Assembly: GCF_016919725.2 (NCBI RefSeq)
Contig: NZ_JAJERH010000005.1
Location: forward strand, 91,850-155,849
Direction of reading: 5' to 3'
Length of the DNA: 64,000 nucleotides
Origin: Virgibacillus sp. AGTR
GTDB taxonomy: Bacteria > Bacillota > Bacilli > Bacillales > Amphibacillaceae
Below the pieces are notes generated by a model that worked only from the letters and a program-made list of their open reading frames with translations, searched no databases and was not told where the DNA came from. The position numbers were made by a program, and so were the translations under genes. Of this stretch, positions 1 to 64,000 are shown in pieces; within the stretch, counting starts at the first letter, position 1; the number at the start of each line of letters is the position of its first letter.

Positions 1-1250
1 AATTTATCTTGGCTATCCTCTACAAAAACGACAGCTGGTTTAGCAAAACGATTATAGTGATTTGCCATCGAATATCCATACGCACCAGTTGAAAAAACAG
101 CGAGAATATCGCCATGATCTACTTTCGGAAGAGGAAGATCCCAAATTAACATGTCGCCTGATTCACAACATTTACCAGCGATTGATACTTCGCTGATTGG
201 AGGAGCACTGGCTTTATTTGCTATTACAGCCTCGTATTTAGCTTGGTATAACGCTGGCCTTAAGTTATCTGTCATACCGCCATCGACAGATACATAATTT
301 CTAATACCAGGGATATGTTTAATAGCACCTACTGTATATAGTGTTAGTCCTGCATTTCCAGCAATAGCTCTTCCTGGCTCTAACCATATTTCAGGCATTG
401 GTATTGCTAGCATTTGTACATGTTTTTTGACTTCTGTCACCAGTTCTTTAACATAGATATCATAAGAAATTGGCGATTCTTCTGAAGTATAGCGAATTCC
501 ATAACCTCCACCTAGATTTAATACTTCAGGTATGAATCCATACGTATTCTTCCAGTTTTTAAGTTCTTGGAATAATACCTCTGTAGCGATCAAGAAACGA
601 TCTGTTTCGAAGATTTGTGATCCTATGTGGCAATGTAATCCTTTAAACTTAATAAATTCATGATTCCACAATAATTTAAAGGCTTCTTCAGCTTGGCCGT
701 TATTCAGATTAAAGCCGAATTTTGAATCTTCATTACCAGTCATTATGTATTGATGCGTCTTCGACTCTATTCCAGGTGTAACACGCATTAAAACATCCAT
801 TTGCTTGTTATATTCCTTTAATAATCTTCCAATAAGCTCAATTTCTCGAAAATTATCAACCACTATACAACCAATATCGTTTTCAATTGCCATGCGCAGC
901 TCATTCAAACTTTTATTATTTCCATGGAGATGGATTTTTTCAGTTGGAAATTCTGCTTGCAGCGCTGTGTACAATTCGCCCTCAGAAACCACATCTAAAC
1001 ACATGTTCTCCTGTTTCATTATTTGTAACATAGCAATACTTGAAAAAGCTTTACTTGCATAGGCAACTTTAGCTGTAACCTCCATTTTATCAAAGGTCTC
1101 GATAAATGCTTTGCAATTGTTACGTATTATATTTACATCATAGACATATAGTGGTGTGCCATACTTTTGTGCAAGTTCGACAGCATCTGCCCCACCTATA
1201 ACTAGATGCCCTTTGTCGTTTACCTCAAATGGATGGTTATCAATAATCAT
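1..1250 (-). CDS. lysA: Diaminopimelate decarboxylase (3' end cut by window edge)
   Basis: This gene encodes the PLP-dependent enzyme that decarboxylates meso-diaminopimelate to lysine, the last step of lysine synthesis in the cytoplasm. The minus-strand frame stays open from an ATG at 1250 to the window edge, giving about 416 residues of a protein usually near 430-440. Visible family motifs are VAYASKAF with the PLP lysine, HIGSQIF, the glycine-rich stretch NLGGGYG, EPGRAI, and the catalytic CESGD segment. A GGAGG lies just upstream of the ATG. It sits downstream of spoVAF, the same order as in B. subtilis, where lysA follows the spoVA operon. A terminator lies between the two genes here, so lysA probably has its own promoter. 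The last residues are missing. Confidence 0.95.
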   Translation of the reverse strand, partial: MIIDNHPFEVNDKGHLVIGGADAVELAQKYGTPLYVYDVNIIRNNCKAFIETFDKMEVTAKVAYASKAFSSIAMLQIMKQENMCLDVVSEGELYTALQAEFPTEKIHLHGNNKSLNELRMAIENDIGCIVVDNFREIELIGRLLKEYNKQMDVLMRVTPGIESKTHQYIMTGNEDSKFGFNLNNGQAEEAFKLLWNHEFIKFKGLHCHIGSQIFETDRFLIATEVLFQELKNWKNTYGFIPEVLNLGGGYGIRYTSEESPISYDIYVKELVTEVKKHVQMLAIPMPEIWLEPGRAIAGNAGLTLYTVGAIKHIPGIRNYVSVDGGMTDNLRPALYQAKYEAVIANKASAPPISEVSIAGKCCESGDMLIWDLPLPKVDHGDILAVFSTGAYGYSMANHYNRFAKPAVVFVEDSQDK

Positions 1251-1390
1251 TGTGAAAGTCCTCCATAATGGTTTTCTGAATTTATAATTAAAAACTTTAT
1301 CATAATAAAATATAAATGAAAAGAGGATGGCTCAAAAGTATATTATTCACATCATAATTCGAACGATTAAAACTAGTCTCACTATAACTC

Positions 1391-1438
1391 TAAAAGAAAA
1401 ATAATGGGTGAAATCATTGGTTGATGACTTTACCCACT
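1391..1438 (-). terminator. Rho-independent terminator after spoVAF
   Basis: On the minus strand a stem (TGGGTAAAGTCA pairing with TGATTTCACCCA, one mismatch) is followed by a T-rich run TTATTTTTCTTTT. It lies just after the spoVAF stop and would separate spoVAF from lysA. Confidence 0.7.
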
Positions 1439-1460
1439 ACCATTAGTATGTTTATTTGTT

Positions 1461-2942
1461 CTATTTTTTTGAGGGTTGACGGTAATTATTTTTCGGGTGG
1501 ACAATACTAGGTCGACTATTTGTAAACGGCATAGGGATTCGCACAATCGTATGTAGCATGGCTTTTGCATTAAATGGCATAAACGGCCATAAATAAGGTG
1601 TTTTTAAGGATTTTAAGCTTGCTAATACGATGAGGTGAACCAAGAATAACCCAATAAACCCATAAAGTCCAAACATGCCGGTAATAATAACAAACAGGAT
1701 GTTAACAATTTTATTCGAGATACTAAGCTCATAACTTGGTGTTACATAAGATCCAATTGCGCTTATAGAGACATAGAGGATTACTTCCGGACTAAACATT
1801 CCCACATCAATAGCAATTTGTCCAATCAATACAGCAGCAATCAATCCCATCGAGGTTGAAAGCGGATTTGGCGTATGGATTGCTGCCATTCGTAAAAATT
1901 CAATTCCGACCATCGCCATTACAATTTGAACCGGAATAGATATATTACCGTCTTCATTTGGCCCGATAAAAGCCAACTCTTTTGGTAATAGCTCCGGCTC
2001 CATTACAAATAATAACCATAATGGTAACAAGTACATGGAAGCAAAAACTGCAAAAAATCGAATCCAACGCACAAACGTTCCGATGGCTGGTGTTTGTCGA
2101 TATTCTTCAGCATGCTGTAAATGATGAAAAAAAGTCGTTGGTAATATGATCACACTGGGCGATGTATCAACCGTAATTAATACATGACCTTCCAGTAGGT
2201 GATTAGCTGCTACGTCCGGTCTTTCTGTATAACGAACGAGTGGGTATGGTATCCATTTACGATTTATGATAAATTCATCAATTGTTTTATCTGCCATCGA
2301 GATACCATCAATTTCAATTGCCTCAATTCGTTCTTTTATAAGATGTATTAATCCTTCATCCGCAACATCCTGAATATAACTAAGACATACGTCTGTTTTT
2401 GATCGCTCACCCACTTTTAACATTTCATTCCGTAGTCTAGCATCTCGAATCCTTCTTCTAGTCAAAGCAGTATTTTCAATAATGTTTTCCGTGTATCCAT
2501 CACGTGAACCACGAACAACACGTTCTGTATCAGGTTCTTCTGGGGTTCTTCCCGGATAATTCCTAACGTCAACAATAAATGCGTAATCCTCACCATCTAC
2601 AAACACAACAATGAGTCCTGATAGCATTTGATCCACTGCTTCATCCATTGTTTTTGCTTGATTCACCTGTTGATGGAGTAAACGATTTTCTATAATCTCT
2701 GGTAGCTTTTTGCTATTTGACTCATGATCATTTAAATTCACTAATTCTTTTATTAAATCTTGAATGATGATGGAATCACATAAACCAGTTACATAATATA
2801 TTTGTACCTTTCTTTTCAAAAGTACAATTTCACGAAACCCAAGATCAAACGATACACCGATACCAAGTCGTTTTTTTAAATAGTTTTCTGTATCCTTTAT
2901 TTTTGGAGAGATTGGTATTTTCTTATCTTTATTATTCATCAT
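1461..2942 (-). CDS. spoVAF: Stage V sporulation protein AF (GerA-family membrane protein)
   Basis: SpoVAF is a spore inner-membrane protein related to the A subunits of germinant receptors. It has been linked to ion release in germination and, together with the SpoVA proteins, acts in the spore membrane. The 493-residue protein has a soluble N-terminal region of about 290 residues, including a PGRTPEEPD segment and the conserved stretch SPSVIILPTTF. The C-terminal half contains several hydrophobic segments, and the tail is basic. Length and layout match the family. The gene starts 15 bases after spoVAB, so the two are probably cotranscribed. In B. subtilis spoVAC, AD and AE genes lie between spoVAB and spoVAF; here they are absent. 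Confidence 0.93.
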   Translation of the reverse strand: MMNNKDKKIPISPKIKDTENYLKKRLGIGVSFDLGFREIVLLKRKVQIYYVTGLCDSIIIQDLIKELVNLNDHESNSKKLPEIIENRLLHQQVNQAKTMDEAVDQMLSGLIVVFVDGEDYAFIVDVRNYPGRTPEEPDTERVVRGSRDGYTENIIENTALTRRRIRDARLRNEMLKVGERSKTDVCLSYIQDVADEGLIHLIKERIEAIEIDGISMADKTIDEFIINRKWIPYPLVRYTERPDVAANHLLEGHVLITVDTSPSVIILPTTFFHHLQHAEEYRQTPAIGTFVRWIRFFAVFASMYLLPLWLLFVMEPELLPKELAFIGPNEDGNISIPVQIVMAMVGIEFLRMAAIHTPNPLSTSMGLIAAVLIGQIAIDVGMFSPEVILYVSISAIGSYVTPSYELSISNKIVNILFVIITGMFGLYGFIGLFLVHLIVLASLKSLKTPYLWPFMPFNAKAMLHTIVRIPMPFTNSRPSIVHPKNNYRQPSKK

Positions 2943-2957
2943 GTATCGCCTCGATTC

Positions 2958-3386
2958 TTATTGTTTTACAAAATAAACCCATTGAAATATCGATCCAGCT
3001 ATTTTACCAAACACAATTGCCATTAATAGCCACATTGTGTGCTTTTCAATACCTATTCGTTTATATAGTATTGGGAATACATTTAAAACCTCGGTTAATG
3101 CTGCAGCAAGCATTCCGTTAAATATTCCTTGTAATATACCCCAGATCATAATAAATACAAAGGAGTAATTCCAGGTAATATTAGTGAATGACAAAAACGT
3201 ACCAAAAAGTGACCCAAGCAAAATACATGCCGCATAAATATTAAGAAATGGTTCTGTTTTACTCAGTTGAATAAGCCGAGGAACAATACCTAAGACAGTA
3301 ATAAATGCTACATAACCACCCCCAACAGCAAGACCACCAGCAAAGCCAATAATTAATTCGATGAGGCTATTTAGGAGGGGGGGCAT
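2958..3386 (-). CDS. spoVAB: Stage V sporulation protein AB
   Basis: SpoVAB is a small integral membrane protein made in the forespore, part of the SpoVA group connected with dipicolinic acid movement across the inner spore membrane. The 142-residue sequence is almost wholly hydrophobic with about four membrane segments. An early glycine-rich segment (GFAGGLAVGGGYVAF) is typical of the family. It overlaps the end of spoVAA by 20 bases, which indicates translational coupling. Its precise biochemical role is not known from the sequence. Identification rests on membrane topology, size, and position between spoVAA and spoVAF. Confidence 0.9.
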   Translation of the reverse strand: MPPLLNSLIELIIGFAGGLAVGGGYVAFITVLGIVPRLIQLSKTEPFLNIYAACILLGSLFGTFLSFTNITWNYSFVFIMIWGILQGIFNGMLAAALTEVLNVFPILYKRIGIEKHTMWLLMAIVFGKIAGSIFQWVYFVKQ

Positions 3387-3984
3387 CGTTTAATTTATTC
3401 TCATAATGAATCACATAATTATCGAGATCCTGCTGATAGTTATAAATTTCTACTTCTAAGGGGCTGGGCTCTTCATTAAACCGTTTATTAAACCAATGGT
3501 TAAAGAACAATAACATGCCAATACCTAATCCAAACGAATAGGGAATTTGAAGCCATAATGGAAATTCTTTTTCTTGACCTGTTAGTAAGTAATGAATTTT
3601 TTGGTGAACTTCCTGCATACTCACATCATAATGGAAATTCATAATCGTCATCGCTGTCCCAACGAATAAAAGAATCCAAACACCAATTGCAATCATTACG
3701 GATGGTGACTTCTTTTTCTCTTGGATACGTATTATGGTTTGCGGTGGTCCGATTAGTTGGAATTCCAGGTTGGTGAAATCATGATTTAAATGCTCTATAA
3801 TTAAAAAGCTGTCAAGGATTACAATGTTTTTATCTTTTTTTGTTATTCGATAAATAGGTAAATTTTCCAGCTTTTCTTTCTCTGACGCATTAGTCGAAAG
3901 ATATGCAATATCTTTAAGCTTTAATTCTTGATAACCTATTATCTCCATATTTTTTTTCATTCGTAAATATACCTGTTCTGCCAT
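3367..3984 (-). CDS. spoVAA: Stage V sporulation protein AA
   Basis: SpoVAA is the first gene of the spoVA operon and encodes a forespore inner-membrane protein. The 205-residue protein has a soluble N-terminal domain of about 110 residues, ending in a basic stretch (QEKKKSPSV). Two hydrophobic segments follow, near residues 115-133 and 165-183, and then a charged tail with NYQQDLDNYV. This layout matches the family. A forespore (sigma-G) promoter is expected upstream, but I could not pick out a convincing one. The 365-base gap toward sigF contains the terminator of the spoIIA operon. Confidence 0.9.
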   Translation of the reverse strand: MAEQVYLRMKKNMEIIGYQELKLKDIAYLSTNASEKEKLENLPIYRITKKDKNIVILDSFLIIEHLNHDFTNLEFQLIGPPQTIIRIQEKKKSPSVMIAIGVWILLFVGTAMTIMNFHYDVSMQEVHQKIHYLLTGQEKEFPLWLQIPYSFGLGIGMLLFFNHWFNKRFNEEPSPLEVEIYNYQQDLDNYVIHYENKLNDAPPPK

Positions 3985-4206
3985 AAAATCATCCCTTATT
4001 GCGTTAATCTATAGCTAGTATTTGTCATTATTGCAATAATTATCACGAAGAATTACTAATACAGGTTTGGACATCGCTAAATCGAATATATGTAAAAACG
4101 AATAATAATTCTAAGCTAATTATACTTACGGGAAAGGTTTCAGGAAGAACATAATCAGCTATGATTAACTGACCAATATACATTCCTCTTTTAATAAAAT
4201 AAACGA

Positions 4207-4267
4207 TAAAAACCGAACTAATATCCGGATATTAACTTCGTATAATCGGATTATCGTTCGGTTTTTA
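4207..4267 (-). terminator. Terminator of the spoIIA-sigF operon
   Basis: A perfect 11-bp inverted repeat (AAAAACCGAAC at 4208-4218, GTTCGGTTTTT at 4256-4266) encloses a loop with further self-complementarity. T-runs occur on both sides, so it could work in both directions. It lies 83 bases after the sigF stop. In the rest of the gap (3985-4206 and 4268-4349) I see no gene or clear signal. Confidence 0.75.
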
Positions 4268-4349
4268 CATATATTAATTTCTTTTGAACTTGTAGAGATA
4301 AACAGCATTATTTTTTCTGTATTTTCGTACTTACGAATGTTTTTCCATT

Positions 4350-5105
4350 TTATGAATCAATATTTACTTTCATCTCATGTAAAATCTTTTTCTCCAGCCT
4401 AGATACTTGAACTTGCGATATCCCAAGTCGATCTGCTACTTCTGATTGTGTCTGATCTTTATAATATCTCAAGTAAACAATTAATCTTTCTCTTTCACTC
4501 AACCCCCTAATAGCTTCTTGCAGGGTTAGTTTTTCGAACCATTTTGAATCCTGATCTGATATTTGATCTAGTAGAGTAATTGGATCTCCATCATTTTCAA
4601 ATACTGTTTCATGAATAGACTGTGGTGATTTTCCAGCTTCTTGAGCGTGAACAACATCTTCAGAAGAAATTTCTAACGCATCTGCAATCTCGTTCACGGT
4701 TGGTGATCTGCCTAGTTGTTTTGTTAATTCATCTTTCTTTTTACGGATTCTATTACCTGTCTCTTTAAGAGAACGACTAACTTTGACAGTACCGTCATCT
4801 CGAATAAACCGTTGGATTTCACCGATTATCATTGGTACTGCATAAGTTGAAAAGCGTACATCATACGAAAGATCAAACTTATCTATTGATTTTATTAAAC
4901 CAATACTTCCAATTTGAAATAAATCATCGGGGTCATATCCTCTATTTATAAATCGTTGTACAACGGACCATACGAGACGGATATTTTTTTCTACTAATAT
5001 ATCTCGTGCTGCTTTATCTCCCTTTTGACTTTTGTCGATTAGTCCTTTTACTTCTTCATCCGTCAAGGTCTCGTTTCTGTTATCACCTTTTACGTTAACA
5101 TTCAT
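4350..5105 (-). CDS. sigF: RNA polymerase sigma-F factor
   Basis: Sigma-F is the first compartment-specific sigma factor of sporulation and directs early forespore transcription. The 251-residue protein shows the sigma-70 regions in order: region 2 with NIRLVWSVVQRF and DLFQIGSIGLIKSIDKFD, region 3 with SRSLKETGNRIRKKKDEL, and region 4 with LSERERLIVYLRYY and the helix-turn-helix QSEVADRLGISQVQVSRLE. It lies 15 bases after spoIIAB. The ATG at 5105 is preceded by GAAAGGTT. Activity is held in check by binding of SpoIIAB and released by SpoIIAA, both encoded directly upstream in the same operon. Confidence 0.97.
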   Translation of the reverse strand: MNVNVKGDNRNETLTDEEVKGLIDKSQKGDKAARDILVEKNIRLVWSVVQRFINRGYDPDDLFQIGSIGLIKSIDKFDLSYDVRFSTYAVPMIIGEIQRFIRDDGTVKVSRSLKETGNRIRKKKDELTKQLGRSPTVNEIADALEISSEDVVHAQEAGKSPQSIHETVFENDGDPITLLDQISDQDSKWFEKLTLQEAIRGLSERERLIVYLRYYKDQTQSEVADRLGISQVQVSRLEKKILHEMKVNIDS

Positions 5106-5120
5106 AGGCAGAACCTTTCA

Positions 5121-5561
5121 CTATGAACACACCGTTTTGCTTTTCGTAAGCTGCTTAGTCATGTGTACGGTTGTTCCTTTATCAGGTATGGATATGACCT
5201 CAACAGTATCCATAAAATTCTCAATAATCGTAAAGCCCATCCCCGATCTTTCTAATTCTGGCTTGGAAGTATAAAGCGGCTGGCGCGCCTCGTCCACATC
5301 GCTAATTCCAATTCCCTCGTCCTTTATCGTTAATTCCACTTCACCATCTATTAATGCACAGGTAATATATACTTGATGATGTGCTTCATTATTATAACCA
5401 TGAATGATGCAGTTTGTGACAGCTTCAGAAACTACAGTTTTTATTTCTGTTAGCTCGTCCATTGTTGGGTCAACCTGACTGACAAAAGCAGCGACGGTAA
5501 CTCTAGCAAATGATTCATTTTCGCTAATACTAGCAAATTGCACTGCCATTTCATTTTTCAT
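5121..5561 (-). CDS. spoIIAB: Anti-sigma-F factor and serine kinase SpoIIAB
   Basis: SpoIIAB binds sigma-F and keeps it inactive. It also phosphorylates the anti-anti-sigma factor SpoIIAA on serine using ATP. The 146-residue protein is a GHKL-type ATPase: the N-box reads [12 protein letters not shown], the G1 box DEGIGI, and the G2 region [14 protein letters not shown]. The ATG overlaps the spoIIAA stop by four bases, the usual coupling within this operon. Length is the family norm. A palindrome-like GGCGCGCC occurs inside the gene near 5282 but has no evident meaning. Confidence 0.97.
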
Positions 5562-5911
5562 GATGCCACCCCCAAAGTCTCTAATGCAAATGCTTCATTC
5601 TCCTCAAGACGAACAATTTTAAATAATCCTGACATTTCAAATAAACGTTTAACCGGCGGAGAAATAGAACATACGACCATTTCTCCACCAAGTTGTAATA
5701 CTTCCTTATATCTGCCTAACACAACACCTAACCCTGAGCTATCCATAAAAGTCATTGCTTCAAGATTTAATAACACATGCTTTACATCATTTTTGTACAT
5801 AATCTCTTTCCACTCATTTCGTAATAACTCTGCTTCATGATGATCTAATTCACCAGAGAGTCTGACGATCAAGACATCTTCTTTAATAGCAAATGTTGAA
5901 CTAAGACCCAT
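5558..5911 (-). CDS. spoIIAA: Anti-anti-sigma-F factor SpoIIAA
   Basis: SpoIIAA is the STAS-domain switch protein that frees sigma-F by binding SpoIIAB. It is inactive when phosphorylated by SpoIIAB and is reactivated by the phosphatase SpoIIE. The 117-residue protein contains the STAS core, with the phosphorylated serine in [13 protein letters not shown] (Ser58, matching the known site). It is the first gene of the three-gene sigF cassette. A strong AAGGAGG precedes the ATG. A candidate sigma-H promoter lies in the gap toward dacF, as expected for an operon switched on at sporulation onset. Confidence 0.97.
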
Positions 5912-5949
5912 AGTCTTTCCTCCTTTTTATACAAAAACTGTATTTATTT

Positions 5950-5979
5950 CATTTCTTGATTTGATGGGTCGATTCCTGC
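5950..5979 (-). promoter_or_regulatory. Candidate sigma-H promoter of the spoIIA operon
   Basis: On the minus strand GCAGGAATC resembles the sigma-H -35 motif (RNAGGAWWW, one mismatch). After 12 bases, CAAGAAATG partly resembles the -10 motif (RNNGAATWW). It lies about 40 bases upstream of the spoIIAA start. The -10 match is imperfect, so this is tentative. Confidence 0.4.
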
Positions 5980-6021
5980 TACATGACAAAAGAAGAACTT
6001 ATTCGGTTAAAATAGTATGTT

Positions 6022-7194
6022 TTATTCATTTTTCGCTATTCTTTGCAAGGTTCTCTTTAACAAAGTAAAGTACGATGCTTCATCTATTGTTTCTTTGATC
6101 GTTAAATCTGTTCGAGAGATAATTTCATCTCCATTTTTAACTATTAACTCGCCTACTTTATCCCCTCTAAAAATCGGCAGAGATAATGCATGGTGAACGT
6201 TAACTTCGGTTGCTATATCGTCCATTGATTCACCTTTTTTATGAAGTGTACTAATAGATTCGGATGCCACAACATCTGTTATTGTTTTATCAGCCTTCAA
6301 CAGCTTAAGATCGGTTATTTTATCGCCCTTCTCAAATAATTTATTGGTTTGATAATGATTAAATGCAAAATCCAACATTCCTGAAACAGCAGCGTTCCGT
6401 TCTTTTGTTGTTTTTGCCCCCATAACAACGGCAATGACTCGCATTTCCTCTTTTTCAGCTGTAGCCGTCAGACAATACTTCGCTTCATTTGTATAACCAG
6501 TTTTTAGGCCATCAACACCTGGATAGAATTTCACTAGTTTATTTGTATTAACAAGCCAAAATTCATTATCCTGCCCCTTACGTAAATAATCTTCATAAAT
6601 GGATGTATAGTCTGTAATGGATTCATACTTTAATAATTCCTTTGCCATTATTGACATATCATAAGATGTACTATAATGATCCTCGGCAGGTAAACCAGTT
6701 GCATTTTGAAATTTCGTGTCCTTTAAATCTAATTCCTTGACCTTATCATTCATCTTTTTGACAAATGCTTTTTCGCTACCAGCAATTCTTTCAGCTAGTG
6801 CTACACTAGCATCATTTCCAGATGCTACAGCTACGCCCTTAAGTAAATCCTGCACACTCATTTCTTCTCCTGATTCTAAGAAAATTTGAGAACCTCCCAT
6901 AGACGCAGCGCGATCACTAACGCGTACCGTTTCATCCAGTTTTAATTTTCCCTCATCCAGAGCCTCCATAATTAAAAGCAATGTCATTATTTTCGTCATA
7001 CTTGCAGGTGGTAATTTCTCATGTGCATTTTTATCGAATAAAACCTCACCTGTGTCTCTCTCCATTAGAATTGCCGATTTAGTATTCTCTGCAAGCTTTT
7101 CCGTGTCAGAACCCGTTTCCTCTGCAAAAACAGGTGAGCTTAGATGAATTAACAACGTGATAACCATACTAACAACCAAAAGACCTCTTTTCAT
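6022..7194 (-). CDS. dacF: D-alanyl-D-alanine carboxypeptidase (DacF-type PBP)
   Basis: This is a low-molecular-weight penicillin-binding protein that trims the terminal D-Ala from peptidoglycan stem peptides; DacF acts during spore cortex formation. An N-terminal signal peptide runs to about residue 24 (cleavage after VFA). The active-site motifs follow in order: SMTK (Ser65), SGN (VASGNDASV) and KTG (GLKTGYT). The C-terminal PBP5-type beta domain ends in an amphipathic tail (SYFTLLKRTLQRIAKN) that probably anchors it to the membrane. I chose the ATG at 7194 because GGAGGG sits just upstream. The longer frame would begin with a TTG at 7209 that overlaps this ribosome-binding site. The gene lies directly upstream of spoIIAA, as in Bacillus. 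Confidence 0.93.
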   Translation of the reverse strand: MKRGLLVVSMVITLLIHLSSPVFAEETGSDTEKLAENTKSAILMERDTGEVLFDKNAHEKLPPASMTKIMTLLLIMEALDEGKLKLDETVRVSDRAASMGGSQIFLESGEEMSVQDLLKGVAVASGNDASVALAERIAGSEKAFVKKMNDKVKELDLKDTKFQNATGLPAEDHYSTSYDMSIMAKELLKYESITDYTSIYEDYLRKGQDNEFWLVNTNKLVKFYPGVDGLKTGYTNEAKYCLTATAEKEEMRVIAVVMGAKTTKERNAAVSGMLDFAFNHYQTNKLFEKGDKITDLKLLKADKTITDVVASESISTLHKKGESMDDIATEVNVHHALSLPIFRGDKVGELIVKNGDEIISRTDLTIKETIDEASYFTLLKRTLQRIAKNE

Positions 7195-7527
7195 CCTTAT
7201 ACCCTCCAATAAAGTGAATCCTTTTTCAGAAGGAAGTTATCTTATTTTCACTTCTGAAATCATGCGAACAAAGGTAGCAAACGCTAAGTCTTGAACATGA
7301 AAAGATCGATGTTCAGAAACCTTTATGCCAAACGTCTATTTACAGATATTCTGTAAACAAACAATTCGTTTTTTACAGGCTGTCCTTTCTCGGTAAGTGT
7401 ATTGTTAATTCGAGCGTTAGGATCCTGTCTACCTAAAATAAACTATATACATTCAGCATAACCAATTGCAGTTCCCAATATACGTTTATTCATGAGTAAA
7501 GATCGTTAAAAATGATCACTGTAACAA
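7195..7527. other. Upstream region of dacF; no gene seen
   Basis: I find no plausible gene here. A hairpin with 9-bp perfect arms (TTTCAGAAG at 7224-7232, CTTCTGAAA at 7251-7259) lies about 30 bases upstream of the dacF start without a following T-run, so it is probably in the mRNA leader. The rest is AT-rich with only short inverted repeats. Confidence 0.5.
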
Positions 7528-7734
7528 GAACAAAAGCGGAAGCGCCCGTCTAGAAGCGTAGCGACTGGAGCGAGTCAATGGAGATAAAGGAATAACGGTG
7601 TGCTTGCGAGCCGATGATGACTTAGATTAGGGCGATTCGTGAAGTCGCCTCGTTTCTGAAGGCTGGTGCTGAACGCAGCTCGTCCATATTGATCCACATG
7701 CGCTAATTTTATAATTTCCTATACTCAAATAAAA
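7528..7734 (+). repeat. Dispersed ~200-nt intergenic repeat, copy A
   Basis: This is one of four related copies in the window (others at 16812, 30920 and 63783), all in the same orientation. It begins with GAACAAAAGCG, carries the block AGCGTAGCGACTGGAGCGAG followed by GATGATGACTTAGATTAGGG, and ends in TTTCCTATACT plus an A-rich tail. It contains no ORF. It lies between dacF and the pdp terminator. Short self-complementary blocks suggest a structured or MITE-like element. Confidence 0.8.
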
Positions 7735-7769
7735 TCTCTCTGTTCGTCACATTTACAAACAGAGAGATT
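7727..7769 (-). terminator. Terminator of the drm-pupG-pdp cluster
   Basis: A perfect 12-bp inverted repeat (AATCTCTCTGTT at 7733-7744, AACAGAGAGATT at 7758-7769) is followed on the minus strand by TTTTATTT. It lies about 40 bases after the pdp stop. Confidence 0.85.
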
Positions 7770-7805
7770 ACATGTTTAGATCTATTAATTTAGCGGCAAA
7801 TTATT

Positions 7806-9110
7806 TTATTTAGTAACTGTGTCATATATTAACGTAGGTGCATCTATTATCTCTTCAGAAATGGTTATGCTTGCATATAGTTTTTCTTTCACTTCATCTA
7901 CATTTTCAGAATTGGAATGAATGGTTAATAAAGACTCACCAGCTTCAACCTTGTCTCCAATTTTTTTATGCAATACTAGTCCAACAGCAAGGTCAATTTC
8001 TGATTCTTTTGTAGCTCTTCCAGCACCTAACATCATTGCTGCAGTACCAATATCATCAGCAATGATTTCGGCAACTGTTCCTCCCTTTTTGGCCGGCAGG
8101 TCTACTTTAAAGGAAGCTTGAGGCAGCAAATGTGGCTGATCTACAACTGTTGCATCTCCACCTTGTGAAGATAGAAATGTTTTGAATTGATTTAATGCCT
8201 TGCCATTATGCAGATTTTCTTGAAGTTTTGCTCTGGCTTCTTCTAGGGTTTCGGCTTTCTCAGCTAAAACAACCATTTGACTTCCTAATGTTAAACAAAG
8301 CTCCGTAAGATCTTTTGGCCCTTTGCCTTGTAATGTGTCAATAGCCTCATTAATTTCTAGTGCATTACCAATTGCATTTCCTAACGGCTGGCTCATGTCA
8401 GAAATTACTGCCATCGTATTTCTTCCAACTTTATTTCCAATGGTTACCATTGCTTTTGCTAATGCCTTGGCATCATTTAGTTCTTTCATAAAGGCACCTG
8501 CGCCAGTTTTTACATCTAGAACGATGGCATCAGCGCCTGAAGCAATTTTCTTACTCATGATGGAGCTAGCAATTAGTGGTATTGAATTGACTGTTGCAGT
8601 AACGTCTCTTAATCCATATAATTTTTTGTCAGCAGGAGTTAAGTTCCCAGATTGGCCCACTACAGCTACCTTGTTTTTATTGACAAGCTCAATAAATTCA
8701 TCGTTAGTTATTTCTACATGAAATCCAGGAACGGCTTCTAGTTTATCAATTGTTCCACCAGTGTGACCTAAGCCCCTTCCACTCATTTTAGCAACTGGGA
8801 CGCCTAAAGAGGCCACCAATGGTGCTAAAATTAATGTAGTCGTATCACCAACACCACCAGTTGAATGCTTATCTACTTTAATCCCATCAATTTCAGATAA
8901 ATCGATTTGATCGCCAGATTCTACCATCGCTTTGGTAATTTGCGCACGTTCATCATCCGTCATATCTTGAAAATAAATAGCCATTAACAATGCACTAGCC
9001 TGATAATCTGGAATGTTACCATTGGTATAGCCATCTATAAAATAGTTAATTTCTTCTGTTGTTAAGGCTTGACCATTGCGTTTTTTCTCAATAATGTCAT
9101 ACATTCTCAT
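7806..9110 (-). CDS. pdp: Pyrimidine-nucleoside phosphorylase
   Basis: The enzyme splits uridine, thymidine and deoxyuridine with phosphate into base and (deoxy)ribose-1-phosphate in the cytoplasm. The 434-residue protein begins with the helical domain ([17 protein letters not shown]) and carries the family signature around residues 81-115: [13 protein letters not shown], then [13 protein letters not shown]. The phosphate- and pyrimidine-binding region includes [11 protein letters not shown]. Length is typical. An AAAGGTGAT ribosome-binding site precedes the ATG at 9110. The gene follows pupG by 13 bases, so the three salvage genes drm, pupG and pdp form one transcription unit ending at the terminator near 7750. 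Confidence 0.97.
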
Positions 9111-9123
9111 TTTTTATCACCTT

Positions 9124-9951
9124 TTAATCATTTTGGGGTAATGTTTCTATTACTTTTTTCACAAATGTTAAGAAGGATTCTCTTACTTGCTCTGTTGTTT
9201 CTATTACTTCATGATGCGTTAAAGGCTGATCTAAGATTCCCGCAGCCATGTTAGAAATACAAGAGATTCCTAACACACGAATACCTGCATGTCCAGCTAC
9301 AGTCACTTCAGGAACCGTAGACATACCGACTGCATCCCCACCTAACGTACGAAGCATACGTACTTCTGCTGGTGTTTCATAAGCTGGGCCAGTATTTCCT
9401 ACATATACACCTTTTTGTACATGTAATTGAATGTCTTTTGCGCATGCCTCCGCGTGTGCAATTAGCGATTTATCATAGACATTGGACATATCTGGAAAAC
9501 GGACTCCTAAATGTTCATCATTCTTACCAATGAGCGGACTATCTCCCATATTATTGATATGATCGGAAATTAACATCAAATCACCAGGCTTGAAATCTTC
9601 ATTTATACCGCCAGCTGCGTTTGTAACAATAATAGATTCAATACCTAGTTCTTTCATTACCCGAACTGGAAAAGTTACTTGTTGCATTGTGTAACCCTCA
9701 TAATAGTGAAAACGTCCTTGCATGGCAATAACTTGCTTTCCTTTTAATGTTCCCGCAACTAGCTGTCCCTTATGACCAGCAACAGTGGATTCTGGAAAAT
9801 CAGGAATATCCTTATATGGAATAGTAATTGGGCTTTCTATTTCCTCTGCCAGTACTCCTAGTCCAGAGCCAAGAATCAAACCAATCTCTGGTTTCTTATC
9901 TAGCTTCTGCTGCAAAAATTCACTTGCTTCTCGAACTGCGCTATAATTCAT
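9124..9951 (-). CDS. pupG: Purine-nucleoside phosphorylase
   Basis: This cytoplasmic enzyme phosphorolyses guanosine, inosine and their deoxy forms, giving free base and (deoxy)ribose-1-phosphate. The 275-residue protein belongs to the trimeric class: GLILGSGLGVL near residue 25, VAGHKGQLV, the purine-site segment TNAAGGINEDF, and VGMSTVPEVTVA near residue 215. The start lies one base after the drm stop, which points to translational coupling. The ribose-1-phosphate it releases is the substrate of the upstream-encoded phosphopentomutase. Annotated as punA or deoD in some genomes; pupG is the B. subtilis name for this trimeric enzyme. Confidence 0.96.
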   Translation of the reverse strand: MNYSAVREASEFLQQKLDKKPEIGLILGSGLGVLAEEIESPITIPYKDIPDFPESTVAGHKGQLVAGTLKGKQVIAMQGRFHYYEGYTMQQVTFPVRVMKELGIESIIVTNAAGGINEDFKPGDLMLISDHINNMGDSPLIGKNDEHLGVRFPDMSNVYDKSLIAHAEACAKDIQLHVQKGVYVGNTGPAYETPAEVRMLRTLGGDAVGMSTVPEVTVAGHAGIRVLGISCISNMAAGILDQPLTHHEVIETTEQVRESFLTFVKKVIETLPQND

Positions 9952-9952
9952 T

Positions 9953-11146
9953 TTATAAATCCCCCTTAGGTTTAATATCCTTTAGAAAGCTTATTCCATA
10001 CGTAGGCATGTTCACCTCAAAATTATCAGCAATTGTAGCTCCTATATCTGCAAATGTCTGACGTAATGGTAATTCTTTTCCTTCGACAATACCTTTATGA
10101 TGTACCAACAAAGGAACAAATTCCCGAGTATGGTCCGTACCGTGATGTATAGGGTCATTTCCATGATCAGCTGTAATAATTAATAAATCATCATCCTTCA
10201 TTTCTGCAAGAACTTCAGGCAGTCTAGCATCGTAGGCCTCCAACGCTTCTCCATAACCTTGAGGATCTCTACGATGACCATATTTTGCATCAAAGTCAAC
10301 TAAATTTAAGAAGCTAATTCCAGTAAAATCCTTCTTCATTGATGCAACTAACTGTGTCATCCCATCATCGTTATCCTCCGTTCGAATCGCTTCAGTGACT
10401 CCCTCACCATCATAAATATCTGAAATCTTCCCTAGAGCAATAACATCATAATTATTTTCTTCTAATTCATTCATGACAGTTTTCCCAAAAGGTTTGAGTG
10501 CATAATCATGTCGATTAGAGGTCCTCTCAAACGCCCCTGGTTTCCCAATAAATGGGCGAGCAATCACCCGACCGACCATATACTTCTCATCTAACGTTAG
10601 TTCTCTCGCAATTTCGCATATACGATATTGCTCTTCAATGGGAATAACATCCTCATGGGCAGCTATTTGCAATACAGAGTCAGCAGAGGTATATACAATT
10701 AAGGAGCCTGTTTCCATATGCTCAGCGCCTAATTCTTTAATGATTTCTGTACCTGAAGCTGGTTTATTACCAATAACTTTCCGCCCAGCCTTTTCCTCTA
10801 GCTCTTCAATTAATTCTTCAGGGAATCCTTCAGGGAACGTTCTGAAAGGCTGTTCGATATGCAAGCCCATAATTTCCCAATGACCAGTCATCGTATCTTT
10901 TCCGTTGGAGGCTTCCTGCATCTTTGTATAATGTGCTTTCGGTGAATCCGCTTTATCAATTCCTGCAATTGGTCGAATATTGCTTAAACCCAACCTTCCC
11001 ATATTTGGCATATGTAGACCTTTCATATGCGACGCAATATGGCCAAGTGTATCAGCGCCTTTATCATTAAATTTATTAGCATCAGATGCTTCTCCAATTC
11101 CCACTGAGTCCAATACAATTAAAAATACACGCTTGAAATTTTTCAT
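9953..11146 (-). CDS. drm: Phosphopentomutase
   Basis: Drm (DeoB) interconverts (deoxy)ribose-1-phosphate and the 5-phosphate, linking nucleoside breakdown to the pentose phosphate pathway. The 397-residue protein is of the alkaline-phosphatase-like metalloenzyme superfamily. The N-terminal metal site reads [13 protein letters not shown], the active threonine lies in KDTMTGHWE, and the C-terminal metal ligands are in ITADHGNDP and [15 protein letters not shown]. It is the first gene of the salvage operon. AGGAGGGAT precedes the ATG. A regulatory site in the roughly 95-base gap toward xerD could not be identified with confidence. Confidence 0.97.
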
Positions 11147-11240
11147 GGTATATCCCTCCTAAATATTATATTCCCACGATAGCCATGAAGTATGTCTATA
11201 ATTCGTTGTAGGATGTCAGACGACTTAAAAAAATAAAAAG

Positions 11241-12134
11241 CTATGCTCTTGGATGATAGTTCATATATATATCTTTTAATCTAGCTTTCGTAACATGTGT
11301 ATAAATTTGGGTTGTAGATATATCAACATGTCCAAGCATTTCTTGAACTAAACGCAAATCTGCACCATTCTCAAGTAAATGAGTTGCAAATGAATGCCTT
11401 AATGTATGCGGTGTAATTTTCTTATGAATTCCTGCTTCAAGCGCTGCTTTTTTTAATATTTTCCAAAATCCTTGGCGTGTCAACGGTTTACCGTGCTGAT
11501 TGACAAATAAAATATTACTATCTCCTTGGCGTTTAATTAACTTACCGCGGGCTTGCTGCAAATAGTTTTCCACTGCCTGGATAGCAACATTACCTAGAGG
11601 AACGATCCGTTCCTTCGCTCCTTTTCCAAAGCACTGTACAAACCCCATGGTTAAATGAAGATCAGATATTTTTAAATGGATCATTTCACTTACTCGAAGA
11701 CCTGTAGCATATAGTAGTTCTAACATTGCTTTATTACGTATATGTAATGCAGTATCTGAAGGTAAACTTAATAATGCTTCTATTTCTTGGATCGATAATA
11801 CATCTGGAAGCTTTCGTTCCTTCTTAGGTGTTTCAATATGTAAGCTAGCATCATGTGTTACGACTTGCTCCCGAATTAAAAATTGATGAAATGCACGAAT
11901 AGATGAAATATGACGCGCAATTGTCGCAGAGGATTTCCCATCGTCTTTTAACACATAAAGAAAATTGGTAATATCATTTCTTGTAACTTGTTCCCAGTTA
12001 GCTTTGTTTACAGAGGTTTTAATAAAATCTATATATGCTGTTAAGTCACGTCGATAAGAAGTTAATGTATTATCTGATAATCCTCTTTCAATTAATAAAT
12101 AGTGATAAAAATCCTCTGCAATATCTGAAATCAT
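11241..12134 (-). CDS. xerD: Site-specific tyrosine recombinase XerD
   Basis: XerD works with XerC (or CodV) and FtsK/SpoIIIE at dif to resolve chromosome dimers. The 297-residue protein has an N-terminal SAM-like core-binding domain (residues 1-85, with [13 protein letters not shown]). The catalytic domain contains the expected residues: Arg in [13 protein letters not shown], Lys near [10 protein letters not shown], His-x-x-Arg in [12 protein letters not shown], the second His in [11 protein letters not shown], and the nucleophile Tyr in TQIYTHV. Length and motifs are those of XerD rather than a phage integrase. The short gene yqzK precedes it by three bases, as in B. subtilis, where the pair follows fur. 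Confidence 0.96.
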
Positions 12135-12137
12135 CTT

Positions 12138-12344
12138 TTACTCTCCTAGCCGGAAAAATAAGTTCAATCGATCAAAAAAAGTTGGTTCTTCATTAAATAC
12201 TTTTACTGCTGGTCCCTCTGGTGGATCATATCGATGATATTGTTCATATTCTGCATGCATTATTCGTAAACCAAAATAAAATAAAAATGTACACGCAATA
12301 AAGATGACGAACACCTTTACCATATCCCACAGTATTCTTTTCAT
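12138..12344 (-). CDS. yqzK: YqzK-like DUF4227 small membrane protein
   Basis: This 68-residue protein has one N-terminal membrane segment (residues about 9-28, FVIFIACTFLFYFGLRIM). A short extracellular or cytoplasmic tail follows, with the pattern HRYDPPEGPAVKVF. It matches the small YqzK family by size, tail motif and position between fur and xerD. The function is unknown. It lies three bases upstream of xerD, so the two are cotranscribed. A plausible GAGGAGCAC ribosome-binding site precedes the ATG. Confidence 0.85.
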   Translation of the reverse strand: MKRILWDMVKVFVIFIACTFLFYFGLRIMHAEYEQYHRYDPPEGPAVKVFNEEPTFFDRLNLFFRLGE

Positions 12345-12496
12345 TTATTGTGCTCCTCTAATCATAATATATCCTATTAAAAGATATGCCAGAAAAGAAG
12401 AACAATATACATAATACTATCATTCAAATGGGAAAAAATCTGTAATTACAATGTACCGCTTTTAACTTGGTTTGTAAATTATTTTCTTTTAAATAA

Positions 12497-12582
12497 AAAA
12501 AGGCTGCTAGTAAGTATTGGAAACGCTAACTAGCAAAACTTGCATGGTAACTAGCTAACTAGAAGCGTTCATAGTAACAGCC
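12497..12582 (-). terminator. Terminator of fur, overlapping its 3' coding end
   Basis: A long imperfect hairpin pairs GGCTG at 12502-12506 with CAGCC at 12578-12582, and inner arms of the type GCTAGTTAGC with CTAGTTAGC. It is followed on the minus strand by TTTTTTTATTT. The fur stop codon at 12555-12557 lies inside the hairpin. Confidence 0.75.
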
Positions 12583-13013
12583 TGACATTGTTTACAGATG
12601 CCATGAAAAGTTAAACGATGGTCTTTTACTTGAAATCCCCATTCATTTTGAACAATTTTCTCCACATCTTCGAGTAAATCATCTTCGATTTCTTCTACTG
12701 AACCACATTCCGTACATACCAAATGATGATGAAAATGTTTAGCTCCTTCTTTACGAAGATCATAGCGTGATACACCATCACCAAAATTTATTTTATCCAC
12801 AATCTTTAGTTCTGATAATAATTCTAATGTACGATATACTGTAGCTAAACCAATTTCTGGAGCTTTTTCCTTAACAAGCAGGTATACATCTTCTGCACTT
12901 AAATGATCGTCTTCCCTTTCCAGCAAGACTCTAACAGTCGCTTCTCGTTGAGGAGTAAGCTTATAGCTTTGCGAATGCAGTTGTTTTTTTATCCGATCAA
13001 TTCGATGTTCCAT
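12555..13013 (-). CDS. fur: Ferric uptake regulator family repressor (Fur)
   Basis: Fur is the iron-sensing repressor of siderophore and iron-uptake genes. The 152-residue protein has the winged-helix domain first (LTPQREATVRVLLE, then LATVYRTLELLSEL). The dimerization and metal domain contains the HFHHHLVCTECG motif. Structural zinc cysteine pairs are visible as CTECG and CKQC. Fur, PerR and Zur are paralogues in Bacillus; the position next to yqzK-xerD and spoIIM matches fur. A near-consensus housekeeping promoter and a PerR-type box lie upstream. The ribosome-binding site is GAGGGAGGG. Confidence 0.92.
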   Translation of the reverse strand: MEHRIDRIKKQLHSQSYKLTPQREATVRVLLEREDDHLSAEDVYLLVKEKAPEIGLATVYRTLELLSELKIVDKINFGDGVSRYDLRKEGAKHFHHHLVCTECGSVEEIEDDLLEDVEKIVQNEWGFQVKDHRLTFHGICKQCQAVTMNASS

Positions 13014-13043
13014 GACAGGTTCCCTCCCTCATATCCCACCTTT

Positions 13044-13072
13044 ATTATATGCACCGATTAAAAGTGTGTCAA
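13044..13072 (-). promoter_or_regulatory. Sigma-A promoter of fur
   Basis: On the minus strand a perfect TTGACA is separated by 17 bases from a perfect TATAAT. The -10 element ends 31 bases upstream of the fur ATG, leaving a leader of roughly 25 bases. Confidence 0.9.
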
Positions 13073-13095
13073 AATAAAATATTATTATTTTATAT

Positions 13096-13110
13096 TTATA
13101 ATAATTATAG
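13096..13110 (-). promoter_or_regulatory. PerR-type operator upstream of fur
   Basis: The sequence TTATAATAATTATAG matches the Bacillus PerR box TTATAATNATTATAA at 14 of 15 positions. It lies 23 bases upstream of the -35 element of fur. In B. subtilis fur is a known PerR target. The site is AT-rich and could match by chance, but the location supports it. Confidence 0.65.
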
Positions 13111-13124
13111 TTTAAGTTTGATTA

Positions 13125-13760
13125 TTAGTAAAATGATCGGATTAACATTTGCATTGCTTCATTGGAAACAAAAGATTCTAGTAAAGCAGCTATACAAGAG
13201 AAGGCGACTAGAAATGAAAATAATGTTACATATTTACCAAATGGCTGGAATACAGGTTGTGCCATTTTTCTTGTAAATAATTTACTCAATAAGGTCAATG
13301 AGAAAATCATGGATAAACTTCCGGCGGTAATATAAATAGGAATAATTAACATATTTTGTGGTGCAATCGACAGTGCCGCCAATAATAATCCATCAAAACC
13401 AAGCTGATTGACAATAAACCCTACAGAAAATCCCACTACAAGCCCTTTAATAAAAATTAACACCCAAACCAATGGCAAGCCAATTACTGAAAGTCCTAAT
13501 ATAAATAATAGTAGCAAATATTTAGTATGGTACAAGAAGCTACTTTTAAAAATATCCATGCGTTCCATTTCTTGATTATCAGCAATTTGTCCAAAAAATC
13601 GTTCTAAATAAAAGAATAGATCCTGTTTTTGAATAAAATTCATACTATTAACGAGGATAGCTCCAAATATAATCCCTGTTAGAAATAAAATAACCATAAA
13701 AAGATAAATCGTGGCATGTTCTTTTACATGAGTCGTTAGAAGTGTTTTATTTTTGTACAT
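13125..13760 (-). CDS. spoIIM: Stage II sporulation protein M
   Basis: SpoIIM is a membrane component of the SpoIID-SpoIIM-SpoIIP machine, which remodels septal peptidoglycan and drives engulfment of the forespore. It is made in the mother cell under sigma-E. The 211-residue protein is highly hydrophobic with about five membrane segments, starting after a short cytoplasmic N-terminus (YKNKTLLTTHVKEH). Typical stretches are FLTGIIFGAILVNSM and the glycine-rich KGLVVGFSVGFIVNQLG. Length matches the family. It sits between yqxK and fur, the conserved location in Bacillus. Confidence 0.93.
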   Translation of the reverse strand: MYKNKTLLTTHVKEHATIYLFMVILFLTGIIFGAILVNSMNFIQKQDLFFYLERFFGQIADNQEMERMDIFKSSFLYHTKYLLLLFILGLSVIGLPLVWVLIFIKGLVVGFSVGFIVNQLGFDGLLLAALSIAPQNMLIIPIYITAGSLSMIFSLTLLSKLFTRKMAQPVFQPFGKYVTLFSFLVAFSCIAALLESFVSNEAMQMLIRSFY

Positions 13761-13851
13761 TGGAATCCTCCATTCAATATACTGCTATACTAAAAACTAT
13801 GAAGAATTCCAATTAAAAATACCAAGTTTTCTATTATCCTACTAGATGAAT

Positions 13852-15021
13852 TTAGGTTAATTTAATCGTACCGTATCTACCTCCACCGCCTTCGATAATC
13901 TTTAGCTTGCCTTGACGCATCTGAATAATTGCATGAGCTAAATCGCTTGGAATCACCGAGGTTAATTCCTCGAAAGTTGCGTGATGAATCACTTGCATTT
14001 CCGTATCAAACGCAGTTAACAGTTTTTCATACGTTCTCTTTCCCAATTTAGGAAGATACTCTAATGGAGCTTGGTACGTATATGGTGGCCTATCATTAGT
14101 AGGAGCACTTATGTCTTTTAATTCTAAGATTCTATCCGACACACCTTTAATAAGTTTGTTCGAAAAACAATGAGGACAGTTTTGAACATTTAACGAAACG
14201 ACCGAAAAGCATTGATTACACACCGTTTTATGATATTTACCTAGTCGCGGATTCATACCGTAGTTATGGGCAATTTTTCTGTTCTGCTGTTGGTGCAGTG
14301 CCAAATACAATTCGTTAAATGAAGGCTCCATCATACATATTATTTGATATTCTCTTGCTATTTTTGCTAAGGAGTGTGCATCAGAGTTAGAAAGAAACGT
14401 ATAATCATGTAGTTCTTGAATTTGATCTGCCATATGAGTATCCGAACTTAGACCTAATTCTATTCCATCAATCAAATCACGATCAAATACCTCTGATAAT
14501 GTTTGCTCCACACCTTTCCCATACAAGCTTTTAAATGGCGTAAACACATGAGCTGGAATAAATATTCCTTTTAGCTGCTTTACTTTATATTGCAGCTCTT
14601 TTCCTGTACCGTAATACCTCTGAGAACTTAGACCAATGTTCTTCATTCGCTGACGTAGCCATGCAGAAAATTGTTGCATGTATTGCAAGGTTGGAAAATA
14701 ACAAAGTACATGAATCGGGCCCTGACAAGCTTCATCATAGACTTCGATTTCTGAACCGAGAATTAAAGTAACTTTTTCAAACCGAATGCCTCCATCAACC
14801 AATTCATATGCTTTGCCTTCTTCAATTAATTCCATAATCTCCTGTTGTACAGCGGGCGCCTGACAATCTATAACACCTATTAAATCCATACCTTTATTAC
14901 GACTGGATTCCTCTAACACACTCGTTAGCGTTAAATTTTTTGAAGCGGTAATTTTGACGGGATGATCGTACTTATCTCGGCCAATATGAATGTGTAAATC
15001 AGAAAAATACGGCTTAAGCAA
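13852..15021 (-). CDS. yqxK: PHP-domain protein of the endonuclease Q family (YqxK)
   Basis: The 389-residue protein starts with a PHP phosphoesterase-type metal site (FSDLHIHIGRD). Further family motifs include IGVIDCQAP, LGSEIEVYDE, IPAHVFTPFKSLYG and FLSNSDAHS. A zinc-ribbon-like region near residues 260-285 has CNQCF and CPHC. The C-terminal stretch LPKLGKRTYEKLL resembles a helix-hairpin-helix. Relatives in Bacillus and Thermococcales act as endonuclease Q, cutting DNA 5' to deaminated bases; that role is inferred here. The stop codon is one base from the nudF start codon side, so nudF and yqxK are probably cotranscribed. Confidence 0.88.
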   Translation of the reverse strand: MLKPYFSDLHIHIGRDKYDHPVKITASKNLTLTSVLEESSRNKGMDLIGVIDCQAPAVQQEIMELIEEGKAYELVDGGIRFEKVTLILGSEIEVYDEACQGPIHVLCYFPTLQYMQQFSAWLRQRMKNIGLSSQRYYGTGKELQYKVKQLKGIFIPAHVFTPFKSLYGKGVEQTLSEVFDRDLIDGIELGLSSDTHMADQIQELHDYTFLSNSDAHSLAKIAREYQIICMMEPSFNELYLALHQQQNRKIAHNYGMNPRLGKYHKTVCNQCFSVVSLNVQNCPHCFSNKLIKGVSDRILELKDISAPTNDRPPYTYQAPLEYLPKLGKRTYEKLLTAFDTEMQVIHHATFEELTSVIPSDLAHAIIQMRQGKLKIIEGGGGRYGTIKLT

Positions 15022-15567
15022 TTATTTCATCCCCAGTGCATGTAAATATAAGATTGCGTAATTTGTTTTGGCATCATGAATCTCTTCCTGTTCCACTAGT
15101 TGCTTTGCTTCTTCAAGTGTTAACTTTCTAATACTAATAAATTCATCTTCATCGCCCGCTATTGGTTGATCAACTAACTCTAACGTATCTGTGATATAAA
15201 TATACATTCGTTCATTCGCAAACCCTGGCGAAGTATAAAAGGAAGTAACAAAAGAAAGATCTTTCGTTGTGTAGCCTGTCTCTTCTTCTAATTCTCTAAT
15301 CGCTGTTTCTTCGGGATCTTCTCCAACTTCTAACTTTCCTGCTGGTATCTCAATTAACGATTTTTCTAGTGGCTTACGATATTGTTCAACAACTACAATT
15401 TTATTATCCTTCGTTATTGGTATTATTGCCACAGCACCAGGATGATCTATGATTTCACGTTTTGCCGTCTTACCGTCAGGCAATACAACATCATCCACTT
15501 TTAAATGTACAACTTTCCCATCATAAATAACTTCCGAACTAATTGTCTTTTCTTCAAATTTCTTCAT
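15022..15567 (-). CDS. nudF: ADP-ribose pyrophosphatase (Nudix hydrolase)
   Basis: NudF hydrolyses ADP-ribose to AMP and ribose-5-phosphate, clearing a reactive by-product of NAD turnover. The protein (181 residues from the chosen start) carries a full Nudix box around residues 83-105: it begins GKLEVGEDPEETA and continues RELEEETGY, matching GX5EX7REUXEEXGU. I prefer the ATG at 15567. The three-codon longer frame would use a GTG at 15576 that lies within the ribosome-binding region AAGGGTG. It is adjacent to yqxK and spoIIM as in B. subtilis, and divergent from the downstream-facing aldo/keto reductase gene. Confidence 0.94.
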   Translation of the reverse strand: MKKFEEKTISSEVIYDGKVVHLKVDDVVLPDGKTAKREIIDHPGAVAIIPITKDNKIVVVEQYRKPLEKSLIEIPAGKLEVGEDPEETAIRELEEETGYTTKDLSFVTSFYTSPGFANERMYIYITDTLELVDQPIAGDEDEFISIRKLTLEEAKQLVEQEEIHDAKTNYAILYLHALGMK

Positions 15568-15703
15568 TACTATCACCCTTCAACCAAATTTCTGTTTCTA
15601 TTCTAGCATAATTATACTGCGGTCATTTCAATTAATTGTTTTACCAATTACTTCAATTTACAATAAACATATACCATAAACATTGGAATGGAGGCTAGCT
15701 AAA

Positions 15704-16615
15704 ATGAAAAAAAATCAGATTGGAAGTTCAGACATATATATTTCTCAACTTACGCTGGGGTGTATGTCACTTGGAAAAGACACTGCTAAAGCAAAAAGCA
15801 TGATTGATATGGCATTAGAGCATGGAATCAATCATTTAGATACAGCTGATTTATATGATTTTGGAGATAATGAAGAAATTGTTGGATCGGCTATTAAACA
15901 CAGACGAGAAGATGTAGTGCTTACAACAAAAGTCGGAAATCATTTTAATAGAGAGACGAGAAAATGGTATTGGGACCCTTCGAAAGAACACATCCAACAA
16001 GGTGTTAAAGCCAGTCTAAAACGCTTGAATACGGACTATATCGATTTTTATATGCTACATGGTGGGACAATTGACGATCCAATTGATGAAACAATAGAAG
16101 CTTTTGAAATACTTAAAAAAGAAGGTTTAATCCGAGCATACGGTATATCTTCTATTCGCCCAAACGTTATTCGAGAATATGTAAAACGCTCTGCAATGGA
16201 TGGTATAATGATGCAATACAATTTATTGGATCGCCGACCAGAAGAAGAAATACTTGACCTTTTAGATGAAAATAACATTAGCGTTCTAGCTCGTGGTCCA
16301 TTAGCAAAAGGAATATTAAGTAATCAAGCAGCGAAGCAAATCGCCGCTAAAGGAGAAACAGGATATTTAGATTATTCCTATAAAGAATTACAATCTATAA
16401 ATGACGAGCTAACCAAACTTAGCTCTAATAAAAATGAGCTATCTTTCCGCTATATACTAAAGCATCCGGCTGTTGCTAGTGTAGTTTTCGGAGCTAGCTC
16501 AATTGATCAATTAAAAGAAAATATCAACGGCGACTTTAACAAAGAATTACAGGATGATACGTATCATAACCTAAAAAAAATCACTAAACCAGTTACTTAT
16601 CAAGCACATAGATAA
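15704..16615 (+). CDS. yqkF: Aldo/keto reductase (YqkF-like)
   Basis: This is a cytoplasmic NAD(P)H-dependent oxidoreductase of the aldo/keto reductase superfamily; its natural substrate is unknown. The 303-residue protein shows the TIM-barrel signatures: LTLGCMSLG near the start, the catalytic Asp and Tyr in HLDTADLYDFG, the catalytic lysine in VVLTTKVGNH, and the histidine in DFYMLHGG. A C-terminal cofactor segment reads SVVFGASSIDQL. The ATG at 15704 is preceded by GGAGG at a normal distance, and the in-frame TTG at 15683 lacks one. In B. subtilis yqkF is also next to nudF, which supports the name. Confidence 0.88.
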   Translation: MKKNQIGSSDIYISQLTLGCMSLGKDTAKAKSMIDMALEHGINHLDTADLYDFGDNEEIVGSAIKHRREDVVLTTKVGNHFNRETRKWYWDPSKEHIQQGVKASLKRLNTDYIDFYMLHGGTIDDPIDETIEAFEILKKEGLIRAYGISSIRPNVIREYVKRSAMDGIMMQYNLLDRRPEEEILDLLDENNISVLARGPLAKGILSNQAAKQIAAKGETGYLDYSYKELQSINDELTKLSSNKNELSFRYILKHPAVASVVFGASSIDQLKENINGDFNKELQDDTYHNLKKITKPVTYQAHR

Positions 16616-16811
16616 GAGGTTTCCTTGGTTCGTGTTAGCAAATAGAGTTAAAAACACTCGTACTAGTTACGTAGACGTGACCACCCACCTGTCATCTGTT
16701 AGGATTCATGGACCCATTGGATGTCTTCCTTTCGATAGGGAGCCTCACCATTTCAAATAAAGTGAAACTTCAATCTGTAGGGTCTTACTGCTTGTTGTAT
16801 GTGGATCAATA
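16616..16811. other. Intergenic region after the aldo/keto reductase gene
   Basis: No gene is visible. The segment AAAGTGAAACTTCAATC near 16761 resembles one end of the structured element at 30318 (AAAGTGAAACTTCCATC), so this may be a decayed relative. No clear terminator follows yqkF. Confidence 0.4.
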
Positions 16812-17013
16812 GAAACAAAAGCGCAAGCACCTGAATAGAAACGTAGCGACTGGAGCGAGTCAACGGAGATAAAGGAATTCACGGTGTGCTGGCGAGCCGA
16901 TGATGACTTAGATTAGGGCGGTCGCCTTCCTGGGCGCTGGAGCTGGAATCGGCTCAACACGCCCATAATTATCCGTATGGGCAAACTCTATAATTTCTTA
17001 GAGTATGATAAAA
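16812..17013 (+). repeat. Dispersed ~200-nt intergenic repeat, copy B
   Basis: This copy starts GAAACAAAAGCGCAAGC and shares GTAGCGACTGGAGCGAGTCA and GATGATGACTTAGATTAGGG with the other three copies. Near its end CCCAT and ATGGG can form a short hairpin. It lies between two convergent genes (yqkF and yqkB) and contains no ORF. The next repeat element begins directly at its 3' end. Confidence 0.8.
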
Positions 17014-17299
17014 GAAGCTGAGACAAAAGAATGAAGAAATAATTGAAAACGAACGATAATTAGGTTTAACTTAATTATCGTTCGTTTATTGATCAGAACA
17101 ATTCATTTAGCACCTGAAATAAGCGAGACTCTGGCGGGAACTGCACGAGTCTGAAGATTCACGTGGTAACGTGTTTTTCTTTACCAAGTTAGCTGAGGCC
17201 TTGCCCGCGGAAAACGATTATAGTTTCACGGTGCGGCGATGATAACATGATTATTCGTATTTTGAGTAAAGAAGTTGTGTTTTGTCCCAACCTCTTTCT
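17011..17299. repeat. MITE-like element with imperfect terminal inverted repeats
   Basis: The left end AAAGAAGCTGAGACAAAA and the right end TTTTGTCCCAACCTCTTT are inverted repeats over 18 bases with three mismatches. Inside lie a perfect hairpin (AAACGAACGATAATTA with its complement, 17047-17090) and a block (GAGACTCTGGCGGGAA, later GCTGAGGCCTTGCCCGCGG) of a type that recurs between genes in many Bacillaceae. No transposase is present. The right end may also terminate transcription of yqkB. Confidence 0.6.
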
Positions 17300-17351
17300 T
17301 TATCTAAAATTCCTTTGTATCGACCTTTGAAAAGGTGAATAAAGCTTTCCT

Positions 17352-17687
17352 TTATTTAATAATGTCCTCTGGGGAAATAAACAGATTAAGAATTCCTTCA
17401 GGACTCGATAGACGAAACATTCCTTTGTTATAATCTAACCTCATCTTTTTCGCAAAAAATATGGCTTGTTGGTTTTCAACATATACCGTAAAATCTTTGT
17501 TTTTTATTTGTTGATAGTTGGTTTTCTGTTGATCTGTAAAGCGTAACGTCGGAATTCCGTTCACACCACAGCCACAGCCTTCTATATCATACCAAAATAA
17601 CAAATAAGGATCGTGTTGCTTCTCTAACTCTGCTAATTTGTCTTTTGCTTTTTGCGATATATTAAGCTCAATTTCATTGTTCTTCAT
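17352..17687 (-). CDS. yqkB: HesB-like (YqkB) iron-sulfur cluster domain protein
   Basis: The 111-residue protein resembles the HesB/IscA core fold family. It has an early segment ELNISQKAKDKLAEL and the cysteine cluster EGCGCGVNG near residue 40. It lacks the C-terminal CxC arrangement of true A-type iron-sulfur carriers, so an iron-sulfur role is only inferred. I prefer the ATG at 17687; the longer frame begins with a TTG at 17705 inside GAGGG, directly after the yqjQ stop. It probably belongs to one operon with yqjP and yqjQ. Confidence 0.8.
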   Translation of the reverse strand: MKNNEIELNISQKAKDKLAELEKQHDPYLLFWYDIEGCGCGVNGIPTLRFTDQQKTNYQQIKNKDFTVYVENQQAIFFAKKMRLDYNKGMFRLSSPEGILNLFISPEDIIK

Positions 17688-17705
17688 CTTTACGTCAACC
17701 CTCAA

Positions 17706-18503
17706 TTATTTTTTGGCAAACTGCTTTTTTAATACTCGTTCCATAGGTCCAGGAAGCACCTGATATAATCTGCTTCCTGCATCCATCCACCATGGTAAAT
17801 TGATTTCTCGTTTCTTTACAAACAAATAACGAATGATTTTTTGTGCCACCTGATCTGGATCAAGCATATATTTTTGAACGTTCTTTTGATAGGTTCCATC
17901 TGGATCTGCAGAAAGAAAAAAATTAGTTTGAACAGGTCCTAAATTTACGGCAGTTACTTCTATTTTACTATCCGTTAATTCTTGTCGAAGCCCATTAGTA
18001 AAACCCAATACTGCATGCTTGGTTGCACTATAGATCGCTGCCTTTGGCGTAGCAAGCTTTCCAGCTTGTGAAGCGATATTAATGATGTGTGCTTCTCCTT
18101 CAAGTGTAGCAAAATAAGGAAGTATCTGCTTCGTTATTTGGATTAGCGCATGAACATTTAATTGAAACATTCGCTCAATATCTTCTTCATTCATGTGCAT
18201 GACATCTTCAAAAATTCCTATTCCCGCATTATTTATTAGACCTTGGATTTTTTGATGTTCAGTTAAGATATTGGCTATCACTTGTGTACGGTCTTTACGA
18301 TGCCCTAAGTCCACCTTATAAACATAGCATTCTACAGAAAATTGTTTCTCTATCTGCTCCTTGATCTTTTCTAATTTATTTATAGAACGAGCCAATATAA
18401 TTGGTATACCACCATTTTTCGCAATGTGCCATGTTAGCCTCTCTCCAATGCCACTTGAAGCTCCAGTAATGATAATCTTTTTACCTGATATCTTAGTTTG
18501 CAT
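17706..18503 (-). CDS. yqjQ: Short-chain dehydrogenase/reductase (YqjQ)
   Basis: This is an NAD(P)-dependent SDR-family oxidoreductase whose substrate is unknown. The 265-residue protein has the Rossmann motif TGASSGIGERL near residue 14, NNAGIG near residue 89, a catalytic serine in NIASQAGKL, and the Tyr-x-x-x-Lys pair in YSATKHAVLG. A basic C-terminus (ERVLKKQFAKK) is present. I chose the ATG at 18503 because it begins close to the conserved GKKIIITG strand. The longer frame starts at 18521 directly against GGAGG with no spacing. It overlaps the yqjP stop by 11 bases, indicating coupling. Confidence 0.88.
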   Translation of the reverse strand: MQTKISGKKIIITGASSGIGERLTWHIAKNGGIPIILARSINKLEKIKEQIEKQFSVECYVYKVDLGHRKDRTQVIANILTEHQKIQGLINNAGIGIFEDVMHMNEEDIERMFQLNVHALIQITKQILPYFATLEGEAHIINIASQAGKLATPKAAIYSATKHAVLGFTNGLRQELTDSKIEVTAVNLGPVQTNFFLSADPDGTYQKNVQKYMLDPDQVAQKIIRYLFVKKREINLPWWMDAGSRLYQVLPGPMERVLKKQFAKK

Positions 18504-19461
18504 AATAAATAAGCTTTCCATCCTCCGTTTTTTTAGTAATACGTCCCTCGTTCTCTAAATAATCTAATTGGCCAATTGTTTCAGACATCGTGAGATCGAT
18601 TTGATTTTTGAATTGCCTTGGAAATATTTGTGTGCATAATTGAAACGGTGTTTGCGGCTGAGTTATTAATAAATCAAAGACCTTATCTGCTCTTTCCTGC
18701 TGTTTTTTTAGTCTGTTTTCGATTAAGCTCTTAGGTTTTTGTACCACCTGACCATGTCCTGGTAACACACAGTCCACTCGCAAATCAATACATTTTTGTA
18801 AATTACGGCGATATTGAAGCATAGGCTTTGGTCTAAATTCGATCGACTCGCCCGGTGATGGTGGTTCCATAAGTGGATTAGAAGAAATATGCTCTAATAT
18901 ATGATCTCCCCCAACTAGTAGCCGATCGGTTTTACGTAAAAAAGAAAGATGACTTTGCGCATGACCTTTCGTATCAATCACTTGCCAACCTGGATGACCA
19001 GGAAGTTCATCTCCTTCATCTATAAAACGGGTTAGTTCACCTTTTCCTACATAATTTAATGGCGCACTCAATTTATTTAAATACGGAAGAAATGTTTCTG
19101 GTATGCCAGAAAGCGAAAAATACTTCTCAAAAAATTGCTTATAATGCTGAAGATATAATTCATCACGTTGGATCCATGGATCCACATTAGCATGTGCAAT
19201 TATACGCTCTGCTCTGGGAAACTGATCAATTAATCCTATATGATCAGGATGATGGTGCGTTAAAATCACTTGTTCAATGTCTTTTGGAAAATAACCCATT
19301 CGCTTTAGTTGTTCTTTGAGTGTCTCCCAAGCTTCCTTTGTCTTTACACCTGCATCTATGATAGAAAGCAAATCGCCTTTTAACAGATAGATATGAACAT
19401 CACCTACTGCAAAAGGGGTGGGTACCGTTATTTGACTAATCGTTTTATCCATTACTTTCAT
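18493..19461 (-). CDS. yqjP: Metallo-beta-lactamase fold hydrolase (YqjP)
   Basis: This cytoplasmic metallo-hydrolase has an unknown substrate. The 322-residue protein has the zinc motif HHHPDHIG near residue 76, a distal His in DTKGHAQSH, an Asp in GGDHILEH, and VLPGHGQVV. The C-terminal third is helical and resembles a winged-helix tail of LACTB2-like proteins (IGQLDYLENEGRITKK). The ATG at 19461 follows TTGGAGGA; the upstream ATG at 19494 lies within a 22-bp perfect palindrome and has no ribosome-binding site. A sigma-A promoter and that palindrome suggest control by a TetR-like repressor. Confidence 0.88.
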   Translation of the reverse strand: MKVMDKTISQITVPTPFAVGDVHIYLLKGDLLSIIDAGVKTKEAWETLKEQLKRMGYFPKDIEQVILTHHHPDHIGLIDQFPRAERIIAHANVDPWIQRDELYLQHYKQFFEKYFSLSGIPETFLPYLNKLSAPLNYVGKGELTRFIDEGDELPGHPGWQVIDTKGHAQSHLSFLRKTDRLLVGGDHILEHISSNPLMEPPSPGESIEFRPKPMLQYRRNLQKCIDLRVDCVLPGHGQVVQKPKSLIENRLKKQQERADKVFDLLITQPQTPFQLCTQIFPRQFKNQIDLTMSETIGQLDYLENEGRITKKTEDGKLIYYAN

Positions 19462-19475
19462 ACTTACATTCCTCC

Positions 19476-19497
19476 AAAATGAATGATCATTCATTTT
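19476..19497. promoter_or_regulatory. 22-bp perfect palindrome, candidate TetR-family operator
   Basis: The two arms are AAAATGAATGA and its exact complement with no spacer. The half-site TGAATGA resembles that of Bacillus FadR, whose sites have four extra central bases. It lies between the yqjP -10 element and the ribosome-binding site, a position suited to repression. Confidence 0.6.
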
Positions 19498-19503
19498 TAA
19501 TCT

Positions 19504-19532
19504 ATTTTACCTTGTCACACTCACATTGTCGA
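19504..19532 (-). promoter_or_regulatory. Sigma-A promoter of the yqjP-yqjQ-yqkB unit
   Basis: On the minus strand TCGACA is followed after 17 bases by TAAAAT. Transcription would start near 19497, at the edge of the palindrome. Confidence 0.6.
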
Positions 19533-19601
19533 TTAATTACTATCATTTTGGATAAACTCTTTCGGTACCTCGACGGATTGATCATACGCATCTCAATTTA
19601 T

Positions 19602-21224
19602 TCAGTTACAAAACAAACGATGTATTGCTCTTTCTACTATTTTCGGCAAATACTCAAAACTATACGTGATCTCTAGTCGCTCTGTCCATTGATGAGGATC
19701 TTTTCCTAACGGACCTATATTTAAAACAGGCATCGTTAATTGTTCCATGACATCTTCCGGAATTTCAAAACCATTATTTTGTAATGGCATATTAGACGTA
19801 TAGTTTTTTAAACTTCCTAGCGTTGAAGGAGGTCCAACGAAGCTTAAATCTGACAGACCAGTAAAAAACTCCGATACAGTTAAGTTAATTTGATTTTTCT
19901 CTTTCGTATACGTCGTAATTTCCTTCATCACTTGCTGAATGTATGGATCTGTTCCTGAAGAAACTGCTGGGTAAAACGGTGGACAATAGAATAAAATGAT
20001 CATTGGAGCTAAATCTTTACACATAGATGCTAAATCCTGGACAAGTAATGTAGAAAAATCCCTATCTTCCTCTGTGCGTTGACTAACCAATAAATTCTGC
20101 CTACGATTAATCTCTGCTTGTCCATAACGTTTGACAGCTTCCTGATATAATTCTTCATACATCATTACATTAACTTTAATTAGCGGCATGGTAAAATCGG
20201 TGGCAATTTCAGAGAAATGATCCGCTTTTTCCTGGATATAGTGCTCTATATTTTGGGCAGCGTCCATCGCACCTTGAAGCAATTTTAAATTTATATCATG
20301 TAAGGATTGTTTCATATATAAGACATTATACATGGCAATTGCTGATTGAGGGGTCTTTACGGAATAATTCTCTTTTAAATCCCGTTGCATCAGACTAACT
20401 GGTGGAGGCGTTACTTCATCACCAATTCTTTCTATAAAAGCTTCATCAAGCTCTAGCTGTTGTGACAAGAAACTAATCATTAAATTAGGATTAACGCCTG
20501 AAAAAGGTTCTCCCACATGCGACTCTTTACCGTAACAATAAAATCCCGGTAATATTTTTCCAATTGAACCAGTATATACATAATAAGCTTCATCGCCAGG
20601 ATATTTGCTAAACATTGGCTCACCGTTTAAACATGCCAGATATGTTAGCTTCTGCTTTTCCTTCCATTCATGGAGTATAGGTAAAGCTGTTAACATTCCT
20701 TTTGAATTGACTTCTTCATCCGGAACAGTAAGTAATAGTATATTACCATCAAACTCACCGTCAATTGCTTTCTCGAGCATAGAAAGGTGTACTGTTAAAC
20801 CTGCCTTCATATCCATTGTGCCTCTTCCAAACAACCAGTCTCCAGTCTCCATATCTTGCTGAACCGCTTTAGATAATCGTTCCTTTTGTTTATACAATTC
20901 TTTTGTCAATGCTTTTGGATGAAATGCAAGGTTTTGTAGTGATCCAAAATCTTCAACATCCACAACATCAAAGTGACTTAACAAGATTATCGTTTTGTCA
21001 GTTTCATTTTTACTCTTAACAAAGGCCGTCAGTAACCTTCTGCCATCATCCAAACCATGAAGCTTTAAATACGAAGGATTTGTTTGAAAATATTGGTTTT
21101 GTTCTAACAAATGATACATATACTCTGCTAAAGCAATCTCTGCTGAAGATCCAGTTACACTTTGATAATTGACGAGTGAGCATAACAGATTCGTAAGTTC
21201 TTCCTTTGTTTGCCATGTTTTCAA
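19602..21224 (-). CDS. yqjN: M20-family peptidase, RocB-like (YqjN)
   Basis: This 540-residue protein belongs to the M20 zinc peptidase superfamily and is most like RocB/YqjN, linked to amino-acid (arginine) degradation; its exact substrate is unknown. The metal-site motifs are LLSHFDVVD, GRGTMDMKAGL, and the catalytic glutamates in VPDEEVNSKG. A dimerization-type insert and a long C-terminal region with YCPPFYPAVSSGTD follow, giving the greater length typical of RocB. The gene is monocistronic as far as the sequence shows. It diverges from the glycerophosphodiesterase gene across a 160-base gap. Confidence 0.85.
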   Translation of the reverse strand: MKTWQTKEELTNLLCSLVNYQSVTGSSAEIALAEYMYHLLEQNQYFQTNPSYLKLHGLDDGRRLLTAFVKSKNETDKTIILLSHFDVVDVEDFGSLQNLAFHPKALTKELYKQKERLSKAVQQDMETGDWLFGRGTMDMKAGLTVHLSMLEKAIDGEFDGNILLLTVPDEEVNSKGMLTALPILHEWKEKQKLTYLACLNGEPMFSKYPGDEAYYVYTGSIGKILPGFYCYGKESHVGEPFSGVNPNLMISFLSQQLELDEAFIERIGDEVTPPPVSLMQRDLKENYSVKTPQSAIAMYNVLYMKQSLHDINLKLLQGAMDAAQNIEHYIQEKADHFSEIATDFTMPLIKVNVMMYEELYQEAVKRYGQAEINRRQNLLVSQRTEEDRDFSTLLVQDLASMCKDLAPMIILFYCPPFYPAVSSGTDPYIQQVMKEITTYTKEKNQINLTVSEFFTGLSDLSFVGPPSTLGSLKNYTSNMPLQNNGFEIPEDVMEQLTMPVLNIGPLGKDPHQWTERLEITYSFEYLPKIVERAIHRLFCN

Positions 21225-21384
21225 GCGTATCCCTCCAGTATTTAGTATAAATTACAAACTTTATAAGACATTGACTTTTACATGAAAATCAAACACAATG
21301 ATTAAAAGTAAAGCACGATCGAATGAGAGCATTGCTCAACAGGACTTTGTGTGATGTCAAATGCAACTAAAGAGGTGGATAAGA

Positions 21385-22119
21385 TTGAAAACCAACATAT
21401 TTGCACATCGTGGTGCTAGCAAATATGCACCTGAGAATACAATGCCTGCTTTTCAGAAAGCGTATCATATGAATGCAGATGGGATTGAAACTGATGTACA
21501 GTTAACAAAAGATAATATCCCTGTACTTATACATGATGAAAATGTAAAACGTACAACCAATTCGGTAGGTCTTGTAAGTAAATTATCCTATCAAGAATTA
21601 AAAGAATTGGATGCAGGTAGCTGGTTTTCACCTGAATTTAAGGGAATTAAGATACCTACACTTGATGAGTTTCTCAATTGGATTAAAGATAAGCCTTTAT
21701 ATTTAAATATTGAACTAAAAAATAATAAAATAGATTATACAGATATAGAATCTATTGTTTATCAAGCAATCTCTAACTATCAGTTATTAAATCGTACCAC
21801 AATTTCGACTTTTAATCCAAATAGCGTTAAGAGGTTGAAAGAATATTCTAATTCTCTTGAGGTCGCTTTTCTAACGTCCAAACGATATAAAAGTCCTATC
21901 CGTGTAGCTAAAGAGCTTGGAGCTAATGCACTCCATCTGAAATATCGACTCTTACACCGTGAATTAGTCGAAAATATTCATAAAGAAAATATGAAATTAA
22001 GAATCTATACCGTAAATAAACCAGTAAGAATTATGCGATCGTTCAACCATCAGGTTGATGGAATTTTCACAGATGTACCTGATCTGGCATTTCATTATCG
22101 AGAATCAGTAACCGATTAA
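21385..22119 (+). CDS. Glycerophosphodiester phosphodiesterase (YqiK-like)
   Basis: The enzyme cleaves glycerophosphodiesters, products of lipid breakdown, to glycerol-3-phosphate and an alcohol. The protein (244 residues from the chosen TTG) has no signal peptide, so it should be cytoplasmic. GDPD motifs are FAHRGASKYAPENTM, the metal-site glutamate and aspartate in DGIETDVQLT, and LIHDENVKRTTN. The C-terminal part has VDGIFTDVPD. I chose the TTG at 21385, which follows AAAGAGGTGG at good spacing. The ATG at 21361 overlaps nothing useful and would add eight residues not expected in the family. It is followed closely by namA. Confidence 0.88.
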   Translation: MKTNIFAHRGASKYAPENTMPAFQKAYHMNADGIETDVQLTKDNIPVLIHDENVKRTTNSVGLVSKLSYQELKELDAGSWFSPEFKGIKIPTLDEFLNWIKDKPLYLNIELKNNKIDYTDIESIVYQAISNYQLLNRTTISTFNPNSVKRLKEYSNSLEVAFLTSKRYKSPIRVAKELGANALHLKYRLLHRELVENIHKENMKLRIYTVNKPVRIMRSFNHQVDGIFTDVPDLAFHYRESVTD

Positions 22120-22138
22120 TTAATATAGGAGGCCAAAA

Positions 22139-23164
22139 ATGAGCAAGTCATCACAATTATTTTCATCAATTGAACTAAAAGATGTATCATTAAAGAATCG
22201 AATTGTTATGTCTCCAATGTGTATGTATTCGTGTATACAGGAAGATGGAATGCTTACGTCATTTCATAAAACACATTATATTTCTCGTGCCGTTGGTCAA
22301 ATTGGGTTAATTATGCTCGAAGCATCAGCAGTCCAAATGGAAGGTAGGATCTCCGCACAAGATTTAGGCATATGGAGTGATGACCATGTTTTAGGATTAA
22401 AACAACTGAATGAAGAACTACATAGTTACGGAGCTAAGACGGCTATACAGCTTGCCCATGCAGGAAGAAAAGCTGAACTATCTTCTGCTATTTATGCACC
22501 GTCTGCTATCGCATTTAATGATACTTTCCAAGAGCCGCTAGAAATGTCACAAAATGATATTGACGATACAATTAATGCATTCAAAGACGGTGCGAGACGT
22601 GCCGCTGAAGCTTCGTTCGATGTTATAGAAATACATGGAGCACATGGATATTTAATTAATCAATTTTTATCACCATTGACTAATCACCGTACGGATGCAT
22701 ATGGAGGAAGTAAAGAGAATCGATACCGCTTTTTAAAAGAGATTATTGCTTCGATCAAAACTGTTTGGAATGGGCCAATTTTTGTACGAATTTCCACAGA
22801 TGAGTACGATAACAACGGAAATAGCCTAGAAGATATACTCTACTTTTGTTCTCAGTTAAAAGAGGACGGTGTCGACTTAATTGATTGCAGCTCTGGTGGA
22901 GTCGTCCCTGCAACGATCAATACTTACCCGGGTTACCAACTTAGACGCTGTGAAACAATTAAACAAGATGTCTCTATTGCTACTGGAGCAGTTGGTTTAA
23001 TTACCTCAGGAAAACAAGCTGAAGAGATTATTCAAAACAAACGAGCAGACTTAGTCTTTATCGGTAGGTCATTACTGAAAAATCCTTATTGGGCTAAAGA
23101 AGCAGCTGCTGAATTAAACTATGACTTAAAGGCACCTAAGCAATATATCAGAGGCTGGAAATAA
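22139..23164 (+). CDS. namA: NADPH dehydrogenase, old yellow enzyme family (NamA/YqjM)
   Basis: NamA is an FMN-dependent ene-reductase that reduces alpha,beta-unsaturated aldehydes, ketones and nitro compounds with NADPH, probably in detoxification. The 341-residue protein is a TIM barrel with the conserved stretches [14 protein letters not shown] near residue 17 (including the redox-tuning cysteine of the YqjM class), [26 protein letters not shown] with the His-x-x-His pair, and RISTDEY. AGGAGG precedes the ATG. It lies between the glycerophosphodiesterase gene and rnz; in B. subtilis yqjM and yqjK (rnz) are also neighbours. Confidence 0.95.
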
Positions 23165-23180
23165 TACTGGAGGTTATACG

Positions 23181-24098
23181 ATGGAGTTGATTTTTCTTGG
23201 AACAGGAGCAGGTGTACCCTCCAAACAAAGAAACGTGTCATCCGTAGCACTTTCCATGCTACAAGAATTAAATAGTGTTTGGTTATTTGACTGTGGAGAA
23301 GCAACCCAACATCAAATTCTCCATACATCAATTAAGCCAAGAAAAATTAATAAAATTTTTATCACTCATTTGCATGGTGACCATATCTTTGGTCTACCTG
23401 GCTTCTTAAGTAGTCGATCTTTTCAAGGTGGTGAAGATCCGTTAACTATTTATGGTCCTAAGGGAATTCAGCAATTTGTTGAAACGAGTTTAGGTGTAAG
23501 TGATACTCATCTTAATTATTCATTATTGTTTGTGGAAATTGAGAATAATATGGTAGTGAAAGATAGTCACTTTTCAGTCCATATACAAGCGTTAGATCAC
23601 GCAATTCCTAGTTTTGGATTTCGTATTATGGAGCAGGATAAACCTGGAGAATTACTAGTAAATAAATTAAAAGACATAGGGATTAAACCTGGACCTATTT
23701 ACAAACAAATAAAAGAAAATGAAGTTGTGGTAACGGAAGCTGGTAGGAAAATTTATCGAAAAGATGTTATTGGACAGGATAAAAAAGGGAGAGTAGTAGC
23801 TATATTAGGTGATACAAGGTATTCAACAAATTACATATCTTTGGTTAAAGATGCTGACGTTCTAGTTCATGAAGCCACATTTAGCCATGATAAGTCTATT
23901 CTTGCTAAGCGATATTTCCACTCAACAACGACGCAAGCTGCAGAACTTGCCAAAAAAGGCAACTGCAAGCGCCTAATACTTACTCATATCTCATCAAGAT
24001 ACCAAAAGGAAGAAAATGAGCAACTTTTACAGGAGGCCCAAATGATCTTCCCACATACAGAAATTGCATATGACTTCTCTAGTTTTTTGATTAATTAA
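23181..24098 (+). CDS. rnz: Ribonuclease Z
   Basis: RNase Z is the endonuclease that removes 3' trailers from tRNA precursors lacking an encoded CCA. The 305-residue protein has the short-form architecture. Visible motifs are [13 protein letters not shown] at the start, the zinc motif [14 protein letters not shown] near residue 62, the flexible-arm region with KDIGIKPGP near residue 170, [16 protein letters not shown], and the final histidine in LTHISSRYQ. It starts 16 bases after namA and ends 13 bases before the aldehyde dehydrogenase gene, so these plus-strand genes form one unit. Confidence 0.96.
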
Positions 24099-24111
24099 AG
24101 GAGGGCTTTCT

Positions 24112-25482
24112 ATGTCACAAATTGAATCGATTATTGCTGACCAACGAGCATTTTTCTTAAATGGCAATACGATGAATTTTAATAGCCGCAAAGAACAACT
24201 TCAGAAACTTAAAAGTATGCTAAAGGAAAATGAACCTGCTATATATAAAGCATTAAAAACAGATCTAAATAAATCCAAACATGAAACACTAACAACTGAA
24301 TTAGGATTTTTAATAACCGAATTAGATCATACACTGAAGCATTTAAGAGATTGGATGGAACCTATTAAGGTTTCTGCTCCAATCACCCATAAAGGAACAA
24401 AAAACTTTATTATGAAGGAGCCTTACGGAGTTTGTCTGATCATGGCACCTTGGAATTATCCTTTACAGTTAGCGCTCGCACCAGTAATTGGTGCACTAGC
24501 TGCAGGTAATTGTGCTGTAATTAAACCTTCTGAAGATGCACCAGCTACTTCAGCATTATTGCGTGAAATGATTAGGGAATACTTTGATCCATCTTATTTA
24601 ACAGTCATTGAAGGCGCAAAAGAAATTGCTCAGGAGCTTTTACAACAGCGTTTTGATTATATCTTCTTTACTGGTAGTACCCAGACTGGGAAAATTATTA
24701 TGAGAGAAGCAAGTAATCACTTAACTCCTGTAACACTTGAATTGGGAGGTAAAAGCCCCGTTATCGTTGATAAAGATGCTAATATTAATCTAGCAGCAAA
24801 GCGTATTGTCTGGGGTAAATTTACGAATGCTGGCCAAACTTGTGTTGCTCCAGATTACTTATATGTACACGAAAAGGTTAAATTTAAATTATTAAAAGCC
24901 ATGAAGAAATATATGAAGAGCTTCTATGGTAAAAGCCCTTTATCAAATAAAGACTATATCCGAATCATCAACGAAAAGCATTTCGATCGGTTACATACTT
25001 ATTTATCTACAGGAACTATTCTACATGGCGGTGAATCGAATCGAAACCTATTAAAAATTGAACCTACGATTCTTGACAAAATCACGTGGGACGATCCAAT
25101 TATGCAGGAAGAAATATTTGGACCAATCCTTCCGGTACTTACGTTTAAGGATATAGAAGATGCAGTTGGAGTAGTTAAAATGCAAGAAAAACCTCTAGCT
25201 TTATATTACTTTGGAGAAAATGAAAATACGCAACAACAAATTATGCAGTACTTATCATTCGGTGGTGGTAGTATAAATGATACACTTTACCATCTAGCTA
25301 ATCCACATCTTCCGTTTGGTGGTGTTGGTGCAAGTGGCATGGGAGCATATCATGGAAAATATAGCTTTAATACGTTTTCTCATAAGAAGAGCATCTTAAA
25401 ACAAACAACAAAATTTGATATTCCATTCCGTTATCCCGGTGGAAAACTGTCACAAACAATTATAAATAAAATTATGAAATAA
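24112..25482 (+). CDS. Aldehyde dehydrogenase (class 3-like)
   Basis: This enzyme oxidises aldehydes to acids with NAD(P). The 456-residue length and lack of an N-terminal extension fit the class-3/fatty-aldehyde group, similar to B. subtilis YwdH. The motifs appear in order: APWNYPLQL, KPSEDAPATS, FFTGSTQTGK for cofactor binding, the catalytic glutamate in TLELGGKSP, the nucleophile in NAGQTCVAPDYL, and EEIFGPILPV. GAGGG precedes the ATG. It is the last gene of the plus-strand block, followed by a long hairpin that probably ends transcription. Preference for long-chain aldehydes is likely but not proven by sequence. Confidence 0.9.
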   Translation: MSQIESIIADQRAFFLNGNTMNFNSRKEQLQKLKSMLKENEPAIYKALKTDLNKSKHETLTTELGFLITELDHTLKHLRDWMEPIKVSAPITHKGTKNFIMKEPYGVCLIMAPWNYPLQLALAPVIGALAAGNCAVIKPSEDAPATSALLREMIREYFDPSYLTVIEGAKEIAQELLQQRFDYIFFTGSTQTGKIIMREASNHLTPVTLELGGKSPVIVDKDANINLAAKRIVWGKFTNAGQTCVAPDYLYVHEKVKFKLLKAMKKYMKSFYGKSPLSNKDYIRIINEKHFDRLHTYLSTGTILHGGESNRNLLKIEPTILDKITWDDPIMQEEIFGPILPVLTFKDIEDAVGVVKMQEKPLALYYFGENENTQQQIMQYLSFGGGSINDTLYHLANPHLPFGGVGASGMGAYHGKYSFNTFSHKKSILKQTTKFDIPFRYPGGKLSQTIINKIMK

Positions 25483-25518
25483 TGACAATGTAAAAATCTC
25501 GAGTAATATACATTAAAG

Positions 25519-25630
25519 AAAAAGCCGAACTTAAATTCGAAACACACTGGTGCGGGCCCTGGTAGTTAGAGTAAAAATCTAACATCTAGGGATAATCACC
25601 ACTGGAGAAATCGAATTAGTTCGGCTTTTA
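25519..25630. repeat. Long near-continuous hairpin element between convergent genes
   Basis: Arms AAAAGCCGAAC (25520-25530) and GTTCGGCTTTT (25619-25629) are perfect complements. Inside, ATTCGA pairs with TCGAAT, CACTGGTG with CACCACTG (one mismatch), and GTTAGA with TCTAAC around the loop GTAAAAA. The whole 110 bases can fold as one rod. It probably acts as a bidirectional terminator, but its length suggests a MITE-like or structured RNA origin. Confidence 0.7.
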
Positions 25631-25817
25631 ATTGGATCATCTTGTATATTATTCATTATTCAACTATACTATTTAAATCAGCAATCTGTGTAGAAATATT
25701 GAAATATAGCTGATTTCCACTACATTGTTAATTTCATCATTTCATATAAAATGGTGCTTTCTATAGCCTACTATCTTGTTAAGACAAGTATTTAGCTCAA
25801 TATGTACCTGCCTCATT

Positions 25818-27065
25818 TTAACGCTTAAAATCATCCAAGAAATCTTTTTGAAAGCTCGTACTTGGACTTTGATTATCCGTATTGGTAGTATTCCATGAGA
25901 TAAACGGATTTTTTCCGTATTTCTCAGATAGCTCATTAATCGTTTTATATAACTTTTCTTTTCCCGCCACTTTTTCATATGAAAATAGATCGAGTTGCTG
26001 TGCAATATTTTGCTTCTCTTCTACATCCTGTACAGTAATTCCCAATAGTCTAATTGGTTCTAGATTCCAATGCTTTTGCAATAATTCATTTGCGATTATT
26101 AAGATATCTTCTTTTGACTCAATATAGTTTCTTAATTTTTTGCTTCGTGTAATAGTCTTCCGATCATGATAGCGAATCATTACTTGTATGCTACGTCCAA
26201 CTGCTTGTTTTCGCTTTAATCGACGTGCTACATTTTCGGCGAGGTAATGCATCAATGCTCTAATTTCTGTTTCATCTGTAGTATCCTGCGGTAGTGTTTT
26301 TGAGTTACCAATACTTTTAAATTCATAGACAGCATCAGGATCTACAGGACGTTGATCCACACCATTTGCTCGATTTTTTAGTCGTTCACCATTAATTCCA
26401 AGTATTTGTTTTAATTCGTAGACATTCCCACGCGCAAGATCACCTATTGTCTCTATCCCTATTCCTTTTAATTTAGTGGCTGTTTTCCCTCCTACTCCAT
26501 ACATTTCTTCAATTGGTAACGGCCACAGCATTGAGGGCATCTCACGCTTTCTTAATACTGTAATTCCCATTGGCTTCTTCATGTCGGATGCCATTTTTGC
26601 AAGAAATTTATTTGGTGCTATCCCAATACTGCATGGCAAATCGAGCTCTCTAGCTATTCTTTTCTGTAAATTGGCTGCTATATCTAAAGGTGTACCCATT
26701 CCTTTACTTTCCGTTACATCCATATAGCCTTCATCGATAGATACGGGTTGTACAAATGGAGTTATTTCTGAAAGCATTTTGAAAATCTCTCTAGAGGCTG
26801 TTCGATAGCGTTCAAAATTAGGGCGTAGGACAATTAATTCAGGACATAGTTTTTTAGCCTTCCATAGATTCATTGTCGTTTTTACCCCTTTAGCCCTTGC
26901 TTCATAACTGCTTGTTACAACAATTCCTCGTCTCTCTTCAGGATTACCAGCAATGGCTACAGGCCTGCCCTTAAGTTTCGGGTTATACGCCATCTCAACT
27001 GAAGCATAGAAGCAATTCATATCAATATGGAAGATAACTCTTCGCTTCGTAGCTTGATTCGTCAT
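25818..27065 (-). CDS. dinB: DNA polymerase IV (Y-family)
   Basis: DinB is an error-prone translesion polymerase. The 415-residue protein begins with the palm motif HIDMNCFYASVEMAYNP, followed by the steric-gate tyrosine region and the catalytic SIDEGYMDVT near residue 105. It continues with the helix-hairpin-helix part (GVGGKTATKLKGIGIETIG) and ends in the little-finger domain. The last residues before the stop include SFQKDFLDDFKR. I chose the ATG at 27065, preceded by AAGGAG; the longer frame would start at a TTG at 27092. No LexA/DinR box of the CGAACNNNNGTTYC type is visible upstream. It matches B. subtilis yqjH by location. Confidence 0.93.
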   Translation of the reverse strand: MTNQATKRRVIFHIDMNCFYASVEMAYNPKLKGRPVAIAGNPEERRGIVVTSSYEARAKGVKTTMNLWKAKKLCPELIVLRPNFERYRTASREIFKMLSEITPFVQPVSIDEGYMDVTESKGMGTPLDIAANLQKRIARELDLPCSIGIAPNKFLAKMASDMKKPMGITVLRKREMPSMLWPLPIEEMYGVGGKTATKLKGIGIETIGDLARGNVYELKQILGINGERLKNRANGVDQRPVDPDAVYEFKSIGNSKTLPQDTTDETEIRALMHYLAENVARRLKRKQAVGRSIQVMIRYHDRKTITRSKKLRNYIESKEDILIIANELLQKHWNLEPIRLLGITVQDVEEKQNIAQQLDLFSYEKVAGKEKLYKTINELSEKYGKNPFISWNTTNTDNQSPSTSFQKDFLDDFKR

Positions 27066-27123
27066 ACATATACTGCTCCTTAATACGGACAATTTAATAT
27101 CACTTTTAATCCATTATAACATA

Positions 27124-27163
27124 CCAAAGAAAAAACCCTTTAAGCGTTGCACTTAAAGGGTTT
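27124..27163 (-). terminator. Terminator after yqjE
   Basis: A perfect 12-bp inverted repeat (AAACCCTTTAAG and CTTAAAGGGTTT) with an eight-base loop is followed on the minus strand by TTTTTTCTTT. It begins a few bases after the yqjE stop. Confidence 0.85.
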
Positions 27164-27169
27164 ACTTTG

Positions 27170-28294
27170 TTAATTTTTTGCTGCTTCCTGGATAATTGCT
27201 GTAACTAACTCTGTTACTTTAACCAAATCTTCTACTTTGATCCGTTCATTTGTTGTGTGGATTTCTTCATAACCAACAGCAAGATTGACAGTCGGGATTC
27301 CGTGACCTGCTATAACATTTGCATCACTACCCCCACCACTTTTTAGCAATTTACTTTCTCGACCAATGGCCTTGGCAGCATTACGTGCAACTTCAACTAC
27401 TAAATCGCCTTCCTGTTGTTTATATCCAGGATACATGACCTTAACCGATACTTCAGCGGTACCACCAAATTCTTTAGCAGTATTTTCAAAAGCATCCTTC
27501 ATTTTTTTAACTTGTACTTCCATTTTTTTCGGATCCAATGACCGGGCCTCAGCTAAGATCTCGACATGATCTACAACGATATTCGTTTGCTTACCGCCTT
27601 CAAATCGACCAATATTAGCTGTTGTTTCATCATCAATTCTTCCGAGTGGCATTTTAGCTATTGCCTTCGCAGCTAAGGTTATAGCTGACACTCCTTTTTC
27701 AGGAGCTACGCCAGCATGAGCTGTTTTTCCTTTAATTACGGCAAATACCTTTGCTTGGGTAGGTGCGGCTACAACGATATCACCTACATCTCCATTACTG
27801 TCTATTGCATAACCGTATTTTGCATGGAGCATGGATGGATCCAGTGCCTTCGCTCCTACTAAACCAGATTCTTCACCTACAGTTATTACAAATTGAACAT
27901 CACCATGCTCTAAATTATTTTCATTAACTGTACGGATAGTCTCTAGAATTGCGGCCAAACCCGCTTTATCGTCCGCACCTAAAATGGTGGTTCCATCCGA
28001 AATAATGTAACCATCTTTAATACTAGGGTTAATGGCTTTACCAGGAACTACAGTATCCATATGTGAGGTAAAGTAGATTGGGTCTACACTATCTTTGGTG
28101 CCTTTCCAATTACAAATTAAGTTACCAGCACCATGCCCTGTTGTTGATTTACTGGCATCCTCTATAACCTCTAATCCTAAATTAGAGAACTTCTCCTTTA
28201 ACACTTTTGCTATTTCTGTTTCTTGTCCTGTCTCAGAATCAATTTTAACTAGTTCAAAAAATTCTTCTAAAAGACGTTCTTCATTAATTAGCAA
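27170..28294 (-). CDS. yqjE: M20-family tripeptidase-like peptidase (YqjE)
   Basis: This is a zinc aminotripeptidase-like enzyme of the M20 family, close to PepT2/YqjE. The 374-residue protein has the metal and catalytic motifs FTSHMDTVVPG near residue 76, ILGADDKAGLA, the catalytic glutamates in TVGEESGLVGAKAL, IDSNGDVGDI, and a final metal histidine in GYEEIHTTNE. Peptide substrate and physiological role are not certain. It follows the carboxyltransferase gene by 22 bases, with the order mce-yqjD-yqjE as in B. subtilis, and ends at a strong terminator. Confidence 0.9.
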   Translation of the reverse strand: MLINEERLLEEFFELVKIDSETGQETEIAKVLKEKFSNLGLEVIEDASKSTTGHGAGNLICNWKGTKDSVDPIYFTSHMDTVVPGKAINPSIKDGYIISDGTTILGADDKAGLAAILETIRTVNENNLEHGDVQFVITVGEESGLVGAKALDPSMLHAKYGYAIDSNGDVGDIVVAAPTQAKVFAVIKGKTAHAGVAPEKGVSAITLAAKAIAKMPLGRIDDETTANIGRFEGGKQTNIVVDHVEILAEARSLDPKKMEVQVKKMKDAFENTAKEFGGTAEVSVKVMYPGYKQQEGDLVVEVARNAAKAIGRESKLLKSGGGSDANVIAGHGIPTVNLAVGYEEIHTTNERIKVEDLVKVTELVTAIIQEAAKN

Positions 28295-28316
28295 AACAAA
28301 TCCTCCTATACATCAA

Positions 28317-29867
28317 TTATAATGGGATATTACCGTGTTTCTTACTAGGACGATCCTCTGTTTTATTTTGGAGCATTTCCAAAGCTTCAATTAGCTTTAA
28401 TCTGGTGTCACGAGGATCAATAATATCATCCACCATTCCTAAACTAGCAGCCTCATAAGGATTTGCAAAACGTTGCAGATATGTACGTATTTTTTCTGCT
28501 TGTAACTGATCCGGATCATGACTCGTATCAACTTCGTTAGCAAACATAATAGGGACAGCTCCCTCGGCCCCCATAACAGCGATTTCTGCATTCGGCCATG
28601 CATAGACAATGTCTGCTCCAAGTGATTTACTATTTAATGCCACAAAGGCACCACCATATGCTTTTCGCAGAATCACTGTTACTTTTGGAACCGTTGCTTC
28701 TGCATATGCGTAAAGTAGCTTAGCGCCATGACGTATAATTCCATCATGTTCCTGTTTAATACCTGGGATAAATCCAGTAACGTCTTCTATGGTTACCAAG
28801 GCTATATCAAATGCATCACAAAAACGAATAAACCGAGCCGCTTTATCACTTGAATTGATATCTAATCCACCAGCTAAATACTTTGGTTGATTACAAATCA
28901 TCCCAACCGTTTGCCCATTAATTTTTGCAAATCCAACAACAATATTTTTAGCAAAATGTTGATGCACCTCAAAGAAACTACCTGAATCAACTATATTGTT
29001 TATTACTTTTTTTACATCATAAGGTGATCTGCTATCAAAAGGAACTATCTCTATTAAATCACTTCCATTGGATAATTCACAGTAATTTGCAATATCTTCT
29101 GCTTTTTCTTGATCAAAAGCAGGCAAATAATGAATTAATTGACGAACGGTTTCCAATGCTTCTTCTTCCGTATTTGTTTGAAAGTGAGCATTTCCACTCT
29201 GTTTATTGTGGATGGAAGCTCCCCCCAGTTCCTCTCCTGCTATTTGCTCTCCAGTAGCTTTCTCTATTACTTTCGGACCCGTAATAAACATTTGTGATGT
29301 TTGTTTAACCATTATAATGAAATCAGTAAGCGCTGGTGAATAAACTGCTCCACCTGCACTTGGTCCCATAATTACCGATATTTGAGGTATTAAACCAGAA
29401 TACTTAACATTTCTGTAAAAAACTTGACCATATCCATCTAAAGAAGATACACCTTCCTGTATACGAGCACCACCAGAATCAATTAATCCTACAATCGGAA
29501 TTCTATTTTTTGCAGCTAAGTCCATAACAGCAGTAATCTTCTTCGCGTGCATTTCTCCTAGTGCTCCACCATAAACGGTAAAATCTTGAGCAAATAGGTA
29601 AATAGATCTACCATTAACTTTTCCGTAGCCAGTTACGACACCCTCACCATTACTATCAACGGCTATGCTGTTACACGAAGAACAAACTCTCTGTTTCATG
29701 AAAGGATTTATTTCTACAAAAGATTGCTTATCTAGTAACACTTTAATTCTTTCCCTTGCTGTTAATTTCCCTTTTTCATGTTGTTTACGAATCCGCTCTT
29801 CTCCACCACCAAGCTTTATTTGCTTTCTCTTTTCATATAATTCCGTGATTTTATCATACATATCCAC
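28317..29867 (-). CDS. yqjD: Acyl-CoA (propionyl-CoA type) carboxylase carboxyltransferase subunit
   Basis: This subunit transfers carboxyl from biotin to an acyl-CoA, most like the beta subunit of propionyl- or methylmalonyl-related carboxylases. The protein is 516 residues from the chosen GTG. Both crotonase-like halves are visible: the N-terminal half with GGGEERIRKQHEKGKLTARE, GLIDSGGARIQEGVSSL and MGPSAGGAVYSPA, and the C-terminal half with GLDINSSDKAARFIRFCDAF, FIPGIKQEHDGIIRHG and LRKAYGGAFVA. I prefer the GTG at 29867; an in-frame ATG at 29888 overlaps the ribosome-binding site AGGAG and the end of the epimerase gene. No biotin carboxylase or biotin-carrier gene lies next to it. accB and accC are 28 kb away. 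Confidence 0.88.
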   Translation of the reverse strand: MDMYDKITELYEKRKQIKLGGGEERIRKQHEKGKLTARERIKVLLDKQSFVEINPFMKQRVCSSCNSIAVDSNGEGVVTGYGKVNGRSIYLFAQDFTVYGGALGEMHAKKITAVMDLAAKNRIPIVGLIDSGGARIQEGVSSLDGYGQVFYRNVKYSGLIPQISVIMGPSAGGAVYSPALTDFIIMVKQTSQMFITGPKVIEKATGEQIAGEELGGASIHNKQSGNAHFQTNTEEEALETVRQLIHYLPAFDQEKAEDIANYCELSNGSDLIEIVPFDSRSPYDVKKVINNIVDSGSFFEVHQHFAKNIVVGFAKINGQTVGMICNQPKYLAGGLDINSSDKAARFIRFCDAFDIALVTIEDVTGFIPGIKQEHDGIIRHGAKLLYAYAEATVPKVTVILRKAYGGAFVALNSKSLGADIVYAWPNAEIAVMGAEGAVPIMFANEVDTSHDPDQLQAEKIRTYLQRFANPYEAASLGMVDDIIDPRDTRLKLIEALEMLQNKTEDRPSKKHGNIPL

Positions 29868-29872
29868 GATGT

Positions 29873-30295
29873 TCACTTCTCCTGACATAATTCAAATAAT
29901 ACACCATTTGCTACACTTGGATGAAGAAATGCTATTTGTTGCCCATCAGCTCCTATTTGTATTTCTTCATCTATTGCCTGAATACCTTTCTGCTTCAAAA
30001 GGTCTACCCGTTGCTGGATATCGTCGACTGCTAGTGCAATATGGTGCAAGCCTTCTCCTCGTTTGTTAATAAATTCAGCTACTGTAGAAGTTGTGGTGAT
30101 TGGTTCGATTAATTCTAAATAAGCTTCTCCCACTTTTAAAAAGGCCACTCTAATGGATTGCGAATCGATTGTTTCCATTTGTGTCAACTTAAGACCTAAA
30201 CACATCATGTAAAAAGGCAAAGATTCCTCTATATTCTTAACTGCTATTCCAATATGCGTAATGTGATTGACAGCTTTCGTATCAGACGAATTCAT
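29873..30295 (-). CDS. mce: Methylmalonyl-CoA epimerase-like VOC protein
   Basis: The 140-residue protein belongs to the vicinal-oxygen-chelate fold and matches methylmalonyl-CoA epimerases. It has HITHIGIAVKNIEESLPFY near residue 11, YLELIEPITTTS, and HHIALAVDDIQQRVDLL near residue 82, with metal-binding histidines and glutamate in the expected places, and ends VANGVLFELCQ. It would convert (S)- to (R)-methylmalonyl-CoA on the way to succinyl-CoA. It sits directly before the carboxyltransferase gene, with the stop just ahead of that gene's start. No methylmalonyl-CoA mutase is in the window, so the pathway is incomplete here. Confidence 0.87.
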   Translation of the reverse strand: MNSSDTKAVNHITHIGIAVKNIEESLPFYMMCLGLKLTQMETIDSQSIRVAFLKVGEAYLELIEPITTTSTVAEFINKRGEGLHHIALAVDDIQQRVDLLKQKGIQAIDEEIQIGADGQQIAFLHPSVANGVLFELCQEK

Positions 30296-30317
30296 TTTCA
30301 GCCCCCTATTTGTATGT

Positions 30318-30560
30318 TTATATAAAGTGAAACTTCCATCCAGCTTTTACTAAAACAAATACGTACAAAGGCTTAAATCGCCACGTCCTGTGGCAACGCC
30401 TTTGTGACCTACTTCCATGTAGGCCCGAACCAATCGGACATTTACTGGCAGTCGTTTCCTCACTTATCATTAGTGATTTCATTTTATTGCTTGATGTGAG
30501 GGTTTTACGACAAGTTACATGTGAAATACATTCGTATGTTGATTCATCCATAAGCAATCA
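30318..30560. repeat. Structured intergenic element with strong hairpins
   Basis: ACAAAGGC (30365) pairs with GCCTTTGT (30398-30405), and inside it GCCAC pairs with GTGGC. A second hairpin CCTAC/GTAGG follows at about 30408-30424. The flank AAAGTGAAACTTCCATC recurs near 16761. A 79-codon minus-strand frame across it has no family resemblance and seems to be chance. Only one full copy is present in this window, so calling it a repeat family is partly recollection of similar elements in Bacillaceae. Bases 30561-30700 hold nothing evident. Confidence 0.5.
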
Positions 30561-30709
30561 CCTATACTAGCTTATTGATCATTTTCACGAGAAAGAACAT
30601 TGGAGCTGAAAAACGCTTAAATAGTGAGATAAATGTTTATTACCACTTGTCCAAAAGTAGTTTTCAAGGTAAAATAAACGTAGTATTTTAGGAGTGAAGG
30701 AGGATTTGT

Positions 30710-30817
30710 ATGTCCCAAAAATCAAAGCGTGCTCGAAGAACGAAAATTATTGTATATATTATGATAATTGCAATGCTCCTATCCACTTTGACAGCAGGTC
30801 TAGCATTGTTTATATAA
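30710..30817 (+). CDS. prli42: Prli42-like 35-residue membrane miniprotein
   Basis: A short gene encodes 35 residues: a basic N-terminus (MSQKSKRARRTKIIVYIM) followed by one membrane segment (IIAMLLSTLTAGLALFI). This resembles Prli42, the conserved Firmicutes miniprotein that anchors the stressosome to the membrane in Listeria and links it to the general stress response. A very strong ribosome-binding site AAGGAGG lies at good distance from the ATG. It stands alone on the plus strand between mce and the YqjA-like gene, with a repeat copy after it. The VYxMxIAMxLxTxxAG pattern supports the call, but it rests on recollection of the family pattern. The stressosome genes are not in this window. 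Confidence 0.8.
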   Translation: MSQKSKRARRTKIIVYIMIIAMLLSTLTAGLALFI

Positions 30818-30919
30818 GAATATTAACTATGGGATATCATTAAGAAGGACACTAGCTCATAATTTCCTGAACTTATACCGCTTACTAATGTTTGTCCATA
30901 ACGAATTACGTCATAAAAT

Positions 30920-31119
30920 GAACAAAAGCGCAAGCGCCCGAATAGAAACGTAGCGACTGGAGCGAGTCAGCGGAGTTAAAGGAATCACGGTGATTTTGCG
31001 AACCGCTGATGACTTAGATTAGGACGATTCGTGAAGTCGGCTAGATTCTGGGCGCTGGAGCTAGTCGCGGCTCAACGCGCTCATATTTATCTACACGGTT
31101 TTCCTAGACTATTAAAAAA
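30920..31119 (+). repeat. Dispersed ~200-nt intergenic repeat, copy C
   Basis: This copy starts GAACAAAAGCGCAAGCGCCC, shares GTAGCGACTGGAGCGAGTCA and the GATGACTTAGATTAGGACGA block, and ends TTTTCCTAGACTATTAAAAA. It lies between the convergent prli42 and YqjA-like genes and its end abuts the terminator of the latter. Confidence 0.8.
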
Positions 31120-31147
31120 GACTGTACCACACATGGGTCCAGTCTTT
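31112..31147 (-). terminator. Terminator of the YqjA-like gene
   Basis: AAAGACTG and CAGTCTTT form an 8-bp perfect stem with a 15-base loop. On the minus strand it is followed by TTTTTTAATAG. The 3' end of the gene overlaps the first stem base. Confidence 0.75.
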
Positions 31148-32126
31148 ATGCTTCTTTGCTTGTTCTTCTCTTAGGTCTAACATCACTTTCTTTAAACCTT
31201 TTTTTCAATAATAGATAGTCTTCAATATCATGTAATAATCGAAAAAGGTTTGCTCTCGTTTCAAATTCTTCTCTCGAACATGGAAGGTCCTCTCTATCGA
31301 AATCCTTTCGCAATTGCTCTAATTCCTCTAGGTAGATAATTGCTGTATTCCCAGGATGTACAGCTTTCGATAGCCCTTCAAAGAAGGAGGCAATTTTTTC
31401 CGTTATCGAGTCTTTTTTGGGCAATTTAGTTACAAGTGGAAGCATTCGCTGTAATAATTCAAATTGTCTTGATCGCATACGAAAATAATCACGATATGGG
31501 TGCTTATTGCGTAATATATGATTTTCTTTATCACGCTCTACTAAGTCCGCTGCTTCGACCAGTAGCTGTTCAATTCTTGTTATTTCATTTCCATCCCATA
31601 CAATATTCCTATTGCGTACATATAATGCGATTTCATATAGCACGGACTGAAAATTTTCTTCCAATTCTCGTTGCTTTTCTTTTAACTTTTTATCTAGGCT
31701 TGGCATATATAAGTTTAGTAATAATCCAGTTCCAATACCAATGATTATTAATAGAAATTGATCAACTAAGAAATCATAATCTAAATAATGTGCACCGTAT
31801 AAATTTAAAATAATAACTGAGCTTGTTGCAATACCCTGTGTAATATTTAAATACACCGTTATTGGGATAAAGATTGCTAGTAATAAGCCAACCACTGCTG
31901 GATGATAGCCTATATAATGAAAAAATAGAATGGACAGAATAGATGCAATAATACATGCTAAAAAGCGATTCCATGCACTTAAAAAAGATTGTTTTCGTGA
32001 TGGTTGGATACATAAAATGGTAAGAATACCAGCTGATACAAAATTTGTTACTCCTAATAATTGAGCTATCCAAATAGCAATAGGTGTTCCTATAGCTGTT
32101 TTAATAGTTCGATAGCCTATCTTCAC
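31146..32126 (-). CDS. yqjA: YqjA-like membrane protein (aromatic acid exporter family)
   Basis: The 326-residue protein has an N-terminal membrane domain with about five hydrophobic segments in residues 1-145 (IGTPIAIWIAQLLG, VVGLLLAIFIPITVYL, LLIIIGIGTGLLLNLYM). A soluble helical C-terminal domain of about 170 charged residues follows. This is the layout of the ArAE family, related by domain to aromatic acid exporters; transport of any substrate is inference. In B. subtilis yqjA is close to yqjC-yqjE, which supports the name. It is monocistronic here, bounded by its own terminator and that of brxB. Confidence 0.85.
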   Translation of the reverse strand: MKIGYRTIKTAIGTPIAIWIAQLLGVTNFVSAGILTILCIQPSRKQSFLSAWNRFLACIIASILSILFFHYIGYHPAVVGLLLAIFIPITVYLNITQGIATSSVIILNLYGAHYLDYDFLVDQFLLIIIGIGTGLLLNLYMPSLDKKLKEKQRELEENFQSVLYEIALYVRNRNIVWDGNEITRIEQLLVEAADLVERDKENHILRNKHPYRDYFRMRSRQFELLQRMLPLVTKLPKKDSITEKIASFFEGLSKAVHPGNTAIIYLEELEQLRKDFDREDLPCSREEFETRANLFRLLHDIEDYLLLKKRFKESDVRPKRRTSKEA

Positions 32127-32162
32127 GTTCCATTCTCCTTTACCGTTCCACTCAGGTTACCG

Positions 32163-32200
32163 GAAAAAAAGGCTGACCTACGATAACATAGAGACAGCCC
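32163..32200 (-). terminator. Terminator of brxB
   Basis: GGCTG and CAGCC form the base of a hairpin with further partial pairing (CTCTA with TAGGT). On the minus strand TTTTTTTCC follows. It lies downstream of the brxB stop. Confidence 0.7.
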
Positions 32201-32226
32201 TCATTTCATATCTAATCAAACAATTT

Positions 32227-32658
32227 TTAGACTTCTTCACAATGCTTATCAAATATCGTTTGAAGCTTACTTATGACATCCATAGCACTATGTCCTTCAA
32301 TATCATGTCGTTCTAACATGGTTACTATTTTACCATCTTTCAAAAAGGCAAATGAAGGTGAAGAAGGTGGATAACCTTCAAAATATTGTCTTGCTTTTTC
32401 TGTTGCTTCTTTATCTTGGCCAGCAAATACTGTCACTAATTGATCTGGGCGTTTATCATAATGTATGGAATTAGCAGCAGCTGGTCTTGCGATTCCACCA
32501 GCACATCCACATACTGAATTAACCATTACTAACGTTGTACCCTCTTTAGTAAGTGCTTGATCCACTTCTTCAGGTGTTGTTAGTTCTTGATAACCAGCCT
32601 CTCTAATATCCTTACGCGCAGCATCTACAACATCATTCATAAATATGTTAAAATCCAT
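32227..32658 (-). CDS. brxB: Bacilliredoxin BrxB (YqiW, UPF0403)
   Basis: Bacilliredoxins remove bacillithiol from S-bacillithiolated proteins after oxidative stress. The 143-residue protein has the thioredoxin-like fold and the family CGC active site (NSVCGCAGG, Cys50 and Cys52). Further conserved features are [17 protein letters not shown] and the C-terminal [14 protein letters not shown]. Length matches BrxA/BrxB; location next to bkdB is that of yqiW in B. subtilis. It follows bkdB by 108 bases with no clear terminator between, so some readthrough from the bkd operon is possible. Confidence 0.93.
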
Positions 32659-32766
32659 TAAAAATCAAACCCCTCACTTGAAGTAACTTTTATACTATAG
32701 ATAGGATACCAGCATCAGTTTGATATTTCAATTAAATACGTTCTCCGAACAAGGAATTATATTGTT

Positions 32767-34038
32767 CTAATACACATTAATTGTATTTTCATTCATATTC
32801 TCTAAAATTTCTTTCACACGTGCGAGGAAGTTGCCGCAAACAAGACCATCCAATATACGATGATCTAAAGATAAGGATAAATTAACCATGTCACGAGCTG
32901 CAAACATATCATTAACGATCATTGGTCGCTTCACAATAGATTCAACCTGCAAAATTGCTGCCTGTGGATGATTGATAACGCCCATGGAGTGGATAGAACC
33001 AAAGGAACCAGTATTATTAACGGTAAATGTACCGCCCTTCATATCATCGCCAGTTAATTTGTTAGTTCTTGCCTTTATTGCTAGTTCATGAATTTGCTTA
33101 GCAATTCCTTTTATACTTTTATCGTCTGCATGATGAATCACAGGCACGAATAATTCTTCGTCTTTCGCTACCGCGATCGATAAATTAATATCCTTACGCT
33201 GAATAATCTTATCTTCTGCCCATGTACTATTTAGTTGTGGGAATTCTTTTAAGCTTTGAGCTACAGCTTTCACAAAAAATGCAAAAAATGTTAATCCGTA
33301 GCCTTCTTTTTGCTTGAACGAATCCTTTATTTTATTTCTGTATGTAACAAGATCTGTTACATCTACTTCAACAGTCATCCAAGCATGAGGAATTTCTTGT
33401 TTAGATCGAACCATATTTTGGGCGATCGCTTTACGCACTCCTGTAACTGGGATTTCGATATCACCTGTTTGCATAGTCGGCTGTGGTTTCGACGGAGATT
33501 CTTTTGCTTGTTTATTTTCAACAGTTGGTGTTACAGCTTTATTGTCATGTTCTGTAGGAGCTGGTATCTTACCAGAAGAAATTAGCTTTTCGATATCCTT
33601 TCTAGTAATTCTACCTGCTTTACCTGTGCCTTCTACCTGTTCAAGATCTATATTATTTTCTTGCGCCATTCGTAATACAGCTGGAGAATAACGTTTTTTC
33701 ATAGACTGATCTTTTGCATCATTAGAGCTGTCCATATCGGTTTGCTGCTTATTCTCCTTGCTCGGTTCTGAACCTTTTGCGGCACCAGCACTACTTGCTT
33801 CCGTATCGATATAACACATTAAATCTCCAACTGCAATGGTGTCCCCTTCTTGAGCAACTAATTCCTTAATTGTTCCAGTAAAGGAGGATGGCACTTCTGC
33901 ATTTACTTTATCTGTCATTACTTCAGCAATAGGATCATACTTATTCACTTTATCTCCAACATTAACGAGCCAAGAACTAATCGTCCCCTCTGTAACACTC
34001 TCACCCAATTGTGGCATATTAATTTTTTCTTTCGCCAT
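32767..34038 (-). CDS. bkdB: Branched-chain alpha-keto acid dehydrogenase E2 (lipoamide acyltransferase)
   Basis: BkdB is the core of the branched-chain keto acid dehydrogenase complex and transfers the branched acyl group from lipoamide to CoA. The 423-residue protein has one lipoyl domain (lysine in VMTDKVNAE near residue 44), a linker rich in Ser, Lys and Pro, and a peripheral-subunit-binding domain (SPAVLRMAQENNIDLEQV, then GRITRKDIEKLI). The catalytic domain carries SLSLDHRILDGLVCG near the C-terminus. It is the last gene of the operon. Start at 34038 follows GGAGG at normal distance. Confidence 0.96.
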   Translation of the reverse strand: MAKEKINMPQLGESVTEGTISSWLVNVGDKVNKYDPIAEVMTDKVNAEVPSSFTGTIKELVAQEGDTIAVGDLMCYIDTEASSAGAAKGSEPSKENKQQTDMDSSNDAKDQSMKKRYSPAVLRMAQENNIDLEQVEGTGKAGRITRKDIEKLISSGKIPAPTEHDNKAVTPTVENKQAKESPSKPQPTMQTGDIEIPVTGVRKAIAQNMVRSKQEIPHAWMTVEVDVTDLVTYRNKIKDSFKQKEGYGLTFFAFFVKAVAQSLKEFPQLNSTWAEDKIIQRKDINLSIAVAKDEELFVPVIHHADDKSIKGIAKQIHELAIKARTNKLTGDDMKGGTFTVNNTGSFGSIHSMGVINHPQAAILQVESIVKRPMIVNDMFAARDMVNLSLSLDHRILDGLVCGNFLARVKEILENMNENTINVY

Positions 34039-34058
34039 TTGTGGTCTACCTCCTTTAA

Positions 34059-35042
34059 TTAAAATTCTGCAAGTTCCCGCATTGCTTTTTCCACTTTGTC
34101 TGGATTAATCATAAAATATTTTTCCATTGTTGGCGCATATGGCATTGCTGGTACGTCCGGTCCAGCAAGTCGTTGAACTGGCGCATCCAAATCAAACAGG
34201 CAATTTTCTGCTATAATTGCTGCTACCTCACCGATAATACTACCTTCTTTATTATCCTCGGTTATAAGTAAAACCTTGCCTGTCTTTTTAGCAGCTTCAA
34301 TAATGGCTTCTTTATCCAGTGGGTATACTGTCCTTAAATCTAGAATATGAGCATCAATACCCTCTTCCGCTAGCTTTTCAGCCGCTTGAAGCGCAAAATG
34401 AACACATAACCCATACGTAATAATGGTAATATCTGAGCCTTCACGTTTCACATCAGCTTTACCAATCGGTAATACATAGTCATCCTCGGGTACTTCTCCT
34501 TTTAATAAACGATATGCACGTTTGTGTTCAAAGAACAATACTGGATCGTTATCACGAATAGAAGCCTTTAATAATCCTTTAGCATCATATGGTGTTGATG
34601 GCATCACTATTTTTAGCCCAGGCTGATTGGCAAATACCGATTCAACTGATTGGGAATGGTATAATGCTCCATGCACGCCGCCTCCATAGGGAGCACGAAT
34701 CGTCATTGGTACATTCCAATCATTATTTGAGCGATAGCGAATTTTAGCTGCCTCTGATATTATTTGGTTTACAGCTGGCATGATAAAATCAGCAAATTGC
34801 ATTTCAGCTACAGGCCTCATCCCGTAAATTGCAGCACCAATTCCAACACCTGCAATAGCAGATTCCGCTAATGGTGTATCTAAAACACGTTCCTCTCCAA
34901 ATTCTTCAAATAGTCCATCAGTAGCACGAAATACGCCACCTTTTTTACCTACATCTTCACCTAAAACAAATACATTTTCATCTCGTTTCATTTCTTCTTT
35001 CAAAGCAGTTGTTACTGCCTGGATATATGACATTACTGGCAT
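34059..35042 (-). CDS. bkdAB: Branched-chain alpha-keto acid dehydrogenase E1 beta subunit
   Basis: This is the beta subunit of the thiamine-diphosphate-dependent E1 that decarboxylates the keto acids of Leu, Ile and Val. The 327-residue protein has a transketolase-like pyrimidine-binding domain, with FVLGEDVGKKGGVFRAT near residue 25, DTPLAESAIAGVGIG, and PVAEMQFADFIMPA. The C-terminal domain includes ITYGLCVHFALQAAEKL and LDLRTVYPLDKEAI. It lies 20 bases before bkdB and 16 after bkdAA. The length fits family members such as PdhB and BkdAB; the operon settles the assignment. Confidence 0.96.
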   Translation of the reverse strand: MPVMSYIQAVTTALKEEMKRDENVFVLGEDVGKKGGVFRATDGLFEEFGEERVLDTPLAESAIAGVGIGAAIYGMRPVAEMQFADFIMPAVNQIISEAAKIRYRSNNDWNVPMTIRAPYGGGVHGALYHSQSVESVFANQPGLKIVMPSTPYDAKGLLKASIRDNDPVLFFEHKRAYRLLKGEVPEDDYVLPIGKADVKREGSDITIITYGLCVHFALQAAEKLAEEGIDAHILDLRTVYPLDKEAIIEAAKKTGKVLLITEDNKEGSIIGEVAAIIAENCLFDLDAPVQRLAGPDVPAMPYAPTMEKYFMINPDKVEKAMRELAEF

Positions 35043-35058
35043 GACAATTTCCCCCTTT

Positions 35059-36051
35059 CTACTCTTCGTACACGTATTTTAAAGCATCTTCGGCAGGCGC
35101 ATAGTCCGCATTCTCAGCATAATCTGTAGCCTCATTAACCTCCGCATTAATTGCATCATTTATTTGTTTTTCTACTTCCTCTGTTAATATGCCCTCATCT
35201 TTCAAATACTTAGCAAAGGTAATAACAGAATCTTTCTTTCTTGCTTCATCTACTTCTTCACTTTCACGATATAATCTATCATCATCATCACTTGAATGTG
35301 CAGTTAACCGATAGGACACCGCTTCAATTAACGTTGGACCTTCTCCAGCTAAAGCCCTGTCCCGTGCAGCTTTCACAGCCTCATAAACAGCAAGTGGATC
35401 ATTACCATCTACAGTATATCCAGGCATTCCATAGCCTTGTGCCCGGTCAGCTACATTTTTACTTGCGATTTGTTTTTCAATCGGAACCGAAATAGCATAT
35501 TTATTATTTTCTACCATTGTAATAACAGGTAAGTCGTGAACTCCTGCGAAATTTAAACCTTCATGGAAATCCCCCTGGTTAGATGAGCCTTCTCCTAGTG
35601 TAACAAATGAAACAATCGGTTCTTTTTTCATTTTAGCAGCAAGGGCTACGCCAACTGCATGGGGAAGTTGAGTCGTAACAGGAGACGAGCCTGTCAGAAT
35701 TCGATTTTTCTTCTGCCCAAAATGACCTGGCATTTGACGACCACCAGAATTGGGATCTTCAGCCTTGGCAAACCCAGATAGCATCAATTCCTTCGTTGTC
35801 ATCCCAAAGGCCAATACAACGCCCATATCACGATAATAAGGTGCAACATAATCACTTTTCCGATCTAATGCAAAAGAAGCCCCTACTTGTGCTGCCTCTT
35901 GTCCCTGACATGATATAACAAATGGGATTTTACCGGCTCGATTTAACAACCACATTCTTTCATCAATTTTCCTTGCTAAGAGCATTGTTTTATACATTTC
36001 TAATACCATTTCATCTGTAAGCCCTAAAGCTTTGTGGCGATTTTGTGCCAT
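35059..36051 (-). CDS. bkdAA: Branched-chain alpha-keto acid dehydrogenase E1 alpha subunit
   Basis: BkdAA forms with BkdAB the heterotetrameric E1. The 330-residue protein includes RKIDERMWLLNRAGKIPF near residue 27, GQEAAQVGASFAL, the thiamine-diphosphate motif beginning GEGSSNQGDFHEGLNFA near residue 155 and closing with ENNKYAIS, and the phosphorylation-loop-like RLTAHSSDDDDRLYR. The start may be the ATG at 36051 or the GTG three bases earlier (36054); both sit behind GGAGGG. It follows lpdV by about 20 bases in the bkd operon. Confidence 0.95.
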   Translation of the reverse strand: MAQNRHKALGLTDEMVLEMYKTMLLARKIDERMWLLNRAGKIPFVISCQGQEAAQVGASFALDRKSDYVAPYYRDMGVVLAFGMTTKELMLSGFAKAEDPNSGGRQMPGHFGQKKNRILTGSSPVTTQLPHAVGVALAAKMKKEPIVSFVTLGEGSSNQGDFHEGLNFAGVHDLPVITMVENNKYAISVPIEKQIASKNVADRAQGYGMPGYTVDGNDPLAVYEAVKAARDRALAGEGPTLIEAVSYRLTAHSSDDDDRLYRESEEVDEARKKDSVITFAKYLKDEGILTEEVEKQINDAINAEVNEATDYAENADYAPAEDALKYVYEE

Positions 36052-36074
36052 CACTTAGTCCCTCCTTTTATAAA

Positions 36075-37496
36075 TTAACCATGTATTTGTTTACCATCTA
36101 CTGCAAGTGCAGCTTCACCAATCACTTCTGCTAAAGTTGGATGTGGATGGATGGTGTGTCCCACTTCCCAAGGTGTAGCGTCCAGCACTTTAGCAAGGCC
36201 AGCTTCTGAAATCATATCAGTCACATGAGGACCTACCATATGTACACCTAAAATATCATCCGTTTGCTTATCTGCAATTATCTTTACAAAGCCATCAGCT
36301 TCACCATAAACCAGTGCTTTACCAACTGCCTGGAAAGGAAATTTGCCTATTTTAACTTCATATCCATTTTCTTTTGCTTGTTTCTCAGTTAAACCTACAC
36401 TTGCTGCTTCTGGACTAGAATAGATACATGACGCTACCTGTGAATAATCAATTGGCATTGGGTTCTGATCAGCCATATGCTCCACAGCGACAATTCCCTC
36501 ATGGGAAGCAACATGCGCTAGCTGCATACCACCAATCACATCACCAATTGCGTAAATATGTGCTTCCTTTGTTTGATAGAATGAATTCGTTTGGACAAAT
36601 CCGTTCTCTACAATAATATCTGTATTTTCCAAGCCAATGTTATTTGTATTTGCTTTCCTACCTACAGAAACAAGCATTTTCTCTGCATGAAAGCGTTGAT
36701 GTTTTTCATTGATTTCTGCTTCAATTTGAACTCCATCTTCTTTTAAAAGTGTATCAGCTAGTACTTTTGCACCTTTGACAAAATTAATTCCTTTTTTCTT
36801 CAATAATCTTTCTACTTCTTTGGCAACAGCAGTGTCCTCAGAAGGTAGAATATCTTCTAAGTATTCAATGACAGTTACTTCCACATCAAAATCCGCCAGC
36901 ATCGACGCCCATTCTATGCCAATAACGCCTCCACCAACAATAATAATTGATTTTGGTAGCTCTTCTAACTGTAATGCGTCATCAGAGTTTAATACCGTTT
37001 TATGATCAATATCTAAACCAGGCAACGTTTTTGGAGTAGATCCAGTTGCAATCAAAACATTTTTTGGAACTAGCATGGTGTTCTCATCACCATTCGCATA
37101 TTCAATAGAAATCGTTCCGGGCATCGGAGAAAATATACTTGGTCCTAGTATTCTTCCGTATCCATTATAAACATCAATCTTCCCCTTCTTCATTAACCCT
37201 TGGACACCCTGATGAAGCTGATCGACAATAGCTCCTTTTCTTTTTTGAACTCTCGTGAAATCAAGCTTTGTGTCCTTCGTTTCCACACCGAATTCATAAG
37301 CGTTTTTAGTTTGTTTATAGACTTCAGCACTTCGCAATAATGATTTTGACGGAATACAACCACGATGGAGACATGTACCACCCAATTCTCCCTTTTCAAC
37401 AACTGCTACTTGCATCCCTAGCTGAGAGGCTCTTATGGCTGCTACATAGCCGCCAGTACCACCTCCAAGTATTACCAAATCGTAATCCTTAGCCAT
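36075..37496 (-). CDS. lpdV: Dihydrolipoamide dehydrogenase of the bkd complex
   Basis: LpdV reoxidises the dihydrolipoyl groups of BkdB, passing electrons through FAD to NAD. The 473-residue flavoprotein has the FAD motif VILGGGTGGYVAAIRASQLG at its N-terminus, the redox disulfide in GGTCLHRGCIPSKS, the NAD motif IIVGGGVIGIEWASML, and the second FAD contact YAIGDVIGG. The C-terminal dimer domain ends with the catalytic HTIHPHPTLAEVIGEA. It sits in the bkd operon, which separates it from the pyruvate-dehydrogenase E3. Confidence 0.96.
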   Translation of the reverse strand: MAKDYDLVILGGGTGGYVAAIRASQLGMQVAVVEKGELGGTCLHRGCIPSKSLLRSAEVYKQTKNAYEFGVETKDTKLDFTRVQKRKGAIVDQLHQGVQGLMKKGKIDVYNGYGRILGPSIFSPMPGTISIEYANGDENTMLVPKNVLIATGSTPKTLPGLDIDHKTVLNSDDALQLEELPKSIIIVGGGVIGIEWASMLADFDVEVTVIEYLEDILPSEDTAVAKEVERLLKKKGINFVKGAKVLADTLLKEDGVQIEAEINEKHQRFHAEKMLVSVGRKANTNNIGLENTDIIVENGFVQTNSFYQTKEAHIYAIGDVIGGMQLAHVASHEGIVAVEHMADQNPMPIDYSQVASCIYSSPEAASVGLTEKQAKENGYEVKIGKFPFQAVGKALVYGEADGFVKIIADKQTDDILGVHMVGPHVTDMISEAGLAKVLDATPWEVGHTIHPHPTLAEVIGEAALAVDGKQIHG

Positions 37497-37520
37497 TTTT
37501 CAACACTCCTCTATCAAATT

Positions 37521-38600
37521 CTAATTAGGGTACGTTTTTGCTATTTCTTCCCCTCTGAGTATCCGAAGAACACCAGCATTTAAAGCTTGTAGCTCATCTT
37601 CGCCTGGGTAGACAACCGTATCAGCTATCCAATTGATCCGTCGAATAATCGACTCAGTAAACGATTTTCCATGTGCAAGGCCTCCAGTTAAAACAATTCG
37701 ATCAACGTCCCCTGATAACACTGCACTCATGGAACCTATTTCCTTAGCTACCTGATAAGCCATTGCTTCATATATTTCCTTTGCCTTTTCATCGCCTGAA
37801 GCAATCCGTCGTTCTACCTCGATGGCATCACTTGTATGAAGATAACCCATCATTCCACCTTGCCCTACAATCTTTTTCATTACTTCTTCTCTATAATATT
37901 GCCCTGAAAAACAAAGTGCAATTAAATCCCCTGCTGGTACAGTACCTGCGCGTTCCGGTGAAAATGGTCCCTCTCCGTGTAACCCATTATTTACATCAAC
38001 TACTTTCCCACGTTGATGTGCTCCGACAGTTATGCCACCACCCATATGCGTTACTATGAAATTCAAATCCTCATATTGTTTATTCATATCATTTGCGACT
38101 TTTCTAGCAACTGCCTTCTGATTTAAAGCATGGAAAATACTCTTTCTTGGTATTTCAGAAAAACCAGAATACCTAGCAATTTCCGCAAGTTCATCGACTA
38201 CGACTGGATCAACAATATATGCAGGAATATTAAGGTTTAGAGCAATTTCATTTGCTATGATGCCCCCTAAATTGGAGGCATGTTCACCATTATAGCCAAT
38301 TCGCAAATCAGTTAGCATTTGCTCGTTCACTTCATATGTTCCACCCTCGATCGGCTGAAGTAATCCGCCGCGAGCACAGACAGCACTTAATTTAGATATA
38401 TTTATCCCTTCATAATCAAGCTGATTAAGAATGATATGTTTTCGATACATATGCTGTTCGATAATGGATGGAAATTGGTTTAATTCATCGGATTGATGAC
38501 GAATTGTTTTTTCAAAAATACATGTTTCATTATCAAAAACCCCTATCTTTGTAGAAGTAGAGCCAGGGTTTATCACAAGATTTCTAAACTTAGCTAGCAA
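37521..38600 (-). CDS. buk: Butyrate kinase
   Basis: Buk makes ATP from butyryl or branched acyl phosphates (isobutyryl, isovaleryl), the product of Ptb, giving substrate-level phosphorylation from amino-acid catabolism. The 359-residue protein is of the ASKHA acetate-kinase-like fold: [15 protein letters not shown] at the start, [33 protein letters not shown] with the active region, and [12 protein letters not shown] near the end. The start is a TTG at 38600, nine bases after GGAGG. It lies between bcd and lpdV in the operon. Confidence 0.95.
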
Positions 38601-38631
38601 TACATTTTACCTCCGTTGTCTAAGTTGTACC

Positions 38632-39726
38632 TTATCTTCTACTAAGAATATGATGTCCATTCAGCAAGAATTGACTTCTAGAATTACGTTCAGACTCAAT
38701 TCTCTCCTCAGCCATCCGATCAGCCGCTACATAGGTTGGAATGTTATCTCTTTTGGAAATAGCAAATACTTTTTGTAGACTGTCGTAAATGGTTTCCACT
38801 TTTTTCATTGCGCGATCATGATTATAACCATGTAATTCATCCGCTACATTTATTACACCACCAGAATTAATGACATAATCAGGAGCATAAACGATTCCTT
38901 GTTCATGAATAATATCTCCATGCTTTGAAGACTTTAATTGGTTATTGGCTGAGCCTGCAATGACTTTCGCTTTTAATCTAGAGATTGTATCATCATTAAT
39001 TGTAGCTCCTAATGCACATGGAGCGTAAATATCACAGTCAACATCATAGATATCGTCCGGATCAACAGCTGTTGCGTCGAAAGCTTCAACAGCTCGATTA
39101 ATTGCTTCTTTATTTATATCTGTAACAATTAATTGAGCCCCTTCTTCATGTAAAAATTCGCAAAGTGCATAAGCTACATTACCAATTCCTTGGATTGCAA
39201 TGGTTTTACCTTCTAAAGAATCATCACCATATGCCTCTTTTGCAGCAGCTTTCATTCCTTTGTAAACACCATACGCTGTTACCGGAGATGGATTACCAGA
39301 TGAACCTGATTCTGGAGAAATACCTGTTACAAAATCTGTTTCCATATGAATTAAATCCATGTCATGAACAGTAGTTCCTACATCTTCCGCCGTAATATAT
39401 CTTCCATTTAATCCTTGAATATATCTTCCAAATGCCCGAAACATTTCTGGATTCTTATCTTTTTTTGGATCACCAATAATTACTGTTTTTCCACCGCCCA
39501 AATTTAATCCAGCTGCAGCATTTTTATATGTCATACCTTTAGCTAAGCGTAATGCATCTTCAATCGCTTCTTCTTCCGATTTATATGTCCACATTCTTGT
39601 TCCACCAAGAGCTGGCCCTAAAGTTGTATCATGAATAGCGATAATAGCCTTTAAACCAGAATTTTTATCTTGACAAAATACTAATTGTTCATAATCATAT
39701 TTTTCCATATAAGTAAATAGTTCCAT
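38632..39726 (-). CDS. bcd: Leucine dehydrogenase
   Basis: Bcd oxidatively deaminates Leu, Ile and Val with NAD to the keto acids used by the bkd complex. The 364-residue protein matches Glu/Leu/Phe/Val dehydrogenases. The N-terminal domain has [31 protein letters not shown] with the catalytic lysine, and [11 protein letters not shown]. The Rossmann domain has [17 protein letters not shown], and the C-terminal part has GSANNQL and [19 protein letters not shown]. It is 31 bases upstream of buk. The deaminated amino group enters ammonium pools. Confidence 0.96.
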
Positions 39727-39737
39727 GTTTATTCCTC

Positions 39738-40652
39738 CTAAAATGTATGAGCTGATACAAGAGCTAAAGAAAGTGAATATACTTTACTTTCAGCTGAATC
39801 TGCTCGTGATGTAAGTATAATCGGTGCTTTTGCACCACTGATAATAGCTGCCACTTTTGCATTAGCATAATAAACAAAAGACTTGTATAGTGCATTTCCC
39901 GCTTCTATAGATGGTGCTAATAGTATATCTGCATTACCAGCTACCTCTGATTTGATCCCTTTTTGCTGAGCTGCTTGATACGACACTGCATTATCAAAAG
40001 CTAATGGACCGTCAATCAGACATCCTTTTATTTGGCCTCTTTGTTGCATTTGGGTTAATACAGCAGCATCCATCGTCGACTGCATAGCCTCGTTTACCAC
40101 CTCAACAGGAGTGATAGCAGCAACTTTCGGGACATTAATACCAACAGCGCTAGCAACTTGAACTGCGTTTTGAATAATCTCAACCTTTTGTTGTAAATCT
40201 GGCGCAATATTCATAGCTGCATCTGTTAGAAACACTACTTTTTGCTGATTAGGGATTTCAAAAAGCGCGACATGAGATAATACTTTTCCTGCACGAAGGC
40301 CATATGCTTTATTTAATACAGCTTTCAAGATATCTTTTGTAGCTATTTTCCCCTTCATAAGGATATCTGATGCCTTATCATTTATAGAGAGAACTGCTTG
40401 CTTAGCAGCCTCATGATTATTTTCTACATGACGAATAGTCATGTCGCTATTCCATTGACTAGGTATTAAACCTATATCAGTTGCTAATTCGGTTATTTTC
40501 GATTCATCCCCAAATAGCAAGAAAGTACATAAATCTTCTTCGAGTGCTTTTTTCACTGCCAGAAGCACTTCCTTATCAGCCGCATTTACCACCGATACGG
40601 TTCGCTTTCTTCCTTTTTTTACTTTAGCTTTTAATTCGTTTAACGATTCCAT
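39738..40652 (-). CDS. ptb: Phosphate butyryltransferase
   Basis: Ptb converts butyryl- or branched acyl-CoA and phosphate to the acyl phosphate and CoA, supplying Buk. The 304-residue protein belongs to the phosphotransacetylase fold: [20 protein letters not shown] at the start, [45 protein letters not shown], and [19 protein letters not shown]. It is the first gene of the bkd operon, behind a clear sigma-54 promoter whose -12 element ends about 34 bases upstream of the ATG. AGGAGG precedes the start. Confidence 0.95.
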
Positions 40653-40685
40653 ACATACCTCCTATCTCTGCCCCAAATATAATTA

Positions 40686-40702
40686 AGCAAAAACCGTGCC
40701 AA
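40686..40702 (-). promoter_or_regulatory. Sigma-54 (SigL) -24/-12 promoter of the bkd operon
   Basis: On the minus strand TTGGCAC, four bases later followed by TTTGC as TTGGCACGGTTTTTGCT, matches the sigma-54 consensus TGGCAC-N5-TTGCW exactly. It lies directly upstream of ptb and next to bkdR, which encodes the expected enhancer-binding activator. Confidence 0.93.
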
Positions 40703-40713
40703 CCTACAAACAA

Positions 40714-40727
40714 TGAAAACGCTTCAA
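40714..40727. promoter_or_regulatory. Possible CcpA (cre) site near the bkd promoter
   Basis: TGAAAACGCTTCAA resembles the cre consensus TGNAARCGNWWNCA but with mismatches at the 3' end. It lies between the -24 element and the candidate BkdR sites, where CcpA could interfere with activation. Weak evidence. Confidence 0.3.
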
Positions 40728-40744
40728 TTTGTAGTGCAACCACC

Positions 40745-40778
40745 TTGCAAATTATTGCAACAATGCAAATTATTGCAG
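40745..40778. promoter_or_regulatory. Direct-repeat upstream activating site, probably for BkdR
   Basis: The 14-mer TGCAAATTATTGCA occurs twice, at 40746-40759 and 40764-40777, 18 bases apart. Each copy is close to palindromic (TTGCAA at both ends in the first). The copies lie about 45-75 bases upstream of the -24 element, and one overlaps the bkdR stop codon. This is where an enhancer-binding protein would be expected to bind. Confidence 0.65.
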
Positions 40779-42833
40779 GTTATTTCTTTCAATTTTATAC
40801 TTATCCATTTTATAGTATAAATTTCTTATCGAAATATGGAGATCTTTTGCTGTTTTCGTTTTATTGTAATGATTTTTTTCAAAAACGTGTTGTATATATT
40901 GTTTTTCATAATGTTCAACAGCTTTTTGTAACGGTAAATCAGTCGTAAGCTGTTCGCTATGATGGGAAATACTCTCCGTCTTTGTTGCTAATTCTGGAAG
41001 GTGCTTTAGCTTAATGATTTCTTCATTCATATCCATGTATATCATTGCTCGTCCAAGCACATTCTCGAGCTCTCGGATATTACCTGGCCAATGGTATCTC
41101 TTTAATTCAGCTAATACTTCATCTGAGACAAACCGAACATTTCTCCCATAATCTTGATTAATCTTCAAAATAATATGCTCCGTTAAGACCGGTAAATCAG
41201 ACAATCTTTCCTCTAAGGAGGGAATGAAAATGGGTAATCGATTTAAGCGATAATAAAGATCCTCACGAAATGTTTTCGCCATGATCGCTTTCTCTAAATT
41301 TACATTTGTGGCGGTAATTATTCTAACGTTAATTGATATTGGTTGTGTGCCACCTACTCTTACAATTTCATTTTCTTGAAGTACTCGTAATAATTTTGCT
41401 TGCATATTTAAAGAAAGTTCGCCAATCTCATCTAGGAATATACTTCCATAATTCGCTTCCTCAAATAAGCCTTTTTTGCCACCATGCTTAGCTCCTGAAA
41501 AAGCCCCTTCTTCATATCCAAATAATTCACTTTCTAAAATGGATTCTGCAATGGCGGCACAATTGACTCTTATAAATTTATGGTGCTTGCGGTCACTCTC
41601 ATTATGTATAGCATGGGCAAATAACTCTTTACCTGTTCCTGATTCACCACGAAGTAAAACAGTTGCTGGTGTTTTTGCCCCTACTTTAGCTTGCTCTAGG
41701 GCTAATTTCATTTCAGAAGAGGTTCCGATAATATCATCAAAGGTATATTTCGCTTCCAAATTCCGAATAATTTGTCTTGCTCGCTTTAACTCAGTTGTCA
41801 GTGCGTGTATTTCGGAAACATCATGAAGTACACCAACGCTACCTTTCATTTTTCCATCCACAATAATTGGAGCTACATTCACATATACCTCTTTCTTTTT
41901 AGGGCCAACTTTCATCGTAGCACCTCGGACAGCTCTTCGAGTCTGAAGTACTCTCATATGCATGCTTTCTCCCTCAGAAATATCTGTAGTAGCTGGTTTG
42001 CCTATAACATCTGATTCTTCTAATCCAGTGATTCTTGTATATGCTGGATTGATCATAATCCCAAAGCCATTTTCATCTACTACACTAATTGCCTCATCAG
42101 AAGAATGAATAATCGCCTCCAACATCGTTTTAATTTCTTTTAGGTCTGTGTTTTCTTCAGCCAAATTCATGACTTCCGTAATATCTTTAAATACTGCAAA
42201 AGCACCAACTAATAAGTCATCTGCATTAATAATCGGTATTCGCGTTGTAATAACTTGTTTTTTATTTTCCAGCGTTAATTTTTGATTAACCTCTCTACGT
42301 CGATTACGTAATACCTTCGGCAACCTTGTATTTGCAATTACACTCTGGATCGACTTACCTTCAAATTCTCGTTTCTCTTTCCCTACAATTTTTTCAGCGC
42401 CTTTGTTGACAAACGTAACGATTCCTTCATTATTAATAACAATCATGCCGTCTCTTATATTATTTAAAATGAGTGCTTGATTACGCATCTGAAGCTTCAC
42501 TTTCTCCAACAATGTTTCCTTCTCATCAAATAATTCGTAAATAATATATGCGACACTTCCAGGAATAACTACCGTTTTTCGATTTCGTAGCTCAATTAAT
42601 TTGTCTAATACCTGATCGTCACCAGTTGCTTCAATTATTATATCAATATCCTGATGAATCCAACTTGTCCACTCCACGCCTACTGGGATGTTATATTTTC
42701 TAGCTAACTTTAAGCCAGGCGCATCTTTGTTTGTATCAATTACTGCTACTATTTTCATTGTCTGTGTAGCATATAAGATATTTAGAAGGATACTCCCACC
42801 TTTACCAGCACCAACAATTAGTACCCGCTTCAT
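40770..42833 (-). CDS. bkdR: Sigma-54-dependent transcriptional activator BkdR
   Basis: BkdR activates the bkd operon with SigL-RNA polymerase in response to branched-chain amino acids or keto acids. The protein is 687 residues from the chosen ATG at 42833, which follows AAGGTGGG. It starts with a Rossmann-like nucleotide-binding segment ([17 protein letters not shown]). Two PAS domains follow near residues 115 and 235 ([16 protein letters not shown] and [17 protein letters not shown]). The AAA+ domain has [19 protein letters not shown], the [11 protein letters not shown] sigma-54 contact loop, and [12 protein letters not shown]. The C-terminal Fis-type helix-turn-helix includes [19 protein letters not shown]. 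It is upstream of, and in the same direction as, the genes it controls. Confidence 0.95.
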
Positions 42834-42972
42834 TTCATCCCACCTTGCATTTTTTTGCATAGTACTATGATACGTCAGTCTGCACGATTTAGCAAACCGA
42901 TTCTCTCCACTAATTCCTTTTTATATAATCTTCTGCTATACTTAAGAAAGAGCATACATAAGGGGAAATATA

Positions 42973-43221
42973 ATGATTAGAATCATCGCCGCACTCACAT
43001 TATTCATTCCTGGAGTCATATCTGCAATCGGAATAAAGCTTATGCGAGATGCATTATTTGATTCCTTTTATCCGATTTTCATTTATACAGGTGTGCAATT
43101 TTTTGTTGGATTTATTTTATTTCTTGCTGGAATTGCCTTTATCGGCGGATTTATTATACATCGAGACCGTAAAAGGCAACGCTTAAAGCAAGAGCAGAAA
43201 AAAATAATAGAGGATGAATAA
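42973..43221 (+). CDS. yqzF: DUF2627 small membrane protein (YqzF)
   Basis: The 82-residue protein has two membrane segments (residues about 4-22 and 33-62) and a strongly charged C-terminal tail (HRDRKRQRLKQEQKKI). It matches the small YqzF/DUF2627 family by the start MIRIIAALTLFIPGVISA, the pattern GIKLMRDALF, and its position beside bkdR as in B. subtilis. The function is unknown. The start is preceded by AAGGGG. It faces away from bkdR across a 139-base gap and is followed by its own terminator. Confidence 0.85.
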   Translation: MIRIIAALTLFIPGVISAIGIKLMRDALFDSFYPIFIYTGVQFFVGFILFLAGIAFIGGFIIHRDRKRQRLKQEQKKIIEDE

Positions 43222-43228
43222 GTAACAT

Positions 43229-43260
43229 GAGATGGGATATTTTTCCCATCTTTTATTTTT
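43229..43260 (+). terminator. Terminator of yqzF
   Basis: GATGGGA and TCCCATC form a 7-bp perfect stem with a six-base loop, followed by TTTTATTTTTTC. It lies just after the yqzF stop. Confidence 0.85.
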
Positions 43261-43359
43261 TCATCCTAAATAAACAAATTCTTTCACCTTTCGCAATGTG
43301 CAAAAAAAACTGAATTTATGTTATGATTTTAATTAAAAATATCATCGGGAGGAATTAGC

Positions 43360-44706
43360 GTGAAAGTAGCAAAATTTGGGGGGAGTTCTGTAGCAAATGC
43401 AGATCAATTAAGGAAAGTAGGGAATATTATAAAAGCTGATCCTCAAAGAAGATTTATTGTAGTGTCAGCTCCAGGAAAAAGATTCAAATCAGATAGGAAG
43501 ATAACTGACATGCTGATTGAATTAGGTGAAGTGCATTGTAATAATGGACAAACAGATGAATATGTCTACCCTATCATGCAACGCTTCAATGAAATTGTCG
43601 AGGAATTAAATATATCAGGAGAAATTCTTGAAAGTATTTCTCAGTCCATCCAATCTATTTTGCATAGTAAAAATTCAGACCCAGAAAAAATGGATGCATT
43701 GAAATCGATAGGTGAAGATAGTTCGGCAAAAATTTTAAGTGCTTACCTTAATCATATTGGTATTTCAGCTAAATATGTAAACCCCCAAGATGCAGGTATC
43801 TTAGTAAGTAATGAACCAGGAAATGCAAAAATATTACCTGAAAGTTATGAAAAAATTTACAATCTTAGAGACAGCGAAGAAGTTTTAGTAATACCAGGTT
43901 TCTTCGGGTATACGAAAAATGGAAAATTAATAACCTTCTCTCGTGGAGGTTCAGATATAACTGGATCCATTGTAGCTGCAGGAGTCAAAGCGGGTCTTTA
44001 TGAAAATTTTACTGATGTTGATTCTGTATTTTCCGTCAATCCGGCGTTCGTGAAAGATCCTCAAAAGATCACTACATTAACTTATAAAGAAATGCGTGAG
44101 TTAAGCTATGCTGGCTTTTCTGTTTTCCATGATGAAGCATTAATTCCTGCATACAAAGATGAAATACCTGTATGTATAAAAAATACGAATAACCCAGAAG
44201 CACCTGGTACATATATTGTTTCTGAAAAGAAACCAAGCGAGAAGTGTGTTGTTGGAATTGCTAGTGATACAGGCTTCTGTAGTATTTATATTAGCAAGTA
44301 TTTGATGAACAGAGAAATTGGCTTTGGTAGAAAGCTTTTTCATATTCTTGAGGATGAGGGTATCTCTTTTGAACATGCACCTTCAGGTATTGATGATATG
44401 TCTATCATTCTTCGTGAAAGTGGGCTGCCAATTGCAAAAGAAAAAAAAATATTACAAAGAATTCAAGCAGACTTACATCCAGATTTAATTTCCATTCATC
44501 GAAACTTAGCTATGATTATGATTGTTGGAGAGGGTCTTGTTAGAACCATTGGCCTTGCACAAAAAGCAACAACAGCTATTGCAAGTGCTAATGTAAATAT
44601 CGAAATGATTAACCAGGGTTCATCTGAGGTATCGATGATGTTCGGTATCAAAGCTGAAGACTTAGATAAAGCTGTAAAGTCACTGTACCATGTCTTTTTT
44701 GAATAA
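43360..44706 (+). CDS. Aspartate kinase (class III/YclM-like)
   Basis: Aspartate kinase phosphorylates aspartate, the first step toward lysine, diaminopimelate, threonine and methionine. The 448-residue single-chain form resembles B. subtilis aspartokinase III (YclM/ThrD). It starts with KVAKFGGSSVANADQLRKV, has the active-site stretch FSRGGSDITGSIVA near residue 193, and FTDVDSVFSVNPAFV. Two C-terminal ACT domains follow, the second with IGLAQKATTAIASANVNIEMINQGSSE. The start is a GTG behind GGGAGGAA. I see no lysine riboswitch in the 138-base leader. The gene is alone, between yqzF and spo0A, an uncommon place. Confidence 0.92.
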   Translation: MKVAKFGGSSVANADQLRKVGNIIKADPQRRFIVVSAPGKRFKSDRKITDMLIELGEVHCNNGQTDEYVYPIMQRFNEIVEELNISGEILESISQSIQSILHSKNSDPEKMDALKSIGEDSSAKILSAYLNHIGISAKYVNPQDAGILVSNEPGNAKILPESYEKIYNLRDSEEVLVIPGFFGYTKNGKLITFSRGGSDITGSIVAAGVKAGLYENFTDVDSVFSVNPAFVKDPQKITTLTYKEMRELSYAGFSVFHDEALIPAYKDEIPVCIKNTNNPEAPGTYIVSEKKPSEKCVVGIASDTGFCSIYISKYLMNREIGFGRKLFHILEDEGISFEHAPSGIDDMSIILRESGLPIAKEKKILQRIQADLHPDLISIHRNLAMIMIVGEGLVRTIGLAQKATTAIASANVNIEMINQGSSEVSMMFGIKAEDLDKAVKSLYHVFFE

Positions 44707-44748
44707 AAACACTAACAAAAGAATGGGTCGAAAGCATTTTTAGCGATA

Positions 44749-44786
44749 TAAAACCCGAACTTTATAGATAAAGTTCGGGTTTTTGG
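44749..44786 (+). terminator. Terminator of the aspartate kinase gene
   Basis: AAACCCGAACTTTA and TAAAGTTCGGGTTT form a long perfect stem with a four-base loop, followed by TTTTT. A-runs on the other side suggest it may also serve as terminator for the oppositely oriented spo0A. Confidence 0.9.
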
Positions 44787-44814
44787 TTTGTGGATTTTGT
44801 GGTGACAGATAGTT

Positions 44815-44995
44815 CATTCATCCCTCGTCAACATGCTTCGCTTTCCGCGAGAATGACCCATAGCCTCCTCAGTTAGCAATTTCTTTCGGACTCGTACTGT
44901 CTCTCTGGATAGGAAAGCCTTCAGCAACAATACTTCGCACGTAAAAAACACTCTTCTGCCTAAAGGAGTCTACGGTTATTTTGGACTACCCTAAA
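44815..44995 (-). repeat. Degenerate copy of a Bacillaceae intergenic repeat
   Basis: Read on the minus strand, ACAGTACGAGTCCGAAAG, then GCTAACTGAGGAGGCTATGG and CTCGCGGAAAGCGAAGC, resembles the inner part of the element at 17011-17299 (GAACTGCACGAGTCTGAAG, TTAGCTGAGGCCTTGCCCGC). It fills the gap between the two convergent genes and holds no ORF. Confidence 0.5.
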
Positions 44996-45025
44996 GTATG
45001 CTTACAATTTATTATAATAAATCGT

Positions 45026-45802
45026 TCAACTGGCTTTATGCTCAAGTCGTAAGTGATCGGCAACCATCGCAATAAACTCAGAATTGGTAGGTTTTGCCTT
45101 TGTAATACTTATGGTATAACCAAATAGAGCGGAAATGGAATCAATATTCCCACGACTCCAAGCCACTTCGATAGCATGGCGAATAGCTCGTTCTACTCGG
45201 GATGCTGTTGTATTATATTTTTTTGCAATATCAGGGTATAGTACCTTGGTAATTGAACCTAATAATTCAATATCATTATACACCATCGTTATCGCTTCTC
45301 GTAAATACATGTAGCCTTTTATGTGAGCAGGGACACCAATTTCATGAATAATATTGGTAATACTTGCTTCTAAATCCTGTTTTTTCTTCTCTTTACGATT
45401 CACTTTTGACACACCAGTAGATATTGCATTATGACCTTGTACTTGCCTGATTTGCTCTGATAAATTATCTAGATCAAATGGCTTTAAAATGAAATAAGAT
45501 GCTCCTAAGTCTACGGCTTTCTTCATTACCTCTTCCTGTCCAAACGCTGTAAGCATAATAACATGAGGTACTTTTCCAGATGAAGAACGTATCGTATTTA
45601 ATACAGCAAGACCATCTACATGTGGCATAATAATATCTAACACTAATACATCCGGTTCTAATTCCTCTAGCATTGTTAGACAGTCTCTCCCATTATATGC
45701 CGTTCCGATCACCTCAATATCTCCCTGTTCTTCGAAATAATCCTCCATTAATTGAATTAATTCCCGATTGTCGTCGACCAAACATACTGAAATTTTTTCC
45801 AC
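45026..45802 (-). CDS. spo0A: Stage 0 sporulation response regulator Spo0A
   Basis: Spo0A is the master regulator of entry into sporulation; its phosphorylated form activates or represses many genes through 0A boxes. The protein is 258 residues from a GTG at 45802 behind AAGGAGGA. The receiver domain has acidic residues in LVDDNRE and the phosphorylated Asp56 in [13 protein letters not shown], then MLTAFGQ and the lysine in FILKPFD. After a variable linker, the DNA-binding domain carries [20 protein letters not shown] and the sigA-contact region. It lies after spoIVB as in all Bacillus. Two promoters and a 0A box are visible upstream. Confidence 0.97.
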
Positions 45803-45847
45803 AAAAGCTCCTCCTTTTATGTAGTACAAAACTTTTCACTATTTTAC

Positions 45848-45876
45848 ATATTCTACACAATTGCTAAATATCCTTT
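45848..45876 (-). promoter_or_regulatory. Sigma-H promoter (Ps) of spo0A
   Basis: On the minus strand AAAGGATAT matches the sigma-H -35 consensus RNAGGAWWW at every position. After 11 bases, GTAGAATAT matches the -10 RNNGAATWW. It lies 46 bases upstream of the GTG. This corresponds to the sporulation promoter Ps known in B. subtilis. Confidence 0.9.
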
Positions 45877-45878
45877 TT

Positions 45879-45926
45879 TTATTTAAAAAACTTTGGTTTT
45901 TTTAATATTTTCTTTAATTTACTCAT
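45879..45926 (-). CDS. Possible 15-codon leader ORF upstream of spo0A
   Basis: An ATG at 45926 preceded by AAAAGGAG at five bases opens a frame of 15 residues, MSKLKKILKKPKFFK, ending in TAA at 45879. It lies downstream of the vegetative promoter and immediately upstream of Ps, so only the longer transcript would contain it. The peptide is very basic (seven lysines) with hydrophobic residues between, like an amphipathic helix. I do not recognise it. A chance ORF in AT-rich DNA is possible, but the ribosome-binding site is strong. Confidence 0.4.
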   Translation of the reverse strand: MSKLKKILKKPKFFK

Positions 45927-45970
45927 GTTTTCTCCTTTTTACGATATGATTCGATATTTATAGACACTCA

Positions 45971-45977
45971 TGTCGAA
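45971..45977. promoter_or_regulatory. 0A box in the spo0A regulatory region
   Basis: TGTCGAA is an exact match to the Spo0A binding site. It lies about 7-14 bases downstream of the expected start of the vegetative transcript, a position suited to repression by phosphorylated Spo0A. A one-mismatch half-site (TTCGATA) lies nearby at about 45950. Confidence 0.7.
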
Positions 45978-45990
45978 AAATATTTACCTA

Positions 45991-46020
45991 ATTATACCAC
46001 ATTTAATAAAGATTGGACAA
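45991..46020 (-). promoter_or_regulatory. Sigma-A promoter (Pv) of spo0A
   Basis: On the minus strand TTGTCC is followed after 18 bases by a perfect TATAAT. Transcription would start near 45984, leaving a leader of about 180 bases before spo0A. Confidence 0.7.
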
Positions 46021-46065
46021 AAGTTTTCGGATTATTAGAAATAATATTGCTATATGTTAAGACAA

Positions 46066-46104
46066 AAAAGAAAAAGACTTGTAATGGAATACTCCATACA
46101 AGTC
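46066..46104 (-). terminator. Terminator of spoIVB
   Basis: GACTTGTATGGA and TCCATTACAAGTC form a nearly perfect stem with a four-base loop. On the minus strand it is followed by TTTTTCTTTTTTG. It lies directly after the spoIVB stop. Confidence 0.85.
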
Positions 46105-46110
46105 AAGCCT

Positions 46111-47406
46111 TTAACTAGCTTTATTTGTTTGTTTTTCTTTTTTATAAATATCAATACCCGCATCTTGTAACATCCACTCAAGATGAACACCATAACCAGA
46201 TGTAGGGTCATTTACGAAAACATGGGTAACAGCACCGATAATTTTTCCGTTTTGAATGATTGGACTTCCGCTCATCCCTTGTACTATTCCCCCAGTTTCA
46301 TTAAGCAATTCTTCATCTGTAATTTGTATAACCATTCCTTTGGTTGCAGGAAATTTTTGCGGCACGCTACTTACAATTTCAATGTCATACTCTTGGACCT
46401 GTTCACCCTCAACAACAGTCAAGATTTTTGCAGGGCCTTCTTTTACTTCATGAGATAAAGCAACAGGCATAGGCTCATCCCACTTTCCATTAGACATTTC
46501 ATCGTTTAATTTGCCAAATATTCCAAAAGGGCTATTCTTTGTAATCGACCCTATTTTATGATCTTCCGCAGAAAATTTTGCTTGTTTTTCTCCCGGAATT
46601 CCGTTATTTCCTTTTTCAATCGACGTTACTGATGAACGAACGATAGAACCATTATAGATCTCAATCGGTTTTTTTGTATCCATATCTGAAATCACATGTC
46701 CTAATGCACCGTATTTTTTTGATTTAGGTTCATAAAACGTCATTGTTCCAATACCTGCTGCCGAATCTCGAATATAGAGCCCGATTTTATAGTCGTTTTC
46801 CATACTATCTAGCGTAGGCTTTAGCTTTGTTGTTATCGTTTCTTTTCCTCTTTTTAACTTGATATCAAGTGAATTGCTTTCTTCACCTGCTTTTTCTACA
46901 TATGGTTTAACATCCTTCATCTTTTTTATCTCATTTCCATTTATCTCTAAGATAACGTCCCCTACTTTTATATTTGCATTTTCTCCTGGGGAAGTTTCTC
47001 CTTGCTTACCATTAACTAAATGGTGTCCAACAACTAAAACACCCTTTGTGTGTAGCTGTACACCTATGGATTGTCCACCAGGAATAACCTTTAAATCGTC
47101 TAAAACATTTACATCAACATTCTTTATTGGTAAACCTGCAAATTCATAAAATGCTTGACTTTTCTCGTAATCATTGGCATAAACTTTATTTGAATTTGTA
47201 GTTTGTATTGTTTTTGTTGAGCCTTTTAGGTCGACATTTTCTCCTAGCGTCGGCAACGTAATTGGAGCATTATTATTTAGCGTGATAATCTCGCTAGGGA
47301 TCGATAAATACTTCTGAATCGGGGCAAAAAAAGGAAATGCAAACACAATAATAAGGAGCACAAAACCTATCCAAAATCGAAATTTTCTTGTCTGTTTCCC
47401 GTTCAA
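46111..47406 (-). CDS. spoIVB: SpoIVB serine peptidase (S55)
   Basis: SpoIVB is secreted from the forespore into the intermembrane space, where it cleaves SpoIVFA and starts pro-sigma-K processing in the mother cell. The 431-residue protein has an N-terminal membrane anchor (residues about 10-29). A PDZ domain near residues 110-190 includes [17 protein letters not shown] and [16 protein letters not shown]. The peptidase domain has the catalytic histidine in [13 protein letters not shown] and the serine in [20 protein letters not shown]. Length matches the family. The start is a TTG at 47406 behind GAGGAGAG, eleven bases away. It lies between recN and spo0A, the conserved order. Confidence 0.96.
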
Positions 47407-47627
47407 ATTATTTCACTCTCCTCGTTCCAACCCAAAACCACTTGTGTTTTTCTGTACTCCTAATTTGACCTACTAGCATTTGTTTTAAACTGGTGAAACA
47501 TAAGTGTGCTACCTAACATTACCTTTGTTTAAGAAGCTTTCGTATGTATATGTAGACTTCTTGCGGAGGGTAACAAAAATACATGTATGATATTACTAAC
47601 GATGGAATAAAGTAAATACCAATGCAT

Positions 47628-47662
47628 ATAAAAAAGCCAGATATTCTATTTTCTGGCTTTAT
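47628..47662 (-). terminator. Terminator of recN, overlapping its last codons
   Basis: AAAGCCAG (within the last codons of recN) pairs with CTGGCTTT and is followed on the minus strand by TTTATATG. The 5' arm thus serves both as coding sequence and as stem. Confidence 0.75.
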
Positions 47663-49415
47663 CCTTCATATTATGCTTCTTTTTTGATTTATAATTCACA
47701 GCCATTTCCAACATTTCACGTGCATGCTCTACGGCTGTATCTGTAAGTTTGGTTCCCGTAATCATTCTTGCTAATTCATTTATTTGATAATCGATTGATA
47801 ATTCACTAACCATCGTATGCGTTCGATCGTTCTGTGTCTGCTTTTCAATTAATTTATGCGTATCAGCCATTGCAGCTACTTGTGGGAGATGTGTGATACA
47901 AAGCACCTGTGATTCCTTAGAAATATGATGAATTTTCTCTGCTATAGCTTGTGCTACTCTGCCACTCACACCTGTATCTACCTCATCAAATATAACACTC
48001 GTAACACCTTGATTTCTAGCGAATATCTTTTTAAGTGCTAACATAATTCGTGACAGTTCGCCACCAGAAGCAACTTTACTTAGTTCTTTTAATGGCTCGC
48101 CCGGATTCGTAGAAATCATGAATTTAACCTGATCATATCCTTTTTGATGGAGATTTATTGCATGATATTCATCACTACGGATATATTGATCCATGTTTTC
48201 ATGTTCGAATGATACAGAAAATGCAGCTTTATCTAAATATAGTCCTTTTAATTCATCATGAATTTCTTTCGTTAAAGCATTCGCTGCCTTTAAACGAAGC
48301 GCGTGTAATTCTTCCGCTTCTAAATAAGCATCCTTTGCTTTTTCATTTATTTGTTTTTCTAATTTTGATAAATGGGAATCCTTATTTTTTATTTCTTCCA
48401 TTTCCTCTTCAATTTTAGCCATGTACTCTAATATTTCATCAACGCTTGAGCCATACTTTTTCTTTAAGCGGTTAATTTCGCTAAGTCGAGCTTCTATTTC
48501 ATTTAACCGCTCTGGATCATACTGCATAGACTCTAGATAATTTCCTAAATCATGGGTTAGCTCTTCTAAGCCAAAGAAATAATTCCCAATTTCCTCTGCT
48601 TTTCCAGCAATAAATGTGTCGTACCTACCATTATCCTGTAAAGCTGTTTGTGCAGTTGTAACCCATTCAAGCCCTTTTTGATCACCATATAGAGCGTTAT
48701 AGGCTATTTGTAACGCAGCGTAAATGCGTTCATAATTGGCTAAAGAGCTTCTTTCCTCTTCTAACCTTTGATCCTCGTTAGGCTCCAAATCCGCAGATGC
48801 CAGTTCCGTCATTTGAAATTCAAGCAAGTCAAGCCGCTGTGCTGTTTCTTGCTCGTTTTCGCTTAGTTTGCGATAACGAGTTTTTAAATTACTTAATTCC
48901 TCATATAAGCGAATATACTCTTCTTTAGCTCGTCCTATTTGTGCAGCATTATACTGATCCAATAAATCAATATGATTATCTGGGTCCATTAGTGATTGTG
49001 TTTCATGCTGGCTATGAATATCAATTAGCGCTTTTCCAAATTCACGTAGTATTGCCAATGTAACTAGCTTGCTATTTACGCGACAAATACTCTTCCCATT
49101 CGCAGTTATCGTACGCCGAAGAACAATTTGCTCATCTTGAATTTCAATACCATACTGTCTTCCGATTTCATAAATAGCATGCGACTTATCATCTATTGTA
49201 AACAAACCTTCAATATCAGCTTTTTTCGTTCCATACCTGACAAACTCAACGGAACCTCTTCCACCCGCAAGTAATTGCACTGCATCTATAATAATGGATT
49301 TCCCAGCACCTGTCTCTCCGGTTAATACAGTGAGACCATCATGGAAGGTAATTGAAATTTTATTAATTATAGCAAAATCCTGTATAGATAACTCTGTTAG
49401 CACGCCATCACTCAC
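47646..49415 (-). CDS. recN: DNA repair protein RecN
   Basis: RecN is an SMC-like ATPase that gathers at DNA double-strand breaks early in recombinational repair. The 589-residue protein has the N-terminal Walker A motif LTGETGAGKSIIIDAVQLL near residue 30. A long central coiled coil follows in two arms (roughly residues 160-390, for example EEYIRLYEELSNLKTRYRKL). The C-terminal ABC signature is VASGGELSRIMLALK, with Walker B TSVIFDEVDTGVSG and the switch ITHLPQVAAMAD. It follows ahrC by 12 bases, as in Bacillus. No DinR box is seen, and cotranscription with ahrC seems likely. Confidence 0.96.
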   Translation of the reverse strand: MSDGVLTELSIQDFAIINKISITFHDGLTVLTGETGAGKSIIIDAVQLLAGGRGSVEFVRYGTKKADIEGLFTIDDKSHAIYEIGRQYGIEIQDEQIVLRRTITANGKSICRVNSKLVTLAILREFGKALIDIHSQHETQSLMDPDNHIDLLDQYNAAQIGRAKEEYIRLYEELSNLKTRYRKLSENEQETAQRLDLLEFQMTELASADLEPNEDQRLEEERSSLANYERIYAALQIAYNALYGDQKGLEWVTTAQTALQDNGRYDTFIAGKAEEIGNYFFGLEELTHDLGNYLESMQYDPERLNEIEARLSEINRLKKKYGSSVDEILEYMAKIEEEMEEIKNKDSHLSKLEKQINEKAKDAYLEAEELHALRLKAANALTKEIHDELKGLYLDKAAFSVSFEHENMDQYIRSDEYHAINLHQKGYDQVKFMISTNPGEPLKELSKVASGGELSRIMLALKKIFARNQGVTSVIFDEVDTGVSGRVAQAIAEKIHHISKESQVLCITHLPQVAAMADTHKLIEKQTQNDRTHTMVSELSIDYQINELARMITGTKLTDTAVEHAREMLEMAVNYKSKKKHNMKDKARK

Positions 49416-49427
49416 CTCATCCCAACT

Positions 49428-49877
49428 CTACAGCATCTCTATAAAACGTTCTTTAATAATTTCCGAGTCTGCTTCTGTTCTGCAAATGATTAAACATGTA
49501 TCGTCTCCACAAATTGTCCCCATGATCTCTTCCCAATCCAAATTATCAATTAACACACCAACAGCATGGGCATTTCCAGGCAACGTTTTTAACACAATAA
49601 AATGGCTAGCATGTTCAATTTTCACAAATGCATCCATAATTAATCGCTTTAACTTATCTAACGGATTAAATCTTTGATCAGCAGGTAAGCTATACTTGTA
49701 TTTCCCGTTCGTTGCTGGAACCTTTACTAAGTGCAATTCTTTTATGTCACGTGAAACAGTCGCCTGTGTAATATTATAACCTAAGCGTTTTAAGTGATCG
49801 ACAAGTTCATCCTGTGTCTCTATTTCATTTTCTGTAATTAATGCACGAATCTTTATATGACGTTGTACCTTACTCAT
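49428..49877 (-). CDS. ahrC: Arginine repressor AhrC (ArgR)
   Basis: AhrC is the hexameric arginine-sensing repressor of arginine synthesis and activator of its catabolism. The 149-residue protein has the winged-helix N-terminal domain ([20 protein letters not shown], then [16 protein letters not shown]). The C-terminal oligomerization and arginine-binding domain includes [20 protein letters not shown], with the conserved [14 protein letters not shown] near residue 120. It lies 12 bases upstream of recN and 31 downstream of yqxC, the standard order. Confidence 0.96.
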
Positions 49878-49908
49878 AGGGCGCCCCCATTTCCCATTTC
49901 AAGCTCAT

Positions 49909-50739
49909 TTACTTTCTCTCTGCTTTTTGTAGTTCAGCATGTGCCTTTTTAACTACATCTTCTATTTCGACATCCGTAACTGTAATTCCTTTTTTTTCTT
50001 TTTGCCAGCCAAAGTGTGCCAGAAATTCTATGTTGCCATCACCGCCAGTAATCGGTGAGTGAGTTATATCAAATAGATCATATGATTCACTCATAGCAAA
50101 ATCAACAATGGTTGACAATACAGACTGATGTACATTTTCATCTCGAACAATACCTTTTTTTCCTACTTGTTCTTTCCCAGCTTCAAATTGAGGTTTAATT
50201 AAAGCAACAATATCACTGTTTTCAGTAAGTAATCGTTTTAATACTGGTAAAATAAGCTTTAAGGATATGAATGAAACATCAATTGTAGCAAAATTTGGTT
50301 TACCCTGTGTTAACATTTCAGGGGTGACATATCGAAAGTTTGTACGTTCCATAACTACTACACGATCATCATTTCGTAACTTCCAATCGAGCTGATTATA
50401 ACCAACATCAATGGCATAACATAGTTGTGCCCCATTTTGCAAAGCACAATCAGTAAATCCTCCGGTTGATGAACCAACATCCACCATAATTTTATTTTCA
50501 GTAGAGATATCAAATGTTTGCAATGCTTTTTCTAGCTTCAGTCCTCCCCTACCAACGTACGGTAGTAATTTACCCTTAACGGTTAACGGAGTTTCTTCAT
50601 CAATCTTCATTCCTGGCTTGTCCAATCGTTCATGTTCATTAAATACAAGGCCAGCCATGATCATACGTTTTGCTCGTTCTCTCGATTCCACTAAGTTTTT
50701 TTCTACTAATAATACATCTAATCGTTTTTTTTTACTCAT
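49909..50739 (-). CDS. yqxC: TlyA-family rRNA 2'-O-methyltransferase/hemolysin-like protein (YqxC)
   Basis: The 276-residue protein has an N-terminal S4 RNA-binding domain (RLDVLLVEKNLVESRERAKR) and an FtsJ-type Rossmann methyltransferase domain. The SAM motif MVDVGSSTGGFTDCAL lies near residue 93, with KLDW-like and DVSFISLKLILPVLKRL segments after it. TlyA relatives in mycobacteria methylate ribosomal RNA; some are annotated as hemolysins. The exact target here is unknown. It lies directly after oapA. In many Bacilli dxs is found at this place, but here there is none. Confidence 0.92.
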   Translation of the reverse strand: MSKKKRLDVLLVEKNLVESRERAKRMIMAGLVFNEHERLDKPGMKIDEETPLTVKGKLLPYVGRGGLKLEKALQTFDISTENKIMVDVGSSTGGFTDCALQNGAQLCYAIDVGYNQLDWKLRNDDRVVVMERTNFRYVTPEMLTQGKPNFATIDVSFISLKLILPVLKRLLTENSDIVALIKPQFEAGKEQVGKKGIVRDENVHQSVLSTIVDFAMSESYDLFDITHSPITGGDGNIEFLAHFGWQKEKKGITVTDVEIEDVVKKAHAELQKAERK

Positions 50740-50757
50740 TAGTCGTTTCCTTTATTA

Positions 50758-51333
50758 CTAATTTTTGGGTAGTATTCTTATTTTTAATTTATTTTCTATA
50801 ACAGATATTACTTTTCCAGCGAAGAAAATAATCGAGGTTGAGGCATTTATCGCAAAAAATTTGCCTAGCGCCTTACCTCCAACAGTAATAGCAGCAACTA
50901 CACTTGTCAGTAGAACAGAAATCGTTATTTGAACGGTCGATCCTTCTCCATGACCTAATAAATTTGCCATTTGTAATACAACAATGGCTGAAGCTGTTCC
51001 ACTCACTATACCTGAAATATCTCCTATCACATCATTACAAAAGCTAGCAAACCTATCAGCATTTCGGATAATGATAACCGCTTCTTTAGCGCCTGTTACT
51101 TTTTCTGCGGCCATTGCATGAAACGGTGCCTCATCAGCAGCTGTAGAAGCAATACCTAACATATCAAATACAACGCCGACAAATACTATCATAAATACAA
51201 GAAGTAAACCAATTATCCAAATAACTCCACTCAATATAGATGACGAGATAATTGAAAAAATAGCCGCTAACACAAAAGTGATAACGGCAATAGTTAGACT
51301 AAATTTAATCGATCGTTTTACGTGTGATTTCAT
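50758..51333 (-). CDS. oapA: OLE-associated membrane protein OapA
   Basis: OapA is the membrane protein that binds the OLE RNA and helps bring it to the membrane in Halalkalibacterium (Bacillus) halodurans, where the pair affects tolerance to cold, ethanol and magnesium. This 191-residue protein has about four membrane segments: residues about 13-33, 35-60, 115-140 and 150-175. Between the second and third lies a soluble stretch, EAPFHAMAAEKVTGAKEAVI. The C-terminus is basic (NKLKIRILPKN). It starts about 40 bases after the OLE RNA and 18 bases before yqxC. The assignment rests on layout, length and position after OLE; I recall the family but did not align it. Confidence 0.88.
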   Translation of the reverse strand: MKSHVKRSIKFSLTIAVITFVLAAIFSIISSSILSGVIWIIGLLLVFMIVFVGVVFDMLGIASTAADEAPFHAMAAEKVTGAKEAVIIIRNADRFASFCNDVIGDISGIVSGTASAIVVLQMANLLGHGEGSTVQITISVLLTSVVAAITVGGKALGKFFAINASTSIIFFAGKVISVIENKLKIRILPKN

Positions 51334-51372
51334 TTCATACCTCTATTATATAAGATATTCATTCTTTTTATG

Positions 51373-51986
51373 TAAGAGAAGGAATGGTCATGTAAAAGGT
51401 AAAAACTGTGGCTTAGGTCCAGTAGGTTTTCCCAGTTGATTACCCCGTGTTGCCACGAAAGGCGGTTCCCCTTTAAAATCAACTTAGCTTCGTCGCCAAA
51501 AGCTAGACTGGATTACCACTTAGTCCACACTATAATCCCTTTTATATGTCATACGAACAGTCTAGGAGATTTCCTCAACAGTTCTTAACCGCTCCCTAGC
51601 CTCTTTTGCAGTGCTGATTTCATAGAGATGAAAATAAGCAAACTAGTGGCCATCTAATTTGTTATTTTAAGACTCTAATCCCCTCAGGCACCACTCAAGG
51701 CAGGCTACGCTGCATATTAGGTGTCCCTTACCATATCTGCAGGTTCATACCCCATTCCATAATGATAACTAGGCTTAGCTATCACTACAGAGATGGGCCT
51801 CCGCGGTAATCGGGTCAACGCCCACATGCCTTTGTGGATCGCCCGAAAACCTTAACTCCCAGCATAGACCCAAGGCTGGGCGCCTCAAGCCTACACAAGG
51901 AACTTCATCGATGTGCCCTTTGGCGGATTTTTAGGCCCGCCTTCAGGTACGGAGAACTGACTAGAATACTGCACCATTCCTTTGTT
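51373..51986 (-). ncRNA. ole: OLE (ornate large extremophilic) RNA
   Basis: The gap between ispA and oapA holds about 610 bases on the minus strand without any convincing gene, but with high GC and many self-complementary blocks compared to its surroundings. This matches OLE RNA in length, genomic place (after ispA, before oapA), and structure. The ends pair: AAGGAATGGT at the 5' side (51973-51982) with ACCATTCCTT at the 3' side (51379-51388). Internal hairpins include GGCGGGCC with GGTTTTTAG-type neighbours near 51930, and GCCCAGCC with GGCTGGG near 51868. In H. halodurans OLE forms a membrane ribonucleoprotein with OapA. Exact ends are inferred from the pairing and the promoter. Confidence 0.9.
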
Positions 51987-51992
51987 AGTTTA

Positions 51993-52021
51993 ATTATAGC
52001 ATATTTAAAAGGAAAGTTCTA
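51993..52021 (-). promoter_or_regulatory. Candidate promoter of the OLE RNA
   Basis: On the minus strand an extended -10 (TGCTATAAT, perfect TATAAT) is preceded, after 17 bases, by a weak -35 (TAGAAC). It would start transcription at about 51986, just before the 5' strand of the closing stem. It lies only 10-40 bases from the ispA stop. Confidence 0.55.
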
Positions 52022-52030
52022 TTTCTGATT

Positions 52031-52921
52031 TTAATGGTCTCGTTGACTAAAATACTCCGTTAAATCCATTAACACCGATTCTTGTGCATTAGCTTTTTGT
52101 AATGCCGCTTTAGCCTTATCTACATACCACGTTTTCTTTTCGATAGCACCTTCAAGCCCTAGCAATTTTGGATAGGTACTTTTCTGATTTGATTCATCAC
52201 TACCAACAGGTTTACCAAGCTTTGCTTCATCTCCCATTATATCTAGAATATCATCCTGAACTTGAAAAATTAATCCCAAATAATAAGAGAATTCTTTTAG
52301 ATGCATGAGCTCTGTCCTTGATGCTCCTCCAAGAAATGCCCCAGCATAGACCGCAAACCGTAATAGTTCACCTGTTTTATGTGCATGAATTTGTTCAAGC
52401 TCCTCTAGGGTTACCGGTTGATTCTCTGCTTGCATATCTAAAATTTGCCCAGCTACCATACCTTTAGGCCCACTTGCTTCTGTTAATACCTGGAGTATTT
52501 CTACCTTTTGATCAGCAGTCAATTGAGAATCATTAGCTATTAGTTCGAAGCTGTATGTAAGCAATGCATCACCAGCTAAAATTGCTGTTGCCTCATCAAA
52601 AGCTTTATGATTTGTCAACATTCCTCGTCGATAGTCATCATCATCCATCGCGGGTAGATCGTCATGAATGAGTGAATAAGTGTGGATCATCTCTAAAGCT
52701 GCCGCAGTTGTCAGTGTAATAGCCGTTTTCTTTCCATAAACCTCATAGCTTGCTAATAATAAAATTGGTCTTAATCGTTTTCCGCCAGCTTTAACAGAAT
52801 AAATCATTGATTGTTTTAACGTTTCAGGAATTTGGATGGTATCCAATTTTTCCAGAAGGGTTTTATCAATCAATTGTCTGTATTCCTGTAAATAATCTTT
52901 CATATTACGCAACACTGTCAT
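52031..52921 (-). CDS. ispA: Geranyl/farnesyl diphosphate synthase
   Basis: IspA condenses dimethylallyl or geranyl diphosphate with isopentenyl diphosphate to make farnesyl diphosphate, the precursor of undecaprenyl carriers, menaquinone and heme side chains. The 296-residue protein has the first aspartate-rich motif in [19 protein letters not shown] near residue 90 and the second in [13 protein letters not shown] near residue 230. [11 protein letters not shown] near residue 52 binds diphosphate. The ATG overlaps the xseB stop (ATGA). A downstream in-frame ATG at MKDYLQ is an alternative. It is followed by OLE instead of dxs. Confidence 0.96.
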
Positions 52922-53148
52922 TCTTCCTCCTGGATATGAAAAGGTTCAAGTTCCCCTTGCTCATTCATAATCTTTGTCATCTTTTCTTCTACGTGGATTA
53001 GCTTATCATTACATAGTTTAGATAGCTTCATTCCATCTTGATAGTAATCAATCGCTTTTTCTAAAGGTACGTCCCCTGTTTCCAGCTTTTCTACTATTTT
53101 CTCCAGCTGTGCCATTGCTTCCTCAAAGGAAAGTTCATTGTCCGACAT
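52918..53148 (-). CDS. xseB: Exodeoxyribonuclease VII small subunit
   Basis: XseB with XseA forms exonuclease VII, which degrades single-stranded DNA from both ends. The 76-residue protein has the typical [20 protein letters not shown] at the start, followed by [20 protein letters not shown], all helical. It lies between xseA and ispA with short gaps or overlap, in the standard order. Length matches the family. Confidence 0.95.
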
Positions 53149-53153
53149 TTTTA

Positions 53154-54494
53154 TTATTCCTCCTCTACCCTTACAACATCACAAGTAATATCTCCATCCA
53201 TCATCTTTACAGTAACTCGATCAGCTTTCTTTACCTGACTTACTGATTTAATAATAGTTCCATCTTCAGAATAAGAAATGGAAAAACCTCTTTTCATAAT
53301 TTCTAAAGGATTTAGTAAACTTAACTTATCCAGATTATTTGCTAATCTTTCTGATTTTTGTGTGATAGTCTGTTGCATTATGTTTTGCTGTTGCTTCATT
53401 AGTTGTTTTAATTGCTGTTTGGATCTCTCCAACTGCTTGACTGGCTGTTGATAAATAAAACGTATATACAAATGCTGGTAGTTCTGATGACCCTCTCCTA
53501 AATGATTAGTCATTGATTTATTCAATTGATCCGTTCTTGTATCCAATTCCTGTTCTTTTTGTTTGAGCAATTGCACTGGATATCGAAAAGCATATGACTG
53601 TCGAAGTCTACTTAGATGTTGCTTATGTTGCTTTAACTGCTGATTTAAGTCTTTGATGAGCATTCGCTTTAATGTGGAAACCTTATCCTTTAATTCTTGT
53701 CTTGACGGAACCGCTAACTCTGCAGCACCTGTAGGAGTGGGAGCTCGCAGATCTGCAACAAAGTCACTAATCGTTACATCTGTTTCATGACCGACTGCCG
53801 AAATAATTGGAATTGTAGAGTTAAAAATCGCTTTAGCCACTATCTCCTCGTTAAAACTCCATAGTTCTTCAATGGATCCCCCACCTCTACCAATGATTAG
53901 TACATCGAATAGAGATTTTGTGTTAGCTACCTCTATAGCTTGACTAATGGACACTGGAGATTCCGTACCTTGGACAAGAACTGGTAAAACAGTAACTTCA
54001 GCGATTGGAAATCGCCGTTTAATGGTAGTAATAATATCTCGAACCGCTGCTCCTGTAGGCGAAGTAATAACACCAATATGAGTAGGTATCTCAGGTATTG
54101 GTTTCTTGTGGTGTTCATTAAAATATCCTTGTTTCTGTAGCTTTTCCTTTAGCTGCTCAAACGCTACGTATAAAGCTCCGATCCCATCAGGTTCCATTTG
54201 CTGAATATATAACTGATACTGTCCGTAGGCTTCAAACACACTAATTTCGCCTTTAATTAAAACGTTCATTCCATTTTCTGGAGTGAATTTCAACCTTCGA
54301 TTATTCCCAGCAAACATAACAGCTTGTATTCTCGATTGATCATCCTTGATGGTTAAATACATATGTCCTCTTGAATGATGCTTAAAATTAGAAATTTCCC
54401 CGCGCAGCCAAACATCACTTAAATGCGGATCAGTGTCTATTTTTCGCTTTATATACTTTGTAAGCGCAGTAACTGTTAAATACTTATCATTCAC
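53154..54494 (-). CDS. xseA: Exodeoxyribonuclease VII large subunit
   Basis: XseA is the catalytic subunit of exonuclease VII. The 446-residue protein has an N-terminal OB fold ([20 protein letters not shown]) and the catalytic domain with [53 protein letters not shown] and [11 protein letters not shown] long coiled-coil region (residues about 280-400) follows. The C-terminal motif [16 protein letters not shown] is conserved. The ATG overlaps the folD stop by four bases. Confidence 0.96.
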
Positions 54495-55345
54495 AATTTC
54501 TCTAATCCTTCAGCTGCTTTTATTGTATTTTTTAAAAGCATTGTAATTGTCATTGGACCTACACCTCTGGGAACAGGAGTGATGAATGCCGCTTTTTCTT
54601 TTGCGCTTTCGAAATCTACATCTCCAGTTAATGAGCCATCCTCCAACCGATTTATACCGACATCGATGACCGTCGCACCTTCCTTTATATCGTTTGCATG
54701 AATAGCATTTGGCCTTCCAACAGCAACAATCAAGATATCCGCTTGTTTTGTAAACTGCTGTAAATCCTTCGTTCGAGAATGACAATATGTAACAGTAGCA
54801 TTTTCATTTAATAATAACTGACCGACAGGCTTACCAACAATATTACTTCTTCCAATAATAACAGCATGTTTTCCTTCCATTGGAATATGTTTTGATTGGA
54901 GCATTGTCACTATTCCAAATGGGGTGCAAGGTAAAAATGTATTCATACCAGCCATCATTCTTCCAATACTTATAGGATGAAATCCATCTACGTCTTTATT
55001 AGGGTGTATTGTCTCAATAATTTGTTGTTCACGGATATGAGTGGGAAGTGGTAGCTGAACAAGGATACCATGTACCGCCGAATCTTGATTGAGCCTTTCA
55101 ATCAGTGCTAGTAATTCTTCCTCAGTAATAGAAGTTGGCAACTCAATTAAATCCGAGGATATCCCTGTTTCCCTACAAGCTTTTTCTTTTCCGTTAACAT
55201 ATGATTTAGAAGCTGGATTATCACCAACTAATACAACGGTTAAATGTGGATATATTCCTTGCTTTTTTAGCTCTTCTACCTCTACTTTCATTTCATTTCG
55301 GAGTTCATCGGCTAACGCTTTTCCATTGATTATTTCTGCAGTCAT
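54491..55345 (-). CDS. folD: Methylenetetrahydrofolate dehydrogenase/cyclohydrolase
   Basis: FolD carries out the two-step conversion of methylene-tetrahydrofolate to formyl-tetrahydrofolate, needed for purines and formyl-methionine. The 284-residue protein has the catalytic stretch VGDNPASKSYVNGKEKAC near residue 37, VHGILVQLPLP, and PNKDVDGFHPISIGR. The NADP-binding part has AVIIGRSNIVGKPVGQLLL, and the C-terminus has TPVPRGVGPMTITMLL. It lies between nusB and xseA as in Bacillus. Overlap with xseA suggests coupling. Confidence 0.97.
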   Translation of the reverse strand: MTAEIINGKALADELRNEMKVEVEELKKQGIYPHLTVVLVGDNPASKSYVNGKEKACRETGISSDLIELPTSITEEELLALIERLNQDSAVHGILVQLPLPTHIREQQIIETIHPNKDVDGFHPISIGRMMAGMNTFLPCTPFGIVTMLQSKHIPMEGKHAVIIGRSNIVGKPVGQLLLNENATVTYCHSRTKDLQQFTKQADILIVAVGRPNAIHANDIKEGATVIDVGINRLEDGSLTGDVDFESAKEKAAFITPVPRGVGPMTITMLLKNTIKAAEGLEKL

Positions 55346-55363
55346 TCACGACATCCCCTTCGT

Positions 55364-55744
55364 TTATTGAACAAATTTTGATAGAACACCATTTATAAAT
55401 TTTCCTGAGTTATCATCTCCATATGTATTTCCTAGCTCAATTGCTTCGTTAATGGAAACATTATCAGGTATGTCCTCTACATAGCTGATTTCAAAGATAG
55501 CAATACGTAATATTGTTTTTTCAACAGACGCTATTCGATCTATCGACCAATTTTCTAGCTTCTCTGAAAGCATTTTATCAATTTCTTCCTTATTTCTTGC
55601 CACACCTTCTACGAGCATGGTTAAAAAGGCATCTTTCGTCTCATTTTCAAGAAAGTGCTCCATAGCCTCGGCTGGTTTATTGTCATTTACATCTAACTGA
55701 AACAATATTTGAAATGCCTTTTCTCTTGCTGTATGTCTGTTCAT
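55364..55744 (-). CDS. nusB: Transcription antitermination factor NusB
   Basis: NusB with NusE (S10) binds boxA RNA and supports antitermination in ribosomal RNA transcription. The 126-residue all-helical protein begins with HTAREKAFQILFQLDVN and ends with SINEAIELGNTYGDDNSGKFINGVLSK shortened here by the usual C-terminus. Length is slightly below average but normal for Bacilli. It lies between yqhY and folD with a terminator separating it from yqhY. Confidence 0.95.
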   Translation of the reverse strand: MNRHTAREKAFQILFQLDVNDNKPAEAMEHFLENETKDAFLTMLVEGVARNKEEIDKMLSEKLENWSIDRIASVEKTILRIAIFEISYVEDIPDNVSINEAIELGNTYGDDNSGKFINGVLSKFVQ

Positions 55745-55841
55745 TGCTTATAGCTCCTTTTAACATATCTCTTACAAATCATAACATGATTATATCACCA
55801 ATGCTAGAATCAACATTAAGACTGAATACCATGCTAATTAT

Positions 55842-55886
55842 CAAAAAAAAGAGGTCAAAAAAGGATCTAATATTCCTTTTGACCTC
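55842..55886 (-). terminator. Terminator after yqhY
   Basis: AGAGGTCAAAAGGA pairs with TCCTTTTTTGACCTCT (with a small bulge) and is followed on the minus strand by TTTTTTTTGA. It lies just after the yqhY stop and would end the accBC-yqhY transcript. Confidence 0.85.
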
Positions 55887-55891
55887 TCTTC

Positions 55892-56278
55892 TTATTCATC
55901 TACATCGTCTGTTCCTTCCATTTGTATCCCTACAACATGAACGTTAATTTCATCAATTTCTAAAGCTGTCATATTTTTCAGCGTCTGTCTAATATTCGTT
56001 TGTAGCATTTGTGCAACCTGGGGGATAGATACACCAAAGTTTAAAATAACAAATAAGTCGATTAAAATTCCATTATCTGTTAATTCCACCTTTACCCCTT
56101 TACTATGCGCTTTCTTACCAAATCTTTCAGCCACTCCAGAGGCAAAATTACCACGCATCGCGTATAAACCATCTACTTCAGTAGCCGCTATACCTGCAAT
56201 AACTTCAATAACTTCGGGAGCAATTTCTACTTTTCCTAAACGATCATCACTCACATTTAGTAATGGTTGTTCACTCAT
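55892..56278 (-). CDS. yqhY: Asp23/Gls24 family protein YqhY
   Basis: YqhY belongs to the Asp23 envelope-stress family and is usually found beside accBC. In B. subtilis its loss disturbs fatty-acid synthesis through acetyl-CoA carboxylase. The 128-residue protein has VEIAPEVIEVIAGIAATEVDG near residue 17, VKVELTDNGILIDLFVILNFG, and VPQ-like segments followed by VEIDEINVHVVGIQ. It lies 25 bases after accC, so coregulation is likely. Confidence 0.93.
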   Translation of the reverse strand: MSEQPLLNVSDDRLGKVEIAPEVIEVIAGIAATEVDGLYAMRGNFASGVAERFGKKAHSKGVKVELTDNGILIDLFVILNFGVSIPQVAQMLQTNIRQTLKNMTALEIDEINVHVVGIQMEGTDDVDE

Positions 56279-56302
56279 TTGCTCACTCCTTTTAGTCTAT
56301 GT

Positions 56303-57664
56303 TTATTCCGTTTTGTCTTGTACTATTGGATTTTCTTCTAAGAACTTTGTATTAAAGTCCCCGTTGATGAATACTTCATGATCCATAATTAAACGATGAA
56401 ATGGAATAGTCGTATAAACACCTTCCACAACAAATTCATCTAGCGCCCGTTTCATTCGTTTAACTGCTTCCTCTCTTGTTTTTCCATAGGTAATTAATTT
56501 CGCAACCATAGAATCATAATACGGAGGAATTCGATAATCAGAGTATACAGCAGAGTCTACTCTCACTCCTAATCCACCTGGAGGTAAATACATTTCAATA
56601 GTTCCTGCTGACGGCATAAAGTTTTTAAATGGATTTTCTGCATTAATTCGACATTCAATTGCCCAGCCTTCTAGTGTTACATCGGATTGCTTTATGGATA
56701 GCTCTTCATTATTAGCGACTTTAATCTGCTCTTTTATTAAATCAACTCCAGTGACCATTTCGGTAACCGGATGCTCTACTTGAATACGTGTATTCATTTC
56801 CATAAAATAAAAGGCATTACTTGTCCGATCAAAAATGTATTCAATAGTTCCCGCACCTTCATAACCTACAGCACGTGCAGCTTTCACAGAAGCTTCTCCC
56901 ATCTTCTTCCTTATTTCAGGTGTTAACGCAGGAGAAGGTGATTCTTCAACTAACTTTTGCAATCTTCGTTGGATTGTACAATCTCTCTCTCCTAAATGAA
57001 TAACATTTCCGTGTCTATCTGCTAGTACTTGTATTTCCACATGGCGAAAGTCTTCAATATATTTCTCAATGTATACACCAGCATTACCGAAAGAAGTTTC
57101 TGCCTCTTTCTGTGTAACCTCAATACCTTTTAGTAATTCCTCTTCCGATCTTGCTACTCGAATACCTTTACCACCACCACCAGCAGTGGCTTTAATAATG
57201 ACGGGATAGCCAATTTCATTGGCAACCACTTTTGCTTCTTCTTCATTTTCAATAATACCATTAGAACCAGGTACAATTGGAACGTTTGCTTCGTCCATTG
57301 TTTTTCTAGCTACGTCCTTAATACCCATCTTTTGTATTGCTTCGGGAGTTGGTCCTACAAATGTAATATTGCATGCTCGGCAGATCTCAGCAAAGTCTGC
57401 ATTTTCAGCTAAGAAACCATATCCAGGGTGGATAGCATCCACTTCTGTTAATATCGCAACACTCATTATATTGGTGAAATTAAGATAGCTGTCTTTACTT
57501 TGCTTCGGTCCGATGCAATATGCTTCATCTGCTAATTGAACATGTAGTGCTTCACTATCTGCTTCGGAATAAACCGCTACCGTTTCAATATCTAATTCTT
57601 TGCAGGCTCGAATAATCCGGACCGCTATTTCTCCTCTGTTAGCAATTAACAGTTTTTTAATCAC
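56303..57664 (-). CDS. accC: Acetyl-CoA carboxylase, biotin carboxylase subunit
   Basis: AccC carboxylates the biotin on AccB with bicarbonate and ATP, the first half of malonyl-CoA synthesis. The 453-residue protein starts with KKLLIANRGEIAVRIIRACK and has HPGYGFLAENADFAE. The ATP-grasp glycine-rich loop is KATAGGGGKGIRVA near residue 160. Further motifs are HLGERDCTIQRRLQKLVEE, EMNTRIQVEHPVTEMVTG near residue 285, and ECRINAENP. It lies 13 bases after accB. Biotin carboxylases of other carboxylases are similar; pairing with accB and yqhY settles it. Confidence 0.96.
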   Translation of the reverse strand: MIKKLLIANRGEIAVRIIRACKELDIETVAVYSEADSEALHVQLADEAYCIGPKQSKDSYLNFTNIMSVAILTEVDAIHPGYGFLAENADFAEICRACNITFVGPTPEAIQKMGIKDVARKTMDEANVPIVPGSNGIIENEEEAKVVANEIGYPVIIKATAGGGGKGIRVARSEEELLKGIEVTQKEAETSFGNAGVYIEKYIEDFRHVEIQVLADRHGNVIHLGERDCTIQRRLQKLVEESPSPALTPEIRKKMGEASVKAARAVGYEGAGTIEYIFDRTSNAFYFMEMNTRIQVEHPVTEMVTGVDLIKEQIKVANNEELSIKQSDVTLEGWAIECRINAENPFKNFMPSAGTIEMYLPPGGLGVRVDSAVYSDYRIPPYYDSMVAKLITYGKTREEAVKRMKRALDEFVVEGVYTTIPFHRLIMDHEVFINGDFNTKFLEENPIVQDKTE

Positions 57665-57677
57665 TCTTTACATCCCC

Positions 57678-58175
57678 TTACTTAGTGTTTACACGGAATA
57701 ATGGCTGACCATACTCAACTAGCTCACCATTTTCAACCAATATTTCAACGATTTCTCCTGAAACTTCTGCTTCGATTTCATTAAATAATTTCATGGCTTC
57801 AACAATACAAACAACCGTTGACTCATCTACTTTACTTCCTTTTGATACAAACGCATCTTTTTCAGGAGATGGGGCAGTGTAAAAAGTACCCACCATCGGA
57901 GATACAATTTCATGATCATAAGCTACAGCTTGACTTTGTTCTGATGTAACTTCGTTTTCAACTGGTTCATTCTTAATATTTGCCTTTACATCTGATTGTT
58001 GTACGTTCTCTACCTTAGTAGTCGGCTGTATTTGATTATCCTGAACGGATACAGGATTTTTTTGACTAGATTTTTTCAAAGAAACCGTCGTACCGTTCGT
58101 TTCATACGTAAATTCTTCTATTGATGATTGATCAATTAACTTTATAATTTCTTGTATTTCTTGTACGTTTAACAT
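57678..58175 (-). CDS. accB: Acetyl-CoA carboxylase, biotin carboxyl carrier protein
   Basis: AccB carries the biotin of acetyl-CoA carboxylase. The protein is 165 residues from the chosen ATG at 58175. It has a helical N-terminus ([17 protein letters not shown]), a flexible linker rich in Gln, Val, Asn and Glu, and the biotinyl domain with [16 protein letters not shown] and the biotinylated lysine in [17 protein letters not shown] longer frame would start at a GTG at 58187 inside AAAGGGTG, which serves as ribosome-binding site. A FapR-like operator lies about 30 bases upstream. Confidence 0.95.
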
Positions 58176-58203
58176 TACTGCTGGCACCCTTTCATCTTCA
58201 AGC

Positions 58204-58220
58204 TTATTATTAGGTACTAA
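58204..58220 (-). promoter_or_regulatory. FapR-like operator upstream of accB
   Basis: On the minus strand TTAGTACCTAATAATAA matches the Bacillus FapR site TTAGTACCTGATACTAA at 15 of 17 positions. It lies about 9-25 bases downstream of a candidate promoter start. FapR represses lipid synthesis genes until malonyl-CoA accumulates, so accBC would be a logical target. It is not a classical member of the B. subtilis FapR regulon as I recall it. Confidence 0.6.
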
Positions 58221-58234
58221 TAACTCCTCTTAAT

Positions 58235-58264
58235 ATTTTACGACAAGTCCAATATAAACTTCAA
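58235..58264 (-). promoter_or_regulatory. Candidate sigma-A promoter of accB-accC-yqhY
   Basis: On the minus strand TTGAAG is followed after 18 bases by TAAAAT. Transcription would start near 58228, just ahead of the FapR-like site. Confidence 0.45.
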
Positions 58265-58363
58265 GGTTTAACCTTAAAAGACAGATGTAAAAATGACCTT
58301 CCGATATCTTCTCTATTATAGCAATACTCAATAATTAAAGCGAATACAAGGGTGCTTCGTCCA

Positions 58364-58413
58364 TGACAAAAGCAAAGAATCCGAGCAATGGTTTATTGCC
58401 CGGATCTCTTCGC
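58364..58413 (-). terminator. Terminator of the spoIIIA operon
   Basis: CCGGGCAA and TTGCTCGG form a stem (one G-T pair) with a six-base loop, extended by GAAGAGAT with ATTCTTTG-type pairing. It is followed on the minus strand by TGCTTTTGTC. It lies five bases after the spoIIIAH stop. Confidence 0.7.
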
Positions 58414-58417
58414 TTAC

Positions 58418-59038
58418 TTACTCTTGATCTTCTTTACTTTCCTTATTCTCATCTGCATTTTCTTCAGTTGCTTGGCTATTCTCAGACGGAACAAATGATA
58501 CATCTACGTCTTCATAGCCTATTTCATCTCGAACCATTTGCATAATAGAAACTGCTTGTGATTTAGGCAACTTTTCCTCAACCTTCAATTGAACGACAAC
58601 TTTCTCATCGTCTTCCATCGTTCTTACTAAGACATCCTCATAGTTAGCGGAAGCTAAAATACTATCCTCTAAAATTTTTTCTTTTGAAGACAAATTTTCT
58701 AATACATCAATTTCTTCAAGAGCCTGTTCCTTTTCTGTAGGCGTAGATGAGCTGGAAGCTACAATATCTGTTAACCGCTCTTTCTGTGCACTTCGATTAT
58801 CTTCTAATTCCATTCGTAGTGAAGTGAAAAGTTGATCTTCTCCCAAATTCGATATTTCATCTACTTTGGCATCCCCTTCCGTTTCATTAGAATCTGTTGG
58901 AACAGCTTCCTCATCATTGTCTTGTCCATTATTGACATATGCTATATCCTCGCTATCTGGTGATGTCATATAATACACACTTAATACAATCATCAGACTT
59001 AACATCGTAAGTAACCAAACTGTTTGTTTTTTTAACAT
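58418..59038 (-). CDS. spoIIIAH: Stage III sporulation protein AH
   Basis: SpoIIIAH is a mother-cell membrane protein whose extracellular domain binds SpoIIQ of the forespore across the intermembrane space, forming part of the feeding-tube channel. The 206-residue protein has one membrane segment (residues about 6-25), a variable acidic linker (for example DEEAVPTDSNETEGDAKVDE), and a YscJ/FliF-like ring-building domain from about residue 75 (RSAQKERLTDIVASSSSTPT, later VEEKLPKSQAVSIMQMVRDE). The C-terminal tail is very acidic. It is the last gene of the operon. Confidence 0.95.
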   Translation of the reverse strand: MLKKQTVWLLTMLSLMIVLSVYYMTSPDSEDIAYVNNGQDNDEEAVPTDSNETEGDAKVDEISNLGEDQLFTSLRMELEDNRSAQKERLTDIVASSSSTPTEKEQALEEIDVLENLSSKEKILEDSILASANYEDVLVRTMEDDEKVVVQLKVEEKLPKSQAVSIMQMVRDEIGYEDVDVSFVPSENSQATEENADENKESKEDQE

Positions 59039-59053
59039 AAAATAATTCCTCCT

Positions 59054-59692
59054 TTAATTCTTTGGCATTACGGATACTCTGTGTGTCGGTACATCAAGTA
59101 CTCTAGAAACTGCCTCTACAATCCATTTTTTAACGCTTGCATGGTCAGCACCCTTAGCTACAACAAAAACACCACGTACTTCTGGTTTTTTTGTTTGTAT
59201 TAGTAACGGAACTTCTTTTTCACCTTGCCTTACCAGTACAGTTTGTGCCTCTTCGGTCGAGTCTTCTACTTCTCTTGTACCGCCATTTTTATCAGATTCC
59301 TTTGTTGTTTGTTGCCCTTTCACGAGGTTTTTCTCATAGACTTTAATATTCGTAGATTCTAAATTAACCATGACCTCTGCTTCCGATACACCTTTTATTT
59401 TGTTTAACAGCTCCTGTAGGTCCTTTGTATAAATCGTTTCCAGTTCTTCCATGTCAGAGGTAGTAGCTGATTTGTTTGAAGCAGTTTCTTTGGCAGGTTG
59501 TTCCATTGGTTGTTCTATTTGCTGTTCCAATTGCTGTTCCTCAGCCGTTTCTGGTGAAGAAGAAAATATATTTCCAACGATGAGCAACAAGATACCTGCT
59601 AAAGCTAAAATAATAATGTATCCCAATTTTTTTGGTGGGTGCTTTTTTGTGCCGTCTGATTTTTGGAATAATTTTTCTATTTTTTCTTTCAA
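59054..59692 (-). CDS. spoIIIAG: Stage III sporulation protein AG
   Basis: SpoIIIAG is a ring-forming protein of the mother-cell side of the SpoIIIA-SpoIIQ channel, related to secretion-system ring modules. The protein is 212 residues from the chosen TTG at 59692. It has a cytoplasmic start (LKEKIEKLFQKSDGTKK), one membrane segment near residues 25-45, a Gln/Glu-rich spacer (QQLEQQIEQPMEQPAK), and the ring domain with LLNKIKGVSEAEVMVNLEST. The TTG overlaps the spoIIIAF stop as TTGA and follows GGGAGG. A longer frame from 59710 would overlap spoIIIAF further and lacks its own ribosome-binding site. Confidence 0.94.
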   Translation of the reverse strand: MKEKIEKLFQKSDGTKKHPPKKLGYIIILALAGILLLIVGNIFSSSPETAEEQQLEQQIEQPMEQPAKETASNKSATTSDMEELETIYTKDLQELLNKIKGVSEAEVMVNLESTNIKVYEKNLVKGQQTTKESDKNGGTREVEDSTEEAQTVLVRQGEKEVPLLIQTKKPEVRGVFVVAKGADHASVKKWIVEAVSRVLDVPTHRVSVMPKN

Positions 59693-60309
59693 GGTGCCCC
59701 TCCCTCCCATTGCAACGTTACTTTTTTGTTATCGAGCTCCCATACCTCTCTTAACAATGCTTGTATTTGTTCCAACTGCTCATCTTCGTTTGTGTTATCA
59801 GGGTTGTCCGTATCAATTACAACATCATCAACTATACTCACTGCTCCCTCCCCATCTTTTGATTCTCTTAGATAAACAATGACTTCATCCAAGTTTTTGA
59901 AGGTCATCTCCTGTTGGTTACCAAATTGGAACTTAATATCCGTTATCTCTACTTGATATTCTTCCTGAAGTGGTTGTTCAGCATATTCTTTTAATTGGAC
60001 AGCCATTTGTTCTAAAATATATGCATCTTGTGCGTCTTCTATTTCATTTTTTTGTGATTCAATTAAATTTTCCATTGATTTTCCTTCCGTAGTTTCCTGT
60101 TCAAACTGTGCTACAGAGGCTTCTAACGCCTGATTAATATCAATCTGAAATATATAAAAAATTGGTTTTAATAAAATTAAAATTAAGATTAAACCAACTA
60201 CTAATTTAATATATTTTTTCATGGAATTAGAGGGAACTAGTAAATCAATAATAGCTGCTAAGAGTAAAAACAAAATTATTTGTGTTACCCATTGGATTAA
60301 TACCTGCAT
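59689..60309 (-). CDS. spoIIIAF: Stage III sporulation protein AF
   Basis: SpoIIIAF is a membrane protein with a small ring-building-like C-terminal domain, part of the same secretion-like complex. The 206-residue protein has two membrane segments near residues 6-24 and 32-54, with VPSNSMKKYIKLVVGLILI between. A soluble domain of about 150 residues follows, with QVEITDIKFQFGN and an acidic stretch (NPDNTNEDEQLEQIQ). It ends in LQWEGGAP and overlaps spoIIIAG. The start follows AGGGGGA. Confidence 0.94.
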   Translation of the reverse strand: MQVLIQWVTQIILFLLLAAIIDLLVPSNSMKKYIKLVVGLILILILLKPIFYIFQIDINQALEASVAQFEQETTEGKSMENLIESQKNEIEDAQDAYILEQMAVQLKEYAEQPLQEEYQVEITDIKFQFGNQQEMTFKNLDEVIVYLRESKDGEGAVSIVDDVVIDTDNPDNTNEDEQLEQIQALLREVWELDNKKVTLQWEGGAP

Positions 60310-60319
60310 GTTCGTCCCC

Positions 60320-61495
60320 CTATCGTAAAAGCAATGTCAAATTACTTGCTACCACAATAATTACAATTGCTAGAAAAAACATAAATGATACAGCTAGCAA
60401 ACACGCTAAGATAAATACAATGTATTTACTTATTGTGTTTAAGGTAGTGATGACTGGTCCATCTCCAATTGGTTGTAATACTGCTGCAGCTATCTTATAT
60501 ATAATCGCAATTGCAAAAATTTTTAAGGCAGGGAATAGTGCAATAAATAATATAATTAAAACACCTACGATGCCAATCGCATTTTTTAATAGTAAGGACG
60601 CACTTAATATCGTATCTGCAGCATCTGTGAAGGTACGTCCTACTACAGGTATAAAATTTCCTGTAATAAACTTCGCTGTTTTCATAGCGACACCATCTTG
60701 TATAGCACTGGCCGCTCCTTGTACAGACATGACACTTAAAAAGATGGTTAAAAAGATACCAAGTGCACCTAAACTTACCGTTTTGAATAAGTTTGCCAAA
60801 TGGGTAACCTTATAATTTTCATTCAGACTGCTTACAATAATTAATAGTGCTGATAGAAATAATAAAGGCAATATAAATGTTGAAATTAATAATCCGCATG
60901 CGTGAATTAAAAAGATAATAATTGGATGAAAAAATGATACGGCAACCACATTTCCAAAAGTTGCCATCAAACCTAAAACTAGTGGTAAAAGTGCAATCAT
61001 AAAGCTACTCATTGTATCAATAGCATCTTTTGCATAAGATACTGCGGAATAAAAGCTATTTAACGCTAAAAAAATTAACACGATATAGACGACAAAATAC
61101 GCTATTTTACTCACCGTACTCTTTTCAAATGCATTATGCATGGTTTGCAACATGATAGAAAAGAGTGTAAGCATGAATAGAGAACCGAGTAATTTACCAT
61201 TAAGTAGCAATTCATGAAAGAGAAATTCTACGAGTCCTATTAATGTATTTTTTAGCGAAAACGAACCCTGGTCTTTAATAAATTCGTAAACACTAGTTTT
61301 CTCTAATTCAGGAAGATAACCACCGTAATCTTGTACTAGTTCCCCCCAATATTTCTGTACGCCTTCCAATGAGATGTCATCTAACATTCCGTCTTGAACA
61401 TCATGAATATTCGGATTCGCTGAAATAGTAGCTTGTCCCAGAAAGAAAAAGAAAAAAGCAAATAGAAGGATACGGAATTTTTTATGATGTTTCAT
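60320..61495 (-). CDS. spoIIIAE: Stage III sporulation protein AE
   Basis: SpoIIIAE is the large multi-spanning membrane protein of the complex and may form the channel itself. The 391-residue protein starts with a signal-like hydrophobic segment (residues about 8-26, cleavable after ISA), followed by an extracellular stretch with SLEGVQKYWGELVQDYGGYLPEL. About seven further membrane segments follow, with the conserved ITGNFIPVVGRTFTDAADTIL between them. It precedes spoIIIAF by ten bases. Confidence 0.95.
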   Translation of the reverse strand: MKHHKKFRILLFAFFFFFLGQATISANPNIHDVQDGMLDDISLEGVQKYWGELVQDYGGYLPELEKTSVYEFIKDQGSFSLKNTLIGLVEFLFHELLLNGKLLGSLFMLTLFSIMLQTMHNAFEKSTVSKIAYFVVYIVLIFLALNSFYSAVSYAKDAIDTMSSFMIALLPLVLGLMATFGNVVAVSFFHPIIIFLIHACGLLISTFILPLLFLSALLIIVSSLNENYKVTHLANLFKTVSLGALGIFLTIFLSVMSVQGAASAIQDGVAMKTAKFITGNFIPVVGRTFTDAADTILSASLLLKNAIGIVGVLIILFIALFPALKIFAIAIIYKIAAAVLQPIGDGPVITTLNTISKYIVFILACLLAVSFMFFLAIVIIVVASNLTLLLR

Positions 61496-61524
61496 CCACC
61501 ATGAATACTCCTTTCTGGGTTATG

Positions 61525-61917
61525 TTAGGTTGCTGGTAAAAAGCGTAATATAGCCTCAATTACAGCTGTAATTATTGGAACAGCAAGCAATAGAATAAAT
61601 ATTTTACCTGCAAGTTCAATTTTGGAAGCGACAGATTCGAGTCCGGCATCTTTGGTGATACTTGCACCAAGCTCAGCAATATAAGCTATCCCGATAATTT
61701 TCAAAATTGTTTCTAAATACATTCCATCCACTTGAGCTTTCGTACCTAGTGTTTGAATTAATTGAAAGATAGAACCGATTTGTTGAATAATGGATAAAAA
61801 AATGATGACACCAGTGATGACAATTACAAAGAATGCAAATGTTCGATTAATATCCTTTAAAATAATATAGAGAATACTAGCTACTATGCCCAATGTTACA
61901 ATTTGTAAAATATCCAT
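61525..61917 (-). CDS. spoIIIAD: Stage III sporulation protein AD
   Basis: This small membrane protein of the SpoIIIA complex has 130 residues with four membrane segments and the conserved IGIAYIAELGASITKDAGLESVASKIELAGK segment between the last pair, shown here only in part: AELGASITKDAGLES. It resembles SpoIIIAC in its first half. The gene is separated by six bases from spoIIIAC, so the two are translated together. The ATG at 61917 follows AAGGGTAAC. Confidence 0.95.
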   Translation of the reverse strand: MDILQIVTLGIVASILYIILKDINRTFAFFVIVITGVIIFLSIIQQIGSIFQLIQTLGTKAQVDGMYLETILKIIGIAYIAELGASITKDAGLESVASKIELAGKIFILLLAVPIITAVIEAILRFLPAT

Positions 61918-61923
61918 ATGATG

Positions 61924-62130
61924 TTACCCTTGGTAAAGAAATACGGATTTGATCTGCTGAAAAAGATCAGACAAACCGTTTATTACTAAAACTAGTACGA
62001 TAATGAAACCAATTAGCGTTGCAAATTGAGCAATTTCCTCTTTTCCCATTTGTTTCAATATCGTATGGATTAGGGCTACAATTATCCCTATTCCCGCTAT
62101 TTGAAATAAGATAGAAGCATCTGTAAACAT
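61924..62130 (-). CDS. spoIIIAC: Stage III sporulation protein AC
   Basis: SpoIIIAC is a two-span membrane protein, about 68 residues from the chosen ATG at 62130. It has IAGIGIIVALIHTILKQMGKEE early and FATLIGFIIVLVLVINGL later, both typical. The ATG follows AAAGGAG; a longer frame from a TTG at 62148 overlaps that ribosome-binding site. It lies between spoIIIAB and spoIIIAD in the operon. Function is as part of the mother-cell channel assembly. Confidence 0.94.
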   Translation of the reverse strand: MFTDASILFQIAGIGIIVALIHTILKQMGKEEIAQFATLIGFIIVLVLVINGLSDLFQQIKSVFLYQG

Positions 62131-62148
62131 CGGGTTAACTCCTTTCAA

Positions 62149-62661
62149 CTATAGAAGCAGTAATACAACAAATATGCCACATAATACACCTAGGCTTTTA
62201 GTCATTTTTCCGTATTTTTGATAGTAATCCCTTGCATTTTCTAGCTCGCGATCTAAATGATTAGCTGCTAGCTGAATATGCTTTTGCTGTTGAAGAAAAT
62301 CATGCTGACCTAATGTTTGGCCAAATTGTAATAATATTTCTTTTTCGTTATTTCCTAGACTGGAAATGTCCATTAAATCATCTAAGGATTTCTGCCAAAC
62401 AACATAAAAATCCTTACTATCTTTATTCATATTTTTATACAATTGGTCAAAAAACGAATGAATTGGAAAAGGTGTTTGTTTTTTTATGGATTCAAATGCA
62501 TCTTGTAAAGGTAATTGACTGTACATCATTTCTGCCTCTAATATTTGTAGTGCATTTTTAACTTGTCTTATATGCTTTGGCCGATTTGCTAGTCGATTAC
62601 TCCATTCAAATCCAATCCAAGTAGTTGTTCCTATAAATAGAAGTGCCCCTATCCATTGCAT
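62149..62661 (-). CDS. spoIIIAB: Stage III sporulation protein AB
   Basis: SpoIIIAB is a membrane protein resembling type II secretion platform proteins (GspF) and is thought to be the partner of the SpoIIIAA ATPase. The 170-residue protein has one N-terminal membrane segment (residues about 3-16), a soluble helical domain with LQILEAEMMYSQLPLQDAFE near residue 41 and LLQFGQTLGQHDFLQQQKHI, and a C-terminal membrane segment (LGVLCGIFVVLLLL). It begins two bases after spoIIIAA, which shows tight coupling. Confidence 0.95.
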   Translation of the reverse strand: MQWIGALLFIGTTTWIGFEWSNRLANRPKHIRQVKNALQILEAEMMYSQLPLQDAFESIKKQTPFPIHSFFDQLYKNMNKDSKDFYVVWQKSLDDLMDISSLGNNEKEILLQFGQTLGQHDFLQQQKHIQLAANHLDRELENARDYYQKYGKMTKSLGVLCGIFVVLLLL

Positions 62662-62663
62662 AA

Positions 62664-63587
62664 TTACCCTCCCATTTTCTTTCTTAATATGCTATTTCCA
62701 TAAGCATCATATATATGCTGAAAACTTCCTGGAGAGGAGGTACGGTCCAGCAAGATAATTCTTTGAAATATTTCTTGCTGTAAAAGCGCTTGAATAGAAG
62801 GACGACGGTTTAATTCGTCAAGTGTTTGTCCATGAATACTACATATCACTACTACCCCTGCATTAATTGCTTCTAGTAAAGCATCCACATCCCTCTTACC
62901 GCCAATTTCATCAACAACTAGTATTTGTGGTGACATCGAACGTATCATCATCATCATACCCTCTGCTTTTGGGCATGCGTCCATCACATCAGTTCGTGGT
63001 CCTATATTATGTTGCGGCACTCCTTTAATCGAAGCGGCTATTTCTGAACGCTCATCTACAACACCTACTTTTTGTGGAGGAATATGCGTCCAGCCTGACG
63101 AGATAATGCGTGTAATATCACGAATAAGTGTTGTCTTTCCAGTTTGTGGAGCTCCAACAATAAGTGTATTTAAGTAACCTTGTTGATAGAGGTATGGGAC
63201 TACCTCTGAAGCTGCACCTATCTTTTCTTTGGCAATTCTGATATTTAAAAAGGTGATATACTGAATTGCTTTAACCGAGCCATTTATTGTATTAACTCTG
63301 CCTGCTAATCCAACCCGATGTCCACCTTCTATCGTCATATAACCTTCTCTTAGTTCATCTTCCATTCGATATAAAGAAAATTCACTTAGTTGATTAATCA
63401 TGTGAACAAAATCACCTTTAGTTGGAATTGGATGATAGACTGTTTTATGCGTTGCATGAAATATAAGCTCTACAGGTTTATTCAGCCGTAAGCGAATTTC
63501 TTCTAATTCATCCCACCTTCTCCCAACTTTTCTACTGACTTCATTTCTTATTTGTTCCGGGAATAAACGCAATACTTCCTCCATCAT
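62664..63587 (-). CDS. spoIIIAA: Stage III sporulation protein AA (ATPase)
   Basis: SpoIIIAA is the cytoplasmic AAA-type ATPase that energises the SpoIIIA complex, resembling secretion ATPases. The 307-residue protein has the Walker A motif VGAPQTGKTTLIRDI near residue 145, Walker B ILVVDEIGGKRDVDAL near residue 225, and HRVGLAGRVNT earlier. The N-terminal domain has RRWDELEEIRLRLNKPVEL. It is the first gene of the eight-gene operon spoIIIAA-AH, all in order and with short gaps. A candidate sigma-E promoter lies 33 bases upstream. GAGGGAAG precedes the ATG. Confidence 0.96.
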   Translation of the reverse strand: MMEEVLRLFPEQIRNEVSRKVGRRWDELEEIRLRLNKPVELIFHATHKTVYHPIPTKGDFVHMINQLSEFSLYRMEDELREGYMTIEGGHRVGLAGRVNTINGSVKAIQYITFLNIRIAKEKIGAASEVVPYLYQQGYLNTLIVGAPQTGKTTLIRDITRIISSGWTHIPPQKVGVVDERSEIAASIKGVPQHNIGPRTDVMDACPKAEGMMMMIRSMSPQILVVDEIGGKRDVDALLEAINAGVVVICSIHGQTLDELNRRPSIQALLQQEIFQRIILLDRTSSPGSFQHIYDAYGNSILRKKMGG

Positions 63588-63619
63588 CTTCCCTCACTTT
63601 TCTATATTGCTTACTAGTA

Positions 63620-63647
63620 AATGTATGCGCTATTGGACAAATTATGA
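63620..63647 (-). promoter_or_regulatory. Candidate sigma-E promoter of the spoIIIA operon
   Basis: On the minus strand CATACATT fits the sigma-E -10 consensus CATACAHT. Thirteen bases upstream, TCATAAT roughly fits the -35 (KMATATT). In B. subtilis the spoIIIA operon is transcribed by sigma-E, which agrees with this. Confidence 0.65.
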
Positions 63648-63782
63648 CCTATTTAAAAGTAGTTCAATAAGGGTTAAGGTAGTAGGTTCTAGTAAAACTA
63701 TTAAGCATTCCGCTACGTCGATCTTTTTAACTTTAATAGTTGTATCTATTGAGGACAAACAAATCTTAACTTTTTCATTCAA

Positions 63783-63998
63783 GAACAAAAAGGTAAGCGC
63801 CCGATTAGAAACGTAGCGGCTGGAGCGAGTCAACGGAGATAAAGGAAACACGGTGAGCTTGCAAGCCAACGATGACTTAGATGAGGACGATTTATGAATT
63901 AGCCTTGTTTCTAGGTGCTGGAGCTGGACGCGGCTCAACACGCCCATAATTTTCCACATGGGCAAATTGTATAGTTTCCTAAACTATTATAAAAAACG
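63783..63998 (+). repeat. Dispersed ~200-nt intergenic repeat, copy D
   Basis: This copy starts GAACAAAAAGGTAAGCGCCC, shares GGAGCGAGTCAACGGAGATA and GATGACTTAGAT, has CCCAT and ATGGG near its end, and closes with TTTCCTAAACTATTATAAAA. It lies upstream of spoIIIAA. The stretch 63648-63782 before it shows no gene; minus-strand frames across it appear to be chance. Confidence 0.8.
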
Positions 63999-64000
63999 GA

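Follow-up and report, generated by a model that had tools for sequence, protein, structure and literature searches.

The window, that is, the whole 64,000-nucleotide stretch of Virgibacillus sp. AGTR DNA that was analysed, contains on its minus strand a long gap without a protein-coding gene between ispA (farnesyl diphosphate synthase; 52031..52921; NF045485, 412.7 bits) and a downstream gene for a 191-residue protein (50758..51333), which raises the question of what this gap encodes and how its product is delimited from the message that follows. In the first-pass annotation, the gap had been attributed to OLE RNA, one of the largest and most strongly conserved RNAs of bacteria for which no biochemical task is known, and the downstream gene to its protein partner, OapA. 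The covariance model named there as the check, Rfam RF01071, was aligned over its whole length (model 1–616) to the minus strand at 51368..51993 with a score of 524.5 bits, about tenfold over the threshold of 50, and this match accounts for 626 of the bases between ispA and oapA. The gap itself had been put at about 610 bases, which falls short of the real distance of 697 bases but is close to the length of the predicted mature RNA (see below); its high GC content was borne out by values of 0.42–0.50 in three 300-base windows within the RNA versus 0.33–0.42 outside. OLE variants with short or missing P7–P9 exist (PMC11332333), and the full-model alignment identifies the full-length form here, with no short or missing P7–P9.

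A single OLE match is present in each of the eight genomes of the genus examined, AGTR included. The order ispA–OLE–oapA is kept in all 80 named related loci, ten of which were submitted to Rfam and all ten confirmed for OLE; the nearest named loci found through OapA belong to Virgibacillus (V. salexigens, 93% identical). On the minus strand of the window the order is ispA, OLE, oapA, and tlyA (49909..50739, minus strand), the last lying 18 bases past oapA with no dxs in between, and frames further upstream were read by eye as xseB, xseA, and folD, and those downstream as argR and recN. The oapA product carries DVIGD at residues 101–105, matching the DxxxD motif reported as distinctive of OapA (PMC11332333), and this motif is found in 81 of 81 rows. 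The four membrane spans previously assigned to the protein are compatible with a 19-residue hydropathy scan, which gave five peaks in four separate regions, although the scan does not fix their number. OapA showed no match in Pfam or NCBIfam at E 0.001 and none in the PDB at E 1, and no relatives were found in viral contigs; with regard to the CNNM-related membrane fold expected of OapA, PF01595 gave weak matches in some relatives to frames of ~200 aa that were taken to be OapA.

As in the Halalkalibacterium halodurans OLE–OapA system, the AGTR genome encodes OapB, OapC, and bS21. The OapB gene (L141) is flanked by frames that visual reading assigned to adk and infA, and its product has 'OLE-associated protein B' (PDB 7k9b, E 4.2e-31) as the nearest solved structure; OapC/YbxF was found with E 1.8e-22, and a bS21 gene is present in 8/8 genus genomes. 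The OapC gene (L110) had seemed to be broken by two TAG triplets, which turned out to lie outside the reading frame, itself intact with 84 codons ahead of its stop. Whereas at most one full-size CNNM (MpfA-like) protein is typical beside OLE/OapA (PMC11332333), the AGTR genome encodes two. CNNM matches of at least 124 bits occur at least once in 45 of 49 related OLE genomes and at least twice in 17 of them, and OapA and CNNM thus coexist in these genomes.

Collectively, the full-model Rfam score, the DxxxD motif, and the constant position of OLE before oapA uphold the assignment to the OLE RNA–OapA system. The locus almost certainly comprises a full-length OLE gene followed by oapA, with an RNA product that likely folds into the membrane-bound OLE–OapA stress particle; how that particle assembles and acts under stress follows published work, the present analysis dealing with genes and RNA sequence. 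For the locus as a whole, we hold with good confidence that the best explanation is such a gene pair and particle together with a predicted cut by EndoA at UACAUA that would form the 3′ end of the RNA, the last element being graded separately below. The class is already known, this copy is probably catalogued too, and by itself it is ordinary; its value comes from a fixed UACAUA after the RNA and from the dxs-less clusters, which, with a predicted promoter, are what goes beyond the first-pass annotation.

Secondary structure was assessed in an alignment of the window RNA, 80 named sequences, and 3 genus sequences (L005 left out; 84 reduced to 83 distinct rows). When the 158 Rfam pairs were mapped onto the window RNA, 152 were standard pairs; over the 83 rows, 92.7% of the cells are paired versus a mean of 81.7 in 200 shuffles, and double changes are seen in 104 of the 158 pairs versus 74.2 in the shuffles. 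On three measures the OLE structure lies above all 200 shuffles, a result that is not to be read as a probability because the rows are related. Moreover, the perfect ten-base pairing of the two ends described earlier was recovered as a terminal helix, in which the 5′ strand AAGGAAUGGU (51973..51982, minus strand; RNA 12–21) pairs with the 3′ strand ACCAUUCCUU (51379..51388, minus strand; RNA 606–615), covarying across the 83 rows. Of the cells of this helix, 95.6% are paired versus a shuffle mean of 88.5, and 54 show a double change versus 14.6; the helix thus exceeds chance in both respects, is unpaired in the Rfam structure line for the window match, and is presumably P1 of the published OLE models. 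The GGCC of the P9.3 loop (51648..51651, minus strand; RNA 343–346), which forms a symmetric kissing loop joining two RNAs in the published OLE dimer (PMC12286853), is retained by all but one of the 83 rows, and the window shares this loop, the full-length RNA, and an adjoining oapA with DxxxD with the H. halodurans system. The P9.3 arm that bears the GGCC is partly missing from the OLE of Alteribacter natronophilus (L088, 5246–5846), which still scores 510.9 bits.

At the 5′ end, an extended −10 element, TGCTATAAT (51993..52001, minus strand), stands directly before the terminal helix, with a weak −35-like TAGAAC (3/6 matches) at 52016–52021 of the same strand. TGn followed by a hexamer with no more than one mismatch to TATAAT is found in 75 of 83 rows versus 6% of shuffles, and a −35 with at least 4/6 matches in 35 of 83 rows versus 12.5 in shuffles; the proposed promoter, with its −35 of 3/6, is absent from the list given by a simple promoter scan. 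In H. halodurans, ole is reported to have its own promoter (PMC9723947). Transcription of the AGTR RNA from its own promoter would start 3–4 nt before the terminal helix. As the first Rfam position falls inside the −10 element, the first model positions are probably untranscribed from this promoter here. The predicted transcript, with both ends deduced, spans ~51374–51986 (~613 nt), beginning 3–4 nt ahead of the helix and running 5 nt beyond it, and the length given for the H. halodurans RNA is ~630 nt (PMC9723947).

At the 3′ end, the hexamer UACAUA (51369..51374, minus strand; RNA 620–625) lies 4 nt past the terminal helix. TACATA follows this helix in 77 of 83 rows, in 76 of them at a distance of 8–16 nt from an anchor in the helix 3′ strand, the A of its ACC; after shuffling, 3.2% of 45-base stretches contain it. 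In these 76 rows each of the six positions carries 2.0 bits, versus at most 0.42 bits in the flanks, and the hexamer is present in all eight genus loci when L005 is read separately. In a junction control, TACATA was found before oapA in 72 of 80 loci, whereas six other junction sites gave it in 3, 0, 4, and 0 rows (four sites, 80 rows each) and in 2 and 2 rows (two sites, 79 rows each). Inside OLE, UACAUA was seen once against 6.4 expected (83 rows of related sequences). The hexamer is missing from 6 of 83 rows and also from the one clostridial OLE examined, on a Pusillibacter plasmid, which suggests that the site may belong to the Bacillaceae. Its mean predicted unpaired probability is 0.59 versus a segment mean of 0.57 (76 rows), so that the site is predicted to be no more accessible than its neighbourhood, which, like the six rows without it, speaks against an EndoA cut. 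By eye, UACAUA might also pair with conserved UAUG blocks in OLE, an idea that was set aside, since it gives at most four pairs with no variation by which it could be judged. No terminator-like site was found in a scan between OLE and oapA, and read-through towards oapA is therefore expected. From its fixation and position, UACAUA is somewhat more likely than not to be an RNA processing site. Relative to published descriptions of the OLE–OapA system, the fixed hexamer appears to be an addition, and neither it nor the dxs-less clusters nor the absence of the P6 mimic described below is reported in the excerpts of the OLE literature covered.

Which nuclease would act at this site? The hexamer is identical to the reported target of Bacillus subtilis EndoA (NdoA/MazF), a stress-linked toxin RNase that cuts U/ACAUA and does so only with A as the sixth letter (PMC11780869), whereas the older motif comprised five letters (PMC6562991). 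The B. subtilis sites are spread over the transcriptome, in contrast to the OLE site, which is conserved where a structured RNA ends and at which cleavage would fall between 51374 and 51373 (minus strand). Because all six letters are identical and the site lies at an RNA boundary without a terminator before the next gene, EndoA is the best single candidate, and we tentatively name it as the nuclease on the strength of this sequence identity. After a U/ACAUA cut, the terminal helix would still close OLE, oapA would retain a ribosome site of its own, and stress that frees EndoA would yield more free OLE. It is thus possible, if on the doubtful side, that OLE is a client of MazEF in the Bacillaceae, with the EndoA cut separating OLE from the oapA message, giving a stable 3′-phosphate end, and raising free OLE under stress. 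If EndoA cuts UACAUA, OLE would be directly linked to a toxin–antitoxin system; if the larger scheme is true, a toxin would be the maturation enzyme of a noncoding RNA and the OLE particle would be connected to growth arrest.

EndoA was not found when the collected loci, including 180 kb (~4%) of the AGTR genome and 620 kb (~13%) of that of one relative, were scanned with a sequence motif, and a text search of the literature yielded nothing relevant tying OLE RNA to MazF. A relative (G003) encodes a 192-aa protein resembling PemK/MazF that ends in a double zinc ribbon at its C terminus (L169, 11596–12174), which was set aside as an EndoA candidate because it carries the zinc ribbon.

Another factor or nuclease could instead trim or protect the OLE 3′ end at UACAUA, the likeness to the EndoA site being coincidental. 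This alternative is a distinct possibility, though a somewhat tenuous one: in data from wild-type B. subtilis, EndoA-type (MazF) cutting is reported not to occur (PMC11780869), and OLE is abundant in H. halodurans in standard growth (PMC9723947), but the letters and length equal those of a strict six-letter nuclease motif, an agreement with a chance of about 1 in 4096 per given hexamer. The same two reports imply that EndoA, if it cuts here, would not be the sole maker of the 3′ end.

The sequence might also act at the DNA level instead of as an RNA cut site, such as by providing a −10 box for an additional promoter that serves oapA. TACATA does lie in an AT-rich stretch near oapA, whose start is 37–175 nt past the ACC anchor, and some rows continue it as TACATAAT, which contains CATAAT. 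Past the sixth letter, however, the information falls to the low flank values noted above and nothing is fixed; TACATA differs from TATAAT at the last T, which is usually fixed in that box; the distance to the terminal helix varies over 8–16 nt; and the simple scan listed no promoter at TACATA. We therefore consider the DNA element unlikely and retain the proposed cleavage of the RNA at UACAUA, with EndoA as the candidate nuclease.

The second feature that sets the AGTR locus apart from the H. halodurans system is the absence of dxs from the cluster. Of the 80 loci, 54 have a dxs gene separating oapA from tlyA, which is missing there from the other 26 and from the window; the gap from oapA to the tlyA match in the 26 dxs-less loci is 21–309 bases. 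DXR and HMG-CoA synthase were searched for in 49 genomes, 26 dxs-less and 23 with dxs (L088 left out). A full-size DXR domain was found in 0/26 dxs-less and 22/23 dxs-bearing genomes, and HMG-CoA synthase in 26/26 and 2/23, respectively; one DXR fragment in a dxs-less genome (G018) scored 23.4 bits, above the family cut-off of 21.7, and was read as another protein. Within the genus, DXR is present in 0/8 and HMG-CoA synthase in 8/8 genomes, and the AGTR HMG-CoA synthase passes the prokaryotic equivalog with 542.7 bits (cut-off, 360.35). The best DXS-domain scores, 23.7 bits in the AGTR genome and 39.4 in the genus, exceed the family cut-off of 21.2, whereas a true DXS scores 391.4 bits, and the weak matches were read as other thiamine-diphosphate enzymes. 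One Virgibacillus is reported to use the mevalonate route (PMC10556750).

On a tree built from four neighbouring proteins (a quick tree that leaves 20 forks open and in which L047 and L086 drew a long-branch warning), the dxs label changes three times, two of the changes being forced by well-supported branches. There were at least two losses, Paraliobacillus being separate from the Virgibacillus–Oceanobacillus–Lentibacillus clade, within which one dxs-bearing metagenome-assembled genome (MAG) is placed. That a MAG amid dxs-less relatives keeps dxs, with a shortened N-terminal domain, is seen at L086 (6588–8378), and neither DXR nor HMG-CoA synthase was seen in its 2.0-Mb assembly. Roseburia sp. 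1XD42-34 (L012) groups with Virgibacillus on the tree, and its Roseburia name is probably wrong.

OLE is nonetheless matched over ~600 nt in all 26 dxs-less loci. As OLE and oapA persist in clusters that have lost dxs, in genomes with HMG-CoA synthase and no full-size dxr, OLE apparently has no need of Dxs. A functional tie of OLE to Dxs or the MEP isoprenoid route, which the frequent position of dxs beside ole and oapA has led others to propose (PMC10898510) and to which the 54 dxs-bearing loci lend some support, is thus very improbable in view of the at least two independent losses with OLE retained and the presence of HMG-CoA synthase without full-size DXR in every dxs-less genome and in all eight genus genomes examined. 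The dxs-less clusters constitute a natural experiment, repeated at least twice, that argues against a need for Dxs. No literature joining OLE RNA with mevalonate or Virgibacillus was found within a search that covered a limited part of the OLE papers.

The AGTR RNA also differs from that of H. halodurans in P6 (51805..51851, minus strand; 5′ strand, RNA 143–152; 3′ strand, RNA 180–189). In H. halodurans, bS21 is reported to bind P6 through CCUCCU, an anti-Shine-Dalgarno mimic of the 16S tail (PMC12054373). The AGTR P6 is without this mimic, and even CCUCC is absent from the entire OLE of the window. Of the 83 P6 3′ strands in the alignment, two contain CCUCC and one contains CCUCCU; anywhere in OLE, CCUCC occurs in 58 of 83 rows, mostly near RNA position 40–59. 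The bS21-bound form was treated as a trait of H. halodurans, not as defining for OLE, and the missing mimic suggests that the bS21 contact seen there cannot depend on the exact CCUCCU in this family. A tie between P6 changes and dxs loss was rejected: the independent dxs-less Paraliobacillus pair has the other P6 type, so the changes follow descent. The main dxs-less clade is distinguished by seven alignment columns, of which Paraliobacillus shares only one.

Two minor observations were made beside the locus itself. A Bacillaceae-1 RNA lies elsewhere in the window at 30356–30423 on the plus strand (58.9 bits). The clostridial OLE mentioned above (L191, 3142–3806; 399.8 bits) is located on the Pusillibacter faecalis plasmid pMM59_01 (NZ_AP023421.1) in an OLE–oapA–dxs–tlyA–(NAD kinase)–argR cluster; this 504-kb plasmid is typed as conjugative and might serve to transfer the OLE system in its entirety.
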